A stretch of 64,000 bases of DNA from Thermocrinis minervae (GTDB lineage Bacteria; Aquificota; Aquificia; Aquificales; Aquificaceae). Position 1 is the stretch's first letter. Each line of letters opens with the position of its first letter. Location of the stretch: NCBI RefSeq assembly GCF_900142435.1, contig NZ_LT670846.1, forward strand, positions 434,001-498,000. Direction: 5' to 3'. Shown in pieces: positions 1 to 64,000 of the stretch. Under the pieces are notes generated by a model. The model saw only the letters and a program-made list of their open reading frames with translations, made no database searches and had not been told where the DNA came from. Made by a program: the position numbers and the translations under genes.

Positions 1-1
1 C

Positions 2-304
2 CTCCTCAAAGAACAGATAAGGGAGTATAAGGAGCTTTACGATTACAAGGACATCCTTAGCTACGCCGTACGAAAAGGATACGTGCACAGTCTAGGGAAC
101 TATCTGTACATAAGCGACGGATTGCTCAGGGACTATGTAAAAAGGTTAAAAGAATTAGGAGAGACCTTTAGTGTGCAGGATGCAAAAAGCGTTTTAGGGC
201 TGAGTAGAAAGTATCTTATACCCCTCCTTGAGTACCTGGATCGTACAGGAATAATAAGAAGGGAAGGAGATGTAAGGAGGTTCGTAAAAGGCTTTATGCT
301 ATAA
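2..304 (+). CDS. selB: Selenocysteine-specific elongation factor SelB, C-terminal fragment (partial)
   Basis: The frame is open to the left window edge; about 100 C-terminal residues are present, ending in a TAA at 302-304. The visible part has the winged-helix character of the SelB C-terminus: a segment SRKYLIPLLEYLDRTG followed by RREGDVRRF, which resembles the last winged helix that binds the SECIS RNA hairpin. The GTPase domain lies outside the window. If the call is right, the organism should make selenoproteins such as a formate dehydrogenase. The gene is followed after 8 bp by atpG, with which it is not functionally related. Alternative: another multi-winged-helix protein, but the terminal motif fits SelB well. 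Confidence 0.8.
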   Translation, partial: LLKEQIREYKELYDYKDILSYAVRKGYVHSLGNYLYISDGLLRDYVKRLKELGETFSVQDAKSVLGLSRKYLIPLLEYLDRTGIIRREGDVRRFVKGFML

Positions 305-305
305 T
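300..305 (+). promoter_or_regulatory. Candidate -10 box of atpG (leaderless type)
   Basis: A perfect TATAAT overlaps the selB stop codon and ends 7 nt before the atpG ATG. There is no Shine-Dalgarno directly before this ATG, so transcription would start at or next to the start codon. No good -35 box was seen 17 bp upstream. Confidence 0.5.
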
Positions 306-312
306 TGTCTAC

Positions 313-3373
<3,061 letters not shown>

Positions 3374-4333
3374 GTGAGGTCTTTGATCTACTGGTTCATG
3401 ATCACACTCCTTCTTGTCTTTGGGAGCATGTTCTACATAATCAAGAAGTACTTTACCAAGGATGCTATAGACTTACTTCTGCATGCCAACAGAAAGTACC
3501 TTATACTCTCCCTCCTGGCCCTTGCCATGTATCATACCTTTGACAACCTCAGGCTTTTCGTACTTTCAAGGGCTGTAGGACTTAAGTACAACTTTGGCTA
3601 TGGGTACGTTATATCTCTGATAAACACCTTTGGAGCTACCATAACTCCCGCCCATGTAGGTGGTGAGTTCATAAGCTTCTACACGCTAATGAGAAAAGGG
3701 GGAAAGCTACACAAAGTGATGAGTGTGGTCACCATGAAAACACTCTCGGGTCTATCCTTCTTTTTGCTGGCTCTACCCTTTGCAGGGTATTCACTCGCAC
3801 AGAACCCAAAGAAGGCCGTAGAGCTTCTTTCCTTACTGGCCTTAGCCTTTTTTCTGACAGGGGTCGCATACCTTATACTCAGATACTTTCTGAAGAAAAA
3901 AAGTGAAAGCTCAAGTCTCAAGAGCAAGCTAAAGTATACTCTCAAAAGGTACGCCGTTTTTATGCGTATATACCTAAGGGATAGGAAAATAAGCCTCTTT
4001 CTTTCTGTGGTCAGCAGTGTGCTTTTGTACATCTCCTTCCTCTCAATAGGTTCCTTCCTCGTGCTTGCCTTCAACGAGGACGTATCCTTTTGGGAAGTGC
4101 TTTACACCCAGCTTGGGCTTGTTTACGCCATCTTTATGAGTCCCACTCCTGGTGGTAGTGGAGTGGGTGAGGTGGGAGCTCTTAGCGTGTTTGCATCCTT
4201 CGTGGATCCGGAGGTTCTCGGTCTTTTTGCCATACTGTGGAGATTCATAAGCCAGTACCTAAGTGCCACGTTGGGTGGACTGTTTCTCGTGCTCTTAGCC
4301 TGGAAGGATCTGATCCTGAAAAGATCTACATGA
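3374..4333 (+). CDS. UPF0104/YbhN-type flippase-like integral membrane protein
   Basis: 319 residues with about eight hydrophobic segments. It belongs to the lysylphosphatidylglycerol-synthase transmembrane-region family (also called UPF0104). Characteristic signatures are GGEFISFYTLMRKGG (about 97-111) and SPTPGGSGVGEVGA (about 256-269). It lacks the C-terminal aminoacyl transferase domain of MprF, so it is likely a lipid or lipid-linked sugar handling membrane protein rather than an aminoacyl-PG synthase. The GTG start follows the rph stop with no gap, and the end overlaps lpxK by 4 bp (ATGA), tying it to envelope lipid synthesis. The exact substrate is unknown. Confidence 0.8.
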   Translation: MRSLIYWFMITLLLVFGSMFYIIKKYFTKDAIDLLLHANRKYLILSLLALAMYHTFDNLRLFVLSRAVGLKYNFGYGYVISLINTFGATITPAHVGGEFISFYTLMRKGGKLHKVMSVVTMKTLSGLSFFLLALPFAGYSLAQNPKKAVELLSLLALAFFLTGVAYLILRYFLKKKSESSSLKSKLKYTLKRYAVFMRIYLRDRKISLFLSVVSSVLLYISFLSIGSFLVLAFNEDVSFWEVLYTQLGLVYAIFMSPTPGGSGVGEVGALSVFASFVDPEVLGLFAILWRFISQYLSATLGGLFLVLLAWKDLILKRST

Positions 4334-5280
4334 ACCCTTACGCTCTGGCAGTCCGCATAAGGAACTTTCTGTATGATAGGTCTCTGCTCAAGAAGTGTCA
4401 TGTTCCTACCTTTGTCATATCAGTGGGCAACCTCTCTGTAGGTGGTTCCGGTAAAACTTCCTTGGTTAGGTACTTAGCTAAGGAACTTTCTAAGGAGCTG
4501 AAAGTTTGCATACTCTTAAGGGGATACAAGAGAAAGACAAGGGGAACCCTTTTAGTATCTCACGGAGATGGGCCTTTATGTAAAAGCTGGCAGGAGTGTG
4601 GAGACGAGGCCTTTATGCTGGCCACAATACTCAAAGGAGTTTCTGTAGTGGTAGACGAGGATAGATGCAGAGGAGCTAAGTATGCCATAGATGAACTAAA
4701 GCCGCAGGTGATAATCTTGGATGATGGATTCCAACACAGGAGGATAGAGAGGGACCTGGACATACTGCTCATAAAGAGGAGTGACCTTAAAGATAGGCTT
4801 TTGCCCTTTGGAAGGCTCAGAGAACCCCTTGATTCCATAAGAAGAGCCTCTGCCATAGTCCTATCTTACCAAGATCTCTATCCGTTGGAGTTAAATACAG
4901 ACAAACCAACCTTTAGGATGTTCAGGAAGGATTGGAAGGTTTTGGATGCGAGGCTTGAACCTGTGGAGGACTACAGGGACCTTGAGTTTACCGCTTTCTG
5001 CGGTCTTGGAGACAACAGTCAGTTCTTTGAAACCCTTGACAGGCTTGGTATAAAGGTTGTGGAAAGGCTGTCCTTTCCAGACCATTACGACTACTCTGGT
5101 TTTAAAAAGGATCCTAACAAGCTTTACATAACCACGCTAAAGGATTTTGTAAAGTTTGATGATAGGGATGGGCTTTACGTGCTAGACTTTAGCCTGGAGG
5201 TGCCAGGTTTTTTAGAATACGTAAAAACATGCTATAATATATCCGTCAATTCCTTCAAGGAGGTAGAAAATGGATCTTGA
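4330..5280 (+). CDS. lpxK: Tetraacyldisaccharide 4'-kinase
   Basis: 316 residues. Phosphorylates the 4' position of the lipid A disaccharide precursor at the inner membrane, using ATP. The Walker A motif [12 protein letters not shown] lies at about residues 33-44, preceded by the family's membrane-associated N-terminus, and [12 protein letters not shown] is the conserved LpxK segment. The ATG at 4330 overlaps the upstream stop as ATGA. An in-frame start at 4237 is open but would overlap the upstream gene by 97 bp and adds residues unlike the family. The 3' end overlaps acpP by 11 bp. It shows that the cell makes lipid A. Confidence 0.93.
5211..5238 (+). promoter_or_regulatory. Candidate internal promoter for acpP
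   Basis: TTTAGA at 5211-5216 and a perfect TATAAT at 5233-5238 are separated by 16 bp inside the 3' end of lpxK. It would give acpP about 25 nt of leader carrying its strong Shine-Dalgarno, allowing much higher expression of acyl carrier protein than of lpxK. Confidence 0.5.
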
Positions 5281-5506
5281 ACAGAAAGTAAAGAGTATAA
5301 TAGCAGACCAACTCGGGGTAGAGGTGGAAAAACTGGTTCCAGAGGCCAAGTTCGTAGAAGACCTGGGAGCCGACTCCTTGGACGTGGTTGAACTCATAAT
5401 GGCCTTTGAGGAAGAGTTTGGTATAGAGATTCCAGATGAGGATGCCGAGAAGATAAGGACGGTAGGGGACGTTATAGAGTACCTAAAGCAGAAGGTTCAA
5501 GGCTGA
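5270..5506 (+). CDS. acpP: Acyl carrier protein
   Basis: A 78-residue acidic protein. The phosphopantetheine attachment site is Ser36 in GADSLD. It carries acyl intermediates for fatty acid and lipid A synthesis. A strong Shine-Dalgarno (AAGGAGG) lies just upstream of the ATG, inside the lpxK 3' end. Followed directly by fabF, the usual acpP-fabF-rnc order of many bacteria. Confidence 0.98.
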
Positions 5507-5509
5507 TTG

Positions 5510-6748
5510 ATGAGAAGGGTTGTAGTCACGGGGCTTGGTGTAGTAAGCCCCATAGGTACAGGTGTTGATAAGTTTTGGAACAACCTCATAAACGGAGTGA
5601 GCGGTGTTGACAGGATAAGGCGCTTTGATCCAGAGGAGATAGGTCTCACCGTTCACATAGCTGCAGAGGTGAAGGATTTTAACCCTGAGGATTACTTTGA
5701 CAAGAAGGAAGCTCAGAAGGTATCCGATTTTATAAAGTTTGCCGTTGCAGCCTCCGAAGAAGCCATAAAGGATGCAGGCCTGCTGGATAGTTCCATAAAC
5801 CCTTACCGCGTAGGCGTCATAATAGGTACAGGCATAGGTGGACTAAGGGACATAGAAGAGCAGCAGAAGATCTTGTTGGAAAAAGGTCCTAGGAGAGTAT
5901 CTCCTTTCTTCATACCCTACGGTATATCCAACATGGCCGCGGGTTTAGTAGCCATAAGGTACGGCTTTAAGGGACCTAATTACTGCGTAGTTTCAGCCTG
6001 TGCAACGGGTAACCACTCCATAGGTGATGCCTTTAGGTTAATACAGAAGGGTGACATAGACGTGGCCATAGTAGGTGGTTGTGAAAGCGCCATAACGCCT
6101 CTTGGAGTTGCAGGTTTTGCATCCATGAGAGCCCTTTCTACTAGGAATCACGAACCTCAGAAGGCTTCGAGACCTTTTGATAGAGACAGAGACGGTTTTG
6201 TGATGGGAGAGGGTGCGGGTATCTTGGTACTTGAAGAGTACGAACACGCCAAAGCAAGGGGTGCAAAGATATACGCAGAACTTGTAGGCTATGGAGCTAC
6301 TGACGACGCCTACCATATAACAGCGCCTTGTGCGGATGGAGAAGGTGCCTATATGTGTATGAAATTAGCTTTGGAGGACGCAGGTATACCCCCACACGAG
6401 GTAGACTACATAAACGCCCACGGTACTTCAACACCTCTTAACGACAAGTCAGAAACTCTTGCCATAAAAAGGCTCTTTGGAGATCATGCCTACAAGCTTA
6501 AAATAAGCTCCAACAAGTCCATGATAGGCCACCTTTTGGGTGCTGCGGGTGCTGTGGAAGCCGTAGCAACGGTAAAAACCATACAGACGGGTATAATCCC
6601 ACCCACTATAAACCTGGAGAATCCAGATCCAGAGTGTGATCTAGACTACACTCCCAACGTAGCTCAGAAAAAGGAAGTTGTAGTGGCTATATCCAATTCC
6701 TTTGGCTTTGGTGGAACCAATGCATGCCTCGTCTTTAGAAAAATATGA
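5510..6748 (+). CDS. fabF: 3-oxoacyl-ACP synthase II
   Basis: 412 residues; elongating condensing enzyme of type II fatty acid synthesis. The Cys-His-His triad is visible: Cys164 in SACATG, His in NAHGTSTP (about 303) and His in [13 protein letters not shown] (about 340). The ATG at 5510 was preferred over the TTG at 5507 that abuts the acpP stop. The 3' end overlaps rnc by 29 bp. Confidence 0.97.
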
Positions 6749-7412
6749 ATACATAGAGAAGGTTCTAGGTTACACCTTCAAGGATAAATCCATCCTGCAG
6801 AAAGCTCTTACACATAAGTCTTACTCCGAAGAAGGTATGGAAAACTACGAAACTCTGGAGTTCCTGGGAGATAGCCTGGTCAATCTTTTCGTTGTTGATG
6901 TACTCTTTTCAGAGTTTCCTAAGGCTAGGGAAGGAGAACTCGCGCAGATGAAGGCCTACTTTATAAGCGAGGACTTTTTAGGAGAGCTTGCTCACGAGCT
7001 TAGGCTGGATGAGTACGTTCTGGTGGGGGGAAAGAAGAAAGAGAAGAGTCTCTCCATAATAGCGGATACCTTTGAAGCCCTTTGGGCTGCTGTTTACTTA
7101 GACAGTGGTAAGGACTTGAACTTTGTACGCCAGATCTTTGAAAGACTGTACAAGGATAGGATAGTAAGGCTGGCTAAGGAGAACAAACACAGAAGGGATT
7201 ACAAGACGATGCTACAGGAATACACCCAGAAGAAATGGAAGGAGAGGCCAACTTACAGACTCGTATCCGTAAGCGGAAACGACAACGAGAAGGTTTTTCA
7301 CGTGGAGTGTACCTTTAGAGATTACAGAGCTATAGGCGTGGGTAGGAATAAAAAGGAAGCTGAGCAAGACTCGGCAAGAAAGCTTCTAGAGATGCTTCAG
7401 ATGAACATGTAA
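6720..7412 (+). CDS. rnc: Ribonuclease III
   Basis: 230 residues. Double-strand-specific endoribonuclease for rRNA processing and mRNA turnover. The signature [10 protein letters not shown] (about 44-53, with catalytic Glu47 and Asp51) and the second acidic site in [15 protein letters not shown] are present, followed by a C-terminal dsRNA-binding domain ([18 protein letters not shown] onward). Very close in layout to the A. aeolicus enzyme used for structures. The ATG at 6720 is chosen because it gives a family-length N-terminus; it lies within fabF. Convergent with the next gene (16 bp overlap). Confidence 0.96.
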
Positions 7413-7906
7413 CTTTCGTGCTTTACACCCTTACAGAAGTTTTTGGCATGCTCTACCATATGTCTGTAAACTTTAAAGGGTGTTATAAGGGATCTTAGCC
7501 TTTCGTCTTCTTCACCCAAGTTTATGATCATATCAAGTGTGGATAGTATGTCCTCTATTCTTCCGTTGGATGTACCTATTATATCAAGCCTGTGGAGTTC
7601 CCTCTCTAGTTCTTCGGGCAGGTTTGCAAGTATGGTGAGGTCAAAGTTAAAAAGCTCGTACATGTCGTACATGTACTCAAGGTTCTCATAGAGCCTTTTC
7701 AGAAGCTCCCCTTCTACTATGGATATTATCCGTAAGTACTTATCCCTTGCATCATCTTCCAGGAGGCTGTCTGCGAGGAACTTACCCTCCTCTATGTCTG
7801 CCTTTATCTCTGCTATCAGACCTTCCATGAGGTCTATACATAGCTTCGCCATCCTGTCGTGTAGAAGAACCATACCCAAAAGTTTTGTTTTGTCCCCTTT
7901 GTTCAT
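7397..7906 (-). CDS. Conserved hypothetical helical protein
   Basis: 169 residues, no family recognised. The sequence is rich in Leu, Glu, Asp and Arg, looks mostly alpha-helical and has no signal peptide or membrane segment. It has a GGAGG Shine-Dalgarno 6 nt before the ATG at 7906, which supports this start even though it lies 124 bp inside the upstream Toprim gene. It is the last gene of the gph-Toprim operon. Possible role: a partner of the Toprim protein, by context only. Confidence 0.6.
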   Translation of the reverse strand: MNKGDKTKLLGMVLLHDRMAKLCIDLMEGLIAEIKADIEEGKFLADSLLEDDARDKYLRIISIVEGELLKRLYENLEYMYDMYELFNFDLTILANLPEELERELHRLDIIGTSNGRIEDILSTLDMIINLGEEDERLRSLITPFKVYRHMVEHAKNFCKGVKHESYMFI

Positions 7907-8225
7907 ACAGGTCCTCCACGTATGTTAATCCTAACTCTCCAAGTCTTTCCCTGAATTCTTCTATTAAAATATATCCCTGGGAAGACAGAATGCTCCTTAT
8001 TTTGCGGGTAAGCTCCTCCCCTTCTCTATCCAAATCCAGTAGGAGTATTACTTCCCTGAAGGGTTCTAGAAGGTCAGGAAGGTCCGTAAGCCTTTTACCA
8101 GACAGTGTGTAGATATTCTTTACCCCGTAGTAGGAAAGAGCTTCTTTGTCCCTTTTGCCCTCTACCAAAACTGCCCTACTCTTTGAGGCTTCCCTCAAAC
8201 TCTTGATGTACTCCTCGAATTCCAT
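7782..8225 (-). CDS. Small Toprim-domain protein (RNase M5-like)
   Basis: 147 residues. The Toprim fold signatures are VEGKRDKEAL (catalytic Glu) and the DLDREGEEL acidic motif (DxD). Such stand-alone Toprim proteins include the 5S rRNA maturase RnmV (RNase M5) and small archaeal nucleases. The ATG at 8225 begins MEFEEY; upstream in-frame codons would lie within gph. The last ~40 residues are Arg/Gly/Asp-rich and are encoded in the same DNA as the N-terminus of the next gene (different frame), so the original stop may have been lost. Function beyond the fold is inference. Confidence 0.7.
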   Translation of the reverse strand: MEFEEYIKSLREASKSRAVLVEGKRDKEALSYYGVKNIYTLSGKRLTDLPDLLEPFREVILLLDLDREGEELTRKIRSILSSQGYILIEEFRERLGELGLTYVEDLYEQRGQNKTFGYGSSTRQDGEAMYRPHGRSDSRDKGRHRGG

Positions 8226-8842
8226 AGCTCTATGATTTCTGTAGGAGTGTTTAATATAAAATCTGGCTCTTCTTGCATATCCTTTGTGTATCCCCAAAGG
8301 GCTAGAGCTGTATACACGCTTGCCCTCTTCCCTGAAAGTATATCGGCCTCTGTATCGCCTACTATCAAGGATTCCTTCGGTTTAACTGAAAACTTCTCCA
8401 AGGTTTTGATGATGGGCAGAGCTGAAGGCTTCTTCTCATGGTAGGTATCGCCGCCTACCACCAGGCTAAAGTAGTCAAGGAGCTTTAGAGTGTCCAGGAT
8501 CTTGTAGCTTATCTCTTCCATCTTGTTGGTCACTACAGTCATGATCACACCTTTTGACCTTAAAAACTCTAAAGCTTCTGGTATTCCCTCGTATGGTCTT
8601 GTATAAACAACAGGATGCTGTCTGTAATAGCCTCTGAAGACCTCTAAGGCTTTGTCCACATCTTCAGGTGGAAAGAACTTTTCCAACAGGGCTCTTGCTC
8701 CAGAGCCTATGTACCTTCTGACTGTCTGGCTTTCTACCTGTGGTTTTCCAAAGTCCCTAAGGGTCATGTTAAGGCAGAGGGTTATGTCCTGACACGAGTC
8801 TATGAGGGTTCCGTCAAGATCAAAGATGACGAGTTTAAACAT
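8195..8842 (-). CDS. gph: HAD-superfamily phosphatase, phosphoglycolate phosphatase type
   Basis: 215 residues. Motif I FDLDGTLIDS (8-17), motif II VTNK (about 104-107) and the acidic motif GDTEADILSGKRA. The fold matches subfamily IA with an alpha-helical cap, as in Gph, which removes 2-phosphoglycolate. PpaX-like pyrophosphatase is an alternative. A TATAAT ends 7 nt before the ATG; no Shine-Dalgarno is seen. The 3' end overlaps the Toprim gene by 31 bp. Confidence 0.82.
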   Translation of the reverse strand: MFKLVIFDLDGTLIDSCQDITLCLNMTLRDFGKPQVESQTVRRYIGSGARALLEKFFPPEDVDKALEVFRGYYRQHPVVYTRPYEGIPEALEFLRSKGVIMTVVTNKMEEISYKILDTLKLLDYFSLVVGGDTYHEKKPSALPIIKTLEKFSVKPKESLIVGDTEADILSGKRASVYTALALWGYTKDMQEEPDFILNTPTEIIELWNSRSTSRV

Positions 8843-8860
8843 ATATTTGATTATAGGCTC
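8843..8860. promoter_or_regulatory. 18-bp bidirectional promoter gap, gph (-) / MFS (+)
   Basis: The two start codons are 18 bp apart. On the minus strand TATAAT (8855-8850) ends 7 nt before the gph ATG. On the plus strand GATTAT (8849-8854) ends 6 nt before the MFS ATG. The two -10 boxes overlap, and neither gene has room for a Shine-Dalgarno leader. Confidence 0.5.
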
Positions 8861-10204
8861 ATGGAAAAGATAAAGACGGATTTACCATACAGGCTGGAAT
8901 CTTTAGGCTGGACGCCCTTCCATACAAAGCTCGTGCTCGTGTTGGGTATAACGTGGGTCTTTGATGCTTTTGAAGTGGTGATGGCTGGAGCTGTGGCAAA
9001 GCCCATGGCTAAAACCTTAGGCTTTGTCGATGTGCAGACCTCCTTTTTTATAACCTCCTTTTTAGTGGGTGCTTTGGTAGGTTCTCTCCTCTTTGGCTAC
9101 TTTGCAGATAGATACGGAAGGAAAAAGCTATTCCTCCTTACCCTTTTCTTGTACGCTTTGTCTACCTTCCTTACTGGCTTTGCCTGGGATTTTTACAGCG
9201 CCGTCCTTTTTAGGATCCTTGCGGGTGCTGGGCTTGGGGGAGAGTTTGCCGCCATACAGTCAGTCATAGACGAGTTCATGCCGGCAAAGCATAGGGGAAA
9301 GGTGGACGGTATAATAGCCGCTCTATGGAACTTTGGTGGGTTGTCCGCTTCCTTGACTGCTTACTTGCTCATAGACCTCTTGGGTGAGGGTATTGCCTGG
9401 CGCTTTGGTTTTTGGGTAGCAGCCCTGTTTGCTATCGTTATAGTTTACGCCAGGAGAAACCTACCAGACTCTCCGAGATGGCTCCTTTCCAGGGGAAGGA
9501 CGGAAGAGGCAGAAAGGATCGTGGAAAGCCTGGAAAAGAAGTACTGTAGGACCTCTGAGGATGCCAAAGCCTGCGAGGTTCCTGTCTTTGAAGGTGGTAT
9601 GTTTAAGGCCACGAGAGAGATTTTAACTAAATACCGATGGAGGTTTCTCTTTAGCGCATCTATCAGCTTTACCATCCTTACTACCTACTACAGCTTTATA
9701 AGCCTTATACCTACGGGGTTTGCCAAGAGGTTTGACCTGGACCCTCATAGCATAACTTTGGTCTACACGGCCATAAACGTAGCAGGGCTTGTGGGTGGGC
9801 TCTTTGTAGCCTTGCTGGTGGACTCTGTGGGCAGGAAGAGGCTTGGTCTTTTTATCTCCTTTTTCTCTCTGCTGCTTTCTCTTTTCTTCCTTTCAGGTGC
9901 TGGTTTTGTTTGGGTGCTTTCCCTCTACTCGCTCGTGGCCTTCTCCTTTCCCTCTGTGGCTTACGTGGTGGCCACAGAAATATACCCTTCTTACATAAGG
10001 GCGTACGTCATAGGCCTGTTGTCTGTGGTGGGTAGGGTCGGTGGGGCCTTTGTGCCGCCTGTGGTTACGTACTTGGCCACTAAGGATTACATTTATGGCA
10101 TCCTAGCTTTCAGTGCTCTGTGGTTTGTGGGTTTCTTGGCTTTTCTCCTCTGGAACATGTTCGGGAAGGAGACCAAGGGCAAGCCCTTGGAAGAGATAGC
10201 ATAA
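8861..10204 (+). CDS. MFS transporter, metabolite:H+ symporter type
   Basis: 447 residues with about 12 membrane segments. The MFS loop signatures are FGYFADRYGRKK (between TM2 and TM3) and its C-terminal counterpart VDSVGRKR; PDSPRWLLSRGR at the end of the N-terminal half is typical of the sugar/aromatic-acid symporter branch. WVFDAFEVVMAG resembles the D-x-(F/Y)E membrane motif of the metabolite:H+ symporter (MHS/NiaP-like) group. The substrate cannot be read from sequence. Confidence 0.85.
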   Translation: MEKIKTDLPYRLESLGWTPFHTKLVLVLGITWVFDAFEVVMAGAVAKPMAKTLGFVDVQTSFFITSFLVGALVGSLLFGYFADRYGRKKLFLLTLFLYALSTFLTGFAWDFYSAVLFRILAGAGLGGEFAAIQSVIDEFMPAKHRGKVDGIIAALWNFGGLSASLTAYLLIDLLGEGIAWRFGFWVAALFAIVIVYARRNLPDSPRWLLSRGRTEEAERIVESLEKKYCRTSEDAKACEVPVFEGGMFKATREILTKYRWRFLFSASISFTILTTYYSFISLIPTGFAKRFDLDPHSITLVYTAINVAGLVGGLFVALLVDSVGRKRLGLFISFFSLLLSLFFLSGAGFVWVLSLYSLVAFSFPSVAYVVATEIYPSYIRAYVIGLLSVVGRVGGAFVPPVVTYLATKDYIYGILAFSALWFVGFLAFLLWNMFGKETKGKPLEEIA

Positions 10205-10207
10205 AAT
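10202..10207 (+). promoter_or_regulatory. Candidate -10 box of the 10217 gene
   Basis: TAAAAT overlaps the MFS stop codon and ends 9 nt before the next ATG. No Shine-Dalgarno is present, consistent with a leaderless start. Confidence 0.35.
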
Positions 10208-10216
10208 ACCTTAATC

Positions 10217-10864
10217 ATGGTAAAGGTAACCATACTAGAACTGAAGGAGGAGGCTGGCAGTATAGTTGAAAAACTTTCCGAGCTTGGTGTGAGCGTGAAG
10301 GATCTTTTCAGGAGCTTAAACTCCAAAGGAAGCTTTACCTTTTACCTGGATAAGAAAGACTACCAGGATCTCCTTCCGTTGCTCGAGAAAGAATGCGTAT
10401 TCCAAGCTTCCATAGAGGACACTAAAGAGGTAAGCCCTTGGGGTTTCTTCTCCACTGCCATGTTGGATACCTTCCTCGTCTTTCATACATCCCAGTGGCT
10501 AGTAGAGGGCTTAAAAGTGAAGGACTTCCTAAACCTTTACATTTCAAACCCTACCCTGCTCTGGTCTATTGAATCCATCCTTAAGCTTGCCTTTGCTTAT
10601 GCCTTCTACAGGGGTTTTGTGGAAAACCTGCTTACCACTCCCTTTGGATACCTTTTTAAACTCAAGCTAAGACAAGACTCACAGGTTGGCCTTTTCACCA
10701 CAATTTACCTTCTGCCCTTTGCCTCCCTGCTGTTAATCTCCTCTCCCTTCACACTCTATCTTAAACTCCTTGGACTTTTCCTCTTTGGCTTCTTCGTGGC
10801 AAGCCTCTTTCAGAACTTTTTCAAAGAGAGGTATGGCTTGTTACTTACTGCAGGAAACACCTGA
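10217..10864 (+). CDS. Hypothetical membrane protein with ACT-like N-terminus
   Basis: 215 residues, family not recognised. The first ~75 residues ([19 protein letters not shown] and following strands) have the alternation expected of a small ferredoxin-like or ACT-like domain; this is only a resemblance. The C-terminal part has three to four hydrophobic segments, including [17 protein letters not shown] and [19 protein letters not shown]. The 3' end overlaps the convergent pilin gene by 20 bp. Function unknown. Confidence 0.55.
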
Positions 10865-11246
10865 AGGGTCTTGTATCAACGGTACAGACCACCAGCACGT
10901 CCGATCCACCCAGCCTCCCCTCTATCCTACCCTGAGAGAGTACACCTCGAGCTGTGCAGACTGGAATCTGCACGACTGTAAGCTGAAGGTTTCCCGCTTG
11001 GGTGTTCACGTTTCTACAGTTGGGAAACCTTGGATCTGTGAGAGGGTCCGTATAGGCTTCATCAGCTGGCTCTGAAGAGCAATGGGAAACTATGTCCATC
11101 ATACAGCCCCTTAGGATGGGAAGCACGTATGAGGTGGCGTTGGCCCTCCTTGCGTAGTTAAGGTAAGCAGGTATGGCAAGGGATACAAGGATGGCTATGA
11201 TGGATATAACTACCAAAAGCTCTACAAGGGTAAAGCCCTTTTTCAT
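10845..11246 (-). CDS. Type IV pilin (second, downstream copy)
   Basis: 133 residues. Short leader MKKG, then [19 protein letters not shown]: the prepilin peptidase site (G|F) with Glu5, followed by the hydrophobic spine helix. It shares the downstream motif RGCMMDIV..C with its neighbour, so the two are paralogues. The four Cys residues ([21 protein letters not shown]-type contexts) suggest disulfide-stabilised globular heads. The ATG at 11246 gives the canonical leader; a TTG six bases upstream is also open. Secreted and assembled into a pilus or pseudopilus by machinery not in this window. Confidence 0.9.
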
Positions 11247-11254
11247 GTTCAAAG

Positions 11255-11274
11255 GCGGGCCCTACAGGGCCCGC
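11255..11274. repeat. Perfect GC hairpin between the tandem pilin genes
   Basis: An 8-bp inverted repeat GCGGGCCC / GGGCCCGC with a 4-nt loop fills the 33-bp gap between the two pilins. No T-tract follows on the minus strand, so it is not a normal terminator. It could protect the 3' end of the upstream pilin mRNA or reduce read-through into the second pilin. Confidence 0.75.
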
Positions 11275-11285
11275 AAGCGTGTGTA

Positions 11286-11828
11286 TTACTGTCCAGATAT
11301 TACGCTACACCTTACAGAACCGCCTTGACCACCTTGACCGCCTTGACCACCTTGACCGCCTACAAAAGCACATGCAACAGCAAAGTCTTGTACATTTGCT
11401 AGTGTGGCCGTTACTGTGTTATCAGCTGTTGCATCAGCAAGTCTTTGTGGGAAGTTTGCAGCCTGCAGTGCTGGTGGTGTTCCATCTTGCCCGCAGGCAC
11501 CGTTGGCAAGCTGGCCGTTAGGTTGAAGGTTCACCTGACCACCTGCAGTTTGTACTGCTGCAGTACGACAGTTTGCTAGGTTAGCAGGTTGTATGGGCTG
11601 GCCTGGGTTTTCCTGGCAGAAGGCTACTATGTCCAACATACAACCCCTTGCTATGGGTTCTGCGTAGGAGGATACCCTTGCTTTCCTTTGGTATGCCAGG
11701 TACTGGGGTATGGCCAAGGATGCCAGTATGGCTATGATGGCTATGACTACGAGCAGCTCAATGAGTGTGAAACCCTTTGAGCTGTTTAGCCTTGCGGCTC
11801 TGCTTGTAGCTTCGTAAAGGTTCCTCAT
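11286..11828 (-). CDS. pilA: Type IV pilin, major candidate (pilA-like)
   Basis: 180 residues. The leader is unusually long (19 residues, ending SSKG) before the cleavage site FTLIELLVVIAIIAILASLA; Glu5 is present. The start at 11828 is supported by a strong Shine-Dalgarno (AGGGAGGT). The head is Gln/Asn/Ala/Gly-rich with several Cys. Near the C-terminus there is a GGQ repeat (VGGQGGQGGQGGQGGS) between two Cys. It is the first gene of the two-pilin unit and has its own promoter region, so it is probably the major pilin. Confidence 0.92.
   Translation of the reverse strand: MRNLYEATSRAARLNSSKGFTLIELLVVIAIIAILASLAIPQYLAYQRKARVSSYAEPIARGCMLDIVAFCQENPGQPIQPANLANCRTAAVQTAGGQVNLQPNGQLANGACGQDGTPPALQAANFPQRLADATADNTVTATLANVQDFAVACAFVGGQGGQGGQGGQGGSVRCSVISGQ
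11319..11360. repeat. 18-bp tandem repeat within the pilin gene
   Basis: Two full copies plus 6 bp of an 18-bp unit, itself made of two near-identical 9-bp halves (GGYGGTCAA on the coding strand). It encodes the in-frame GGQ repeat of the pilin head, so gain or loss of units would keep the reading frame. Confidence 0.85.
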
Positions 11829-11887
11829 GGTACTACCTCCCTTTAAGTTTTCCCTCCCTTAGGGCGCCCTTCAGGAGGTTAAGTTTT

Positions 11888-11938
11888 AATTTTCCACATT
11901 TTTGGTACACTGTCAAGGTGCTTCACAAAAGCTTCACA
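11888..11938 (-). promoter_or_regulatory. pilA promoter with 11-bp direct repeats
   Basis: On the minus strand a perfect -35 TTGACA (11916-11911) is followed after 16 bp by GAAAAT (11894-11889). On the plus strand GCTTCACA occurs at 11920-11927 and 11931-11938, exactly 11 bp apart, and CTGTCAAG at 11910 continues the register. This is the layout of OmpR/PhoB-type response-regulator sites next to a -35 box. rpmB diverges on the other side. Confidence 0.4.
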
Positions 11939-11976
11939 GACAAAAGATGGTAAAATATAGAAGAAGGAGAGAAGCC

Positions 11977-12183
11977 ATGGCCAAGTGTTATGTATGTGGT
12001 AAAAAAACGGTTTTTGGCAAGAGTGTTACCTTCTCGGCGGAGAGGAACAGCAGGACCTTTAAGCCAAACCTTCAGAGAGTGCGCATAAGGTTGGAGGATG
12101 GCTCTGTCAGAAGGGTTTACGTGTGCACCAAGTGTTTGAAAGCTGGTAAGGTGGTAAAGGTTGTCAGGACAGGTCAAGACTAG
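11977..12183 (+). CDS. rpmB: Ribosomal protein L28 (zinc-ribbon form)
   Basis: 68 residues, normal for L28. Two CxxC pairs (CYVCGK near the N-terminus, CTKC near residue 53) make the zinc-binding variant. SD AAGGAG lies 8 bp before the ATG at 11977; an in-frame start 75 bp upstream only adds unrelated residues. A TAAAAT at 11951-11956 is a reasonable -10 box, giving a short leader that carries the Shine-Dalgarno. Confidence 0.95.
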   Translation: MAKCYVCGKKTVFGKSVTFSAERNSRTFKPNLQRVRIRLEDGSVRRVYVCTKCLKAGKVVKVVRTGQD

Positions 12184-12186
12184 CTT

Positions 12187-13344
12187 ATGCCCATAAGGTT
12201 CTTTACAGCTGGGGAATCCCACGGAAGGGGTGTTTTCTGCTTTTTGGAGGGTATTCCTGCAAACCTTGATATATCATCCGAGTACATAAACAGAGAGCTG
12301 GAGAGGAGGCAGAGGGGTTATGGAAGGGGTGGGAGGATGGCCATAGAGAGGGACAGGGTGGAGTTTCTCGCAGGCGTACGCTTTGGCAGGACCCTTGGGA
12401 GTCCCATCTGTATGGCCGTTTGGAACAAGGATTGGGAAAACTGGAAGGAGAAGATGGCTCCGGAGGGAGAAGTTCCAGATTCTGTGGTTCCTTTTACAAG
12501 ACCAAGACCAGGACATGCAGACCTTTCGGGTGGTATAAAGTACAACCAGAGAGATCTAAGGAACATACTGGAGAGAGCTTCAGCAAGAGAGACGGTGGGT
12601 AGAGTTCTTGCTGGTGCTGTGTGCAAGAGGTTTTTGGAAGAGTTTGGTATAAGAATAGGTAGCTACGTGATCAGTATAGGTAGGCTATCGCCTGATATAA
12701 AAGAGGAGGATCTGTTAAAGAGACATGAGCTTGCAGAAAGCTCTCAGGTACGCTTTCCAGATCCAAGAATGGACGATGAGTTTATAAAGCTCATAGATGA
12801 AGCAAAGGAAAAGGGTGAAAGCCTGGGGGGTGTTTTTGAAGTCTTTGCCGTGGGGGTCCCTCCAGGCCTTGGGAGTCATGTCCAATGGGACAAGCGCATA
12901 GATGGAAGGATAGCCCAGGCTATGATGAGCATACAGGCCATAAAAGGGGTGGAGATAGGGCTGGGTTTTGAAAGCGCAAGGAGGTTTGGTTCTGAGGTAC
13001 ACGATGAAATAGGTTGGAACGAGGGATACTTTAGGTACTCCAATAACCTGGGTGGTACGGAAGGGGGTATAACCAACGGCATGCCTATAATAGTGAGGTG
13101 TGCCATGAAACCCATACCCACTCTTACAAAGCCTTTAAGAAGCGTGGACATAAACACAAAGCAGGAGGTCAGGGCTGGTAAGGAGAGGAGCGATGTGGTT
13201 GCTGTACCAGCCGCCTCTATAGTAGGGGAGGCCATGCTTGCCATAATCTTAGCAGATGCTCTCCTTGAAAAACTAGGTGGTGATTTTATGGAAGAGATAA
13301 AGGAAAGGTATCAAAGGTACTTAGAGTATGTTAAAAATTTTTGA
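12187..13344 (+). CDS. aroC: Chorismate synthase
   Basis: 385 residues. Converts 5-enolpyruvylshikimate-3-phosphate to chorismate with reduced FMN, the last shared step of aromatic amino acid synthesis. Family signatures: GESHGRG (7-13), [12 protein letters not shown] and [23 protein letters not shown]. tyrA, which consumes the pathway product, is elsewhere in this window (28197). The 3' end overlaps the permease gene by 17 bp. Confidence 0.97.
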
Positions 13345-14065
13345 GGAGGTTGGTAAGGCCACTCTTTTGACCCTATGGGGTATCTACTTTATGTTCACAA
13401 AGCCTCCCAAGCTGAGACATTTTATAAAGCAGCTTGCCTATTTGGGGGCCGAAACGGTACCTGTGGTCATCATAACTTCCATATTCTCGGGGGGCGTTAT
13501 AGCTCTCCAGACTTACAGCACTTTTCATAGGTTCAACGCCGAATTCTTGATAGGTGCTGTGGTAGCCATATCCATGGGTAGGGAACTCGGCCCTGTGCTT
13601 TCCTCCCTCATGGTGGTGGCAAGGGTAGGCTCGGCCATGACGGCCAACATAGGAACCATGAGGATAACGGAACAGATTGATGCCCTTGAAGTCATGGGCA
13701 TAAACTCCATAAGCTATTTGGTAAGCCCTAGAATCTTTGCAGGCGTTGTAGGTGTACCCATGCTAGTCGTTCTCTCGGATCTAGCTGGTATATTTGGAGG
13801 ATGGTTCGTGGCTGTAAAGCTTTTCCACGTAAACGAGTACCTCTTTTGGCAGAAGATGGTAGATCTCGCAGAACTAAAAGATTTTATAGGTGGCCTTTAC
13901 AAAGCTTTCTTCTTTGGCCTGCTCATATCCTCCGTGAGCTGTTACTTTGGCTACTACACAGAAGGTGGAACAGAAGGCGTGGGGAGGGCTACTACAAACA
14001 GTGTGGTAGTCTCTTCTATGCTCATACTCATATCCGACTACTTCCTGACGGCTATAATATGGTGA
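13328..14065 (+). CDS. mlaE: MlaE-family ABC transporter permease
   Basis: 245 residues with five or so hydrophobic segments. The MlaE family motif is clear: [28 protein letters not shown] (about residues 97-124, cited in parts: [20 protein letters not shown]). Members move phospholipids between inner and outer membranes with an ATPase (MlaF) and an MCE-domain protein (MlaD). Neither partner follows here, so it must be encoded elsewhere. Confidence 0.92.
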
Positions 14066-14598
14066 ACTTGGAAACAAACACTGTTAACGTTTGGCTATTC
14101 TATCTGATAAATCATACAAGGCATCCACTGCTTGATGGCTTCTTCTCCTGGTTCTACATCTTTGGGAAGGGTTGGGTGCTCATACCTGCCTTTATGGCAG
14201 TCTTGGTTTTTTACAGGGAATGTACAAAGACCTTTTTACTTTCTGCAGCCATCATGGAGCTTCTGGTGGGCACCCTTAAGTACATCCTGGACCAGAAGAG
14301 ACCTCTGTCTTTGCTTAACGATGTCTACACTCTTTCGGAAAGACTCTACCATCATTCCTTTCCTTCTGGTGATACTGCTACGGCCTTTCTCGTGCTGGCT
14401 TTCTTCTACGGTAGGGTTAACAGGTACATAAGGCTTCTTCTACTTGCTTATGCCCTACTTATAGCCTATGGGAGGGTGTACTCGGGTGTGCACTTCCCCA
14501 TTGATGTGTTTGTAGGTGCCCTTATTGGCATATTTTCTTACTTGCTTTCCAGGAAGCTTATTTTAAGGAGCTCTTCTGCCAACCTTCTGTCTTTGTGA
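14059..14598 (+). CDS. PAP2-family membrane phosphatase
   Basis: 179 residues with about five membrane segments. Three PAP2 motifs are in order: KRPLSL (motif 1), HSFPSGDTATAF (motif 2) and GRVYSGVHFPIDV (motif 3). In motif 2 the usual PSGH is PSGD. Possible substrates are undecaprenyl pyrophosphate, phosphatidylglycerol phosphate or lipid A; pgpA occurs separately at 51612. Start ATG 14059 overlaps the mlaE stop. The 3' end overlaps the convergent rnhC by 61 bp. Confidence 0.85.
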   Translation: MVNLETNTVNVWLFYLINHTRHPLLDGFFSWFYIFGKGWVLIPAFMAVLVFYRECTKTFLLSAAIMELLVGTLKYILDQKRPLSLLNDVYTLSERLYHHSFPSGDTATAFLVLAFFYGRVNRYIRLLLLAYALLIAYGRVYSGVHFPIDVFVGALIGIFSYLLSRKLILRSSSANLLSL

Positions 14599-15332
14599 TA
14601 GATCTCTAAGGCTTTTATCTTTGCTTGGCTGCTTGATCCCTTTGGAAGATTCCTTTCCTTTAGCCATCTTAAAAGACTCTCCCTCGCGAATATGCTAGCG
14701 CTTGCCACTTCTGGATAATGCCTTTCAGCATCAGGTTCAAAGATAACACCTCCATCAAAGGGAGATCTTAGTCTATAACCATCTATCACTATAGTGTGCT
14801 CCTTGTCTTTAAGGAGCTCCTTGATACTACTTATGAGTTTCCTGTAGGTGATGGTCATAAGGGTGTTTAGGTTCCTATGTTCCCTGTAGAGCCTGTTGAA
14901 CTCCTTGGGTTCTAAGACCTCTGTAAACACATCCACCACGGGCCTTAAAAGTTCAGCTTTTCTAAAGACTTCCTCTTCCTTTATGTCCTTAGAGTCCTTT
15001 GGTGAAAGCTCCCAAAGCCTTTTGTAGTTCTCAGGCTTTACCAATACGCAGCTAAAGACTATGGGTCCAAAGAAGTCCCCTTTACCAGATTCGTCGCATC
15101 CGACCCTGTATACCTTCTCTTCCGGTAGACTACCGAGTATAAACTCCTTAAGTCCCTGTGGATCCTTTCCCTGTATGAGGAGGATTCCAGAAGGATAGAG
15201 GTGTACATACTGTCCCTTCTTCTCAAGAGCCCAAAGGGTGTAATCCTTCCGTATGGGTGTAAAGCCATGGCTTATGAGGAGGTCCTTGACTGTTTCCCAG
15301 TAGTGTACGGGAAGCTTAAGGGTGATATTCAT
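14538..15332 (-). CDS. rnhC: Ribonuclease HIII
   Basis: 264 residues. The N-terminal TBP-like substrate-binding domain (about 1-75) precedes the catalytic core with GCDESGKGDFFGP (about 78-90), in which Asp-Glu-Ser-Gly is diagnostic of RNase HII/HIII and the N-terminal extension of HIII. It cleaves RNA in RNA-DNA hybrids. Encoded last in an nth-rsmA-rnhC transcript with overlaps of 17-22 bp. Confidence 0.93.
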   Translation of the reverse strand: MNITLKLPVHYWETVKDLLISHGFTPIRKDYTLWALEKKGQYVHLYPSGILLIQGKDPQGLKEFILGSLPEEKVYRVGCDESGKGDFFGPIVFSCVLVKPENYKRLWELSPKDSKDIKEEEVFRKAELLRPVVDVFTEVLEPKEFNRLYREHRNLNTLMTITYRKLISSIKELLKDKEHTIVIDGYRLRSPFDGGVIFEPDAERHYPEVASASIFARESLLRWLKERNLPKGSSSQAKIKALEIYHKDRRLAEELLKISFLESK

Positions 15333-16062
15333 GGTAAAGCCTTATTATCTCTTCTAAGCTTAGTTCTTCCGTGCGCCTTTTGGGGTCTATGCCTGCCCTT
15401 TCAAGGATGGATACATCGAGCTTGTTCTTTAGCATCTTCCTTCCCTGGGAGTAGAGCTTTAGGAGAAAACCCTTGTAGTCCTCAAGATCTTCTATCTTTG
15501 CCTTTTCTTCTCTTGTCAGCCTTATGAGGGCAGAGGTCACTTTTGGTGGTGGAACGAAGAATTTGGGGGGTACACTCATGAGATACTCTATGCGGTAAAA
15601 AGTCTGGATAAAGCTACCCAGCCAAGAAGGACCCTCTATGAGCTTTTGGGCCACTTCTTTCTGTACCATAAAGAGACCAAAGTTTATACACTCTTTACAG
15701 AAAACTATCCTTTCAAGTATGAGGCTCGCCACGTTGTAGGGGAGGTTTCCCAAGACTTTAAGGTCCTTACCTAGAAGGCAAAAGTCAAAGCTTGTGGCAT
15801 CTGCATGGTGTATGTGTAGCCTTGGGTCTTGTAACTGCTTTAACTTCTCTACCATCTGCTTGTCTATCTCCACAAGGTGTAGCTCAGAAAGAGGAGTTTC
15901 AAGTAGTGCTTTTGTGAGGTTTCCTGTACCTGGACCTATCTCAACAACCTTATCCCCTGCCTCTATCTGGGCATACTCCACTATTTTCTTTATGACTCCT
16001 CCCGATACCAAAAGATGCTGACCTAGGTGCTTTTTTAACCTTACAGGCTCACCGAAGGGCAT
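15316..16062 (-). CDS. rsmA: 16S rRNA m6,2A dimethyltransferase (KsgA)
   Basis: 248 residues. SAM-binding motif VVEIGPGTGNLTKAL (about 39-53) and the catalytic NLPYNVAS (about 107-114). It dimethylates two adjacent adenines near the 3' end of 16S rRNA. Starting at MPFGEPVRLKKHLGQHLLV (16062) matches the A. aeolicus KsgA N-terminus; a further in-frame ATG at 16080 is less likely. Confidence 0.96.
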   Translation of the reverse strand: MPFGEPVRLKKHLGQHLLVSGGVIKKIVEYAQIEAGDKVVEIGPGTGNLTKALLETPLSELHLVEIDKQMVEKLKQLQDPRLHIHHADATSFDFCLLGKDLKVLGNLPYNVASLILERIVFCKECINFGLFMVQKEVAQKLIEGPSWLGSFIQTFYRIEYLMSVPPKFFVPPPKVTSALIRLTREEKAKIEDLEDYKGFLLKLYSQGRKMLKNKLDVSILERAGIDPKRRTEELSLEEIIRLYHEYHP

Positions 16063-16670
16063 ATATCTACTAGCGGACACTTAGAATGTTTGGGATTCTG
16101 AGCTGTGCAAACGTACCTACCTAGGAGTATGACCAAGTTGGAGAATTTACCCCACTCTTCCTTGGGAACTATCCGCATAAGGTCCTGCTCTATCTTCTCT
16201 GGGTCCTTCTCCTTGGTAAGGCCTAGCCTTTGGGCTACCCTAGCCACGTGGGTGTCAACTGCTATGCCCTCTTGGATACCAAAAGCATTGTAAAGTATTA
16301 TGTTTGCACTCTTCCTTCCTATGCCAGGTAGCTTTGTAAGCTCCTCTATACTTCTTGGTACCTCTCCGCCGTACTTCTCTACCAAAATCTGGGCGATCTT
16401 CTTCAGGTATACAGCCTTCTTCCTGTAGTAGTTTATGCTCCTTATGTAGCTCTCTATTTCAGATATGTCGGCTTCTACTATGTCCTTTGGGCTTTTAAAC
16501 CTTTTGAAAAATTCCTTAGTGACCTCGTTCACCTTCTTGTCTGTAGTCTGGGCAGCCAACACTACGGCTACAAGTAATTCAAAGGGATTGGAAAACTCAA
16601 GCTCAAGCTTGTTAGGAAAAACCTTCTCAAGCCTTCTTATGGTTTCTTTGGCTAGCTCTTCTTTGGTCAT
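16041..16670 (-). CDS. nth: Endonuclease III, with a Cys-to-His change in the Fe-S motif
   Basis: 209 residues. Base-excision repair glycosylase/AP lyase for oxidised pyrimidines. Helix-hairpin-helix LPGIGRKSAN (114-123) with catalytic Lys120 and Asp139 in AVDTHV. The usual C-x6-C-x2-C-x5-C [4Fe-4S] loop reads C188-x6-H195-x2-C198-x5-C204: the second Cys codon is CAT (His). The rest of the protein is intact, so this is probably a real variant. A TATAGG (16684-16679) ends 8 nt before the ATG. First gene of nth-rsmA-rnhC. Confidence 0.95.
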   Translation of the reverse strand: MTKEELAKETIRRLEKVFPNKLELEFSNPFELLVAVVLAAQTTDKKVNEVTKEFFKRFKSPKDIVEADISEIESYIRSINYYRKKAVYLKKIAQILVEKYGGEVPRSIEELTKLPGIGRKSANIILYNAFGIQEGIAVDTHVARVAQRLGLTKEKDPEKIEQDLMRIVPKEEWGKFSNLVILLGRYVCTAQNPKHSKCPLVDICPSVSL

Positions 16671-16694
16671 TCAAACACCCTATACTGATTAAAT

Positions 16695-16700
16695 TAAAAT
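16695..16700 (+). promoter_or_regulatory. Candidate -10 box of the RNase P gene
   Basis: TAAAAT 30 bp upstream of the HARP start codon. Unlike many neighbours this gene has a leader with a Shine-Dalgarno (GAGGTGAAGG) in front of the ATG. The divergent nth promoter lies next to it. Confidence 0.4.
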
Positions 16701-16730
16701 ATTAACATACTAACAAACAAGAGGTGAAGG

Positions 16731-17309
16731 ATGTTGATATTCGTCCTTGACACAAGCATCTTCACAAACCCAGACATTTACTCTCAGTTTGAAAAGGATC
16801 AGTTAGGGGCCATAGAGAACTTCTTGTCCCTTGCATACCATTCGGATGCCAAGTTTTACATGCCTTCATCTGTCTACGAAGAAATGAGACATATGGTAGA
16901 TCTCGGTGAGCTCAGTGCCAAGTTTGAGCTTACAGTACGCATAAGGTCTCCAAGAAGGTTCAACCTTATGGTTCCTGCCGAGTTTCTGTACGAGTTTATA
17001 GAGGAGATTCGCTACAGGATAAACAAGGGCCTTCGTATAGCAGAAGAACACACCAAGGAAGCTGGTAAGCTATCCGAAGAAGAGACGGGGAAGCTTATAA
17101 ACAGACTAAGGGAAAAGTACAGAGAGGCTCTAAGGACTGGGATCATAGACAGCAAAGAAGACCTTGATGTACTTCTGTTAGCTTACGAGCTCGATGGCAT
17201 CTTAGTGTCTGGTGATGAAGGTCTTAGAAAGTGGGCAGATAGAGTAGGGATCAAGCTCATAAACCCGAAGAACCTTAGGAATATACTGGAGAGCTTAATC
17301 AAACACTGA
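16731..17309 (+). CDS. HARP: protein-only ribonuclease P
   Basis: 192 residues, collinear with the A. aeolicus HARP enzyme (Aq_880), the minimal RNA-free RNase P that removes 5' leaders from tRNA precursors. PIN/metallonuclease residues: Asp7 in VLDTSIF, Asp140 and Asp144 in IIDSKEDLD, Asp162 in [11 protein letters not shown]; each matches a known Aq_880 catalytic Asp. The central helical arm ([20 protein letters not shown]) mediates oligomer assembly in characterised HARPs. No rnpA or rnpB is seen here, as expected when HARP is the only RNase P. Convergent with an RNA ligase (15-bp overlap). Confidence 0.95.
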
Positions 17310-18392
17310 GCCGCCCCTAAGGACGTGTCCCAGAAGGCCTGTCATGTTAAGGAACACCTTATCAAACTCAAGCACGTACATGTTTCCTTCTTGCCTTATG
17401 CCTCTCTCTATTATCTGTATGTGTGCCGAGCTGTGTTTTATCTGCTCTAAAAATATGAGTAAGTTTTCCTTGCTGTGGAACCTACATCTGAAGGTTCTGT
17501 AGACCTTTCCTTCTTCCCTTGATAGCTTGCAAGCTTGGAAGATACCTTCAAGGAAAGCCTTTCCCAGTTCTGTGTAGAGACTATCATCTTTCTCTAGACC
17601 TTCCTCTTCTATAAAGAGGGCAAGCCTTAAAAGCCTGTTGGTGTAGTAGTCGGCTGGAAGGCCCATTATGTTCAGGGATGTTATCCTTATATCGTTTAAG
17701 TTTGCGTACCTGGTTATGTACTTAACCCTTTTGTTCCTCTCCGAGTCTTCCTTGAAAACCACACCTTCCCTGCACTCTTGGTCTAATTTTCTTAGAAGGT
17801 CCTTTATCTTCTCTACCTGATCTACGGTAAACCTTCCGAAGACCTCCACCGAAGGAAGCGAGTATTTTTCTATAAGCTCCAATTTCTCTCTCTGTGGTAA
17901 AAAGGTGCTCTCGTTTTTCCTCATTATGTCAAAGACGAAAAGTCTGACATCTTCCTTCACGTAGGGAGGACTTTCTTCCACGTAAGGGTTTTCTGGGCCA
18001 GCCATCTCAGCACACAACACCAGGTCTGGATTATCTTCAAAGAACCTCTTGTCTATGAAATCAAGGACTCTGTCCGTGCTGAAGGCGCATATAAGACCGC
18101 TCCTGGTAAGGGCATATACCTCTCCCTTGTGGTAAAAGATCCTAAGGTTGTAACCGTCTACTTTTTCTTCAACCCAGAAGGGCTCTGTAAACTGCTCTCT
18201 GAGGCCTGTAGAAAGCTGGAATATCCTACCTATGTGAGGATAGCCAAATATGGTAAACTCCTGGAAGATAACCGTCCCCCGTGGGATGTTCTTGTAGTCA
18301 TCGGTAAACCTAAGGTATTCTAAGTCTTTGAACTGTTCAGATTTGACCTTGCTTTTCTTTAGGGCCTCTTTTACCAAAGAAGCATCTAACAT
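17295..18392 (-). CDS. ATP-dependent RNA ligase, Rnl3 (archaeal Pab1020/MTH1221) family
   Basis: 365 residues. The nucleotidyltransferase motif I is [10 protein letters not shown], with Lys77 as the likely AMP acceptor; motif III/IIIa-like [10 protein letters not shown], motif [11 protein letters not shown] and motif [10 protein letters not shown] follow. The C-terminal helical domain is that of homodimeric archaeal RNA ligases that circularise single-stranded RNA. Such ligases are known from archaea and a few thermophilic bacteria. On the minus strand TTAACT ends 7 nt before the ATG, no Shine-Dalgarno. Its biological substrate is unknown. Confidence 0.85.
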
Positions 18393-18443
18393 CAGAATTA
18401 GTTAATTTTAAAGGTTTTAGACAACATGTCAAGGGCTTTGAAA

Positions 18444-18449
18444 TATAAT
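18444..18449 (+). promoter_or_regulatory. Candidate -10 box of the RicT-like gene
   Basis: A perfect TATAAT ends 10 nt before the ATG at 18460; no Shine-Dalgarno is present. Confidence 0.4.
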
Positions 18450-18459
18450 TTCTTAAGCT

Positions 18460-19308
18460 ATGCATGTAAAAGCTCGTTTTTTAGATACGCGGAAGATACT
18501 AGAGGTTGAGAATGCACAGGACGTGAAGAAAGGGGACCTAGTGGTGGTCCTTTCAGATAGAGGGCAGGAACTCATACAGATCCTTGGTGTTTCTAAGGAA
18601 GAGTCACAGCTTAAAGCTCTTTTCCTTAGGAAGGCAGACGAAGAAGACTTAAGGATAGCCAAGGAAAACGAGAAGCTTGCCGAGGATGCCCTTGTTGTGT
18701 GCAAGGAAAAGGTCCAAGAGCTTGGCCTTGACATGAAGCCTATAAAGACTTACATACCCTTAGATAGAAGCAAGTACTTCTTCTACTACCTGTCTGAAAA
18801 AAAGGTAGACTTTAGGGAGCTTGTTAGGGCATTGGCCCGTGTATTCAAGAAAAGAATAGAGATGAGGCAGGTGGGTGTAAGGGATGCTATCCAGATGATG
18901 GGATGGATAGGTCCATGTGGTGAAATGGCATGCTGCTACAGGTTTATAGAGAACTTTGAATCCATATCCCTAAGGGACATAGAGGAGCAAAACTTACCGC
19001 TGTCTCCTACAAAGTTTACAGGTCTGTGCGGTAGGCTTATGTGTTGCCTAGCCTTTGAAAGGGAAAACTACCTGGTGAAGAACATACTGCCAGAGGTAGG
19101 AAGTGAGATTTGTCTGAACGGTAAGGTTTATAAAATCCTCCACATAGACCCTCCTCATGGTAAAAGTATCCTAGAACTTGATGGAAAGAGAATAGAGATT
19201 CCTTTGGAGAGCTTACTGCCCAACGATTACAAGGTAGCCATTGAAAACTGTAAGAGGTGTTCTTCCTGCTGCAGGAGAAACTTGAAGGAAGATGAAGTTG
19301 CTCTCTGA
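18460..19308 (+). CDS. PSP1-domain protein, RicT/YaaT family
   Basis: 282 residues. The PSP1 core carries two Cys clusters, GPCGEMACC (about 150-158) and GLCGRLMCC (about 187-195), as in B. subtilis RicT, part of the RicA-F-T complex that binds [4Fe-4S] clusters and steers RNase Y mRNA processing. An extra Cys-rich tail CKRCSSCCRR lies at about 266-275. The next gene, also a Fe-S protein, overlaps by 17 bp. RicA and RicF are not seen nearby. Role in RNA processing is from family knowledge. Confidence 0.87.
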   Translation: MHVKARFLDTRKILEVENAQDVKKGDLVVVLSDRGQELIQILGVSKEESQLKALFLRKADEEDLRIAKENEKLAEDALVVCKEKVQELGLDMKPIKTYIPLDRSKYFFYYLSEKKVDFRELVRALARVFKKRIEMRQVGVRDAIQMMGWIGPCGEMACCYRFIENFESISLRDIEEQNLPLSPTKFTGLCGRLMCCLAFERENYLVKNILPEVGSEICLNGKVYKILHIDPPHGKSILELDGKRIEIPLESLLPNDYKVAIENCKRCSSCCRRNLKEDEVAL

Positions 19309-20092
19309 ACGCAAAAGCCCCTTGAACAGAGTCTTTGTCTACCAACTTGAGGATGGTTACAGGGTGGAGTCTGTCTTTTACAGGGGGGATACCCTCTGTG
19401 TTTCTACACAGGTAGGTTGTGCTGTAGGTTGTCCCTTCTGCCTCTCAGGCAAGGATGGTCTTCTTAGGAACCTAAGCTCACGAGAGATATACCTACAGTA
19501 TGCCCTCCTTAAGGATGCGCTGCCCATAAGAAGAATAGCTATAGCCGGTATAGGCGAGCCGCTTATGAACATCAGGAACGTGGTTGAGGCCTTCTGGATG
19601 TTTAAGAAGGAGGGCCTTAAGGTATCCTTCTACACCTCAGGCCACCCTGTAAGGCACCTGCCCTATGTCCTTACACTGCCCCACAGTGGCCTTACCGTAT
19701 CCCTTCATGCAGTTAGGGATGAGGTAAGGAGAAGGTTGCTGCCGCATGCAGGTAGTTTATCGGAACTCCTAAAGGCTCTAAGAGATTCTCTTTCAAGCGT
19801 GTCTAAGAAGAAGAGAAAGAAGGTCTCCCTTGGGTATCTACTTCTAAAAGGAGTGAACGACTCGGAGGAAGACCTTACTGAGCTTGCGAGATTGGCCAAG
19901 AGTCTGGATGTGTCTGTAACCCTTCTGTACTACAACAACACTGTAAGCGCCTTTGAGGAAACTGGTCAGGAAGAGTACGAAAGAGCATTCTTACTTTTGA
20001 GATCCATGGGTGTAAGGGTTACCCTTTCAACGCGCTTTAGGAAGGATCCTTTGGGCGGTTGTGGTACGTTAGTGGTTAACAGAACTCTTTAA
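19292..20092 (+). CDS. Short RlmN/Cfr-family radical SAM enzyme
   Basis: 266 residues, versus ~350 for RlmN. The radical SAM cluster CAVGCPFC (Cys43, 47, 50) sits within the RlmN-type context CVSTQVGC, GEPLMN follows, and the C-terminal Cys257 in GGCGTL is the equivalent of the methyl-carrying Cys. The N-terminal RNA-binding domain of RlmN is missing: only ~35 residues precede the cluster. So the mechanism (C2/C8 adenosine methylation via a methyl-Cys) is conserved but target recognition may differ. Overlaps the RicT-like gene by 17 bp and the convergent phosphatase by 4 bp. Confidence 0.85.
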   Translation: MKLLSERKSPLNRVFVYQLEDGYRVESVFYRGDTLCVSTQVGCAVGCPFCLSGKDGLLRNLSSREIYLQYALLKDALPIRRIAIAGIGEPLMNIRNVVEAFWMFKKEGLKVSFYTSGHPVRHLPYVLTLPHSGLTVSLHAVRDEVRRRLLPHAGSLSELLKALRDSLSSVSKKKRKKVSLGYLLLKGVNDSEEDLTELARLAKSLDVSVTLLYYNNTVSAFEETGQEEYERAFLLLRSMGVRVTLSTRFRKDPLGGCGTLVVNRTL

Positions 20093-20760
20093 ACTTCCAT
20101 TATGCTCACCTTCACGGCTGTCAGGTTATCGGCACCACCTCTATCTAAGGCTATACTAAGGAGGGTTTGAAGGTCCTTGTCTGTTTCATCCTCTATGTAC
20201 TCCCAAAGACCGTCCGAGCATATCAAAAATCCTTCAAAACCTTCTGCGCGCTTTATGAACACTTCAAACTCCCTGTAGTTAGGATCACCTACGAGAGCTG
20301 ACGTAAGGTAATAGGCTATCCTATGGTCCTGTGTCAGCAAGAAAAGCTTCCCATCCTTTATACCATAAACCCTACAATCACCTACATTGAAAGCGTAAAG
20401 GCCTTTACTGGATATAACCAAACCCGCTACGGCGCATCCAAGCCCAAGGGCGTGTGGATTCTCTAGGGCATATTCCTCCAGTTTATCCCTTGCAGCATGT
20501 AAACATTTGTTTATTTCTTCCTCGTCGGATGGTGAGCACCTTTTTAGCTCTTCCAGCACTATAAGGCTGGCTTTTTCTCCCTCTGGATGCCCTCCCATTC
20601 CATCGGCCACTGCAAACACAAAGTAGTTACCTTTTCTCTCTATGCAGATGGGCTTTTCCATTAAATCCCTTTGGATTATCACATCGCTTAGCAAAAAGGC
20701 ATCCTCGTTGAAAGCTCTAACGTTACCTATGTGCGTAATTCCGCAAGCTAAAACTCTCAT
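20089..20760 (-). CDS. PP2C-family Ser/Thr protein phosphatase
   Basis: 223 residues. Motifs of metal-dependent PP2C phosphatases: GNVRAFNEDAFLL (about 12-24), VADGMGGHPEGEKAS (metal-binding Asp and Gly), NVGDCRVY and LICSDGLWEY. No membrane or sensor domain. The cognate kinase is not in the window. It diverges from the hemerythrin gene across a 77-bp promoter region. Confidence 0.93.
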   Translation of the reverse strand: MRVLACGITHIGNVRAFNEDAFLLSDVIIQRDLMEKPICIERKGNYFVFAVADGMGGHPEGEKASLIVLEELKRCSPSDEEEINKCLHAARDKLEEYALENPHALGLGCAVAGLVISSKGLYAFNVGDCRVYGIKDGKLFLLTQDHRIAYYLTSALVGDPNYREFEVFIKRAEGFEGFLICSDGLWEYIEDETDKDLQTLLSIALDRGGADNLTAVKVSIMEV

Positions 20761-20768
20761 GTGTCATA

Positions 20769-20817
20769 TAAGTATAAGGCTTTGTTGACAAGTCTTATGT
20801 GAGTCATTATATACTTA
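20769..20817. promoter_or_regulatory. Hemerythrin promoter with flanking inverted repeats
   Basis: TTGACA (20785-20790), 17-bp spacer and TATATA (20808-20813) form a near-consensus housekeeping promoter, followed by AAGGAGG before the ATG. The octamer TAAGTATA (20769-20776) and its complement TATACTTA (20810-20817) flank it and could be an operator; related TTATGTGAGT lies between. Confidence 0.6.
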
Positions 20818-20837
20818 CATAAAGGAGGTGTAGGAAT

Positions 20838-21266
20838 ATGTTTAGCATCACCGAGTATTTGACTGAAGAACACAGAGAATGCGACCGGATTTTTGCAGAA
20901 GCCGAAGGCTACGTAAAGGAAGAAAGATGGGAAGAGGCTCAAAAGAGCTTTGCTACATTCAAGGAAGAGACCCTTAAGCACTTCATGAGGGAAGAGGATG
21001 TTCTCTTTCCCTTGTTTGAGGCAAGGACGGGCATAATACATGGTCCTACGCAGGTTATGAGGATGGAGCATGCACAAGCTAGGGATCTCATAGAGCGGAT
21101 GGAAAAGGCTCTACAGGAGAGGGATAAAAAGAGCTTCTTTTCGATAGCGGATACCTTGATGATACTTATACAGCAGCACAACATGAAAGAAGAACAGATA
21201 CTCTACCCTATGTGCGACCAGCACCTTGATCCTGCAGAGGTAATACCAAAGATGGAGAGTGTATGA
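20838..21266 (+). CDS. Hemerythrin HHE-domain protein
   Basis: 142 residues forming a four-helix bundle. Candidate di-iron ligands are His12 (EEHREC), His48 and Glu52 (HFMREED), His78, His114 and Glu118 (QHNMKEEQ). Proteins of this type bind O2 or NO, or repair Fe-S clusters. SD AAGGAGG lies upstream of the ATG. The stop overlaps the start of the downstream membrane gene (ATGA), so the two are translationally coupled. Confidence 0.9.
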   Translation: MFSITEYLTEEHRECDRIFAEAEGYVKEERWEEAQKSFATFKEETLKHFMREEDVLFPLFEARTGIIHGPTQVMRMEHAQARDLIERMEKALQERDKKSFFSIADTLMILIQQHNMKEEQILYPMCDQHLDPAEVIPKMESV

Positions 21267-22414
21267 GGGGTCTGTCCCTCCTACAAGCTCCCCCTTTTGT
21301 CATACCCTTTACTTTCTTTGCTACAGGAGTTTCTTTTTGGTTCCTATCTTCCTTATTTGCAGTTTATTTTTCCTTTAGAGGGGGTATAAACCTACCTTTT
21401 TTGCTGCACTCTCAGACGGTACTCTTTGCCCTCTTTGTGATGTTTGGGGCCCTATTCCAGATGCTTCCTGTGGTCGTTGGAGCCGTGATAGAGAACCCTA
21501 TACCAAAGGCCTTTATCTTCTACTTTCCCATGCTTCTGGGTGCCTTTATTTTCCTTTCTGGCTTTTTTACACACAAGACTGCTATAACAAAGACTGGGGC
21601 CCTGCTGCTCTATGCCTCCGTCATGTACGGAGCTCTTCTGATGCTTTTTCATGCTCTGAAGGTAAAGAGCTACATACCTACTTCAAGGGGTATTAAGTTC
21701 TCCTTGTTCTTTCTTGTAGTGGGTGTTAGCTTTGGTGTTCTTTGGCTCTTTTTCCCTTATGACGTTAGGATCTTTAAAACTCACTATACTTTTATGCTCT
21801 TTGGTTGGGTAGGAGCTTTGATAGTTTCCGTTTCCTTCCAAGTCATAGAGATGTTCTTTACTACGGATGCCTATCCAAGAATTTTTTCCATGAACTTCCC
21901 CTACATGCTCTCTTTCTCTATGCTTTTAGCTGTGTTCATGGATGGCTTTATCTTCAAACTTCCCCTATCTTTACTTTTCTTTACTTGGTCTTTCATGACG
22001 TTAAAAAGACTCTACACAAGGAGGAGAAAGGCTACAGACTACACCATATACTTTTGGTACTTGGGGCTTTTGATGCTGTGTCTTTCACTTGTTTTTTTCC
22101 TTATGGACAGGTTTATGACCTTTTTACTCCTTTTTGTTCTCTTCTTTTCCAGCATAATAGCAGCCATGCTTTACAGGATAATACCCTTTCTCGTATGGTT
22201 TCACCTTAGCAACCTCAACCCACAGAAAGCTCCACTCATGTCGGATGTGATCAAGCCAGAGAGGATAAGGGTAAGCTTTTTCCTTCATTCTGTCTTTTGT
22301 CTTTTATGTACATTAGGTCTATTTAAATTGGCTTCTGTGGTGTTTGTAGTCTCTACCCTCTGGTTAGCCTATCATACTGTAAGAGGGGGTCTACTTTACT
22401 TTGAACTAACTTAG
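21263..22414 (+). CDS. Polytopic membrane protein, NnrS/haem-copper-oxidase-like
   Basis: 383 residues with about 11 hydrophobic segments. His-containing helices HSQTVLFALFVMFGALFQML (about 49-68) and THYTFMLFGWVGALIVSVSF (about 173-192) resemble the haem-ligating helices of NnrS and of the haem-copper oxidase superfamily, but neither the copper centre nor clear full-length homology can be shown by eye. Coupling to a hemerythrin favours a role in O2 or NO sensing or detoxification. Family assignment is tentative. Confidence 0.6.
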   Translation: MRGLSLLQAPPFVIPFTFFATGVSFWFLSSLFAVYFSFRGGINLPFLLHSQTVLFALFVMFGALFQMLPVVVGAVIENPIPKAFIFYFPMLLGAFIFLSGFFTHKTAITKTGALLLYASVMYGALLMLFHALKVKSYIPTSRGIKFSLFFLVVGVSFGVLWLFFPYDVRIFKTHYTFMLFGWVGALIVSVSFQVIEMFFTTDAYPRIFSMNFPYMLSFSMLLAVFMDGFIFKLPLSLLFFTWSFMTLKRLYTRRRKATDYTIYFWYLGLLMLCLSLVFFLMDRFMTFLLLFVLFFSSIIAAMLYRIIPFLVWFHLSNLNPQKAPLMSDVIKPERIRVSFFLHSVFCLLCTLGLFKLASVVFVVSTLWLAYHTVRGGLLYFELT

Positions 22415-25400
22415 TCTGTCTTTTCTTGCGAGGGAGTATACGGCTGGTATCACAAAGAGGGCTGTTAGAAAGCTGCTTATGACACCACCAAGCATGGGTA
22501 TGGCTATGCGGGAGATGACTTCAGAGCCTGTTCCAGGAAGGTAGACGGCGGGTAGGAGGCCTGCCACTATTGCCAGCATGGTCATGCTCTTTGGTCTTAT
22601 CCTTTTTACAGCACCTTCGTATATACCCTTTCCCTCCTCGATAGACCTCATTATGTAGACCACCATGACTATACCCATCTCTGCAGCTATGCCCAGCAGG
22701 GCCAAGAAACCTGCTATAGAGGCAACGGAGAGCTTGTGCCCAAAGAGGTGCATGAGGATGAGGCCACCTAGCAAGGATGAGGGTAGTGTAGAGAGGACTA
22801 GAAGGGTTTCAAAGAGCCTTCCAAGACTTATGTACACAAGGACAACTATGCTGATGAGTACGAGGGGGACGATGAGCTTAAGGTCCTCCACTGCGCTTTT
22901 CCAGTACTCCCACTGGCCGCTCCATTGGTAATAGTAGCCCTTTGGAAGATCCACCATCTGCCTTATCCTTCTGTCTCCTTCCTCTATTACCTTGCCCAGA
23001 CTGGCGTTAGGCTTTGGGGTCACGTAGACGTAGTTTACAAGTAGGCCGTTTTCCGACTTTATCTCCATGGGTCCTTCCCTTTTCTCTACCTTAGCTATGG
23101 CCTTTATGGGTACGAGCTTGTCCTTTAAGGGTAGGAAAAGGTTTTCTATGTCCTGTCTGTAGTCCCTTGGTACTCCTAGGGTTATGGAGTATCTCTCCCT
23201 TCCACTTACGTACACAGACACTGGGCTGTTGGCCAGTAGCATTTCAACGGCTTTGGTAACTTCCTCAAGGGAGAGGCCATACATGTAGAGTTTTTCCCTG
23301 TCTGGTATTATCTCCACGTAAGTGGCACCCATTGGTCTGTCTGCGTACACGCTCATTATGCCATCAACACCCTTAAGGGCTTGTTCTATCTGGAGGCTTA
23401 GCTCCGTTAAGGTCTGAAGGTCCTTTCCGAATACCTTTACACCCAGGGGAGTCCTTATGCCTGTGCTTATCATGTCTATTCTGCCTTTTATTGGCATGGT
23501 CCAGCTGTTTACTACTCCAGGAAGTTGGAGGGCTTTGTCCAGCTCAGCTATGAGTCTTTCGTAGGTCATTCCCTCTCTCCATTGGCTTTCTGGCTTTAGG
23601 ACTATGGTGGTCTCTATCATGGAGAGAGGAGCTGGATCTGTTGGTGTGTTTGCTCTTCCTGCCTTCCCAAAGACTGCCTCTACCTCAGGAAAGCTTTTTA
23701 TGATCCTGTCCTGTAGGGTTAAAAGTCTTTGAGCTTCCTGTATGGATATGCCGGGTGCGGTGGTGGGCATATAAAGGATTGAGCCCTCCCTCAGGTCTGG
23801 CATAAATTCCCTACCGAGCGTAACGAACAGAAGGTAAGAGGCAGGTACAGCAAAGATGGCTGCTAGCAACATGAGATACCTAAGCTTGATGGACATGTAA
23901 AACAAGGGTGTGTAGAGTTTCACCAGAAGCCTGACTATGGGGTTCCTCTCCTCGGGGATGGGCTTCTTCCTACCTAGGTAATAGATGAGGACTGGAAACA
24001 CGGTGATAGAAAGTGCAGAAGCAACGAGCATAGCATAGGTTTTTGTGAGGACCAAGGGGCCGAAGAGTCTACCCGTCTGTCCCTTTAGTGCCAGCATGGG
24101 TACGAAGGAAACAGCTACCACAAGAAGGGCAAAGAATATGGGCTTTCCTATCTCCTGCGTGGCCTCCACTAGGGCCTCAACCACTTCTTTACCCTCCTCC
24201 CTCTTCCTCGAGTATGCTTCCACGAGTACTATACCGGCATCCACCATGGTCCCTATGGCTATGGCTACACCACCTAGGGACATGATGTTGGAGTTTATCC
24301 CTGAGTGTTTCATGAGTACAAAGGTTCCAAACAGAGAAAGCACCAAGAATAAGACTACAGAGAAGCTAAGCCCGAGGCTAAACAGGAAAAGACCCACTAT
24401 GAGGACAACTATTAGGGATTCCTCTATTAACACCCTCCATAGGTGTTTTATGGCCCTCTCTATAAGGTCTGATCTGTCGTAGACCACTACGAGCTTTACA
24501 TCTTGAGGAAGTCCTGCCTGTATCTGCTGGATCTTCTTTTTCACTTCCTGTATGGTATGGTAGGCGTCCGCTCCGTACCTTATCACCACTATACCACCCA
24601 CCGTGTTGCCAAGCCCGTTGTAGTCTGCTGTACCCATCCTGAGCGCTGGAGTTTCGACCACCTGGGCTACATCCCTTACCCTTATGGGTACACCGTTTAC
24701 CTCCTTTATAACTGCTTCCTCTATATCCCTCTTGTCTTTTACGTACCCTCTTGCCCTTATTGAGTATTCCCTTGAGTTTATCTCCACATACTTGCCACCA
24801 GTCTCTAGGTTAGAACCATTTACAGCCCTGGCCACATCCTCAAGGGAGATCCCATAATGCATAAGGTGTTCAGGCCTTAGTACTACCCTAAACTCTCTCT
24901 CAAAGCCTCCCACCGATGCCACCTCTGCCACGTTTGGTACGGATAGGAGGGCGTACCTCACGTAGAAGTTCTGGAGGCTCCATAGCTCATCGAGACTTCT
25001 GGTAGGAGAGTAAAGGACGTACTGAAGGACCCACCCTACACCTGTGGCGTCTGGACCAAGCTCTACCTTTGCCTGAGCTGGCAGTAAAGACCTCACGCTT
25101 GAAAGCTTTTCCAGAACCCTCGACCTTGCCCAGTATACATCTGTACCATCTTCAAATATGACGTAGACCAAAGAGTAGTTGGGGACCGAGTAGCCCCTCA
25201 CTGCCTTCACCCTTGGAAGCCCGAGCATACTGGAAACCAATGGATACGTAAGCTGGTCCTCTATCACCTGAGGTACCTGTCCCATCCATTCGGAGTAGAT
25301 GATGACTTGGGTGTCTGTAAGGTCTGGTATGGCATCAAGGGGTATCTTCCTAAGGGAATAAAGCCCGTAGAGGAAAACTGAGACCATCATGGCCAGAATC

Positions 25401-25441
25401 ACAAAGCGATAGCGCAGGATGGTCTCCGTCAAAGCTTTCAT
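22406..25441 (-). CDS. cusA: Heavy-metal efflux RND pump (CusA/CzcA family)
   Basis: 1011 residues. Proton-driven inner-membrane trimeric exporter for metal ions. N-terminus RYRFVILAMM..IPLDAIPDLTDTQV is typical of the heavy-metal RND branch; GTMVDAGIVLVEAYSRKREE in TM4 is the proton-relay signature of this branch; GREFMPDL and the second porter domain follow. Order on the minus strand is tolC-like, cusB-like, cusA. Overlaps the convergent membrane gene by 9 bp. Cu/Ag versus Zn/Co/Cd cannot be decided. Confidence 0.94.
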   Translation of the reverse strand: MKALTETILRYRFVILAMMVSVFLYGLYSLRKIPLDAIPDLTDTQVIIYSEWMGQVPQVIEDQLTYPLVSSMLGLPRVKAVRGYSVPNYSLVYVIFEDGTDVYWARSRVLEKLSSVRSLLPAQAKVELGPDATGVGWVLQYVLYSPTRSLDELWSLQNFYVRYALLSVPNVAEVASVGGFEREFRVVLRPEHLMHYGISLEDVARAVNGSNLETGGKYVEINSREYSIRARGYVKDKRDIEEAVIKEVNGVPIRVRDVAQVVETPALRMGTADYNGLGNTVGGIVVIRYGADAYHTIQEVKKKIQQIQAGLPQDVKLVVVYDRSDLIERAIKHLWRVLIEESLIVVLIVGLFLFSLGLSFSVVLFLVLSLFGTFVLMKHSGINSNIMSLGGVAIAIGTMVDAGIVLVEAYSRKREEGKEVVEALVEATQEIGKPIFFALLVVAVSFVPMLALKGQTGRLFGPLVLTKTYAMLVASALSITVFPVLIYYLGRKKPIPEERNPIVRLLVKLYTPLFYMSIKLRYLMLLAAIFAVPASYLLFVTLGREFMPDLREGSILYMPTTAPGISIQEAQRLLTLQDRIIKSFPEVEAVFGKAGRANTPTDPAPLSMIETTIVLKPESQWREGMTYERLIAELDKALQLPGVVNSWTMPIKGRIDMISTGIRTPLGVKVFGKDLQTLTELSLQIEQALKGVDGIMSVYADRPMGATYVEIIPDREKLYMYGLSLEEVTKAVEMLLANSPVSVYVSGRERYSITLGVPRDYRQDIENLFLPLKDKLVPIKAIAKVEKREGPMEIKSENGLLVNYVYVTPKPNASLGKVIEEGDRRIRQMVDLPKGYYYQWSGQWEYWKSAVEDLKLIVPLVLISIVVLVYISLGRLFETLLVLSTLPSSLLGGLILMHLFGHKLSVASIAGFLALLGIAAEMGIVMVVYIMRSIEEGKGIYEGAVKRIRPKSMTMLAIVAGLLPAVYLPGTGSEVISRIAIPMLGGVISSFLTALFVIPAVYSLARKDRLS

Positions 25442-25457
25442 CTGGAAAACCTCTTGC

Positions 25458-25463
25458 TAGAAT
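25458..25463 (+). promoter_or_regulatory. Candidate -10 box of the 30-codon ORF
   Basis: TAGAAT ends 7 nt before the ATG at 25471, the same arrangement as in front of many annotated genes here. No clear -35. Confidence 0.3.
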
Positions 25464-25470
25464 TTTCCTT

Positions 25471-25563
25471 ATGGACCTTCTTCTGTACCTTTTCCTTCTT
25501 GTGATTTTTAGTCTTCTGGTGCTTTACATCGTCTACAAGTACGGGAAGTTTATGGGCGGGTAA
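25471..25563 (+). CDS. Possible 30-residue membrane microprotein
   Basis: A 30-codon ORF sits antisense in the 123-bp gap between the cusB-like and cusA genes, where the same operon elsewhere has a 4-bp overlap. It starts MDLLLYLFLLVIF, has one continuous hydrophobic helix of about 20 residues and ends YKYGKFMGG with basic residues after the helix. A TAGAAT 7 nt upstream gives a plausible leaderless start. It could be chance hydrophobicity; no family recognised. Confidence 0.4.
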   Translation: MDLLLYLFLLVIFSLLVLYIVYKYGKFMGG

Positions 25564-25564
25564 T

Positions 25565-26956
25565 TTAGTGATGGTGGTGTTCATGAGATTTCTCCTCTCC
25601 TCCATAGAGGCCCTTTATCTGTGCTTCCGAGTCTAAGAAGAAGGTGCCCTTTACTACCACCCTTTCACCTTCCGATAGTCCGTCCAGGACTTCGTAGTAG
25701 TCCTGGAACCTTCTTCCAAGCTTTATCTGCCTTGGTTCGTACATACCTTCTCCCTTTTGGACAAAGACCACCTGCCTCCTGCCCGTGTCCACTACTGCAC
25801 TTTCTGGTACAGCCAAAACCCTAACAGGTTGAGTCTCAAAAATGACCTCCACGAGCTGGTTTATCTTAAGGCTCGCACCCCTTAGGCTTATCCTTGCCTT
25901 TACGGTCCTGGCCTCCTTGTCAGCCACTGGGAATATGTAATCCACCCTACCTTCGTAAAGTTTCTCTTCACCTACGGGCTTAACGAGAACCTTCATACCC
26001 TTTTTTAGGTAGCTTGAAAACTCTAAGGGAACCTCCGCCACTACCCAAAGGTTGGAAAGGTCTACCAAGGTGTAGGCCACCTCTCCAGCCTTCAAAAATC
26101 CTCCTGGGTTTACCTTCTTCTCCAGTATGAGCCCGTTGACAGGAGAGGTTACCACCTGGCCAGCATGGAGGTAAGAGAGCTTCTCTTTTGAAAGCCTTTC
26201 TATATCTTGTCTTCCTAGGCTTTTGGCTAAGTTTAACTCCTCTTGGGCTATTCGGACCTCTGGGCTTAGTACCTTCATAAGGGGTGTTCCCCTCTTCACA
26301 AGCTCTCCTTCAAACCTTGAGAAGGTGTCCAGTACCCAAGCGTCTGACCTTAAGGTTATCTGATGCACATGTGAAAGGTCGTAGGAAACGTATCCCACTA
26401 CGGAAAAGCTCTCCGAGAGGTCCATGTATGAGACCTCGTGCGTCTGTATGCCTATGAGCTGCATAGCTTTTGTATTCACGACTATCTGGCTTTGATCATC
26501 TACTGCTGTCCTTTGTCCTGCGAAGGGTACAGAGATGTCCTTCTTTAGAACCTTTCCGTCTACTTGTACGAAAAGCTGCCAGGAACCTGCCATGCTTACG
26601 TTTAACGTGGCGTTGTATACTCCATCTGAGACCTTTTGTATGGTTGCGTCTTCCCTCATCTCACCCATGCCTGGCATAGGGGGCATGTACAGGTAAAGGC
26701 TCTTCAGATCTCCACCACTCACCCTAATAGTGAGGTCCTGCTTTCCTACGTCTATGCTTCCTTTCTTAGAGAAAACCTCTACCTTTACCCCTTGATCCTC
26801 TAAAGTAAACAAGGGTGTGCCTAGGCTTTGGTCCGCAGTTCTATGTTTCAGCTGTTGGTATACGAACAGACTACCGAGAGCGATTACAAGTATCATCAAA
26901 GTCAGAAAGACCCACTTCTTTGTGCTGGTGTTTCCACCGTTTTCGCAACACTTCAT
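25565..26956 (-). CDS. cusB: RND periplasmic adaptor (CusB family) with extra N-terminal domain and His-rich tail
   Basis: 463 residues. An N-terminal membrane anchor (about 13-34, KKWVFLTLMILVIALG) is followed by a beta-rich domain of about 100 residues with a Met-rich segment MPPMPGMGEM, resembling FixH/YtkA-type domains, then the barrel-sandwich and alpha-hairpin adaptor core. The C-terminus ends EKSHEHHHH, a probable metal-binding tail. It links the inner-membrane pump to the outer-membrane channel. Overlaps the tolC-like gene by 4 bp. Confidence 0.92.
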   Translation of the reverse strand: MKCCENGGNTSTKKWVFLTLMILVIALGSLFVYQQLKHRTADQSLGTPLFTLEDQGVKVEVFSKKGSIDVGKQDLTIRVSGGDLKSLYLYMPPMPGMGEMREDATIQKVSDGVYNATLNVSMAGSWQLFVQVDGKVLKKDISVPFAGQRTAVDDQSQIVVNTKAMQLIGIQTHEVSYMDLSESFSVVGYVSYDLSHVHQITLRSDAWVLDTFSRFEGELVKRGTPLMKVLSPEVRIAQEELNLAKSLGRQDIERLSKEKLSYLHAGQVVTSPVNGLILEKKVNPGGFLKAGEVAYTLVDLSNLWVVAEVPLEFSSYLKKGMKVLVKPVGEEKLYEGRVDYIFPVADKEARTVKARISLRGASLKINQLVEVIFETQPVRVLAVPESAVVDTGRRQVVFVQKGEGMYEPRQIKLGRRFQDYYEVLDGLSEGERVVVKGTFFLDSEAQIKGLYGGEEKSHEHHHH

Positions 26957-28158
26957 ATCAGCGCCTCCAAGGCAGGGTAAAGCTTCTGGATGGAGAGCTC
27001 AACCTCCAGCCTTTTCATCCTCAGGTCCCAAAGTTCTTGATAGAGTTTCACAACATCCCTTAGGTCTGCTTTTGAATATGTGTAAGCGAGCTCAAGGGCC
27101 TTCGCTTCTGTCTCTTTCTCTTTAAGGAGGTCATCAAGGAGCTTAAGGATCCTTTTCTTTGCCTCCAGCTGGACCTTTAGCTCGTTCATCTCCCTTATGA
27201 GTCTAAGCTGCGTATCTTTTAGCTCCTCGAGCTTGGACCTTATCTCCTCCTCCTTTGAAAGCACAGCAAGGTCTTCTTTCTTGCCCTTCCACACGGGTAT
27301 GGTGAAGCCCACCCTTAGGCTTACTAGGTTATCCATGGCCGGCCTTACCATGTACTCAAGCATGAGCTCCAGATCAGGGTAGTGTTCTACTTTTAGTCTC
27401 TGTAGTTCTGCTTTAAGCCTTTCTACTTGCGCTTTTATCCTCTCAAGGTAAGGGCTATGGGATAAGTCTTCTGTGTTCGGTGCATGGAAGTCTACCTCCT
27501 CAGGCCTTAGGTCTACCCTTTTCCCCACAAGGTAGGAGATCTCCTCCTCAAGGGTTTTCCTCTCCTCTTGAAGGCCTACTAGCATGCTCTCAAGCTCTAT
27601 CCTTTTGGTCCTTGCCAGTATCACGTCTGACAGGGTGGCTTTGGCGTACCTGTAGTTCTCCTCAGCCAGTCTTATCAGGAAGGCTGCCTCTGAGAGGTTT
27701 TTCTTCAAGAGTTCTTCTCTCTTAAAGGTGTATAGCCACTCAAGGTACTTAACCTTTAGGTCCCTTATGAGTTCCTTCTTTTCTACTTCAAGGTCTTTTC
27801 TTATCTCTTCCCTTTGGCTTTTGTAAACACTGTTCTCCAGTTGTCTTTTTATTGGAAGTGTGTACATCTGGGATATACCGATGGTGTAACCACTCATGGG
27901 TTCCTTGCTCGTGGGGTATAGCTTACTGGTGGGAAGGTTGCTAAGACCAAAGTAAAATACAGGATTCGGCAAAGACAGAGAATATTTTCCCCTTTTTATT
28001 GCTGATGACGCAAGATAATCATACCTTTTTAGTCTTGGTGAGTTTTCAAGAGCTGTATTTATTAGCTCTTCCAGCTGTCCTGCATACGAAATTCCCAAGA
28101 ATAATAGTACTAAAAGCAGCATGTAATATATACTTGTGTTTTTGAAATTTGGATTCAA
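26953..28158 (-). CDS. Outer-membrane efflux channel, TolC/CusC family
   Basis: 401 residues. A signal peptide of about 26 residues ends GISYA|GQLEEL. The rest is long amphipathic coiled-coil helices with the two TolC-like repeats, typical of the trans-periplasmic channel. The start is a TTG at 28158; a downstream ATG (28122) would leave a signal peptide without basic residues. First gene of the metal efflux operon, divergent from tyrA across 38 bp. Confidence 0.9.
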   Translation of the reverse strand: MNPNFKNTSIYYMLLLVLLFLGISYAGQLEELINTALENSPRLKRYDYLASSAIKRGKYSLSLPNPVFYFGLSNLPTSKLYPTSKEPMSGYTIGISQMYTLPIKRQLENSVYKSQREEIRKDLEVEKKELIRDLKVKYLEWLYTFKREELLKKNLSEAAFLIRLAEENYRYAKATLSDVILARTKRIELESMLVGLQEERKTLEEEISYLVGKRVDLRPEEVDFHAPNTEDLSHSPYLERIKAQVERLKAELQRLKVEHYPDLELMLEYMVRPAMDNLVSLRVGFTIPVWKGKKEDLAVLSKEEEIRSKLEELKDTQLRLIREMNELKVQLEAKKRILKLLDDLLKEKETEAKALELAYTYSKADLRDVVKLYQELWDLRMKRLEVELSIQKLYPALEALI

Positions 28159-28184
28159 GTCTTTTATTTAACGCAAAGATAAAG

Positions 28185-28190
28185 TAAAAT
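28185..28190 (+). promoter_or_regulatory. Candidate -10 box of tyrA
   Basis: TAAAAT ends 6 nt before the ATG at 28197. No Shine-Dalgarno. The whole divergent gap is 38 bp. Confidence 0.4.
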
Positions 28191-28196
28191 TTTGTT

Positions 28197-29042
28197 ATGT
28201 TTAAAAGAGTTGCCATCGTTGGAGTTGGCTTCATGGGTGGCTCCTTTGCTCTAGCCCTGAGGGAAGCTGTAAAGGGTGTAGAGATCCTCGGCGTGGACAT
28301 AAACCCAAAGGCTCTTGAAAAGGCTCTAGATCTTAAAGTGATAGATAGGGCCTACGAAAGACTTGACGATTTAGAAAACGTTGGCCTGGTAGTGCTTGCC
28401 TCTCCTGTTAGGACCTTCTACAACATAGCCAAAAGCCTTAAACAAGTTCTAGATGATCAGACTATAGTAACGGACATGGGAAGCGTTAAAGGGAAGCTTG
28501 TCTATGAGCTTGAAAACATACTAGGAAAAAAGTTTGTGGGTGGGCATCCTATAGCGGGCACAGAGAAGTCTGGGGTGGAGAACAGTAGGAAAGATCTATT
28601 CAAAGGTAAAAGGTTCATCCTAACGCCCACACCCAATACAGACCAAGAAGCCAAGAGGAAGGTATCCGAGCTCTGGAGCCTTTTAGGATCCTACGTTGAA
28701 GAGATGGACCCTTACGTCCACGACTACGTCTTTGGCTGTGTTTCCCACCTTCCCCACGCTGTAGCCTTTGCCCTTATAGACGCCCTCATAAACCTTAAAA
28801 AAGATGTGGATCTCTTTAAGTATCCTGGTGCAGGCTTTAGGGACTTTACGCGCATAGCCGCCTCGGACCCCATCATGTGGAGAGACATATTCCTAGAAAA
28901 CAAGGAAAACGTTCTTACGGCTATTGATGTGTATATCAGCTCTTTACAGAAGCTTGTAGACCTCATAAGGGAAGGCAGGGAAGAGGAGCTAACCTCTTAC
29001 CTTAAGGAGGCCAGAGAGCACAGACTTAGGCTTGAAGAGTAA
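28197..29042 (+). CDS. tyrA: Prephenate dehydrogenase
   Basis: 281 residues. NAD(P)-binding motif GVGFMGGSFALAL (9-21) and the catalytic His in GGHPIAGTEKSG. It makes 4-hydroxyphenylpyruvate for tyrosine synthesis. Layout and length match the structurally known A. aeolicus enzyme, without a chorismate mutase fusion. Overlaps the convergent MFS gene by 54 bp. Confidence 0.96.
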   Translation: MFKRVAIVGVGFMGGSFALALREAVKGVEILGVDINPKALEKALDLKVIDRAYERLDDLENVGLVVLASPVRTFYNIAKSLKQVLDDQTIVTDMGSVKGKLVYELENILGKKFVGGHPIAGTEKSGVENSRKDLFKGKRFILTPTPNTDQEAKRKVSELWSLLGSYVEEMDPYVHDYVFGCVSHLPHAVAFALIDALINLKKDVDLFKYPGAGFRDFTRIAASDPIMWRDIFLENKENVLTAIDVYISSLQKLVDLIREGREEELTSYLKEAREHRLRLEE

Positions 29043-30509
29043 AAGTAGGGCCAAAAGCCCTGGCACCGCCCACAGGCCAGCGAAGGTAAAGGCCATCTTA
29101 AAAGCATTTGAATAGGCAAACAGCACCTGCAAGTTGTAAAAGATGGTCTCAGGAACAGCCTTTAGGTACTCAAGTATGTAAAAGTGCTCCTGTATCTCTG
29201 AGGTTCTTTGAAAGTTTTCCCACATGTAGCCCTGAAGGTGGTTGGTAGCCATAGCTGTACCGAAGGAACCACCTACGAACCTTATGTAGTGCATGAAGCT
29301 CACGGCAAGAGTTCTTTTCTCCTCTCCCACCCTGTTGAGGGCCATCAAGGTTATGGGTGCAAAGAAGAAGCCCATGCCTACAGCTAGTATCACCAGGTAG
29401 ACCTTTGTCTGAGCCGTAGGCATGTAGAAGTCTGCTTTTGGGATGAGGTAGAGGGAGGAAAAGAGGTACACGGGTATGGCTATAGAGAGAGGTATGAGTG
29501 GAGACTTTTTGTCTGCCAAGGCTCCAGCTATGGGAGAAGACATACCTATGGTTAGGGCCATAGGAAGTATGGCCAGACCCGTCTGAAAAGTACCTATCTG
29601 CTTTAGGTTCTCAAAGTAAAGAGGTATAAGGTAAAAGACTTGGTACATAGAAAAGCCAAGCACAAAGCAGTAGACAAAGAGAGAGACTAAAAACTCCTTT
29701 ACCTTAAGCGTGGAAAAGTCCACCAGTGGATGTTCTGAGGATAGTTCGCTTAGTAGAAAGAGCAGGAAAGAAAGGGTACTCAGACAGGCCATCCAGAGGA
29801 TAAAGTCTGAAGAAAACCAACCAAGTTGCTGACCCTTAGACAGGACTATAAGCAGGCTTACGGTAGCAGTGGCCAAAAACAGAAAGGACACTACGTTAAA
29901 AGGTTGGTGTTTGTTTGCTGTCCTGTATTCCTTAACAAATAGAAGGGTAAGTAAGATGTTCAGTATACCTATGGGCACGTTTATGTAGAAGACAAACCTC
30001 CAGTTTAGATGCTCTGTGAGCCAACCTCCTAAGGTAGGACCTAGGGCCGGAGCGAAGCTAACTCCTAGCCCATATATACCCATGGCCACTCCCCTCTTTT
30101 CAGGAGCATAGGCACTAAAGAGAAGGCTCTCGGCGCTTATGACTATGAAGGCCTCTCCTAGTCCCTGCACTGCTCTCCAAAAGACCATAAACTCCAGACT
30201 GTTGGCCTGACCACAGAATAGGGAAGCTACCGTAAAGAAGGTAAGCCCAAGGATGAAGACCTTCTTTAGCCCCAGCAGTCTTTCCAGATGCTCCACCATG
30301 AGTATACCTACAGCTGAAGCTGTCATGTAGGAGGTTATCACCCACTGAGCTCCGTATATGTCTGTGCTTAGGGGAGCTGTAAGCTTTGGGACTATTATGT
30401 CCACTATGGTGGTGTCTAGAATGGCCATGAAGACGCCCACTACAAGGCTGAAGGTAAGTATTACTCTTTCCAACGGAGTTATACTCTCGTGGAAGGGGAT
30501 CTCCTTCAC
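28989..30509 (-). CDS. DHA2-family multidrug MFS exporter (EmrB/QacA type)
   Basis: 506 residues with 14 hydrophobic segments. N-terminal LDTTIVDIIVPKL (about 26-38) is the DHA2 motif D1, and GPTLGGWLTEHLNWRFVFYI (about 159-178) the motif C region of antiporters. It is translationally coupled to kamA (ATGA overlap) in a sulfur-carrier/kamA/MFS operon. A companion EmrA adaptor is absent. Substrate unknown. Confidence 0.9.
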   Translation of the reverse strand: MKEIPFHESITPLERVILTFSLVVGVFMAILDTTIVDIIVPKLTAPLSTDIYGAQWVITSYMTASAVGILMVEHLERLLGLKKVFILGLTFFTVASLFCGQANSLEFMVFWRAVQGLGEAFIVISAESLLFSAYAPEKRGVAMGIYGLGVSFAPALGPTLGGWLTEHLNWRFVFYINVPIGILNILLTLLFVKEYRTANKHQPFNVVSFLFLATATVSLLIVLSKGQQLGWFSSDFILWMACLSTLSFLLFLLSELSSEHPLVDFSTLKVKEFLVSLFVYCFVLGFSMYQVFYLIPLYFENLKQIGTFQTGLAILPMALTIGMSSPIAGALADKKSPLIPLSIAIPVYLFSSLYLIPKADFYMPTAQTKVYLVILAVGMGFFFAPITLMALNRVGEEKRTLAVSFMHYIRFVGGSFGTAMATNHLQGYMWENFQRTSEIQEHFYILEYLKAVPETIFYNLQVLFAYSNAFKMAFTFAGLWAVPGLLALLLLFKPKSVLSGLLKVRG

Positions 30510-31603
30510 AGTCTGTACTCCACGAAGGATCCAAAGGGACTTCTAAAGATGTAGACGTTGTCCTGTCTTTTCTCCACCAGGTATTCAGGTAGTATAGGTA
30601 CCTTACCTTTACCGCCTGGCAAGTCCACTGCGTAGGTAGGTATACCCATACCCGATATCCTCCCCCTCATGTACTCTATTATCCTAAGGCCAGCCTCTAT
30701 GCTAGTCCTGAAGTGCATAGCACCTTTTATAGGGTCCGCGTGGAAGAGGTACACAGGCCTTACCTTTATCCTCAAAAGCTCTCTTGAAAGCTTGAGCATC
30801 ACTTCGGGGTCATCGTTTATACCCTTGAGAAGGACAGCCTGGTTATTCACAGGCACTCCACGTCTTAGAAGTTTTTCTACAGCTTCTTCAGACTCTGGGC
30901 TTATTTCCCTGGGATGGTTGAAGTGGGTCATGATCCATATGGGGGAGTGTCTTTCAAGGATATCTAAAAGCTCTTCTTCAAAAAACCTCTGAGGAGCCAA
31001 CACCAAAAGCCTTGTATGTATCCTTATGAGTTCTACATGGTCTATTTTCCTTAGCTCCGAAAGGATGTAGTTTAGCTTTTCGTTGGAAAGGGAGAGGGGC
31101 TCACCGCCGGATAGTATAACTTCCCTTATCTGAGGATTTTCCCTTATGTAGTTCAGCATTAGATCTATCTCTTGCTTTGTTCTTGCCCTTTCACCTTCCA
31201 AGAAGATCCTCTTCCTCATGCAGTGTCTGCAGTACACTGCGCAGAAGGTGGTGAGGTTCAAAAGCACCCTGTCAGGGTACCTATGGGTAAGACCAGGTAT
31301 TAGACTCTCCTCGTTGAAAGGATTCTCCTGGCCCTTTTCTTGCAGCTCTTTATCCATCTCAACAGCGCGTGGAATGGCCTGGAGCCTTATGGGATCCTGT
31401 GGATCCTCAGGGTCTATGAGGGAAAGGTAATGGGGTGTTATGGCCATAGGGTAGATGCCTTTCGTCCTATCTATTCCTTCCTCTTCTTCAGGCAGGAGCT
31501 TTATGTATCTCTTTAACTCCTCTTTGGTCTTTATCCTGTTCTGCACCTGCCACTTGTAGTCTCTCCAAAGGTGTTCTGGTACATCCTTGAAGAAGTTTCT
31601 CAT
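30506..31603 (-). CDS. kamA: KamA-family radical SAM aminomutase
   Basis: 365 residues. Radical SAM cluster CAVYCRHC (Cys121, 125, 128), GGEPLSL, and the PLP-binding Lys in DLPGGKGKVP near residue 330. This is the lysine 2,3-aminomutase family, which also includes glutamate 2,3-aminomutase and EpmB (which acts on EF-P). The N-terminus is short and there is no zinc-binding C-terminal extension, so the substrate is open. Overlaps its neighbours by 4 bp on both sides. Confidence 0.9.
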   Translation of the reverse strand: MRNFFKDVPEHLWRDYKWQVQNRIKTKEELKRYIKLLPEEEEGIDRTKGIYPMAITPHYLSLIDPEDPQDPIRLQAIPRAVEMDKELQEKGQENPFNEESLIPGLTHRYPDRVLLNLTTFCAVYCRHCMRKRIFLEGERARTKQEIDLMLNYIRENPQIREVILSGGEPLSLSNEKLNYILSELRKIDHVELIRIHTRLLVLAPQRFFEEELLDILERHSPIWIMTHFNHPREISPESEEAVEKLLRRGVPVNNQAVLLKGINDDPEVMLKLSRELLRIKVRPVYLFHADPIKGAMHFRTSIEAGLRIIEYMRGRISGMGIPTYAVDLPGGKGKVPILPEYLVEKRQDNVYIFRSPFGSFVEYRL

Positions 31604-31803
31604 CCACCCGATATGGCACTTACTACTTTTACTTTATCCTCAGGGCTTATAGATTCCTTCTCATCTGCTATCTGAGAGTTTTTGACCACAAATGCATACT
31701 CTCTAGAGAGTCCAAGGGCCTTAAGCACGTCTAAGGCCGTTACCTTATCCTTTTCAAACTCTAACTCTACCTGCTTTCCTCTGAACTCAACTGTAAGCTT
31801 CAT
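31600..31803 (-). CDS. MoaD/ThiS-type ubiquitin-like sulfur carrier
   Basis: 67 residues ending in the diagnostic Gly-Gly (VVSAISGG). Beta-grasp protein whose C-terminal Gly can be adenylated and thiocarboxylated for thiamine, molybdopterin or tRNA thiolation. The ATG at 31803 has TTAAAT 6 nt upstream and no Shine-Dalgarno. First gene of the operon with kamA and a drug exporter; no MoaE, ThiG or E1-like partner lies nearby, so the acceptor pathway is unknown. Confidence 0.85.
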   Translation of the reverse strand: MKLTVEFRGKQVELEFEKDKVTALDVLKALGLSREYAFVVKNSQIADEKESISPEDKVKVVSAISGG

Positions 31804-31819
31804 CAATAGATTTAATTTA
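31804..31819. promoter_or_regulatory. 16-bp bidirectional promoter gap, sulfur carrier (-) / phosphoesterase (+)
   Basis: The start codons of the two genes are 16 bp apart. Plus strand: TAGATT (31807-31812), 7 nt, ATG. Minus strand: TTAAAT (31815-31810), 6 nt, ATG. The -10 boxes overlap. The -35 regions would lie inside the opposite gene. Confidence 0.45.
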
Positions 31820-32929
31820 ATGCTCTGGTTTGTCCTTGTCTTCCTAAGTGTGTACATGCTTATGAACATCTACGCGTACAAAAGGCTCTTTTCACCTTTG
31901 GGTGGTAGCTTTAAGGTCCTTGGTCTTATGCTTGTCTCCTACGGATGGCTTTCTCCTATCCTTTGGAGATGGGCAGATGGCAACTTGTCTGCTGGTGTAA
32001 CCTTTAGCTTGGCTTTTACGAGCCTTCTCTGGATGGGTTTTGTAGTGTACGTGGTGTTCTTCTCCATGCTTTTTGACCTCTACAAGCTAATGGCAAATAT
32101 GCTAAAGCTTCCTAGGCTTTCGGCAAAAAGTACAGCCTTAGCTGTGTTTGTTCTTTCCCTTCTGCTTTCTGTTTACAGCTACTACGAGACTCTGAGGCTC
32201 AGGGTTGAGAGGATAGTTTTCTACACGGACAAGATACCAAAGGGTAGTAGGATAAAGGTGCTCCACATATCCGACCTTCATCTAGGGCCTGTCATGGGTA
32301 TGGACAAAGTCAGGCTTGTGTTGGACGTTTACAACAGGGAAAGGCCAGACATGGTTGTATCTACAGGGGATCTGGTGGATGGAAGCATGAAGGGAAAGGA
32401 AGAGCTCGCTGAAGCTCTTGCTCAGATGAAGCCACCCCTTGGCAAGTACGCAGTCCTTGGAAACCACGAGTACTACAGAGGTTGGCTCCAGGCCATGGAG
32501 TTTACAAAGAAGGCTGGTTTTGTGGTGCTTAGGGACTCTTACTTTCAATTGGATGGGCTTATGACCATCGTAGGCGTGGACGATGAGGACTGCAAGCTAG
32601 TAAATGCCTGCACAGGTGTGGATGAGGTGAGACTGCTCAAGGAAACTCCAAAGATAGGTTACGTGCTGCTTCTCAAGCACAGGCCTAAACTTGATCCTTC
32701 TCTTGTGGGTGAGTTTGATCTTATGCTGTCGGGACATACCCATGGGGGTGTTTACTATCCTGTTGGCAAGCTAATACTGACCAAACTCTTCGAGACGGAC
32801 AGGGGTCTAAAGTACCTTGGTAGAGGTAGCTACCTGTTCGTCAGCATGGGTGTGGGTACGGGAGGTCCTCCCATGAGGTTCTTATCTCCTCCAGACGTGG
32901 CTATCGTTGAGATTGTAGGCAGGCCCTGA
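31820..32929 (+). CDS. Membrane-anchored metallophosphoesterase
   Basis: 369 residues. Four N-terminal hydrophobic segments (about 1-125) precede a calcineurin-like catalytic domain with [23 protein letters not shown] and LSGHTHGG, the five-motif metal site. Resembles the YaeI/LpxH-like membrane phosphodiesterases. ATG 31820 starts directly at the first membrane helix. Substrate unknown; a lipid or nucleotide diphosphate is possible. Convergent overlap with pyrG of 29 bp. Confidence 0.9.
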
Positions 32930-34484
32930 TGAAATCCTTAAAGAGGGGATGTGGGTCAAAAGGCTTGCTTTTGAACTCTGGATGAAACTGCACGCCTATG
33001 TACCAAGGGTGGTCTTTTAGTTCCATGATTTCCACGAGCTTGCCATCTGGAGATAGACCCGAGAAGACCATTCCCTTCTCTTCAAAAACTTGCCTGTACC
33101 GGTTGTTAAACTCGTACCTGTGTCTATGTCTTTCGTAGATGAGCTCCTTGTTGTAGATCTGTCTTGCCTTTGTGTTCTCTAAAAGTATGCACGGGTAAGC
33201 TCCAAGCCTCATGGTTCCCCCTAGCATCTTTATGCCTTTCTGACCTTCCATTAGATCTATCACGGGGTGAGGGGTGTTTGGATCAAACTCTGTAGAGTTG
33301 GCACCTTCAAGCCCTATCACGTTCCTGGCAAACTCTATGCACATAAGTTGCATACCCAAACATATACCAAAGGTAGGTTTTAACTTCTCCCTGCCGTAGG
33401 TAAGGGCTGATATCTTACCATCTATCCCTCTCTCTCCAAAACCACCGGGTACCAGTATACCGTCAGCCTCTTCTAGGTCTCTTTGGTCTACTCTCTGGGA
33501 ATCTATCCACTTTATGACCACTCTAGCATCGTTAGCTATACCACCGTGTATGAGAGCTTCCTGTACGCTTTTGTAGGAATCCCTCAGGGCTACGTACTTA
33601 CCTACCAGTGCTATGGTCACTTCCTTCTGGGTGTTTTTTAGTACATGTACCACCTTCTCCCATCTTGTGGGAACATCCCTGTATTCTAGGCCTAGCCTTT
33701 CTGTTATCAGCTTGGGCAAGTTCTGTTTTTTAAAGAGAAGAGGGACTTCGTATATGTACTCCACGTCCTGAGCAGATATAACACACTCCTTCTTTACGTT
33801 GGTGAAAAGGGCTATCTTCTCCCTTATCTCTTCTGGTATTTCCATCTCGGACCTGCAAACTATTATGTCTGGTTGTATACCTATGGCCCTCAACTCCTTC
33901 ACCGAGTGTTGTGTAGGCTTAGTTTTTAGCTCTCCTGCACTCTTGACGTAAGGCACGTATGTTACATGCACAAAGAGAGACCTCTGTCTTCCTAGCTCCA
34001 TAGCTAACTGACGGATGGCCTCGAGGAAGGGAAGGCTCTCTATGTCCCCTACTGTACCTCCGACCTCCACGAGGGCTATATGGTTATCCTTCTCTATTTG
34101 CATCACGAGCCTCTTTATTTCGTCTGTTATGTGTGGTATAACCTGTACTGTAGCTCCGAGGTACTCGCCCTTCCTTTCCCTAGTTATGACGTTGTAGTAA
34201 ACTTTACCTGCAGTGATGTTGTTCTCCCTAGACATCACAGAGTTAGTGAACCTCTCATAATGACCTAGATCCAAGTCTGTCTCGGCACCATCTTCTGTCA
34301 CATAGACCTCTCCGTGCTGGTATGGGTTCATGGTTCCTGGGTCTACATTGAGGTAAGGGTCTAGCTTTTGGAGGGTAACTTTATAGCCCATCTCCTCAAG
34401 CAGAGAGGCTATGGATGCTGATGTGACACCCTTACCCAAGGACGAAAGGACACCACCCGTGATGAAGATGAACTTTGTGGACAT
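32901..34484 (-). CDS. pyrG: CTP synthase
   Basis: 527 residues. N-terminal amidoligase with P-loop [11 protein letters not shown] (10-20) and a C-terminal class I glutaminase with the nucleophile Cys in [12 protein letters not shown] and QFHPEF. Makes CTP from UTP, ATP and glutamine. A TATAAT (34503-34498) ends 13 nt before the ATG, giving at most a leader of a few nt. It lies downstream of hslV on the same strand. Confidence 0.98.
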
Positions 34485-34497
34485 GGGACGTTTTTCT

Positions 34498-34503
34498 ATT
34501 ATA
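34498..34503 (-). promoter_or_regulatory. Candidate -10 box of pyrG
   Basis: A perfect TATAAT on the minus strand 13 nt before the pyrG ATG, within the 23-bp hslV-pyrG gap. Confidence 0.4.
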
Positions 34504-34507
34504 GCAT

Positions 34508-35029
34508 TCAGGAGAGGACTTCTATCACAAAGCTTGAGTTAGTGTAGATGCATATCTCAGAGGCTATCTGGAGGGAGGTTTTTACTATCTCCTCCGCTGA
34601 CATACTGGTATTTCTGTACAGGGCAAGTGCACTAGCCCTAGCATAGTCACCCCCTGAACCTATGGCTAGAATGGGCTCGTCCGGCTCTATGAGGTCACCA
34701 TTACCAGACAGCAAGAACATGCTTTCCTTGTCTGCCACTAGCATAAAGGCCTCAAGCCGCCTTAGGTACCTATCAGTCCTCCAGTCCTTTGCAAGCTCTA
34801 CACACGCTCTGAGGAGATTTCCCCTAAACTCCTCCAGTTTGTTTTCTAACCTTTCCATGAGTGCAAGGCCATCGGCTGCCGAGCCTGCGAAGCCCACAAG
34901 TACTTTTCCGTTGTAAAGCCTTCTTATCTTCCTAGCCTTGTGTTTGACTACAGAGCTGCCCAGGGTGACCTGCCCGTCGGAACCCATAACCGTTATACCA
35001 TCCCTTCTCACAGCGAGTACGGTAGTCAT
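34508..35029 (-). CDS. hslV: HslV peptidase subunit (ClpQ)
   Basis: 173 residues. N-terminal TTV with Thr2 as nucleophile after Met removal, and the GSDGQVTLG segment of the family. It forms the proteolytic core of the HslUV ATP-dependent protease; hslU is not in this window. Overlaps the DUF2103 gene by 4 bp. Confidence 0.97.
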
Positions 35030-35316
35030 GAGTTGATTTTACCAAAGAGCCTTTCAAAATCCTCTTTGAACCTTCCGTCGCACACTACAAAGATCTCCTG
35101 TACAGATGTGCCGTTTTTGTACAGTATCTTGTAGCCTGTTCTGGTAGGGTACTTTAGGAATAGGCCCTTCGAACCTCTTCCTTTGTTTTGCCTCGTTATC
35201 CTACCAGGGATTATGGACTTTACAGAGTCAAGTTTAGATAGTTCTAGCAGCAGCTCTTCAAGTCCTTCCAGAAGGTGGTGTTCCACCTTTACCTTTCCAT
35301 CCCTGTGCCTACCCAT
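35026..35316 (-). CDS. DUF2103-family protein
   Basis: 96 residues, basic. The segment [15 protein letters not shown] and the following beta strands fit the small DUF2103 family, conserved in Aquificales and some other thermophiles and annotated as possible metal-binding proteins. No catalytic motif recognised. Lies between uvrC and hslV with overlaps on both sides. Confidence 0.7.
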
Positions 35317-36997
35317 TGCTTATGTACCTTTCCACCTCTTGCTTTATGGCCGGATCTATGCCAAGGCGCCTGAGTTCTTCATCTCTTGCCTTTATAAATT
35401 CGTACAGGTTTTCAAAATGGCTGTATATGAGCTTTTTCTTTACCTCCCCTATGCCCTTTATCCTGTCTAGGATGTCCGTCATGAATTCCTTCCTTCTTAG
35501 ATGTCTGTTGTAGCTTATGGCAAACCTATGTGCCTCGTCTCTAATGTAACCAAAGACTCTGTAAAGCACGGGATGCTCCTTTAGCCTCACCTGTCTTCCA
35601 TCCTCGCAGAAGAGTACCTCTTCTCCCTTTGCTAGAGAAAACACCCTTATGGGTAAAGAAAACCTTTCCTTTACCCTTATGGCCACGCTGAGTTGACCTA
35701 GACCTCCGTCTATGAGCCATGCGTCTGGCATCCTCTCCTGACCCTCTTTTAGTCTCCTCGCTCTCCTTGTAAGTACCTCCCCCAAGGAAGCATAATCGTC
35801 AACCTTTTCCACGGTCCTTATCCTGTACCTTCTGTACCTCTTTTTGTTAAAGAGACCCTCTTCCCACACAACGCACGAACCTACTGTAAACTCACCGTAA
35901 AAGTTGGACACATCAAAGCCTTCTATCACATAGAGAGGTGGGATCTTCAGCACCCTTGCAAGCTCCTCTTTAAAGACCTCCATGTCTACATGGCTGCCCA
36001 TGTTGTCCTCTATCAACTCCTTAAGTTCAGGTTCCATATCCTGGACTATCTGCAAGGCTCCCCTCCTTTGCAGCCACTCCTTCACCTCATCCTCGAGGGG
36101 AAAGTTCACTACCAGATAGGGCGGTACAGGGTTAGAGTAGTAAAAACCTAGAAGGATTTCGGAAATCTCCTCCTGGCTGTCCAGTTGGAGGACCTTCTTG
36201 TCCACTAGCTTGGAGGATCTTATCAGGAAGATACCGAGGAGTTTACCCATAGAGTAGAAGACATCCGCGTGCTTTAGGCTTAGACCGGAGACCTTTTGAC
36301 CCTGGGCCAATCTCTCCAGGGAGAGTATCTGATCCCTTATGAGGGCACACCTTTCAAAGTTTAGGTTTTTCATGTTTTCTTCAAGGAGGTTGTAGAGTCT
36401 GTCTAGCACATCTCCTACCTCTCCCGATAGAGCACTCACGGCGCAGTCTACCATAAGTCTGTAGTCCTGTTTGGAGATGAGTCCGCAACAAGGTCCACTG
36501 CAGAGACCTATATGGTAGTCCATGCACGGCTCGCTCCTCTGTGGCATTGGGTCGCATGTCCTCAGCTTGTAAAGCTTGTGGATGAGCTTCTTAACCTTGT
36601 AAGCCTTGTGCATGCTAAAAAAAGGTCCGAAGATTATCCCTTCGTGTTGAGTACCTCTCACTACCTTTACGGTGGGGTACGTGTCCTGCGTAATCACAAG
36701 CACAGGATAACCAGAGCCGTGCTTATGCATCACGTTGTACTTGGGCTTGTATAGCTGTATTAAATCTATCTCAAGAGTGATAGCCTCGTACTCGTTCCTG
36801 GTCACTATCCACTCTATACTGTCCGAGTGGGTAACTATGGACCTTTCCTTAGGGTCGGTTTCTGAGTTTTTAAAGTGTTGCAGAAGCCTACTTTTTATGT
36901 TCTTTGCCTTTCCTATGTAAATGGGTCTTCCCTTACTCTTAAACAGGTAAACTCCGCAGCTTTCTGGAGCCTTTTTAATATACTCTAGGCTTACCAT
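35309..36997 (-). CDS. uvrC: Excinuclease ABC subunit C
   Basis: 562 residues. N-terminal GIY-YIG nuclease (CGVYLFKSKGRPIYIGKAKN, about 14-33), the Cys-rich and UvrB-binding region, then the RNase H-like endonuclease core with IDGGLGQL and a C-terminal helix-hairpin-helix (LDRIKGIGEVKKKLI). Nucleotide excision repair, dual incision. Encoded in the fur transcript. uvrA and uvrB are not here. Confidence 0.96.
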   Translation of the reverse strand: MVSLEYIKKAPESCGVYLFKSKGRPIYIGKAKNIKSRLLQHFKNSETDPKERSIVTHSDSIEWIVTRNEYEAITLEIDLIQLYKPKYNVMHKHGSGYPVLVITQDTYPTVKVVRGTQHEGIIFGPFFSMHKAYKVKKLIHKLYKLRTCDPMPQRSEPCMDYHIGLCSGPCCGLISKQDYRLMVDCAVSALSGEVGDVLDRLYNLLEENMKNLNFERCALIRDQILSLERLAQGQKVSGLSLKHADVFYSMGKLLGIFLIRSSKLVDKKVLQLDSQEEISEILLGFYYSNPVPPYLVVNFPLEDEVKEWLQRRGALQIVQDMEPELKELIEDNMGSHVDMEVFKEELARVLKIPPLYVIEGFDVSNFYGEFTVGSCVVWEEGLFNKKRYRRYRIRTVEKVDDYASLGEVLTRRARRLKEGQERMPDAWLIDGGLGQLSVAIRVKERFSLPIRVFSLAKGEEVLFCEDGRQVRLKEHPVLYRVFGYIRDEAHRFAISYNRHLRRKEFMTDILDRIKGIGEVKKKLIYSHFENLYEFIKARDEELRRLGIDPAIKQEVERYISNG

Positions 36998-37497
36998 CTT
37001 AACTTGTTTGCTAGCTCTAGCACAGACTTTACGTAATCCCAGTTGTCTGCGCTTATGCCGTTGTATGCCTTTATGGCAAGAGGCCAGCTTTTATACCTTT
37101 TGTAGTTTTCGTAGAGTATACGAGCTCCCAGCTCTATGTTCAGCTCCACATCGTAAAGTTGCTTAGGATCCTTTATACCGTACTCTTGCATAAGACTTCT
37201 GTTGTGCTCGTAGTTTACCTGCATAAGACCTATATCCTGTGTGCCATCCTTGTTCCTGTTATAAGCACTTGGGTTGAAGTTGCTCTCCTTTTTAATCATG
37301 GCCAGGAGTATGTTGGGCGGTATGGAGTACTTGGCGGAAACTTCGGACACTTTGACACGTATCCTATCTTCTAGGGTGAGGTTGTTGGGCAAACTTTGTA
37401 TGGTTTCGGACAGAATACTTTGAAAATCCTCTTGTGGCTTTGAAGCTATGTGCTTGTCCCTCGTTACCTTAAGGGGAAGTTCATCTTCTATTCTCAT
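36991..37497 (-). CDS. Lytic transglycosylase SLT-domain protein
   Basis: 168 residues from the ATG at 37497. The SLT signature is present: KKESNFNPSAYN with the catalytic Glu, then IGLMQVN and the AIKAYNG motif. It cleaves peptidoglycan glycan strands. No clear signal peptide is seen, which is odd for a periplasmic enzyme; an in-frame start at 37536 does not add one. Overlaps fur by 17 bp. Confidence 0.85.
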   Translation of the reverse strand: MRIEDELPLKVTRDKHIASKPQEDFQSILSETIQSLPNNLTLEDRIRVKVSEVSAKYSIPPNILLAMIKKESNFNPSAYNRNKDGTQDIGLMQVNYEHNRSLMQEYGIKDPKQLYDVELNIELGARILYENYKRYKSWPLAIKAYNGISADNWDYVKSVLELANKLRW

Positions 37498-37936
37498 GGC
37501 TAGACTTGCATTCTGAACATATGCCAAAGATCTCAAGCCTGTGATGGAGAGGTGTAAAGTCCATCTCTTGGCATACCTTATCCTGGAGCTCTTCTATCTC
37601 GTCTTTATAGAACTCTATTATTTTGCCACACTCTACGCATACGAGGTGTTCATGGTGAGGTTTTCCTGCAGAGAACTCGTATATGGTCCTGTTGCCGAGT
37701 TTTATAACCTCCCTTATGGCCCCGAACTCTTGTAATAGCTTCACCGTCCTGTAGACTGTGGACCTGGAAACACCATCTTTGCTGGAACCTACCACGTAAT
37801 GGACCAACTGTTCTATTTCAAAGTGAGAACCGTAGCTTGCTATCTTGTCCACAAGGTTCAACCTGCTTTTGGTTACCTTATAGCCCCTCTGTTTTAGGAA
37901 CTGTTCAAAGTTCCTTTTGAGTTCCTGTATGTCCAT
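37481..37936 (-). CDS. fur: Fur-family metalloregulator
   Basis: 151 residues. N-terminal winged helix, then the metal-site motif HHEHLVCVECGKIIEF and a second Cys pair CSEC near the C-terminus (structural zinc). Fe-, Zn- or peroxide-responsive forms cannot be distinguished. A GAAAAT-C-ATTTTC palindrome sits in its own promoter, suggesting autorepression. First gene of fur-SLT-uvrC-DUF2103-hslV. Confidence 0.93.
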   Translation of the reverse strand: MDIQELKRNFEQFLKQRGYKVTKSRLNLVDKIASYGSHFEIEQLVHYVVGSSKDGVSRSTVYRTVKLLQEFGAIREVIKLGNRTIYEFSAGKPHHEHLVCVECGKIIEFYKDEIEELQDKVCQEMDFTPLHHRLEIFGICSECKSSHENRR

Positions 37937-37973
37937 AGGCTAATAAAATAGCCTAAACGAAAATCATTTTCAA
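37936..37973 (-). promoter_or_regulatory. fur promoter with Fur-box-like palindrome
   Basis: On the minus strand: TTGAAA (37973-37968), 17 bp, TATTTT (37950-37945), 8 nt, ATG. A perfect 6-1-6 palindrome GAAAAT-C-ATTTTC (37959-37971) overlaps the -35 and spacer, matching the core of a 7-1-7 Fur box. A second inverted repeat TAGGCTA-N6-TAGCCTA (37936-37955) spans the -10 and start codon. Confidence 0.65.
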
Positions 37974-37977
37974 CAGC

Positions 37978-38919
37978 TTACATGTGGAAAGCTCTTTCTA
38001 TAACCCTCCTTATGAAGGTGTGGTTTCCAAGGTGGCTTCTTAAAAACTTCTCCAGCTTGCCTATGGGTAAGAGGTTTTGAGGAGACCTTACATCTTGGAA
38101 AGGTTTGCTCGCAAACCTGTAGAGTATGCCCGTGGTAAGGTTTGCTATTCGCACTACCTCTTCTAGTGGTAAGGTGCTAAAGGTTTCAAGCCTGGCTACG
38201 GTGGATATACCTGTACCTTCGGATAGCTTTACGTACCATGTATACCTTTCTACCTTTTCCTCCTCTTCGTGTGTTCGTTGGTAGTGAACCTTGACTATGG
38301 GAGTCCTCTCACCCACGTTAAGCTCCTGTATAAGATTCGTGTGCTCTTTTGGTATGAATAACTTCTTTATGGTCTTTACATAGCCCACAATAGGATGCGA
38401 AAGGTTCTTGAGTTTATAGCTTAGGCTTCCGTCACATATGACCAGATCGGGATTCTGCTTTAACACCTCTTTGGTACTCTGAACCTCCATTTCCTCTCTG
38501 AGTATGTAATTGATATAGCTTGAAACGTCCCCCTCTGTATTTCTGACCTTAAAACCCAAAACCTCCTCTTCCTGCAAGCTCCCAGGGTAGTTAACTACTA
38601 GATACTTTTCCATGATGTAGTCCAAGCTATCTCGTACGTGGTTTATGCTGCTGAGCTCAAGCAGAATGGAACCAGAAGCCAAAGAAACAAAAGCTCCCGA
38701 ATAACTAGAACCCTCCCTGTCTACCAGGTAGACTGCGTACTCGGTCCTCCGCACTCCATCAACAAAGGCTATCTTTATAGGTTCTTCAGGAGGTTTACCT
38801 TTGTAAGCTCTAGGTTCTTCAGCAAGATCCACAACCTGAGGAGATTCTTCTATTTCCACACTCTCCACATCCGGTAAATCCCAAGGCATTATAGCTAGCT
38901 CAACGTCCCTCAGCTTCAA
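37978..38919 (-). CDS. nurA: NurA-family nuclease
   Basis: 313 residues. NurA-domain features are IAFVDGVRR (about 48-56, metal-binding Asp) and the second acidic motif LVICDGSLSY (about 158-167), with the C-terminal conserved region. Archaeal NurA is a 5'-3' nuclease working with the HerA helicase in end resection; herA is not in this window. Overlaps obg by 20 bp on its 5' side. Confidence 0.8.
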   Translation of the reverse strand: MKLRDVELAIMPWDLPDVESVEIEESPQVVDLAEEPRAYKGKPPEEPIKIAFVDGVRRTEYAVYLVDREGSSYSGAFVSLASGSILLELSSINHVRDSLDYIMEKYLVVNYPGSLQEEEVLGFKVRNTEGDVSSYINYILREEMEVQSTKEVLKQNPDLVICDGSLSYKLKNLSHPIVGYVKTIKKLFIPKEHTNLIQELNVGERTPIVKVHYQRTHEEEEKVERYTWYVKLSEGTGISTVARLETFSTLPLEEVVRIANLTTGILYRFASKPFQDVRSPQNLLPIGKLEKFLRSHLGNHTFIRRVIERAFHM

Positions 38920-39907
38920 GGTACAACCTCCATAGCTCTTCTTTTAGTTTGTCCAAACCCTCCCCGGTGACCGCGGAGATGGCAAGAAAAGTGTAACCCA
39001 TGTCCTCAAAGGTCTTTTTAAGGTGGTCCAAGAGGCTCCTATCTGAAAGGCTGTCTATCTTGTTGCCTACTACTAACTGTGGTTTTTTCATAAGCTCCTG
39101 TGAGTAGCTTTCCATCTCTTGGTTTACTACTCTAAAGGCTTCTATAGGATCCATAGTCCTACTATCGGATACATCTATTAGGTGTAAAAGCACTTTGGTT
39201 CTCTCTATGTGCCTTAGGAACTCAAGACCTAAACCTTTACCCTCATGAGCTCCCTCTATCAGGCCGGGTATGTCGGCTAAAACTAGCCTCCTCTCTTCGT
39301 CAATTTCCATCACACCCAGGTTGGGAGATAAGGTAGTGAAGGGATAGTCGGCTATCTTTGGTCTTGCCCTTGTAAGCTTTGAAAGCAGGGTAGACTTTCC
39401 GGCGTTAGGAAGACCGATGATGCCAACGTCTGCTATGAGTTTAAGCTCTAGGATTATCCACCTTTCTTCTCCCTTCTGTCCCTTCTCCGCATACCTTGGT
39501 GCCTGGTTTGTGGGAGTAGCAAACCGTGCGTTACCCCTTCCACCTCTTCCACCTCTTGCCACTATACACCTTTGACCTTCGTAGAGAAGTTCACATATAA
39601 CTTCGTTAGTCTGCGCATCTTTTACTACAGTACCTACGGGTACGTACAGGATGAGGTCTTCACCATCTTTCCCGTGCTGGTTTTTGCCCTTTCCGTGTTC
39701 ACCCCTTTGGGCTATGTAATGCCTCTTGATTTCAAAGTCGTACAGGGTATGCTTCCTTGATGTAGCTACAAGGACTACATCCCCTCCTTTACCACCGTCT
39801 CCACCAGCTGGACCACCAAAGGGTCTGTACTTCTCCCTTAGAAAGGCTATAGCTCCATCACCACCATCACCAGCTTTTACGTAGATCTTTACAAGGTCAA
39901 CAAACAT
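38900..39907 (-). CDS. obgE: Obg GTPase
   Basis: 335 residues. The Gly-rich Obg fold (about 1-155, e.g. GGDGGDGAIAFLREKYRPFG and GGKGG) precedes the G domain with GLPNAGKSTLLSKL (P-loop), DIPGLIEGAHEGKGLG (G3) and NKID (G4). Essential for 50S subunit assembly and stress control. Ends soon after the G domain, without the C-terminal OCT domain. First gene of obg-nurA. Confidence 0.97.
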   Translation of the reverse strand: MFVDLVKIYVKAGDGGDGAIAFLREKYRPFGGPAGGDGGKGGDVVLVATSRKHTLYDFEIKRHYIAQRGEHGKGKNQHGKDGEDLILYVPVGTVVKDAQTNEVICELLYEGQRCIVARGGRGGRGNARFATPTNQAPRYAEKGQKGEERWIILELKLIADVGIIGLPNAGKSTLLSKLTRARPKIADYPFTTLSPNLGVMEIDEERRLVLADIPGLIEGAHEGKGLGLEFLRHIERTKVLLHLIDVSDSRTMDPIEAFRVVNQEMESYSQELMKKPQLVVGNKIDSLSDRSLLDHLKKTFEDMGYTFLAISAVTGEGLDKLKEELWRLYLEAEGR

Positions 39908-39996
39908 CTCTAGCAGATTTCTAAAATATACTACCCTTTACACCCTCTACGACGGTATTCTAAAAAGGTATGATAGATGTTAGCAGTTTTTTATTT

Positions 39997-40002
39997 TATA
40001 AT
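39997..40002 (+). promoter_or_regulatory. Candidate -10 box of osmC-cfiBA
   Basis: TATAAT followed by a leader of about 20 nt that carries an AGGGAGGT Shine-Dalgarno before the osmC ATG. The 122-bp region between obg and osmC otherwise shows no further recognisable element. Confidence 0.5.
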
Positions 40003-40029
40003 ATTGGTCCAACCTTAGGGAGGTAGTCT

Positions 40030-40449
40030 ATGAAGGTTAAGGTGGTTCAGAAGGAAGACTTTCACTTTGTAGGTATAGGTGAAGCTGGTAGAGAAGTACC
40101 AATAGACGCTGCGGGCTACGTAGGTGGAAAGGGAAGAGGTATAAGACCACCAGAACTCCTTTTCCATTCCATAGCCGGATGCGTAGGTATACATCTGTAC
40201 GAAGCGTTGCACAAAGAAGGCAAGCACGTGGAACACATAGAGATAGAGACGGATGCAGAGAGGGTGACCGAAGGCTACCCGAAGGTGTTTACCAAGATAT
40301 ATCTGTTTGTTAAGGTAAAGGGTCATGTTTCAGAGGAAGATGTCAAAAAGGCCCTTGACAAAACAATATACAACCCTGGTACGTGTTCTATAGCTTACAT
40401 GATAAACAAAGTAGCTCCTATAGAGTACAAGATAGAACTCATCTCCTGA
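40030..40449 (+). CDS. OsmC/Ohr-family protein
   Basis: 139 residues. Two conserved Cys, in SIAGCVGIH (about 49-57) and PGTCSIAYM (near 117-125), are the redox pair of this family, which reduces organic peroxides with thiol or lipoyl donors. It lies 10 bp before cfiB with its own promoter and may be cotranscribed with the carboxylase. Confidence 0.92.
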   Translation: MKVKVVQKEDFHFVGIGEAGREVPIDAAGYVGGKGRGIRPPELLFHSIAGCVGIHLYEALHKEGKHVEHIEIETDAERVTEGYPKVFTKIYLFVKVKGHVSEEDVKKALDKTIYNPGTCSIAYMINKVAPIEYKIELIS

Positions 40450-40459
40450 GGAGGTTGGT

Positions 40460-41878
40460 ATGTTTAAGAAGGTCCTGATAGCCAACAGGGGAGAAATAGC
40501 ATGTAGGATAATAAGGGCTTGTAAAGAGCTTGGTATAAAGACTGTAGCCATCTACAACGAGATAGAATCCACTGCAAGACACGTAAAGATGGCTGACGAA
40601 GCCTACATGATAGGTGTAAACCCCTTGGACACCTACCTAAACGCTGAGAGGATAGTGGACCTTGCCCTTGAGGTGGGAGCTGAGGCCATACATCCAGGTT
40701 ATGGCTTCTTGGCTGAAAATGAACACTTCGCAAGGCTGTGCGAGGAGAAGGGTATCACATTCATCGGTCCCCACTGGAAGGTTATAGAGCTCATGGGTGA
40801 TAAGGCAAGGTCCAAAGAGATAATGAAGAAGTTGGGAGTCCCCACCGTACCAGGAAGCGACGGAATCCTGAAGGACGAAGTCGAGGCCAAGCAGATAGCA
40901 AAGGAGATAGGCTATCCAGTACTACTAAAAGCATCCGCCGGTGGTGGTGGTAGAGGTATAAGGATATGCAGGAACGAAGAAGAGCTCCTAAGGAACTACG
41001 AGAGTGCTTACAACGAAGCTCTCAAAGCCTTTGGAAGGGGAGACCTACTCCTTGAGAAGTACATAGAAAACCCGAGGCACATAGAGTTCCAGGTTCTTGG
41101 AGACAAGTACGGTAACGTAATACACCTGGGTGAGAGAGATTGCTCCATACAAAGGAGGAACCAAAAGCTCGTGGAGATAGCCCCATCTCTGATACTCACG
41201 CCAGGAAAGAGGGCATACTACGGCGAGATAGTAGCTAATGCAGCCAAGGAGATTGGTTATTACAGCGCGGGTACTATGGAGTTCGTAGCCGACGAAAAAG
41301 GAAACATCTACTTCATAGAGATGAACACACGTATCCAGGTGGAACACCCTGTTACTGAGATGATAACGGGTGTAGACATAGTAAAGTGGCAGATACGCAT
41401 AGCAGCCGGAGAACCACTAAGGTACAAGCAAGAGGATATTAAGTTTAACGGTTATGCTATAGAGTGTAGGATAAACGCCGAGGATCCTAAGAAAAACTTC
41501 GCACCCAGCATAGGTGTGATAGAAAGGTACTACGTACCAGGTGGTTTTGGTATAAGGGTAGAGCATGCAGCCTCCAGAGGTTACGAGATAACCCCCTACT
41601 ACGATTCCCTCATAGCAAAGCTTATAGTTTGGGCTCCCCAGTGGGAAGTGGCCGTGGAAAGGATGAGGGCAGCTTTGGAAACTTATGAGATAACGGGTAT
41701 AAAGACCACAATACCACTCCTGATAAGGATAATGCAGGACGAAGACTTCAAGAAAGGTAGGTTTACCACCAAGTACCTGGAGGAACATCCCTACCTGTTT
41801 GAATACGAAGAGGTCAAGTCCAAAGAGGACTTTGCAGCTATGATAGCTGCAGCTATAGCCAACTATCATGGGCTATAA
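40460..41878 (+). CDS. cfiB: 2-Oxoglutarate carboxylase small subunit (biotin carboxylase)
   Basis: 472 residues. ATP-grasp biotin carboxylase with KASAGGGGRGIR (about 152-163), the ERDCSIQRRNQK active-site region and MNTRIQVEHPVTE. Strong similarity in layout to Hydrogenobacter thermophilus CfiB, which together with CfiA carboxylates 2-oxoglutarate to oxalosuccinate in the reductive TCA cycle. A pyruvate carboxylase subunit is the main alternative. SD AGGAGG upstream of the ATG; cfiA follows after 24 bp. Confidence 0.92.
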   Translation: MFKKVLIANRGEIACRIIRACKELGIKTVAIYNEIESTARHVKMADEAYMIGVNPLDTYLNAERIVDLALEVGAEAIHPGYGFLAENEHFARLCEEKGITFIGPHWKVIELMGDKARSKEIMKKLGVPTVPGSDGILKDEVEAKQIAKEIGYPVLLKASAGGGGRGIRICRNEEELLRNYESAYNEALKAFGRGDLLLEKYIENPRHIEFQVLGDKYGNVIHLGERDCSIQRRNQKLVEIAPSLILTPGKRAYYGEIVANAAKEIGYYSAGTMEFVADEKGNIYFIEMNTRIQVEHPVTEMITGVDIVKWQIRIAAGEPLRYKQEDIKFNGYAIECRINAEDPKKNFAPSIGVIERYYVPGGFGIRVEHAASRGYEITPYYDSLIAKLIVWAPQWEVAVERMRAALETYEITGIKTTIPLLIRIMQDEDFKKGRFTTKYLEEHPYLFEYEEVKSKEDFAAMIAAAIANYHGL

Positions 41879-41902
41879 AAATTCACTAAGGAGGTCTTAA
41901 GG

Positions 41903-43867
41903 ATGTTTAAAAGCATGGCGGATGTACTTGATGATCTAAAGGAGCAGCTTGAAAAGGTCCAAGAAGGTGGTATAAAGAAGAGGATACTCATCACGGACCT
42001 CACCCCGAGGGACGGTCAGCAGTGTAAGCTGGCAACCAGGGTAAGGACTGAAGACCTTCTGCCCTTGTGCGAGAAGATGGACAAGGTTGGCTTTTACGCA
42101 GTGGAAGTGTGGGGGGGAGCAACCTACGACGTGTGTCTTAGGTACCTCAAAGAAGACCCGTGGGAAAGGTTGAGGCGTATAAAGGAAGTAATGCCCAACA
42201 CCAAACTTCAGATGCTTTTCAGAGGTCAGAACATAGTAGGTTACAGACCTAAATCTGACAAGCTCGTGTATAAATTCGTAGAAAGGGCTATAGCAAACGG
42301 TATAACCGTTTTTAGGGTCTTTGATGCCCTCAACGACAACAGGAACATACAAACGGCCGTCAAGGCCATAAAGGAGTTCGGTGGAGAAGTCCACGCCGAG
42401 ATAAGCTACACAAGAAGCCCTATACACACATACCAAAAGTGGATAGAGTACGCTCTTGAAATAGCCGAGATGGGTGCAGACTGGCTATCCTTCAAGGATG
42501 CCACTGGAATAATAATGCCCCTTGAGACCTATGCCATCATAAAGGGTATAAAGGAAGCAACGGGTGGAAAGCTTCCCGTCCTGCTTCACAACCACGACAT
42601 GAGCGGAACGGCCATAGTAAACCACATGATGGCAGTTCTGGCCGGTGTGGACATGCTAGACACAGTCCTATCGCCGTTGGCTTTCGGATCCTCTCACCCA
42701 GCCACCGAGTCTGTAGTAGCCATGCTAGAAGGTACACCCTTTGACACCGGTCTTGACCTCAAGAAGATAGATGAGTGTGCAGAGATAGCAAGGCAGATAA
42801 AGAAGAAGTACAAGAAGTATGAGACAGAGTACGCTGGAGTTAACGCAAAAGTTCTCATACATAAGATACCAGGCGGCATGATATCCAACATGGTAGCCCA
42901 GCTCATAGAGGCCAACGCCCTTGATAGGATAGAGGAGGTCCTAAAGGAAGTTCCCAACGTGGAGAGAGACCTAGGATACCCACCACTCCTTACACCATCC
43001 TCTCAGATAGTAGGCGTGCAAGCAGTCCTAAACGTACTGTCAGGTGAGAGGTACAAGGTCATCACAAAGGAAACAAGGGACTATGTGGAAGGAAAGTACG
43101 GAAGACCTCCAGGCCCTATATCCAAAGAGCTCGCCGAGAAGATCCTCGGTCCTGGAAAGGAACCGGACTTCTCCATTAGGGCCGCAGACCTGGCAGACCC
43201 CAACGATTGGGACAAGGCCTACGAAGAGACTAAGGCCTTGCTTGGAAGAGAACCCACCGACGAAGAAGTGCTCTTGTATGCTCTATTCCCCATGCAGGCA
43301 AAAGACTTCTTCATAGCCAGGGAAAAAGGAGAACTCGTACCAGAACCTATAGAGGAGCTCCAAGAGGCAGCAGAGGTAAAGCCTGGCACAGTCCCAGGAG
43401 CTGCACCTGTAGAGTTTGAAATAGTCTACCACGGAGAGAAGTTCAAGGTAAAGATAGAAGGTGTAAGCGCACACCAGGAACCGGGCAAGCCCAGGAAGTA
43501 CTACGTAAGAGTGGATGGTAGGCTGGAGGAAGTTCAACTAACACCCATAGTAGAAGCCATACCAGTGGGTGGAGTACAGACACAGGCTCCTGCTGCAGCA
43601 CAGGGAGGCATACCAAAGGCAACACAACCCGGGGACGTTACCCCACCTATGCCCGGTAGGGTTGTAAGGATCCTTGTGGAAGAAGGCCAAGAAGTAAAGG
43701 AAGGTCAAACGGTAGCCATAGTAGAAGCAATGAAGATGGAAAACGAGATACACGCACCCATAAGCGGTGTGGTAAAGAAGATATTCGCCAAGCCCGGTGA
43801 TAATGTAACACCCGACGATGCCATAATGAGAATAGAACCAAAGGTAGAAGAAGTTAGTTACGGATAA
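41903..43867 (+). CDS. cfiA: 2-Oxoglutarate carboxylase large subunit
   Basis: 654 residues. N-terminal carboxyltransferase (DLTPRDGQQCKLATRVRTED about 30-49; metal-site motif LLHNHDMSGTA), then the PYC/OADA conserved domain, a Pro/Ala linker and a C-terminal biotinyl domain with VEAMKMEN (biotin Lys). Domain order matches oxaloacetate decarboxylase alpha/PycB and CfiA. In this family context the substrate is most likely 2-oxoglutarate. SD AAGGAGG before the ATG. A strong terminator follows 2 bp after the stop. Confidence 0.93.
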   Translation: MFKSMADVLDDLKEQLEKVQEGGIKKRILITDLTPRDGQQCKLATRVRTEDLLPLCEKMDKVGFYAVEVWGGATYDVCLRYLKEDPWERLRRIKEVMPNTKLQMLFRGQNIVGYRPKSDKLVYKFVERAIANGITVFRVFDALNDNRNIQTAVKAIKEFGGEVHAEISYTRSPIHTYQKWIEYALEIAEMGADWLSFKDATGIIMPLETYAIIKGIKEATGGKLPVLLHNHDMSGTAIVNHMMAVLAGVDMLDTVLSPLAFGSSHPATESVVAMLEGTPFDTGLDLKKIDECAEIARQIKKKYKKYETEYAGVNAKVLIHKIPGGMISNMVAQLIEANALDRIEEVLKEVPNVERDLGYPPLLTPSSQIVGVQAVLNVLSGERYKVITKETRDYVEGKYGRPPGPISKELAEKILGPGKEPDFSIRAADLADPNDWDKAYEETKALLGREPTDEEVLLYALFPMQAKDFFIAREKGELVPEPIEELQEAAEVKPGTVPGAAPVEFEIVYHGEKFKVKIEGVSAHQEPGKPRKYYVRVDGRLEEVQLTPIVEAIPVGGVQTQAPAAAQGGIPKATQPGDVTPPMPGRVVRILVEEGQEVKEGQTVAIVEAMKMENEIHAPISGVVKKIFAKPGDNVTPDDAIMRIEPKVEEVSYG

Positions 43868-43868
43868 A

Positions 43869-43902
43869 GCCTCTCTGGGGGAGGGGCCCCTTTTTCTTTT
43901 TT
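43869..43902 (+). terminator. Rho-independent terminator of cfiA
   Basis: Stem GCCTCTC / GAGGGGC (one G-U pair) with a 5-nt loop, then CCC and a T-rich tract TTTTTCTTTTTT. Confidence 0.85.
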
Positions 43903-43914
43903 CAACAAAATAAG

Positions 43915-43950
43915 GTTAACAAATTTACACTTTTGTTAACAAACTTACCA
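43915..43950 (+). promoter_or_regulatory. Candidate activator-binding sites upstream of the sigma-54 promoter
   Basis: GTTAACAAA occurs at 43915-43923 and again at 43935-43943 (20 bp apart, both followed by YTTAC). The same copies also give a perfect inverted repeat GTTAACAAA / TTTGTTAAC (43915-43923, 43932-43940). It lies about 70-100 bp upstream of the -24 element, the usual place for an enhancer-binding protein such as NtrC. Confidence 0.55.
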
Positions 43951-44012
43951 AGCCACTCATCGTCTACCTACCACAGATGAGTAATAAACGTGCATCGGAA
44001 GAAGGGGACCAC

Positions 44013-44029
44013 TTGGCATCAAGTTTGCA
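44013..44029 (+). promoter_or_regulatory. Sigma-54 promoter of amt
   Basis: TTGGCAT-N5-TTGCA with the invariant GG and GC exactly 10 bp apart. Fits the -24/-12 consensus. It precedes an ammonium transporter, a classical sigma-54 target. Confidence 0.85.
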
Positions 44030-44070
44030 AAACAAACTGATAGAAAACCGTGAATAGGAGGTTTAAAACC

Positions 44071-45378
44071 GTGGGAAGACTATCAAAGGCCTTAAATCTG
44101 TTAATGCTGATTGGACTTCTGGAATCTACAGGACTTGCGTTTGCAGAAGAAAAAACCCCACCTAAAATTGACACGGGTGATACGGCGTGGATGATAACGG
44201 CTACTGCTCTCGTTATGTTAATGACCCTTCCGGGGCTAGCTCTCTTTTATGGAGGTCTTTCAAAACGCAAAGATACTCTCAATACCATAGCTATGTCCTT
44301 TGTGGCATTCTGTATTGTAAGCGTGCTATGGATTGTCTACGGATATACGCTTGCCTTTGGAGCTGATATTGGAGGAGTCATTGGTAGCCCTGCGAAGTTT
44401 TTCCTCCGTGGTGTTGGTGTTAACAGTGTTGCAGATGCTGCTAAAACAATCCCAGAATACATATTCGTTGCATACCAGCTAACTTTTGCTGCCATCACCG
44501 TCGCCCTTATAAGCGGTGCGTATATTGAGAGGATGAAGTTCTCTGCATGGGTGCTCTTTTCAATACTGTGGATGACTTTTGTCTATCTGCCTGTTGCACA
44601 CTGGGTATGGGGTGGAGGCTTCTTAGCAAGTTTGGGTGCACTCGATTTTGCAGGCGGTACAGTTGTTCATATTAATTCTGGTATCGCAGCGCTTGTTGGG
44701 GCATTGATTTTAGGCAAAAGGCGCGAGATGACTCTTATACCAAACAACCTGACGATGGTGGTTACTGGTGTGGGTCTTCTGTGGTTCGGATGGTTTGGCT
44801 TTAATGCGGGCTCTGCTCTGGCTGCAAACGGACTTGCAGGTGTAGCCTTTATAAACACCAACACTGCCGCAGCAATCGCAGCGATTGCATGGATGACTAC
44901 CGAATGGTTGCTCTTCAAAAAACCAACTGTTCTTGGCCTTGCATCAGGAGCAGTTGCTGGACTTGTCGCCATAACTCCAGCAGCAGGTTTTGTAAACGTT
45001 CTAGGTGCTGTCATCATAGGACTCCTGGCAGGTATAGTTTCTTTCTTTTCGGTGGCAGTACTCAAACCAAAGCTTGGCTATGATGATGCACTTGATGCCT
45101 TTGGAATTCACGGTATTGCAGGAATACTCGGTGCAATACTTACTGGCATATTCGCGGATCCTTCCATAAACGAGGCAGGAAAGGGCCTGCTTTACGGTAA
45201 TCCCAAACAACTCTTGATCCAGCTTCTAGCAGTTGCCGTGACTATAGTGTATGTAGCGATTACTACCCTTATAATCTTTATGATCGTAAAAGCGCTTCTA
45301 GGTCTTAGGGTTGATGTTGAAAATGAAATGGAAGGACTTGATGAGAGCCAGCATGGTGAGAAAGCATATAATCTGTAA
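44071..45378 (+). CDS. amt: Ammonium transporter Amt
   Basis: 435 residues with a cleavable signal peptide (about 23 residues, ending LAFA|EE) and 11 membrane segments. The twin His pore residues lie in [16 protein letters not shown] and [24 protein letters not shown] is the family's periplasmic vestibule region. The GTG at 44071 has AGGAGG 8 nt upstream, so it is preferred over the GTG at 44050. Codon use differs from neighbours: ATT and ATC for Ile and CGC for Arg are frequent, suggesting a more recent acquisition. PII (glnB) downstream is its regulator. Confidence 0.96.
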
Positions 45379-45384
45379 ATGGGG

Positions 45385-45413
45385 ACTTGTGCCACTCTGG
45401 CATCATGTTCCAA
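45385..45413 (+). promoter_or_regulatory. Degenerate sigma-54-like element before glnB
   Basis: The sequence TGGCATCATGTTCC (45398-45411) with flanking GGGGAC and AAAAC closely resembles the functional-looking amt promoter (44001-44034), but the -12 GC is lost (TCCAA in place of TTGCA). It looks like a decayed duplicate. Confidence 0.4.
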
Positions 45414-45432
45414 AACTTGTAGGAGGAGGTAA

Positions 45433-45774
<342 letters not shown>

Positions 45775-45800
45775 AAAATCTTTATAAAGGAGGTTTAAAG

Positions 45801-47210
45801 ATGCACAAACGCACACCAGAAGAAGTACTAACCCTCATAGAACAGGAGGGCGTTCAGTTTGTGGACCTTAGGTTCTCTGACCTTTTGGGTCAGTGGCAGC
45901 ACCTTACCATACCAGCCTACGAGATCTCCCTTGAGACCTTCGAAGGGGGAAGAGGCTTTGACGGGTCTTCTGTGAGGGGCTGGCAGTCCATACACGAGTC
46001 TGACATGATAGCCATTCCAGACCCCTCTACAGCCTTCATAGACCCCTTTATGGAACCTAAAACCCTGGTAATGATATGCGATATTTATGATCCCGTAACC
46101 AGGGAAAGGTACGGGAGAGACACAAGGTACGTAGCCCAGAAAGCAGAGCAGTACCTAAGGCAAACGGGGATAGGAGATACCGCCTACTTTGGTCCGGAGG
46201 CTGAGTTTTTTATATTTGACTCTGTAGAGTTTGGTACAGGCTCCAACTACGCTTTCTGGCGGGTAGACTCTGAAGAGGGATGGTGGAACAGAGAGATAGC
46301 CTCATCTGGTTACAAAATACCCAACAAGAGAGGATACTTCCCAGTACCACCGTTGGATAAAATGAGCGACCTAAGGAACGAAATGGTTTCTATAATGTCT
46401 CAGCTCGGTATAATCGTAGAGCTTCATCACCATGAGGTAGCAACAGCAGGTCAAGGAGAGATAGACATAAGGTATGACTCCCTCTTAAACCAAGCGGATA
46501 AGCTCTTTGTATACAAGTACGTGGTACGTATGGTTGCTTACAAGTATGGTAAGTATGCCACCTTCATGCCCAAGGTACTCCCTGACGATAACGGTTCAGG
46601 TATGCATACTCACTTCTCCATATGGAAGGATGGAAAGAACCTCTTTGCCGGTTCTGAGTACGCTGGAGTATCTGAACTGTGCCTCTACGCCATAGGTGGT
46701 ATACTCAAGCATGGTCCTGCGCTTACAGCTTTCACAAACCCAACTATCAACTCCTACCACAGGCTGGTTCCTGGCTTTGAGGCACCTGTAAGACTTGCCT
46801 ACTCTGCAAGGAACAGATCCGCCGCCATAAGAATACCTATGTACTCCCAGTCTCCAAAGGCAAAGAGGATAGAGATAAGATTTCCAGACCCCACGTGCAA
46901 CCCATACCTCGCTTTCGCAGCAATACTTATGGCTGCCATAGACGGAATAGAAAACAAAATACATCCAGGAGAACCTCTTGACAAAGACATCTACTCCCTA
47001 CCACCTGAAGAACTCAAAGACATACCACAGCTACCTGGTTCTCTTGAAGAAGCCCTGAAAGCCTTAGAGAACGACTACGAGTTCCTCCTCAAAGGTGGAG
47101 TCTTCACTGAAGAACTTATAGAAACCTGGATAAGCTACAAGAGGAAGGAGATAGACCAAATAAGGTTTATCCCTCACCCCAAAGAGTTTGAACTCTACTT
47201 TGATATATAA
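45801..47210 (+). CDS. glnA: Glutamine synthetase type I
   Basis: 469 residues. Metal and ATP sites in [10 protein letters not shown] (about 132-141), [10 protein letters not shown] and [17 protein letters not shown]. The probable adenylylation site is Tyr398 in [10 protein letters not shown], so the I-beta form regulated by GlnE is likely. SD AAGGAGG. Ends at a strong terminator. Acts with amt and glnB as an ammonium assimilation unit. Confidence 0.98.
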
Positions 47211-47223
47211 CTGATTTATAAGA

Positions 47224-47250
47224 TGGGGGCTTGCGCCCCCCCATTTTTTT
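47224..47250 (+). terminator. Rho-independent terminator of glnA
   Basis: Stem GGGGGC / GCCCCC with TTGC loop, extended by a T-A pair, then ATTTTTTT. No T-run on the other strand, so it serves only the amt-glnB-glnA direction. Confidence 0.88.
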
Positions 47251-47647
47251 AGACTTTAAGCAGTGTACTTCGAAACTCCTCAGACTGCATACCTTCTTCT
47301 ACATAACCTCGCTCGTGCACCTGCTTGTCTACCCTTGTGGGTTCAAGGGTAGAGATGATGTAGTCCATGGCCTTGTAAGCCTTGGCCGGATCCCCACATG
47401 TATAGACATCCACTGTGGCAAGTCCGTGCTCGGGCCACGTGTGGATGGATATGTGAGACTCGGCCAGCAGGACTACACCGGTGGCCCCATGGGGTTGGAA
47501 CTGGTAGTAGTGGGAAGATATCTTGGTCAGGCCGGCCACCTTGACGGCGGTCTCAAGCAGGTGCCTCACGTCTTCAACCCGGTCTATAAGCTCCGGGTTG
47601 ACACCGTACAGGTCCGCTAAGATATGCAGTCCGAGGGTCTTTGCCAT
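47249..47647 (-). CDS. speD: S-adenosylmethionine decarboxylase proenzyme
   Basis: 132 residues. Self-cleaving pyruvoyl enzyme; ESHISIHTWPE contains the cleavage site Glu63-Ser64 and the catalytic His69. Provides decarboxylated SAM for spermidine and long polyamines typical of thermophiles. The ATG at 47647 has AAGGAGG 7 nt upstream; an in-frame GTG at 47683 has no properly spaced Shine-Dalgarno. The leader carries a short ORF overlapping this start. Confidence 0.96.
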   Translation of the reverse strand: MAKTLGLHILADLYGVNPELIDRVEDVRHLLETAVKVAGLTKISSHYYQFQPHGATGVVLLAESHISIHTWPEHGLATVDVYTCGDPAKAYKAMDYIISTLEPTRVDKQVHERGYVEEGMQSEEFRSTLLKV

Positions 47648-47676
47648 CTTCTCTCCTCCTTCACAAGTTTTAGCAT
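47617..47676 (-). CDS. 19-codon upstream ORF in the speD leader (possible)
   Basis: MLKLVKEERRWQRPSDCIS, 19 codons, with its own strong Shine-Dalgarno (AGGAGG, 6 nt spacing) on the speD mRNA. It overlaps the speD start in another frame and stops 31 nt inside speD. Its translation would compete with or control initiation at speD. May be fortuitous. Confidence 0.35.
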   Translation of the reverse strand: MLKLVKEERRWQRPSDCIS

Positions 47677-47705
47677 GATACACCTCCTAAAACACAGAAT
47701 ACTAA

Positions 47706-47713
47706 ATTATAAT
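47706..47713. promoter_or_regulatory. Symmetric -10 region for speD (-) and rsmD (+)
   Basis: The palindromic core ATTATAAT gives a perfect TATAAT on both strands (plus 47708-47713, minus 47711-47706). rsmD begins 7 nt later on the plus strand with no Shine-Dalgarno; speD has a leader of about 50 nt. Confidence 0.45.
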
Positions 47714-47720
47714 AGCTTTT

Positions 47721-48182
47721 ATGAAAAACTCAAGAGGAAAACAAAAACTTCGTCCCACTTCTTCCCTGGTAAAAGGAGCACTCTTCAACATGCTAGGAGA
47801 CATAGAAGGCTTAAGCTTCCTGGATCTTTTTGCCGGTACTGGACAGGTGGGCCTGGAGGCATGTAAAAGGGGAGCAAAGGTAACTTTTGTGGAAAAAAAC
47901 CGGACTTTAGCAGAAAAAATAAAACATCTTTCCTGTGGACAGGTGGTCTGTATGGATGCCATTAGATTCTTAGAAACCTCTGAGTCCTACTACGACATCA
48001 TCTTTGCAGACCCACCTTATTCCTTTGAAAGTTACGATAAATTAATACATCTGGCATTAAAAAAGCTCAAAAATGGAGGAATATTTGTACTAGAACACTC
48101 AAAAAAGTTGAACTTCGGTGCAGATAAGATGAAAACGTACGGTGATACGGTCCTATCTCTGTGGAGGAAGGAAGATGGTTAG
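47721..48182 (+). CDS. rsmD: RsmD-type 16S rRNA m2G966 methyltransferase
   Basis: 153 residues, slightly short. SAM-binding FLDLFAGTGQVGLEA (about 33-47) and the catalytic FADPPYSFE motif (about 95-103; DPPY in place of NPPF/Y). RsmD methylates G966 of 16S rRNA. Overlaps coaD by 8 bp, the usual rsmD-coaD pairing. Confidence 0.92.
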   Translation: MKNSRGKQKLRPTSSLVKGALFNMLGDIEGLSFLDLFAGTGQVGLEACKRGAKVTFVEKNRTLAEKIKHLSCGQVVCMDAIRFLETSESYYDIIFADPPYSFESYDKLIHLALKKLKNGGIFVLEHSKKLNFGADKMKTYGDTVLSLWRKEDG

Positions 48183-48654
48183 GGTAGTCTACCCGGGTAC
48201 TTTTGACCCACCACACCTTGGCCACCTGGACATAGTAAAGAGAAGCCTAAGACTCTTTGATGAAGTCCTAGTGGCTGTCGCTAAGAATCCTCAGAAGAAG
48301 ACCCTCTTCACCCTTGAGGAGAGGGTAGACATGTTTCAAAAGATGGTTGAAGGAATGGAAAGGGTCAGTGTGGAGGGTTTTGAATGTCTGCTTGTAGATT
48401 TCATGAAGCAGAAGAATATATGGGTGATAGTGAGAGGCGTAAGACTCTTTACAGACTTTGAGTACGAGCTTCTTATAGCTATGAACAACCATAGACTAAT
48501 GGGAGTAGAAACGGTTTTTATGATGCCTTCTCAGGAGTACATACATATAAGCTCTAGCATAGTAAAGGACATAGCCTCGTACTGTGGAAATCTGGAAAAC
48601 CTAGTTCATCCATACGTAGGAAAGAAGCTTAGGGAAAAGTTTGGTTGCTACTGA
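48175..48654 (+). CDS. coaD: Phosphopantetheine adenylyltransferase
   Basis: 159 residues, the standard length. YPGTFDPPHLGHLDI (5-19) holds the T/HxGH nucleotidyltransferase motif; ISSSIVKDIA is the second conserved motif (ISSTxVR). Penultimate step of coenzyme A synthesis. ATG 48175 overlaps rsmD. Convergent overlap of 7 bp with the gcvH-like gene. Confidence 0.97.
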   Translation: MVRVVYPGTFDPPHLGHLDIVKRSLRLFDEVLVAVAKNPQKKTLFTLEERVDMFQKMVEGMERVSVEGFECLLVDFMKQKNIWVIVRGVRLFTDFEYELLIAMNNHRLMGVETVFMMPSQEYIHISSSIVKDIASYCGNLENLVHPYVGKKLREKFGCY

Positions 48655-49091
48655 TCTCCCTTACACTCCACTCCTTCTCTGTCTATGTACTCCTTCATCT
48701 TTTGGATGGCCTCCTGCCCTGTAACTAGGTCCTTTATATCCCTTTCTAGGTTGTCCGGCTTTATTCTCACTATCCATCCTCTCCCATATGGATCATCGTT
48801 TATAAGGTCAGGAGTGTCAAAGAGCTCTTCGTTTCTTTCTACGACTGTACCCTCTATGACAGCCGGTACTGGACCCGTCCACTTGCCACTCTCCAAGCTC
48901 GCATAGGGCTTGCCCTTGGGCACATGCCTACCAGCCTGCTTTATCCTGACGTTTACCATTCTACCTGCCCTCGTCTGGCCTACATCTGTAGCACCGACTG
49001 TTACGGTTCCATCTGGTTCTATCCTATACCAGACCTGGTTTTCTATATCGTAGTAAAGATCCTCAGGTATGTTACACCCCTTATACTTCAT
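48648..49091 (-). CDS. GcvH-family lipoyl protein
   Basis: 147 residues. The barrel-sandwich lipoyl fold, with the probable lipoylated Lys in LESGKWTGPVPA (about 67-78) in place of the usual ESVKA; NDDPYGRGWIVRIKP is a GcvH signature. Aquificales carry several GcvH-like proteins, some of which work as LbpA in sulfur oxidation by sHdr complexes rather than in glycine cleavage. No gcvT/P is nearby. Overlaps the aldolase gene by 4 bp. Confidence 0.82.
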   Translation of the reverse strand: MKYKGCNIPEDLYYDIENQVWYRIEPDGTVTVGATDVGQTRAGRMVNVRIKQAGRHVPKGKPYASLESGKWTGPVPAVIEGTVVERNEELFDTPDLINDDPYGRGWIVRIKPDNLERDIKDLVTGQEAIQKMKEYIDREGVECKGDQ

Positions 49092-49624
49092 AGCATAAGT
49101 ATTTTACAGGAATGCTCAAGGACAGATATATGACTGTAAGCATAAAAGGGGTCCCTGTCCGCCGAAAAAACACCATGACCCCTGACTACCACAATGTGGC
49201 TATCCTTGAGTGCTTCTGCTACAGCTTGAGCCAGCTCCTCGCTTCCAGGTTTGTAAGGTCCTATCACGCGTACCTCACACAGCAGGTCCATACCTTCCGA
49301 GTCTACAGGTCTTATTACGTCCACCTTTAGAGATAAGGCTACTGTATGAATAGGATGGGCATGTACTACAGCGCTCTTCTCTGTATGAAGGTACACAGCC
49401 CTATGAACCAAAAGCTCAGAAGAAGCCCTTTCCCATAGGACACCACCCTCAAAACTAACAAACACGAAGTCTTCTTCACCAAGGTTCCCCAGGTGAGAAC
49501 CCCTTCTGCTTATAAGCATTCCGTTGCATACCTTGACTGATAGATTTCCAGCCCTCGCGTCCACAAGCCCTTCTTGGAACATTAACCTTCCTACATGTAT
49601 AAGCTTTCTCAAATGGTACCTCAT
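49088..49624 (-). CDS. Class II aldolase/adducin-family protein
   Basis: 178 residues. Zinc-site motif HAHPIH (about 89-94) and C-terminal RGHGVF with a third His; GNLSVKV and SRRGSHLG bind the phosphate. Relatives are fuculose-1-phosphate aldolase, ribulose-5-phosphate 4-epimerase and MtnB dehydratase. The substrate is open; methionine salvage would fit with SpeD but is only a guess. Coupled to uvrD (ATGA). Confidence 0.82.
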   Translation of the reverse strand: MRYHLRKLIHVGRLMFQEGLVDARAGNLSVKVCNGMLISRRGSHLGNLGEEDFVFVSFEGGVLWERASSELLVHRAVYLHTEKSAVVHAHPIHTVALSLKVDVIRPVDSEGMDLLCEVRVIGPYKPGSEELAQAVAEALKDSHIVVVRGHGVFSADRDPFYAYSHISVLEHSCKILML

Positions 49625-51588
49625 TCCACAGGCTCCAAAAAGCCGAGGTAGATGGTCTTTACAAAGCTTCCAAAGTCTACACGAGCTTTCTCTTCTTGCA
49701 GGCTTATTATCCTTCCTAATCCAAATTCTTTGTGTTTTACAAGCTGTCCTTCTTTTAAGGTTTTTACGGATCTTAGCTCTGGCATGTAGGAAGTTTTCCT
49801 CTTAAAGGCAGAAAGGTCTAGAAGATCCTTGGGTATGTCGGACAGGAAGGAGCTAGGTTTTCTGTTTGAACCTCTCGTGTAAGTCAGGTAGAGCATATCT
49901 TTTGCCCTGGTTATAGCAACGTAGAAGAGTCTTCTTTCTTCTTCCAACTGTCTTTCATCCTCAAGAGCCTTCTCGTGCGGAAAGATTCCTTCTTCTAGCC
50001 TTGGTAGAAACACTACAGGGAACTCAAGTCCCTTGCTTGAATGTACTGTCATTATGCTAACTCCTCTTCCCTTATCGTCTACATCTGCAAGGAGGTCTAC
50101 TTCAGCCAAAAGGTCCTCTAGAGATATGCCTCTTTCCCATCTTTCTTTCAAGAACCTCATAAGCTCTTTGATGTTTTCCAGCCTCTCTGTAAAGTTTGTG
50201 TAGTTCTCCTCTAGGTATGTTTCAAAGCCTACTTCTTGGAGTATAGCCTCTAAGGTTTGGTGGTAGTTATCTCCACGATGCTTTGAGAGAGTCTTAAGGA
50301 GGTTGTGTAAGCCTATGGCTTTTTCTTGTGGCAAGTGCTTGAGGGCCATCAAAGACTTTTCAAGAAGGTTGTTACCTGACATACCTAGGATAAGGTCCAT
50401 CTGCCTCTGCGTTAGCTTTAGTCTTGAAACCTTAAGCAACCTCTCGAAAGAGAGAGAGTCCTTTGGGTTTGCCAGAAATCTTAAAAAGCTTAGAGCATCC
50501 TTTATCTCAGCTCTTTCAAAGAACTTTACAGCACCCACCACCCTGTAGGGTATTCCCTCTTGGAAGAGGGCCTTCTCTATGTAATCTGTTACGTAGGTTA
50601 CCCTTACAAGTATGGCCATCTGTTCGTATGGATAATATGCTCTTAGTTTTTTTATCTCTTGTGATATCCATTTGGCCTCTTCTTCTTCTTTTAAAAACCT
50701 CCTTACCACAGGTCTGTGACTTTCGCTTCTTGTGGGTTTTAGCACAGGTACCAGATCTTTCCAAGCTGCTTTAGAAGCTGAAAGGATAGCGTTGGCTATC
50801 CTTATGATGTATGCTTGAGATCTGTAGTTGTATTCAAGCTTTATCACGTCTGGTCTAAAGTCTTCCACAAACCTGAGAATGTTGTCAGGTCTTGCGTACC
50901 TCCACTCGTATATACACTGGTTCGGGTCACCCACCACGCATATCTTATCCTTGGCTATAGACTTTAGCATCTCGTACTGTACTGTGTTTGTGTCCTGAAA
51001 CTCGTCCACCAGTATGAAGTCAAAGCTCTCACGCCATCTTGGGTTTTCTCTAAAGGCTTTTAGCGTTAGGTAGAGAATGCTACTAAAGTCAAGAAGATTT
51101 TGAGATATAAGCAGTTTTTCGTACTCCATGTATAGCTCTTCTAGTAACGGGTCTGTCTCCTCAATCAAGTCTTCTCTTTTCTTAGAGATGTAGCTCTTTA
51201 ACCTTTCTAGGGATACCTCATCGCTTCCTTTAAACCTTAGTATCTTCTTGAGAAGATTATCCCTGTCGTCATCCTCAAGGAGTGTAAAGTCCTTTGAAAT
51301 CCCAAGGAGTTTATGGTCCTGCTTTATAACCTTAAGCCCGAAGGAATGGAAGGTCTCCACCCATTCCAAGCTTGCCCCCACAGTCTTTAGAATCCTCTCC
51401 CTTATCTCGTTGGCAGCCTTCCTCGTAAAGGTGACCACAAGTATCCTACTAGGGTTTAGACCCCTCACACTTATAAGATGCTCTATCTTGTGTACTAAAG
51501 TTCTTGTCTTTCCTGAACCTGCACCCGCTACCAGAAGCAAGGGTTTGCCGTAGTGTTCTACAGCTTTCTTTTGAGATGGGTCTAGCAT
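49621..51588 (-). CDS. uvrD: UvrD/Rep/PcrA-type DNA helicase
   Basis: 655 residues. SF1A 3'-5' helicase: Walker A VAGAGSGKTRTL (about 20-31), QDTNTVQYEM (motif II region DEFQDT), motif III VGDPNQCIYEWR, motif IV YRSQAYI, motif V MTVHSSKGLEFPVVFL and motif VI YVAITRAKDMLYL. The C-terminal tail carries a UvrD-like Tudor region (VKHKEFGLGRII). Role in repair and replication restart. Confidence 0.96.
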   Translation of the reverse strand: MLDPSQKKAVEHYGKPLLLVAGAGSGKTRTLVHKIEHLISVRGLNPSRILVVTFTRKAANEIRERILKTVGASLEWVETFHSFGLKVIKQDHKLLGISKDFTLLEDDDRDNLLKKILRFKGSDEVSLERLKSYISKKREDLIEETDPLLEELYMEYEKLLISQNLLDFSSILYLTLKAFRENPRWRESFDFILVDEFQDTNTVQYEMLKSIAKDKICVVGDPNQCIYEWRYARPDNILRFVEDFRPDVIKLEYNYRSQAYIIRIANAILSASKAAWKDLVPVLKPTRSESHRPVVRRFLKEEEEAKWISQEIKKLRAYYPYEQMAILVRVTYVTDYIEKALFQEGIPYRVVGAVKFFERAEIKDALSFLRFLANPKDSLSFERLLKVSRLKLTQRQMDLILGMSGNNLLEKSLMALKHLPQEKAIGLHNLLKTLSKHRGDNYHQTLEAILQEVGFETYLEENYTNFTERLENIKELMRFLKERWERGISLEDLLAEVDLLADVDDKGRGVSIMTVHSSKGLEFPVVFLPRLEEGIFPHEKALEDERQLEEERRLFYVAITRAKDMLYLTYTRGSNRKPSSFLSDIPKDLLDLSAFKRKTSYMPELRSVKTLKEGQLVKHKEFGLGRIISLQEEKARVDFGSFVKTIYLGFLEPVE

Positions 51589-51611
51589 GCATATAGTTTA
51601 AAATAACCTAA
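51589..51611. promoter_or_regulatory. 23-bp bidirectional promoter gap, uvrD (-) / pgpA (+)
   Basis: Plus strand: TAAAAT (51599-51604), 7 nt, GTG of pgpA. Minus strand: TATTTT (51605-51600) or TTAAAC (51601-51596), 11 or 7 nt, ATG of uvrD. No Shine-Dalgarno for either gene. Confidence 0.4.
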
Positions 51612-52043
51612 GTGTTCAAGGAGCTTATAGCTACAGGTTTTGGTATAGGAAAACTTGGGTATGCACCTGGTACCCTTGGTACCCTCTTGGGCACCCCTTT
51701 AGCGTACTTATTTGGCTACAAGACATACCTTCTACTGGTGTTTATAGTACTCTTTTACCCCATAGCCTACACGAGCGTTCAGGATATGCTAAATAGAACA
51801 AGAGAAAAGGACCCCGAAGAGGTAGTAGTGGACGAAATCTTAGGATATTTAGCCTGTTTTACCTTCGTTGAACCGTCTTTGAGGAGCATGGTTTTAGCCT
51901 TTGTCCTTTTTAGGATCTTTGACGTGCTAAAGCCCTTCCCTATAAACCTCTTTGAAAGGTTTCCCGGAGCTCATGGGGTCATAGCAGATGATCTTGCAGC
52001 TGGTTTTTTGGTATCAGGTCTCCTTTTCTTTCTGATCCAATAG
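51612..52043 (+). CDS. pgpA: Phosphatidylglycerophosphatase A
   Basis: 143 residues with four hydrophobic segments. Family signatures GFGIGKLGYAPGTLGTLLG (9-27) and VVVDEILGY, RIFDVLKPFPI, GVIADDLAAG. Dephosphorylates PGP to phosphatidylglycerol. Convergent with the YihY gene (30-bp overlap). Confidence 0.95.
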   Translation: MFKELIATGFGIGKLGYAPGTLGTLLGTPLAYLFGYKTYLLLVFIVLFYPIAYTSVQDMLNRTREKDPEEVVVDEILGYLACFTFVEPSLRSMVLAFVLFRIFDVLKPFPINLFERFPGAHGVIADDLAAGFLVSGLLFFLIQ

Positions 52044-52742
52044 GTACAGCACATGGCCGAAGAATAAGATGAGTACAAAAGAGTAGTACACTAACACTAA
52101 GAACACGAGGGCGGAGCCAAAAGTGCCGTAAAGGGGATTCAACTTTATAAGCTTTACCATGAAAGCGGAGAAGAGCTTGTTTACTAAAAAGCTTACACCC
52201 GCCAGCAGTAGGCTTACAATCGCAAGATTTTTATAACTAGGCTTATTGGGGAAGAATATCCTGTAAAGGAGAAGGTAAACCATAAACAAGGATAAGTAGG
52301 GAAGTATCTCCGAGTGGTGTATCAAATGTGTAATGGAAAAGGCGGTAAAGATAAAAAAGGATAATAAAACTATAAAAACAGCTGTTTTTATCCAAAAGTC
52401 CCACATTTTATGTTTTTTATCAGTACCAATAATGTAGCAGAAGGCTGAGTATAGGCTTTTAGAAAAGCCTACTGAATAATAAAAGGCTATGATTACAGAC
52501 AGTATGGAAATATAATGTCTGTTTTTGTATATCTTAGATAGTTCTTTTAGAATTCGGTCTGCATATTTTGGAGACAGCTCAAGGATTAATGTTTGAACTC
52601 TCTCGTAGTCCAAAAAAGGTAGATAAGAAGCTAAAGTTAGCAGCAAGAAGATCAAAGAACTCATAACCATGAGAAAGTTGTAGGTGAGTGCACCCGCATG
52701 ATACAGATAGTCCCTTGAGAAGATGTCTCTAAGGTAGTTCAT
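52014..52742 (-). CDS. YihY/BrkB-family membrane protein
   Basis: 242 residues with six hydrophobic segments. N-terminus DYLYHAGALTYNFLMVMSSL and the C-terminal GTFGSALVFLVLVYYSFVLI match the YihY family (formerly misnamed RNase BN). Function unknown; often linked to envelope or transport. The N-terminal ATG overlaps the stop of the globin-PsiE gene. Confidence 0.85.
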   Translation of the reverse strand: MNYLRDIFSRDYLYHAGALTYNFLMVMSSLIFLLLTLASYLPFLDYERVQTLILELSPKYADRILKELSKIYKNRHYISILSVIIAFYYSVGFSKSLYSAFCYIIGTDKKHKMWDFWIKTAVFIVLLSFFIFTAFSITHLIHHSEILPYLSLFMVYLLLYRIFFPNKPSYKNLAIVSLLLAGVSFLVNKLFSAFMVKLIKLNPLYGTFGSALVFLVLVYYSFVLILFFGHVLYLLDQKEKET

Positions 52743-53638
52743 GTTTTTGTCTCTACCTTACGCACTATGAGGTACACAAGGCCAAGGGCCAGTACAACAA
52801 AACCTAAAGTAATCAGCTCGTACACCTTTTCGGGAGTTAAAGACACTATAAGGATCTTCCTTATTATGGCCGCGAGGGCAACTCCCACAAAGACGCTTAT
52901 GCTTATACTTCCTCCCCTTATGTGTTTTATCTCCTCGTACAGGAGCTCCGATACGGCGTACAGTACAAGCAGAGAGCCTAGTATACTTATGCCAAGCTTT
53001 TCCAAAGTGTACGTTCCTGAAAAAGCAAGAAGGATCTCATAGACCACCCAGTATATCAAGAACATACCTACAACTGTAAGGCTGAGCACTATGAAGGCAT
53101 CAAAGAACCAGGAGATCCTCCTCAAGGTCTCTATGACTACCCTGGTGTACTTTCCGCTACCCAAGTAAAGTTTTAGTTCCTCTTCCCTGAAGGAGCTTAC
53201 CATCACGTCTAGGTTTAAGTCCAAGGCTTTGTTTACGGACGAGAGTATCCTGTCCCTTTCTTCCGAACACCCATATAGCTCGGTAAGCTTTTTGCCTATA
53301 TACTCCCTGACAAAGTTCATAGAAGCGTTGACGTAATGGGGAGGCAACCCTATCTTCACGTGGGTTTCTCCTATACGGTAGAGCCTTCTAAGGTAGCTCG
53401 CATCGTACCTTGAACTAAAGAGGCTTATAAACCAGTCTTTTACCTTTTCCCTGTGTCTCTTTCTCACTTCCTGGCTGGGAAGGTATTTGCTGGTGTCTGG
53501 GAAGTTTTCCAAGTACCTGTAGAACTCATCCATAAACTCTTCAGCATGCTCTTCAAAGTACTTAGAGACCTTCCTTAGGTTTTCTTCATCTTCGGCCGTC
53601 CACCTGTAGTGAACCTTCAGTTCCTCTATGGACTCCAC
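52739..53638 (-). CDS. Globin-coupled (protoglobin) sensor fused to a PsiE-like membrane domain
   Basis: 299 residues from the GTG at 53638. The N-terminal ~170 residues form a sensor globin: HREKVKDWFISLF and YRIGETHVKIGLPPHY, whose His (about residue 93) is the proximal haem ligand in protoglobin/globin-coupled sensors. Four membrane helices (about 185-295), with EEIKHIRGGSISISVFVGVA, match the PsiE (phosphate-starvation-inducible E) family. So a gas-sensing domain is attached to a membrane domain of unknown function. An open GTG at 53704 would overlap the divergent gene and is less likely. Confidence 0.82.
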   Translation of the reverse strand: MESIEELKVHYRWTAEDEENLRKVSKYFEEHAEEFMDEFYRYLENFPDTSKYLPSQEVRKRHREKVKDWFISLFSSRYDASYLRRLYRIGETHVKIGLPPHYVNASMNFVREYIGKKLTELYGCSEERDRILSSVNKALDLNLDVMVSSFREEELKLYLGSGKYTRVVIETLRRISWFFDAFIVLSLTVVGMFLIYWVVYEILLAFSGTYTLEKLGISILGSLLVLYAVSELLYEEIKHIRGGSISISVFVGVALAAIIRKILIVSLTPEKVYELITLGFVVLALGLVYLIVRKVETKT

Positions 53639-53658
53639 GGAGTAAAATGATAACTCTG
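53639..53658. promoter_or_regulatory. 20-bp bidirectional promoter gap, globin-PsiE (-) / acyltransferase (+)
   Basis: Plus strand: TAAAAT (53643-53648), 10 nt, ATG. Minus strand: TATCAT (53652-53647), 8 nt, GTG. The -10 boxes overlap by 2 bp. No Shine-Dalgarno for either. Confidence 0.4.
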
Positions 53659-54345
53659 ATGAAGAAAAAACTTCTTTGGTTTGTGATAAGGTTAAGCCTG
53701 CCACTGCTTGCCTTTCTTGTGAGACTTTTAGGTAGGACCATAAGGTGGGAAAGAAGGTACGACTTTGAGAGGGATAGGGGAAAGATCTATGCCATATGGC
53801 ACGGGAATGCCTTAGGCATAGCTCTGTTTGGTATGGACAGGGGAATATACACCATGGTTAGCCGCTTTAGGGATGGAGACGTGGCATCTTACATACTGGA
53901 AAAGCTGGGTTACAAGGTGGTAAGGGGTTCTTCCGAGGAAGGGAAGACTCACAAAGGTGGAAGAGTGGCACTGCTCAAACTCATACAAGCTGTAAAAGAA
54001 GGCAACAACGTGGCTATAACCGTGGACGGACCGAAGGGTCCAGCCTTTGAGGTTAAAGAGGGCGTAGTCTTTCTGGCTCAGAAGACGAAAGCATGTATAC
54101 TGCCCGCCTACGCCGATTTTGACAGGTTCATCCTGCTAAACACATGGGACAGATTTTTAATCCCCCTACCCTTTACTAAGGGTAGGATCTTCGTGGGAAA
54201 TCCTATCTGTGTGTCGGAGGAGGACTCTGTGGAGGAAAAGGTTAAGGAGGTGGAGGAGGAACTCTTGAGGATATCCTCCGTGGGAAAAACCTTTCCGCTA
54301 CGTAAGGGGCTTTCGCAAAGAGAAGTATTCCAAGGAAAATGCTAA
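53659..54345 (+). CDS. DUF374 lysophospholipid acyltransferase-like protein
   Basis: 228 residues with an N-terminal membrane anchor (KKKLLWFVIRLSLPLLAF). AIWHGN (about 45-50) and TVDGPKGP (about 120-127) are the DUF374 signatures, related to the LPLAT superfamily and to Kdo-lipid A acyltransferases. Likely modifies lipid A or phospholipids at the inner membrane. The ATG at 53659 (MKKK) is preferred over 53647. Convergent overlap of 104 bp with the antiporter gene. Confidence 0.87.
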   Translation: MKKKLLWFVIRLSLPLLAFLVRLLGRTIRWERRYDFERDRGKIYAIWHGNALGIALFGMDRGIYTMVSRFRDGDVASYILEKLGYKVVRGSSEEGKTHKGGRVALLKLIQAVKEGNNVAITVDGPKGPAFEVKEGVVFLAQKTKACILPAYADFDRFILLNTWDRFLIPLPFTKGRIFVGNPICVSEEDSVEEKVKEVEEELLRISSVGKTFPLRKGLSQREVFQGKC

Positions 54346-55405
54346 GCATGACCAGTGGAACTACTATGGCCTGCATGGGGGGGTACACAGAAGCAAAAAT
54401 TACAGAAAACTCACCCCTCTGAACAAAAGATAGACTAGCCCTGAGGGAAGCCCTTCTACTAAGACCGTAGTACAGGCTTGCCAGGTACGTAGATAGTATC
54501 TTGAAGAAAACCATTGCAAAGACGAGTAGCACATAAAGAAGGATATTGTCGTACGCTTTTAACTCAATTTTGTGGGTAAAGGAGAAGAAAAATATGCCTA
54601 TGGAGAGCTCCCTTATATCAACCATGTATCTCTCTATACGTTCATATAGTCTAGATTCTGTCGATACTATGACTCCAAGTAGAAAGGCAACTAAAGCTTC
54701 AGATAGGTTAAAACTGTGGGCAATGTAGACAGTAAGACTTATAGTTCCCAGGAATAAGAAGATCAAAAGATTATCTTCAGCCAATACATCGTAGAGTTTT
54801 ATCAGCTTATGTGAAAGAAAGTAATCTAGAATGTAAAAGCTTATCGTTATAAGGGCCATGAGTAGTATAAACCAACCTAGCCTAATAGGGTTTATTTCAT
54901 CTCCTGCGGAAAGTGGTATGATAGCAGACAGAAGTGTTATACTCACTACGTCCTCAAAGATTAGTATTCCTAAGAGAAGATCTATTTCTGGGTTGGCGAG
55001 TCTCATATAGTCCATGAGAAGCTTAGAGGTTATAGCAGTACTAGTGGGGTACAGAGCAGAGGCTAATGCTACAGAAAGAATTAGGTTCCTAGTAAAGCCG
55101 TAAGATATAAGGAATATTGGTATGAAGTTCAGACCAAAATCTAGTAGTCCTGGTAAAAGGATCTTTTTCAGATTCTCTTTTAATTTCTCAAAAGAGTACT
55201 CAAGGCCTATAAAGAAAAAGAGTACAGCTATGGCTATTCTTTCAAAAAAGGAAAGCTCCTTTGGTATATCCGTCATAAATAGTTTGGCGAGTAAACCTAG
55301 GAACATAAAGGAAAGTATCGTGGGAACCTTGAGGTATCTAAGCAGTAATGGAAAAAAGAAGAGGGATAACAGTATGATACCTACGTAGAATAAGTCCGAT
55401 AGCAT
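54242..55405 (-). CDS. CPA2-type monovalent cation:H+ antiporter (KhtU/KefB-like)
   Basis: 387 residues with 11-12 membrane segments. Features typical of the family: LFFFIGLEYSFEKLKENL (about 67-84) and ASALYPTSTAITSKLL in TM5, whose Asp-containing FEDVVSITLLSA motif follows. No C-terminal Rossmann domain; the regulatory TrkA-C domain is supplied by the preceding gene, with a 1-bp overlap. This is the KhtT-KhtU arrangement of K+/H+ antiporters. The 3' end overlaps the acyltransferase by 104 bp. Confidence 0.9.
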   Translation of the reverse strand: MLSDLFYVGIILLSLFFFPLLLRYLKVPTILSFMFLGLLAKLFMTDIPKELSFFERIAIAVLFFFIGLEYSFEKLKENLKKILLPGLLDFGLNFIPIFLISYGFTRNLILSVALASALYPTSTAITSKLLMDYMRLANPEIDLLLGILIFEDVVSITLLSAIIPLSAGDEINPIRLGWFILLMALITISFYILDYFLSHKLIKLYDVLAEDNLLIFLFLGTISLTVYIAHSFNLSEALVAFLLGVIVSTESRLYERIERYMVDIRELSIGIFFFSFTHKIELKAYDNILLYVLLVFAMVFFKILSTYLASLYYGLSRRASLRASLSFVQRGEFSVIFASVYPPMQAIVVPLVMLSIFLGILLFAKAPYVAERFFPRRISSRVPPPPP

Positions 55406-55890
55406 CAGATTTCACAGTGTCCGCAAAGTTCTAGGAAGTTGTTTATCTGTTGTCTTGTACCTACAACAATGAGAAGATCACCTTCTTTTATTATTTCCTT
55501 GTAAGGATCTGGTGTAGGTATGAACTGGTCATCTCTTGATATGGCTATCACAGAAGCTCCTGTTTTGCTTCTTATCTGAAGCTCAGCGATTGTCTTCCCC
55601 ACGAGATTAGAGTTTTTACCTACTCTTATCCACTCCATGACCATCTGTTTGAGGATCATTTCCATTCTTTCAGTTCTTACAGGTTCGTAAAGGGCACCTG
55701 CTATCAAAAAACCAAGCTCCTTAGCTTCTTCGTCTGTAAGTTCAAAAAAGCATAAAGGTTCCTCTTCCTCCATGATGAACAGCTCTCTCTTGCCCGTATG
55801 GTATATAACTAACACTAAGGATCTTTTGTTTTTTAACTCTATACTGTACTTTTTACCTACTCCAGGTAGATCTGTTTCTTTTATCTTCAT
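55405..55890 (-). CDS. TrkA-C-domain antiporter regulator (KhtT-like)
   Basis: 161 residues. N-terminal [15 protein letters not shown] is typical of KhtT; the C-terminal half (about 80-160, LVGKTIAELQIRSKTGASVIAI) is a TrkA-C (RCK-C) domain that binds nucleotides or ions. It gates the downstream antiporter. Its start overlaps hspR by 38 bp. Confidence 0.88.
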   Translation of the reverse strand: MKIKETDLPGVGKKYSIELKNKRSLVLVIYHTGKRELFIMEEEEPLCFFELTDEEAKELGFLIAGALYEPVRTERMEMILKQMVMEWIRVGKNSNLVGKTIAELQIRSKTGASVIAISRDDQFIPTPDPYKEIIKEGDLLIVVGTRQQINNFLELCGHCEI

Positions 55891-56266
55891 ACTCCTTAAT
55901 TATATCCCATAACTTTGCCACCTTTTTAACTTCAAGGACGGCAAGGGACTTTTCATCCTCTTTCCCCTTCTTTAGCTCTTCCTTTATGAAGGTCAAAAGC
56001 TTTTCTATCTGACTTTCTAGTTCTTCTATTTGTTCCTTCATGCGCAGTATTATGTCAACACCTGCAAGATTAACTCCAAACTCCCTCGTAAGGGTCACTA
56101 TTATCTCAATCCTCTTTATGTCTTCTTCCGTGTACCTTCTGGTACCTCCTGCCGTCCTTTGAGGTTTTATGAGTCCTTCCCTTTCGTAAAGCCTTAGAGT
56201 TTGTGGATGTATGTTAAACATCTCAGCCACGCTTCCTATGGTGAAGTAGACCTTTTTCTTCTTCAT
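55853..56266 (-). CDS. hspR: HspR-like MerR-family heat-shock regulator
   Basis: 137 residues. MerR-type winged helix: [51 protein letters not shown]. The C-terminal helix [17 protein letters not shown] forms a coiled coil. HspR represses dnaK/dnaJ heat-shock operons in several phyla by binding HAIR repeats. Coupled to dnaJ by a 4-bp overlap. No CTTGAGT-N7-ACTCAAG HAIR motif was found in the dnaJ promoter. Confidence 0.9.
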
Positions 56267-57393
56267 GAGTTATCCCTCCTCAAGATACGTTCTGGTTCTG
56301 GGAGAAGTTTGTCTAACTCTTTCAAGAGCTTTTCTATCTTTGAACCATCTCCGAATATCTTGCTAAGAAAGCTTATCTTGGGTATATCTATATGCACTCG
56401 TACTATGAGATCACCATAACCAGAACCGCGTAACTTTGGCATACCTTTACCCGGAACTCTCACTGTACCACCTTCCTTGATTCCTGGTGGTATTTCTACC
56501 TTTAGAGTTTCTCCGCTTGGTGTTGGTACTTCTACTGTAGTACCAAGCACAGCCTCCGTGAGCTTTATGTTTACATCCACATAGAGGTTGTCCCCTCTCC
56601 TTTCAAAAATTGGATGGGGTTGTACGTTTACAACAAGGTAAAGATCTCCATAAGGTCCACCGTATTTACCAGCATGACCCAAACCTTCAAAGAGTATCTT
56701 CGAGCCGTTGTCTACACCCGGGGGTATTTTAAGGGTTTTTTCCTCTTTTACAGGTATTACTCCTCTGCCACCACATTTGGAACAGATTTCTCTAATGACT
56801 CCCTCACCACCACATGTGGGACACGTCTGACTTATGGTTATAAAGAACTGTCTTTGATAAACTTCTCCCCTTCCACCACATGTAGGACATACCCTTTCTC
56901 CTTTGTTCGGATCGTATCCAAGGCCTTTGCATACATCACAGCTTACATACCTTGTGTAGCTTACCTTTACAGAGGTACCCTTGTAAGCTTCTTCAAAGCT
57001 TATGTTTACCTGTAAGTATATGTCTTCACCTTTAACTGGTCTTTTTGTCTGTTTCCTCCTTCCTGTTGCTCTGCTAAGTATGTCTTCAAAGCCAAAACCT
57101 CTCAGTATATCTTCAAAGATACTTTCTATATCTTCGACAGTAGATGTGTACTGCTCTTGAGTACCACTGAAGGCTGCATGACCGTATTGGTCATATAGTC
57201 TTCTCTTTTCTGGATCAGAAAGGACTTGGTAAGCTTCGTTTATCTCTTTAAATTTTTCCTGTGCTTCAGGATCTTTGTTAAAGTCTGGGTGGTACTGTCT
57301 TGCCAAACGCCGGTATGCCTTTTTTATCTCCTCCTGGGTTGCGTTCCTGCTCACACCCAGTATTTCATAATAGTCCTTCTTACCAGACGCCAT
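56263..57393 (-). CDS. dnaJ: Chaperone DnaJ
   Basis: 376 residues. J domain with HPD ([19 protein letters not shown]), G-rich linker, four CxxCxGxG zinc repeats ([32 protein letters not shown]; about 136-205) and the C-terminal substrate domain. Co-chaperone of DnaK, which is elsewhere. Starts [10 protein letters not shown]; the promoter is TTGACA-N17-TATCAT with the -10 only 8 nt before the ATG. First gene of dnaJ-hspR-khtT-antiporter. Confidence 0.97.
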
Positions 57394-57401
57394 AGCTTAA
57401 T

Positions 57402-57430
57402 ATGATAAAACTTTAGTATAGTTTTGTCAA
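57402..57430 (-). promoter_or_regulatory. dnaJ promoter (leaderless type)
   Basis: Minus strand: perfect TTGACA (57430-57425), 17 bp, TATCAT (57407-57402), then 8 nt to the ATG. The best -35/-10 pair among the short-leader promoters of the window. Confidence 0.7.
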
Positions 57431-57445
57431 GTTTTTAACCTACCT

Positions 57446-57489
57446 AGGCTACAGTTTTACAGTAATGCTATAAAATAACTTTTAGCCTA
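57446..57489. repeat. Inverted TAGGCTA / TAGCCTA pair between dnaJ and groES
   Basis: The heptamer TAGGCTA at about 57446 and its complement TAGCCTA at about 57483 lie in the 180-bp dnaJ-groES gap. The same heptamer pair, 6 bp apart, covers the fur promoter. A TATAAAAT between them could be a second promoter. Confidence 0.35.
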
Positions 57490-57507
57490 CTTGACTAAAG
57501 AAACCTC

Positions 57508-57536
57508 TTGACAAGTATGAGGAATGTTAATATAAT
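57508..57536 (+). promoter_or_regulatory. groESL promoter with overlapping inverted repeat
   Basis: TTGACA (57508-57513), 17 bp, TATAAT (57531-57536): full consensus. An imperfect inverted repeat GGAATGTTA / TAATATTCC (57521-57541, one mismatch, 3-bp centre) covers the -10 and could be an operator. No CIRCE element (TTAGCACTC-N9-GAGTGCTAA) is present. Confidence 0.8.
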
Positions 57537-57573
57537 ATTCCACTAGAAAAACCCGTAAAAGGAGGTGAAAGGG

Positions 57574-59531
<1,958 letters not shown>

Positions 59532-59536
59532 ATTCC

Positions 59537-59570
59537 TAAGCCCCCTTCTGGGGGCTTATACTATCTTTTT
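59537..59570 (+). terminator. groEL terminator overlapping the recN -10 region
   Basis: Perfect 9-bp stem TAAGCCCCC / GGGGGCTTA with TTCT loop (59537-59558), then a T-rich tail ending TTTTT just before the recN ATG. TATACT (59557-59562), the end of the stem and tail, ends 8 nt before that ATG and may be the recN -10 box. Confidence 0.75.
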
Positions 59571-61136
59571 ATGCTTCACAGGATCCTCTTAGAGAACTTC
59601 GCTTTTTTTAAAGCTGAAGAGGTAGAATTCTCTACAGGTTTAAACGTCATCACAGGAGAATCTGGAGCTGGAAAGTCTCTACTTTTAAAATCCCTCCTTT
59701 TCCTGATGGGTGATGATGGTGACTATCAGGAAGGGACCGCAGTAGAAGCTTATTTCCAGCTTGGCCAGGAGGAGACTGTCATAAGGCGAGAGGTAAAAAA
59801 CTCCAGGAGCAGGTACTACATAAACGGTAGAGGAAGCTCTCAGAAGACTGTGAAGGATCTTCTCTCTCAGGTCATACTCCTGCAGGGTCAGGATGAGAAG
59901 CTCAAGATAACCAGGCAAGACTTCCAAAGGGATCTCTTTGATAGATTCGTGGGTGCCTTGGAGTTAAGGAAGAGCTACGAAGAGATCTACCTGAAGGTAA
60001 AGTCTTTGGAAGAGGAAATAGCAAGTTACCTACAAAGTAAGGAAAAGGAAGAGACACGTATAAAGCTTCTTGAGGAAGAAATAAAAAGCATAGAACGTAT
60101 AGGTTTATCTTGGGATGAGTACCTACAAGTTAAAAGCAGGCTTGAAGTCCTCTCAGAGGCAGATAAAGTAAACAGGTTGGTGGAAAAGATACTAGATTTG
60201 CTACTAAAGGAAGGCGGAGTGCTAGAAAGCTTGAGTAAAGTCAAGAAACTTTCAGAAGATCTAAGTAAGCTATACCCAGAGTTTGAAGCTTGGACAGAAA
60301 ATCTTTCACATGTTTTAGATCTCCTTACAAGTTTTCAAAGAGAAGTTCAGAACAAACGTCTAGACCTCAGCCAGGAGGAAATAGACAGACTAAACGAGCT
60401 TGTCTTTCAGGTTCAGATCCTTGAAAGAAGGTACAGAAAGACCTATAAGGAGATACTAGAATACGTACAGGATCTTAAGGAGGAGCTGAAGAGACTAAGG
60501 AGTAGTGAAGAGAAGATTGAAGAGTCTTTAAAAACTCTTGAAGAGCTTCGCCGCACTCTCCAGGAACTAGGTAAAGTCCTGACTGAGAAGAGGTTGAAAG
60601 GTAAAAAGACCTTCGAGGATGCAGTGATGGGGTTTTTAAGAGAGCTTGGACTGGAGAGGTCAGTTTTTACAGTGGACATGCTTCTTGAGGAAGGAAGATA
60701 CGGAAAAGAACGGGTTGTGTTTAAGTTCTCCTCTTACGGTGGGGACGCTGGACCTTTGGATGAAGTGCCCTCAGGTGGAGAGCTGTCAAGGCTTGCCCTT
60801 AGTCTCTTCCTCATATCCCCACCGGCGGAGACCTACATCCTGGACGAGGTAGACACAGGTCTAAGCGGACAATCCTTGCTTAAGTTCACAAAGCTTTTAA
60901 AGAAGCTTTCAAAGAACACCCAAGTGATCGTTATATCCCACTCCCCTCTATTAGCGAGCGCAGCAGACAGACACATAAGAGTACGTAAGGAGTACATAGG
61001 AGATATGCCCATTATGATGGTGGAGGAACTCGAGGGTGAGGAAAGATTGAAGGAGATAGCAAGGCTTATGGGTAAAGTATCTGAGAGCACTATTCAGAGT
61101 GCAAAGGAGTTGATTAGGGAGCTTAGCCATGTTTGA
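59571..61136 (+). CDS. recN: DNA repair protein RecN
   Basis: 521 residues; SMC-like ATPase. Walker A ITGESGAGKSLLLKSL (about 25-40), a long coiled coil (about 130-360) and the C-terminal GGELSRLALSL signature plus Walker B TYILDEVDTGLSG. Acts early in double-strand-break repair. No Shine-Dalgarno; starts right behind the groEL terminator. Confidence 0.96.
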   Translation: MLHRILLENFAFFKAEEVEFSTGLNVITGESGAGKSLLLKSLLFLMGDDGDYQEGTAVEAYFQLGQEETVIRREVKNSRSRYYINGRGSSQKTVKDLLSQVILLQGQDEKLKITRQDFQRDLFDRFVGALELRKSYEEIYLKVKSLEEEIASYLQSKEKEETRIKLLEEEIKSIERIGLSWDEYLQVKSRLEVLSEADKVNRLVEKILDLLLKEGGVLESLSKVKKLSEDLSKLYPEFEAWTENLSHVLDLLTSFQREVQNKRLDLSQEEIDRLNELVFQVQILERRYRKTYKEILEYVQDLKEELKRLRSSEEKIEESLKTLEELRRTLQELGKVLTEKRLKGKKTFEDAVMGFLRELGLERSVFTVDMLLEEGRYGKERVVFKFSSYGGDAGPLDEVPSGGELSRLALSLFLISPPAETYILDEVDTGLSGQSLLKFTKLLKKLSKNTQVIVISHSPLLASAADRHIRVRKEYIGDMPIMMVEELEGEERLKEIARLMGKVSESTIQSAKELIRELSHV

Positions 61137-61803
61137 GGACATATCCCGTGCTAAGGAGAAGGTTGGAAGGTATGTCCAGCAGAGGTTAGAGTCCTTTAAG
61201 GAACTTGGAAGTACAGGGAAAACCCACTACGACTTTTCTCCCTTCTTGGAAGTGGAGTTTGACGCCGATCTCTTTTCAGAGCTAGCCTTCTGCATACTAA
61301 CTGCAAACTCGTCAGCCAGGCTTGGTATAAGGATACAAAAGCTTATGATGGAAAACCCACAACTTCTTGACGATGTTGAAGCTTTAGAGAAGGCTATAGC
61401 TTCGATGGGACACCGATTTGCAAGACAGAGGGCAGAAAGGATAGTAAAGGCAAGGCAGAACTTTGAGAGAACATTATCCCTGATTAGATCCACTAAAAAC
61501 AGTAAGGAGATAAGGGATCTGTTAAGCAACGCAAACTCTAGGTACAAGGTGGAAGGATTTGGTCTCAAAGAAGCATCCCATTTCTTGAGGAACATAGGTT
61601 ATGAAGACGTTGCCATCATAGACAGACATATATTCAGATTCCTGATGGAAAAAAGACTCATTCCAGAGTACAAGACCATCACAAGAAATCTGTATTTTAC
61701 TGCCGAGAAAGTGTTAGAGAGTATAGCAAGAGATATGAAGTTGTCTTTGGCTGAGCTGGATCTCTATATTTTCTATATAAAGACCGGAAAGGTGTTAAAG
61801 TGA
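61129..61803 (+). CDS. ogg: 8-oxoguanine DNA glycosylase (Ogg2-type)
   Basis: 224 residues. All-helical HhH-GPD protein: EGFGLKEASHFLRNIGYEDV holds the helix-hairpin-helix with the catalytic Lys, followed by IIDRHIFRF with the catalytic Asp. Lacks the N-terminal domain of eukaryotic-type OGG1. Overlaps recN by 8 bp, forming a DNA-repair pair. Confidence 0.9.
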   Translation: MFEDISRAKEKVGRYVQQRLESFKELGSTGKTHYDFSPFLEVEFDADLFSELAFCILTANSSARLGIRIQKLMMENPQLLDDVEALEKAIASMGHRFARQRAERIVKARQNFERTLSLIRSTKNSKEIRDLLSNANSRYKVEGFGLKEASHFLRNIGYEDVAIIDRHIFRFLMEKRLIPEYKTITRNLYFTAEKVLESIARDMKLSLAELDLYIFYIKTGKVLK

Positions 61804-62864
61804 AGGACTACTACAAAATACTTGGAGTTGACAAAAAGGCCACTAAAGAAGAGATAAAGAAAGCCTTCAGAGTACTGGCCAAACAGTACCATCCAGATGT
61901 TAACCCAGATCCAAAAGCTTCTGAGATATTCAGGGAGATAAACGAGGCTTACCACGTGCTGTCTGATGACGAAAGGAGAAGGGAGTACGACCGTATACTA
62001 GAGAGTGGGGACGAAAAGAAGTACAGGGACTTTATGGAGTACATCCAGGAGTTTTTGGAGAGCATATGGCAGGGCATGAGAAGACAGCCAAGACCGAAGA
62101 GGGGACAGGACATAAGGCTTAAACTAGAACTAACCCTAGAGGAGGCAGCCTTCGGCTGCGAAAAGGAGATAGAGTACGAAAGATGGACAGACTGCAAAGA
62201 GTGCGACTCTAAAGGTTACATAGGAGAGCTCCAGAAGGAGACTTGCCACGCATGCGGTGGTACTGGTAGGAGGGTAAGTGGTATATTCTCTTTTCCAAGA
62301 CCGTGTTCCGTATGTAAGGGAAGAGGATTCATAGTTAAAAACCCATGTCCCGTATGTGGTGGAAGAGGAAGGATTGCTAGAAGGAGCGCGGTAAAGGTCA
62401 CCATACCACCGGGCACAGACGAGGATGAAGTTTTGAAGGTAACCGGTTTTGGACACTTTGGCGAGAGGGGTGGAGAGCCTGGAGACCTATACCTCAGAGT
62501 GATCCTAAAACCTCATCCACATTTTAAGAAGGTGGGTAAAGACCTTTATACGGAGAAGTTCATATCCTTTCCTCTCGCTGTCTTAGGGGGCGTGACCAAG
62601 GTAAGAACCCTTGAAGGACATGAAGTGGAGATCTTCATACAGCCAGGCACAGAACACGGCGCCACGAAGACCATCCCAGGGCTTGGTTTTCCTCACGATA
62701 AGGGAAGAGGCAACCTACATGTACTTCTAAAGATAGAAGTACCCAAAGACCCGAGTAAAAAAGTAAGGCAGCTCCTTGTAAAGCTTGCCAAGGAGCTGGG
62801 CGAAGAAGGTCTGCAAGTGGAGGACAGTTTGAAGGAGAGGATAAAGAGCATCTTCAAGCTTTAG
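61800..62864 (+). CDS. Second DnaJ-family co-chaperone
   Basis: 354 residues. J domain with HPD (KQYHPDVNPDPKASE), no long Gly/Phe linker, a zinc region with four CxxC pairs (CKEC, CHAC, CSVC, CPVC) and the C-terminal substrate domain. It is distinct from the dnaJ at 56263: the zinc repeats are degenerate (CKECDSKG) and there is no G/F stretch. GTG start overlaps the ogg stop (GTGA). Confidence 0.93.
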   Translation: MKDYYKILGVDKKATKEEIKKAFRVLAKQYHPDVNPDPKASEIFREINEAYHVLSDDERRREYDRILESGDEKKYRDFMEYIQEFLESIWQGMRRQPRPKRGQDIRLKLELTLEEAAFGCEKEIEYERWTDCKECDSKGYIGELQKETCHACGGTGRRVSGIFSFPRPCSVCKGRGFIVKNPCPVCGGRGRIARRSAVKVTIPPGTDEDEVLKVTGFGHFGERGGEPGDLYLRVILKPHPHFKKVGKDLYTEKFISFPLAVLGGVTKVRTLEGHEVEIFIQPGTEHGATKTIPGLGFPHDKGRGNLHVLLKIEVPKDPSKKVRQLLVKLAKELGEEGLQVEDSLKERIKSIFKL

Positions 62865-63429
62865 AAAACCTTTTAACCTCCAAGTAGCTTCCTATCCTAA
62901 AGTTAGACCAAAGGATGTTTAGAAGCTTCAAGAATACAAGCGCTGTTGTTTGAGCATCGCTTAACGCCCTGTGTTCCTTACTGTGCTCTATACCAAAGTA
63001 GTTTGCAAGATCATAAAGTCTGTAGCTTTTCAATCCTGGTAGCAGCTTTCTGGCAAGTTCGAGGGTGCAGACATGAGGGTGCTTAAAGGGCTTTCCGTAG
63101 ACAGTCCTATGGTACTTGTCTATGAAGCCTATATCTCTCTTTACGTTGTGCCCCACTATCACGGAGTTTCCTATGAACCTTAAGAATCTAGGTAAAACCT
63201 CCTCAAAGGATGGCTTACCTACTAGCATAGCGTTTGTGATACCAGTCAGCTTTTTTATCCTTTCTGGAATGAACTCACCGGGGTATACGAGCGTGGAGAA
63301 AGATTCTGTTATGACTCCGCCCTCCACTCTCACGCACGCTATCTCTATTATGTGAGACTTTTCCATGTTTATGCCTGTGGTCTCTAAGTCTATGCTCACG
63401 AAGGTGCTCTCCATAAGAAGTTCACCCAT
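62854..63429 (-). CDS. DEDDh 3'-5' exonuclease (DnaQ-like)
   Basis: 191 residues. ExoI FVSIDLETTG (9-18), ExoII GHNVKRDIGFID and ExoIII EHRALSDAQTT give the DEDDh set. Likely a stand-alone proofreading subunit or a repair exonuclease. The ATG at 63429 has TAAAAT 8 nt upstream; an ATG at 63462 with AAGAGG before it overlaps the SoxF-like gene and is the alternative. Convergent with the dnaJ2 gene (11-bp overlap). Confidence 0.87.
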   Translation of the reverse strand: MGELLMESTFVSIDLETTGINMEKSHIIEIACVRVEGGVITESFSTLVYPGEFIPERIKKLTGITNAMLVGKPSFEEVLPRFLRFIGNSVIVGHNVKRDIGFIDKYHRTVYGKPFKHPHVCTLELARKLLPGLKSYRLYDLANYFGIEHSKEHRALSDAQTTALVFLKLLNILWSNFRIGSYLEVKRFSKA

Positions 63430-63437
63430 AGAAGATA

Positions 63438-63443
63438 ATTTTA
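63438..63443 (-). promoter_or_regulatory. Candidate -10 box of the exonuclease gene
   Basis: TAAAAT on the minus strand, at the 3' end of the preceding gene, 8 nt before the ATG at 63429. Confidence 0.3.
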
Positions 63444-64000
63444 GGAGAACATGTCTCTCCATAAACCTCTTGCCCACTCGTAGTATCTTTTTGCGGTGGA
63501 TTCTTTACGCAAATTGTCCTCTCTATGGATAGGTATGAACCTATGCATAGAGACCTCATACCTAAAGCTAGTTTCCGTCATTATTGCCTCTCGGTCGTTT
63601 ACCATGGCATAGCATATCATGTAAAGAGCTTCCTCTTCTACTTTCTTACCTTTTAGTCTAGCGTTTATTATCTTTGCTACAAGCTTACCCTCCGAGTGTG
63701 CGGCGAAGCCACTCTTAGGCAGATACCCCTGAGAAGCATCTCCTATAACGAACACGTTCTTTACCTTAGTCTCGTAAGTAAAAGGGTCTACCTCTACCCA
63801 TTTTTCACCTTTCTTCAAAAGACCGGCCTTTTCCAGAAGGGAATTTGCTTTCATAGGTGGTATGACGTTGGCTATGGTGTATTTAAAATCCCCATGAGAG
63901 GTTCTAACAACCTTTTTGTGAACGTCTACCTCCTTTACAGTAACTCCAGTAACGTAGGTAGCAACATCCTTATAAAGGTCGTAGTAGGCTGACAGAAAAC
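63441..64000 (-). CDS. Flavocytochrome c sulfide dehydrogenase flavoprotein (SoxF/FccB), C-terminal fragment
   Basis: The frame is open to the right window edge; about 185 C-terminal residues. ANVIPPMKA and VKNVFVIGDASQGYLPKSGFAAHSEGKLVA (cited in parts: NVFVIGDASQ, LPKSGFAAHS) are typical of FCSD/SQR-type FAD oxidoreductases, with the FAD-binding GDA motif. Likely oxidises sulfide with a cytochrome partner upstream, outside the window. Sulfide:quinone oxidoreductase is the alternative. Confidence 0.82.
   Translation of the reverse strand, partial: FLSAYYDLYKDVATYVTGVTVKEVDVHKKVVRTSHGDFKYTIANVIPPMKANSLLEKAGLLKKGEKWVEVDPFTYETKVKNVFVIGDASQGYLPKSGFAAHSEGKLVAKIINARLKGKKVEEEALYMICYAMVNDREAIMTETSFRYEVSMHRFIPIHREDNLRKESTAKRYYEWARGLWRDMFS

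Follow-up and report, generated by a model that had tools for sequence, protein, structure and literature searches.

A TATAAT box stands directly before the start codon of atpG, where positions 300-315 of the stretch of DNA analyzed here read TATAAT-TGTCTAC-ATG, and this arrangement raises the question of whether the messages of such genes begin at their start codons and, if so, how widely such genes occur. The stretch, hereafter the window, comprises 64,000 nucleotides (bases 434001-498000 of the single-contig, 1,367,821 bp genome of Thermocrinis minervae). The atpG box shares bases with the stop codon (302-304) that ends the reading frame before it, and the TG of an extended -10 element lies at 297-298. 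Throughout, d is the gap, in bases, that separates the 3' end of the -10 hexamer from the start codon; a strict box has at most one mismatch to TATAAT, a looser box is TANNNT, and a first gene is either a divergent gene or one lying more than 60 bp behind its same-strand neighbor. Gene calling relied on a simple codon-score method blind to the sequence upstream of the start.

The preliminary description had named thirteen genes of the window as preceded by such a box. Eleven of these stand and two are weak: nth has TATAGG, without the final T, together with a weak GGTG, and for the sulfur-carrier (ThiS) gene a TAAATT upstream of an alternative start is all that is seen. Box-led genes beyond that list are those for the PP2C phosphatase, HslV, the GcvH-like protein, UvrD and the protoglobin (Table 1). 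The 10217 gene gave no Pfam hit. The hslV box sits within the end of the upstream gene (35026-35041 region). Short same-strand gaps need not denote operons in Aquificaceae; hslV and the 10217 gene, which look operon-internal, each have a box of their own, inside the preceding gene or immediately after it. The dnaJ box is accompanied by a -35 element, TTGACA, at 57425-57430, and both elements also occur in the ortholog in genome G053; the fur ortholog in G037 has TATATT at d = 7.

Table 1. Predicted -10 boxes close to start codons, and associated features, in the window.
Feature	Box	Position	Strand	d	Start codon and remarks
atpG -10 box	TATAAT	300..305	+	7	ATG at 313; no Shine-Dalgarno sequence
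atpG, predicted leaderless		313..1182	+		box kept in 32/32 loci
gph/HAD gene	TATAAT	8850..8855	-	7	8842
10217 gene	TAAAAT	10202..10207	+	9	
PSP1/RicT-like gene	TATAAT	18444..18449	+	10	18460
PP2C phosphatase gene	TATACT	20771..20776	-	10	20760
tyrA	TAAAAT	28185..28190	+	6	28197
hslV	TAAAAT	35036..35041	-	6	35029
fur	TATTTT	37945..37950	-	8	37936
rsmD-like gene	TATAAT	47708..47713	+	7	47721
gcvH-like gene	TAAAAT	49101..49106	-	9	49091
uvrD/pgpA divergent interval, 23 bp		51589..51611	both		overlapping boxes
uvrD	TAAACT	51595..51600	-	6	51588
pgpA	TAAAAT	51599..51604	+	7	GTG at 51612
protoglobin/PsiE-domain gene	TATCAT	53647..53652	-	8	GTG at 53638
dnaJ	TATCAT	57402..57407	-	8	57393
recN	TATACT	59557..59562	+	8	59571
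exonuclease gene	TAAAAT	63438..63443	-	8	63429

Boxes at this distance had been reported by eye, and statistics over 464 kb (the window and a further 400 kb of sampled stretches, together about one third of the genome) place them well above background. A strict box at d = 5-11 precedes 47 of 168 first genes, compared with 7.3 ± 2.6 in shuffled sequence (maximum 15 in 200 shuffles) and with 6-17 when the search window is slid to other positions. The looser TANNNT box precedes 65 of the 168, compared with 33 ± 5 in shuffles. Distances from box to start range from 6 to 11 and peak at d = 6-9, far above the shuffles. The accompanying claim that box-led genes lack a Shine-Dalgarno (SD) sequence was likewise borne out: when boxes with up to two mismatches are counted, an SD occurs in 1 of 61 box-bearing genes versus 39 of the 107 other first genes. 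About half of the first genes have neither box nor SD, in part through starts wrongly called by the simple coding-score caller.

We then characterized the box across the family to which Thermocrinis minervae belongs (f1), which includes Aquifex and is taken here as Aquificaceae, the Aquifex records L022 and L023 showing the same atpG match as its genomes G007 and G002. In the zone before the start, TATAAT ranks first among non-SD hexamers across 622 first genes from f1 (60 versus 7.1 expected), followed by TAAAAT (44 versus 4.3); other orders of the letters of TATAAT are clearly less enriched. An SD is found in 3 of 163 box-led and 160 of 459 other first genes (p = 3e-21). First genes that do have an SD carry a box farther out, at d = 14-60, in 48% of cases versus 21% in shuffles, with a peak at d = 20-40; a second upstream box occurs in 25% of box-led genes versus 34% in shuffles. 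The promoters of box-led genes favor an extended -10 element and have almost no -35: among 257 box-led genes, 55 have TG ahead of the box, versus 12.9 at other offsets (about four times background), a -35 logo in fixed register is flat, and with flexible spacing -35 elements matching at least five of six positions number 19 versus 11 ± 2.7, a slight excess. The base immediately before the start codon is a pyrimidine in 211 of 264 box-led genes (80%), and in 94% of those at d = 6, the commonest spacing, versus 219 of 426 SD-led genes (51%); before non-start ATGs that follow a box by chance the figure is 57%. This excess of C or T at -1 would be expected if a pyrimidine-purine initiator coincided with the start codon. 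The 264 box-led genes start with ATG (243), GTG (20) or TTG (1), and the difference in TTG from SD-led genes (6 of 426) is weak.

The box is also conserved between genomes. All 32 readable atpG loci of the family have it at d = 6-11, in 31 of them as exactly TATAAT; a TRTGN extension precedes it, the upstream sequences have otherwise diverged, and no -35 element shared across the 32 loci was found. At the single atpG locus from the neighboring family f3, AGGAGG stands in place of the box. Among 239 ortholog pairs with matching starts, drawn from the sampled stretches only, both members are box-led in 32, compared with 14.9 (maximum 24) after permutation.

How far the signal extends was assessed from 200 kb sampled in each of several genomes per family, with Thermocrinis minervae as the sole member of its genus. 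A box at d = 5-10 leads 27% of its first genes, and 28% in G001, 21% in G037, 19% in G053, 25% in G009, 26% in G029 and 36% in G030; all seven Aquificaceae genomes sampled give z scores of 8-17, and the six other than Thermocrinis minervae, at 19-36%, give 8-11. In f3, the family whose proteins are closest to those of f1 (median identity 56%, versus 48% for f2), 12% of first genes are box-led, a weak excess (z = 4.6). There is no excess in f2, which we take to be a Hydrogenothermaceae-like family (2 of 73 and 2 of 73 first genes, 2.7% each), in f5, presumably a Desulfurobacteriaceae-like family (5 of 81 and 3 of 83, or 6.2% and 3.6%), or in f4 (0 of 25), and a box precedes 1.7% of 407 first genes from mixed other phyla. 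The atpG identity of a Desulfurobacteriaceae record (L065), 38%, is in line with f5. When box-led f1 genes are paired with their f2 and f5 orthologs (37 pairs), 27 of these orthologs are SD-led and none is box-led. What is new here is that the predicted leaderless signal is specific to Aquificaceae, weak in f3 and absent from f2 and f5; the simplest reading of this distribution would be one gain of leaderless genes on the stem of f1 and f3.

An explanation of the family difference by a missing ribosomal protein, S1 or S21, was considered and rejected, as both proteins are kept across families: S1 (TIGR00717) is present in f1, throughout that family, and in f2, and S21 (PF01165) occurs in most genomes of all families. 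S1 is full length in f1, f2 and f3. In f5 (G114-G135) the S1 matches end near profile position 340 of 516, indicating a shorter protein.

Divergent gene pairs offer a view of the start sites that is separate from the single-gene statistics. Of 177 divergent pairs in f1, 13 have 16-18 bp between their start codons, whereas the remaining bins in the 10-40 range predict 2.9 (Poisson 1e-5); the 16-18 bp bins were picked post hoc, although 18 bp is the published optimum. No two of the 13 pairs show homology by blastp. In 11 of them a TANNNT box lies 4-11 nt from each start, as in the intervals CAT-GCTATAATTATAACATT-ATG and CAT-AAAGTAAAATTATAAAC-ATG; the two exceptions, which do not have both boxes, are a pair in L020 and the window pair formed by the gph/HAD start (8842) and the divergent MFS start (8861), 18 bp lying between them. 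A strict form of the unit, CATNNNNTAWAATNWTANNATG, has 45 matches in 64 family genomes (about 18 distinct loci by eye, with matches between any flanking genes included). By contrast, its reversed form has no match in the same 64 genomes, a wrong-spacing control has three, and CATNNNNTAWAATNWTANNATG itself has one match in 41 genomes of f2, a family that is AT-richer in the two genomes sampled. Divergent start codons, the predicted transcription starts, thus show a sharp excess at 17-19 bp apart, and this spacing provides independent support for transcription starting at start codons.

Divergent intervals of 16-23 bp made almost entirely of overlapping -10 boxes are read as candidate bidirectional leaderless promoters. 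Such pairs were noted in the window at 51589-51611 and 8843-8860, and elsewhere at L203:12911-12929, L019:4166-4184, L007:18188-18205, L197:14660-14677, and L167:2298-2315 and 5704-5721. Aquificaceae would probably share a minimal two-way unit of this kind, in which 16-18 bp of overlapping -10 boxes (core TAWAATNWTA) direct two back-to-back leaderless mRNAs. Such a unit would lack both a leader and an SD and could fit a -35 element only inside the coding regions; it would be kept across the family and be almost missing from the sister family. The E. coli bidirectional promoters of Warman et al. 2021, as described in PMC12825309, are similar: 18 bp is the most frequent distance between their divergent starts, distances of 10 and 23 are common as well, the optimal distance from box to start is 7 bp, and their -10 elements overlap pseudo-symmetrically. 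Unlike in those promoters, both Aquificaceae transcripts would begin at the start codon, so that the distance between codons equals the 17-19 bp spacing. In the titles and abstracts of the papers found to mention both leaderless genes and bidirectional promoters, there is no report of the two as one bacterial unit.

Together, these results make it very probable that transcription in Thermocrinis minervae is leaderless at genes across the genome. The housekeeping sigma factor would recognize a TATAAT-like -10 element, often TG-extended and usually without a recognizable -35, and transcription would start at the start codon or within about 0-4 nt of it, leaving too little mRNA upstream for any SD. 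We infer both these start sites and the route of translation that would follow, in which the ribosome, in known systems mainly the 70S particle (review PMC9031893), binds the 5'-terminal AUG or GUG directly. If transcription starts 7 nt after the box, the observed spacing of 6-11 nt would give some mRNAs a leader of 1-4 nt. Other genes would have a leader, with the box 20-40 nt upstream and a strong SD.

The same boxes could instead be secondary promoters that do yield a leaderless transcript, the main translated mRNA beginning further upstream. Boxes at d = 5-10 do precede 19 of 141 operon-internal-looking genes, and read-through messages are possible for some of them, but the box-led first genes lack an SD and a second upstream box, which would leave a longer message without a known signal for initiation; we consider this account unlikely. 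Another reading holds that the AT-rich element serves translation within a longer leader, for instance by binding protein S1 or lowering structure, with the true promoter further upstream. S1 is present throughout f1, and Nakagawa et al. 2017 (PMC5397173) suggested such a role for the A/U bias near -10. However, what is enriched is an ordered hexamer and not AT content, it comes with the TG extension and the pyrimidine at -1, second upstream boxes are less frequent than in shuffles, boxes lie within upstream genes and overlap in divergent intervals of 16-18 bp, and S1 is equally present in f2, where boxes are lacking, all of which makes a translation signal very improbable.

That chance or composition produced the pattern, AT-rich intergenic DNA yielding TANNNT everywhere and close instances being picked, has almost no likelihood. 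The loose motif is common, as the shuffles confirm, but it is observed about twice as often as they predict, the strict box exceeds them further and peaks at specific positions, and the AT-richer genomes of the sister families f2 and f5 have no excess. Leaderless transcription remains the best-supported reading.

The preliminary description had proposed this mechanism, which has strong support from the sequence statistics, the conservation and the promoter geometry, and had known of no account of it as a general feature of the group, a view that the literature does not support. Zheng et al. 2011 (PMC3160421) predicted leaderless genes in two of five Aquificae genomes, at 20.7-32.4%, with Aquifex aeolicus VF5 shown in their Figures 1C and 2; as here, a TAtaaT whose first T lies about 12 nt ahead of the start was read as leaderless. 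The Thermocrinis analysis goes beyond that work in its genus, the family-level range, the extended -10, the -1 pyrimidine, the conservation between orthologs and the divergent 16-18 bp units. Nakagawa et al. 2017 described the U/A bias near -10 for non-SD genes in Aquificae. The text of the A. aeolicus dRNA-seq paper (PMC4227106) gives no leader lengths, and the literature searched contained no published mapped start sites for Aquifex or Hydrogenobacter. Mycobacteria resemble Thermocrinis in that about one quarter of transcripts are leaderless, with an ATG or GTG start and no SD (Shell et al. 2015, PMC4633059); there the evidence comes from start-site mapping, ribosome profiling and reporters, whereas the Thermocrinis case is predicted from sequence. 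Deinococcus-Thermus, too, is an extremophile lineage with a high share of such genes and TANNNT near the start (Zheng et al. 2011; PMC9031893), but the Thermus and Deinobacterium controls yielded no S21, a protein kept in Aquificaceae.

These observations would place a second way of starting translation within Aquificota, present in Aquificaceae, weak in a neighboring family and absent from two others. With orthologs mostly SD-led in the families without boxes, whether leaderless initiation was gained or lost, and what it needs of a ribosome at high temperature, could be tested on close relatives. Annotation of start codons, operon limits and -35-less promoters is affected, and the 16-18 bp divergent units, if real, would be very small two-gene promoters.

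Several individual sites in the window carry additional features. Just upstream of the fur -10 box (37937-37975, minus strand) is a palindrome resembling a Fur box, GAAAATGATTTTC, which suggests autoregulation. The recN box directly follows a GC-rich, terminator-like hairpin downstream of groEL (59535-59570), a putative terminator and a promoter being superposed there. Finally, the gene starting at 55890 (55884-55905, minus strand) combines a TATAAT at d = 8 with a TAAGGAG that overlaps it, two signals that rarely occur together.
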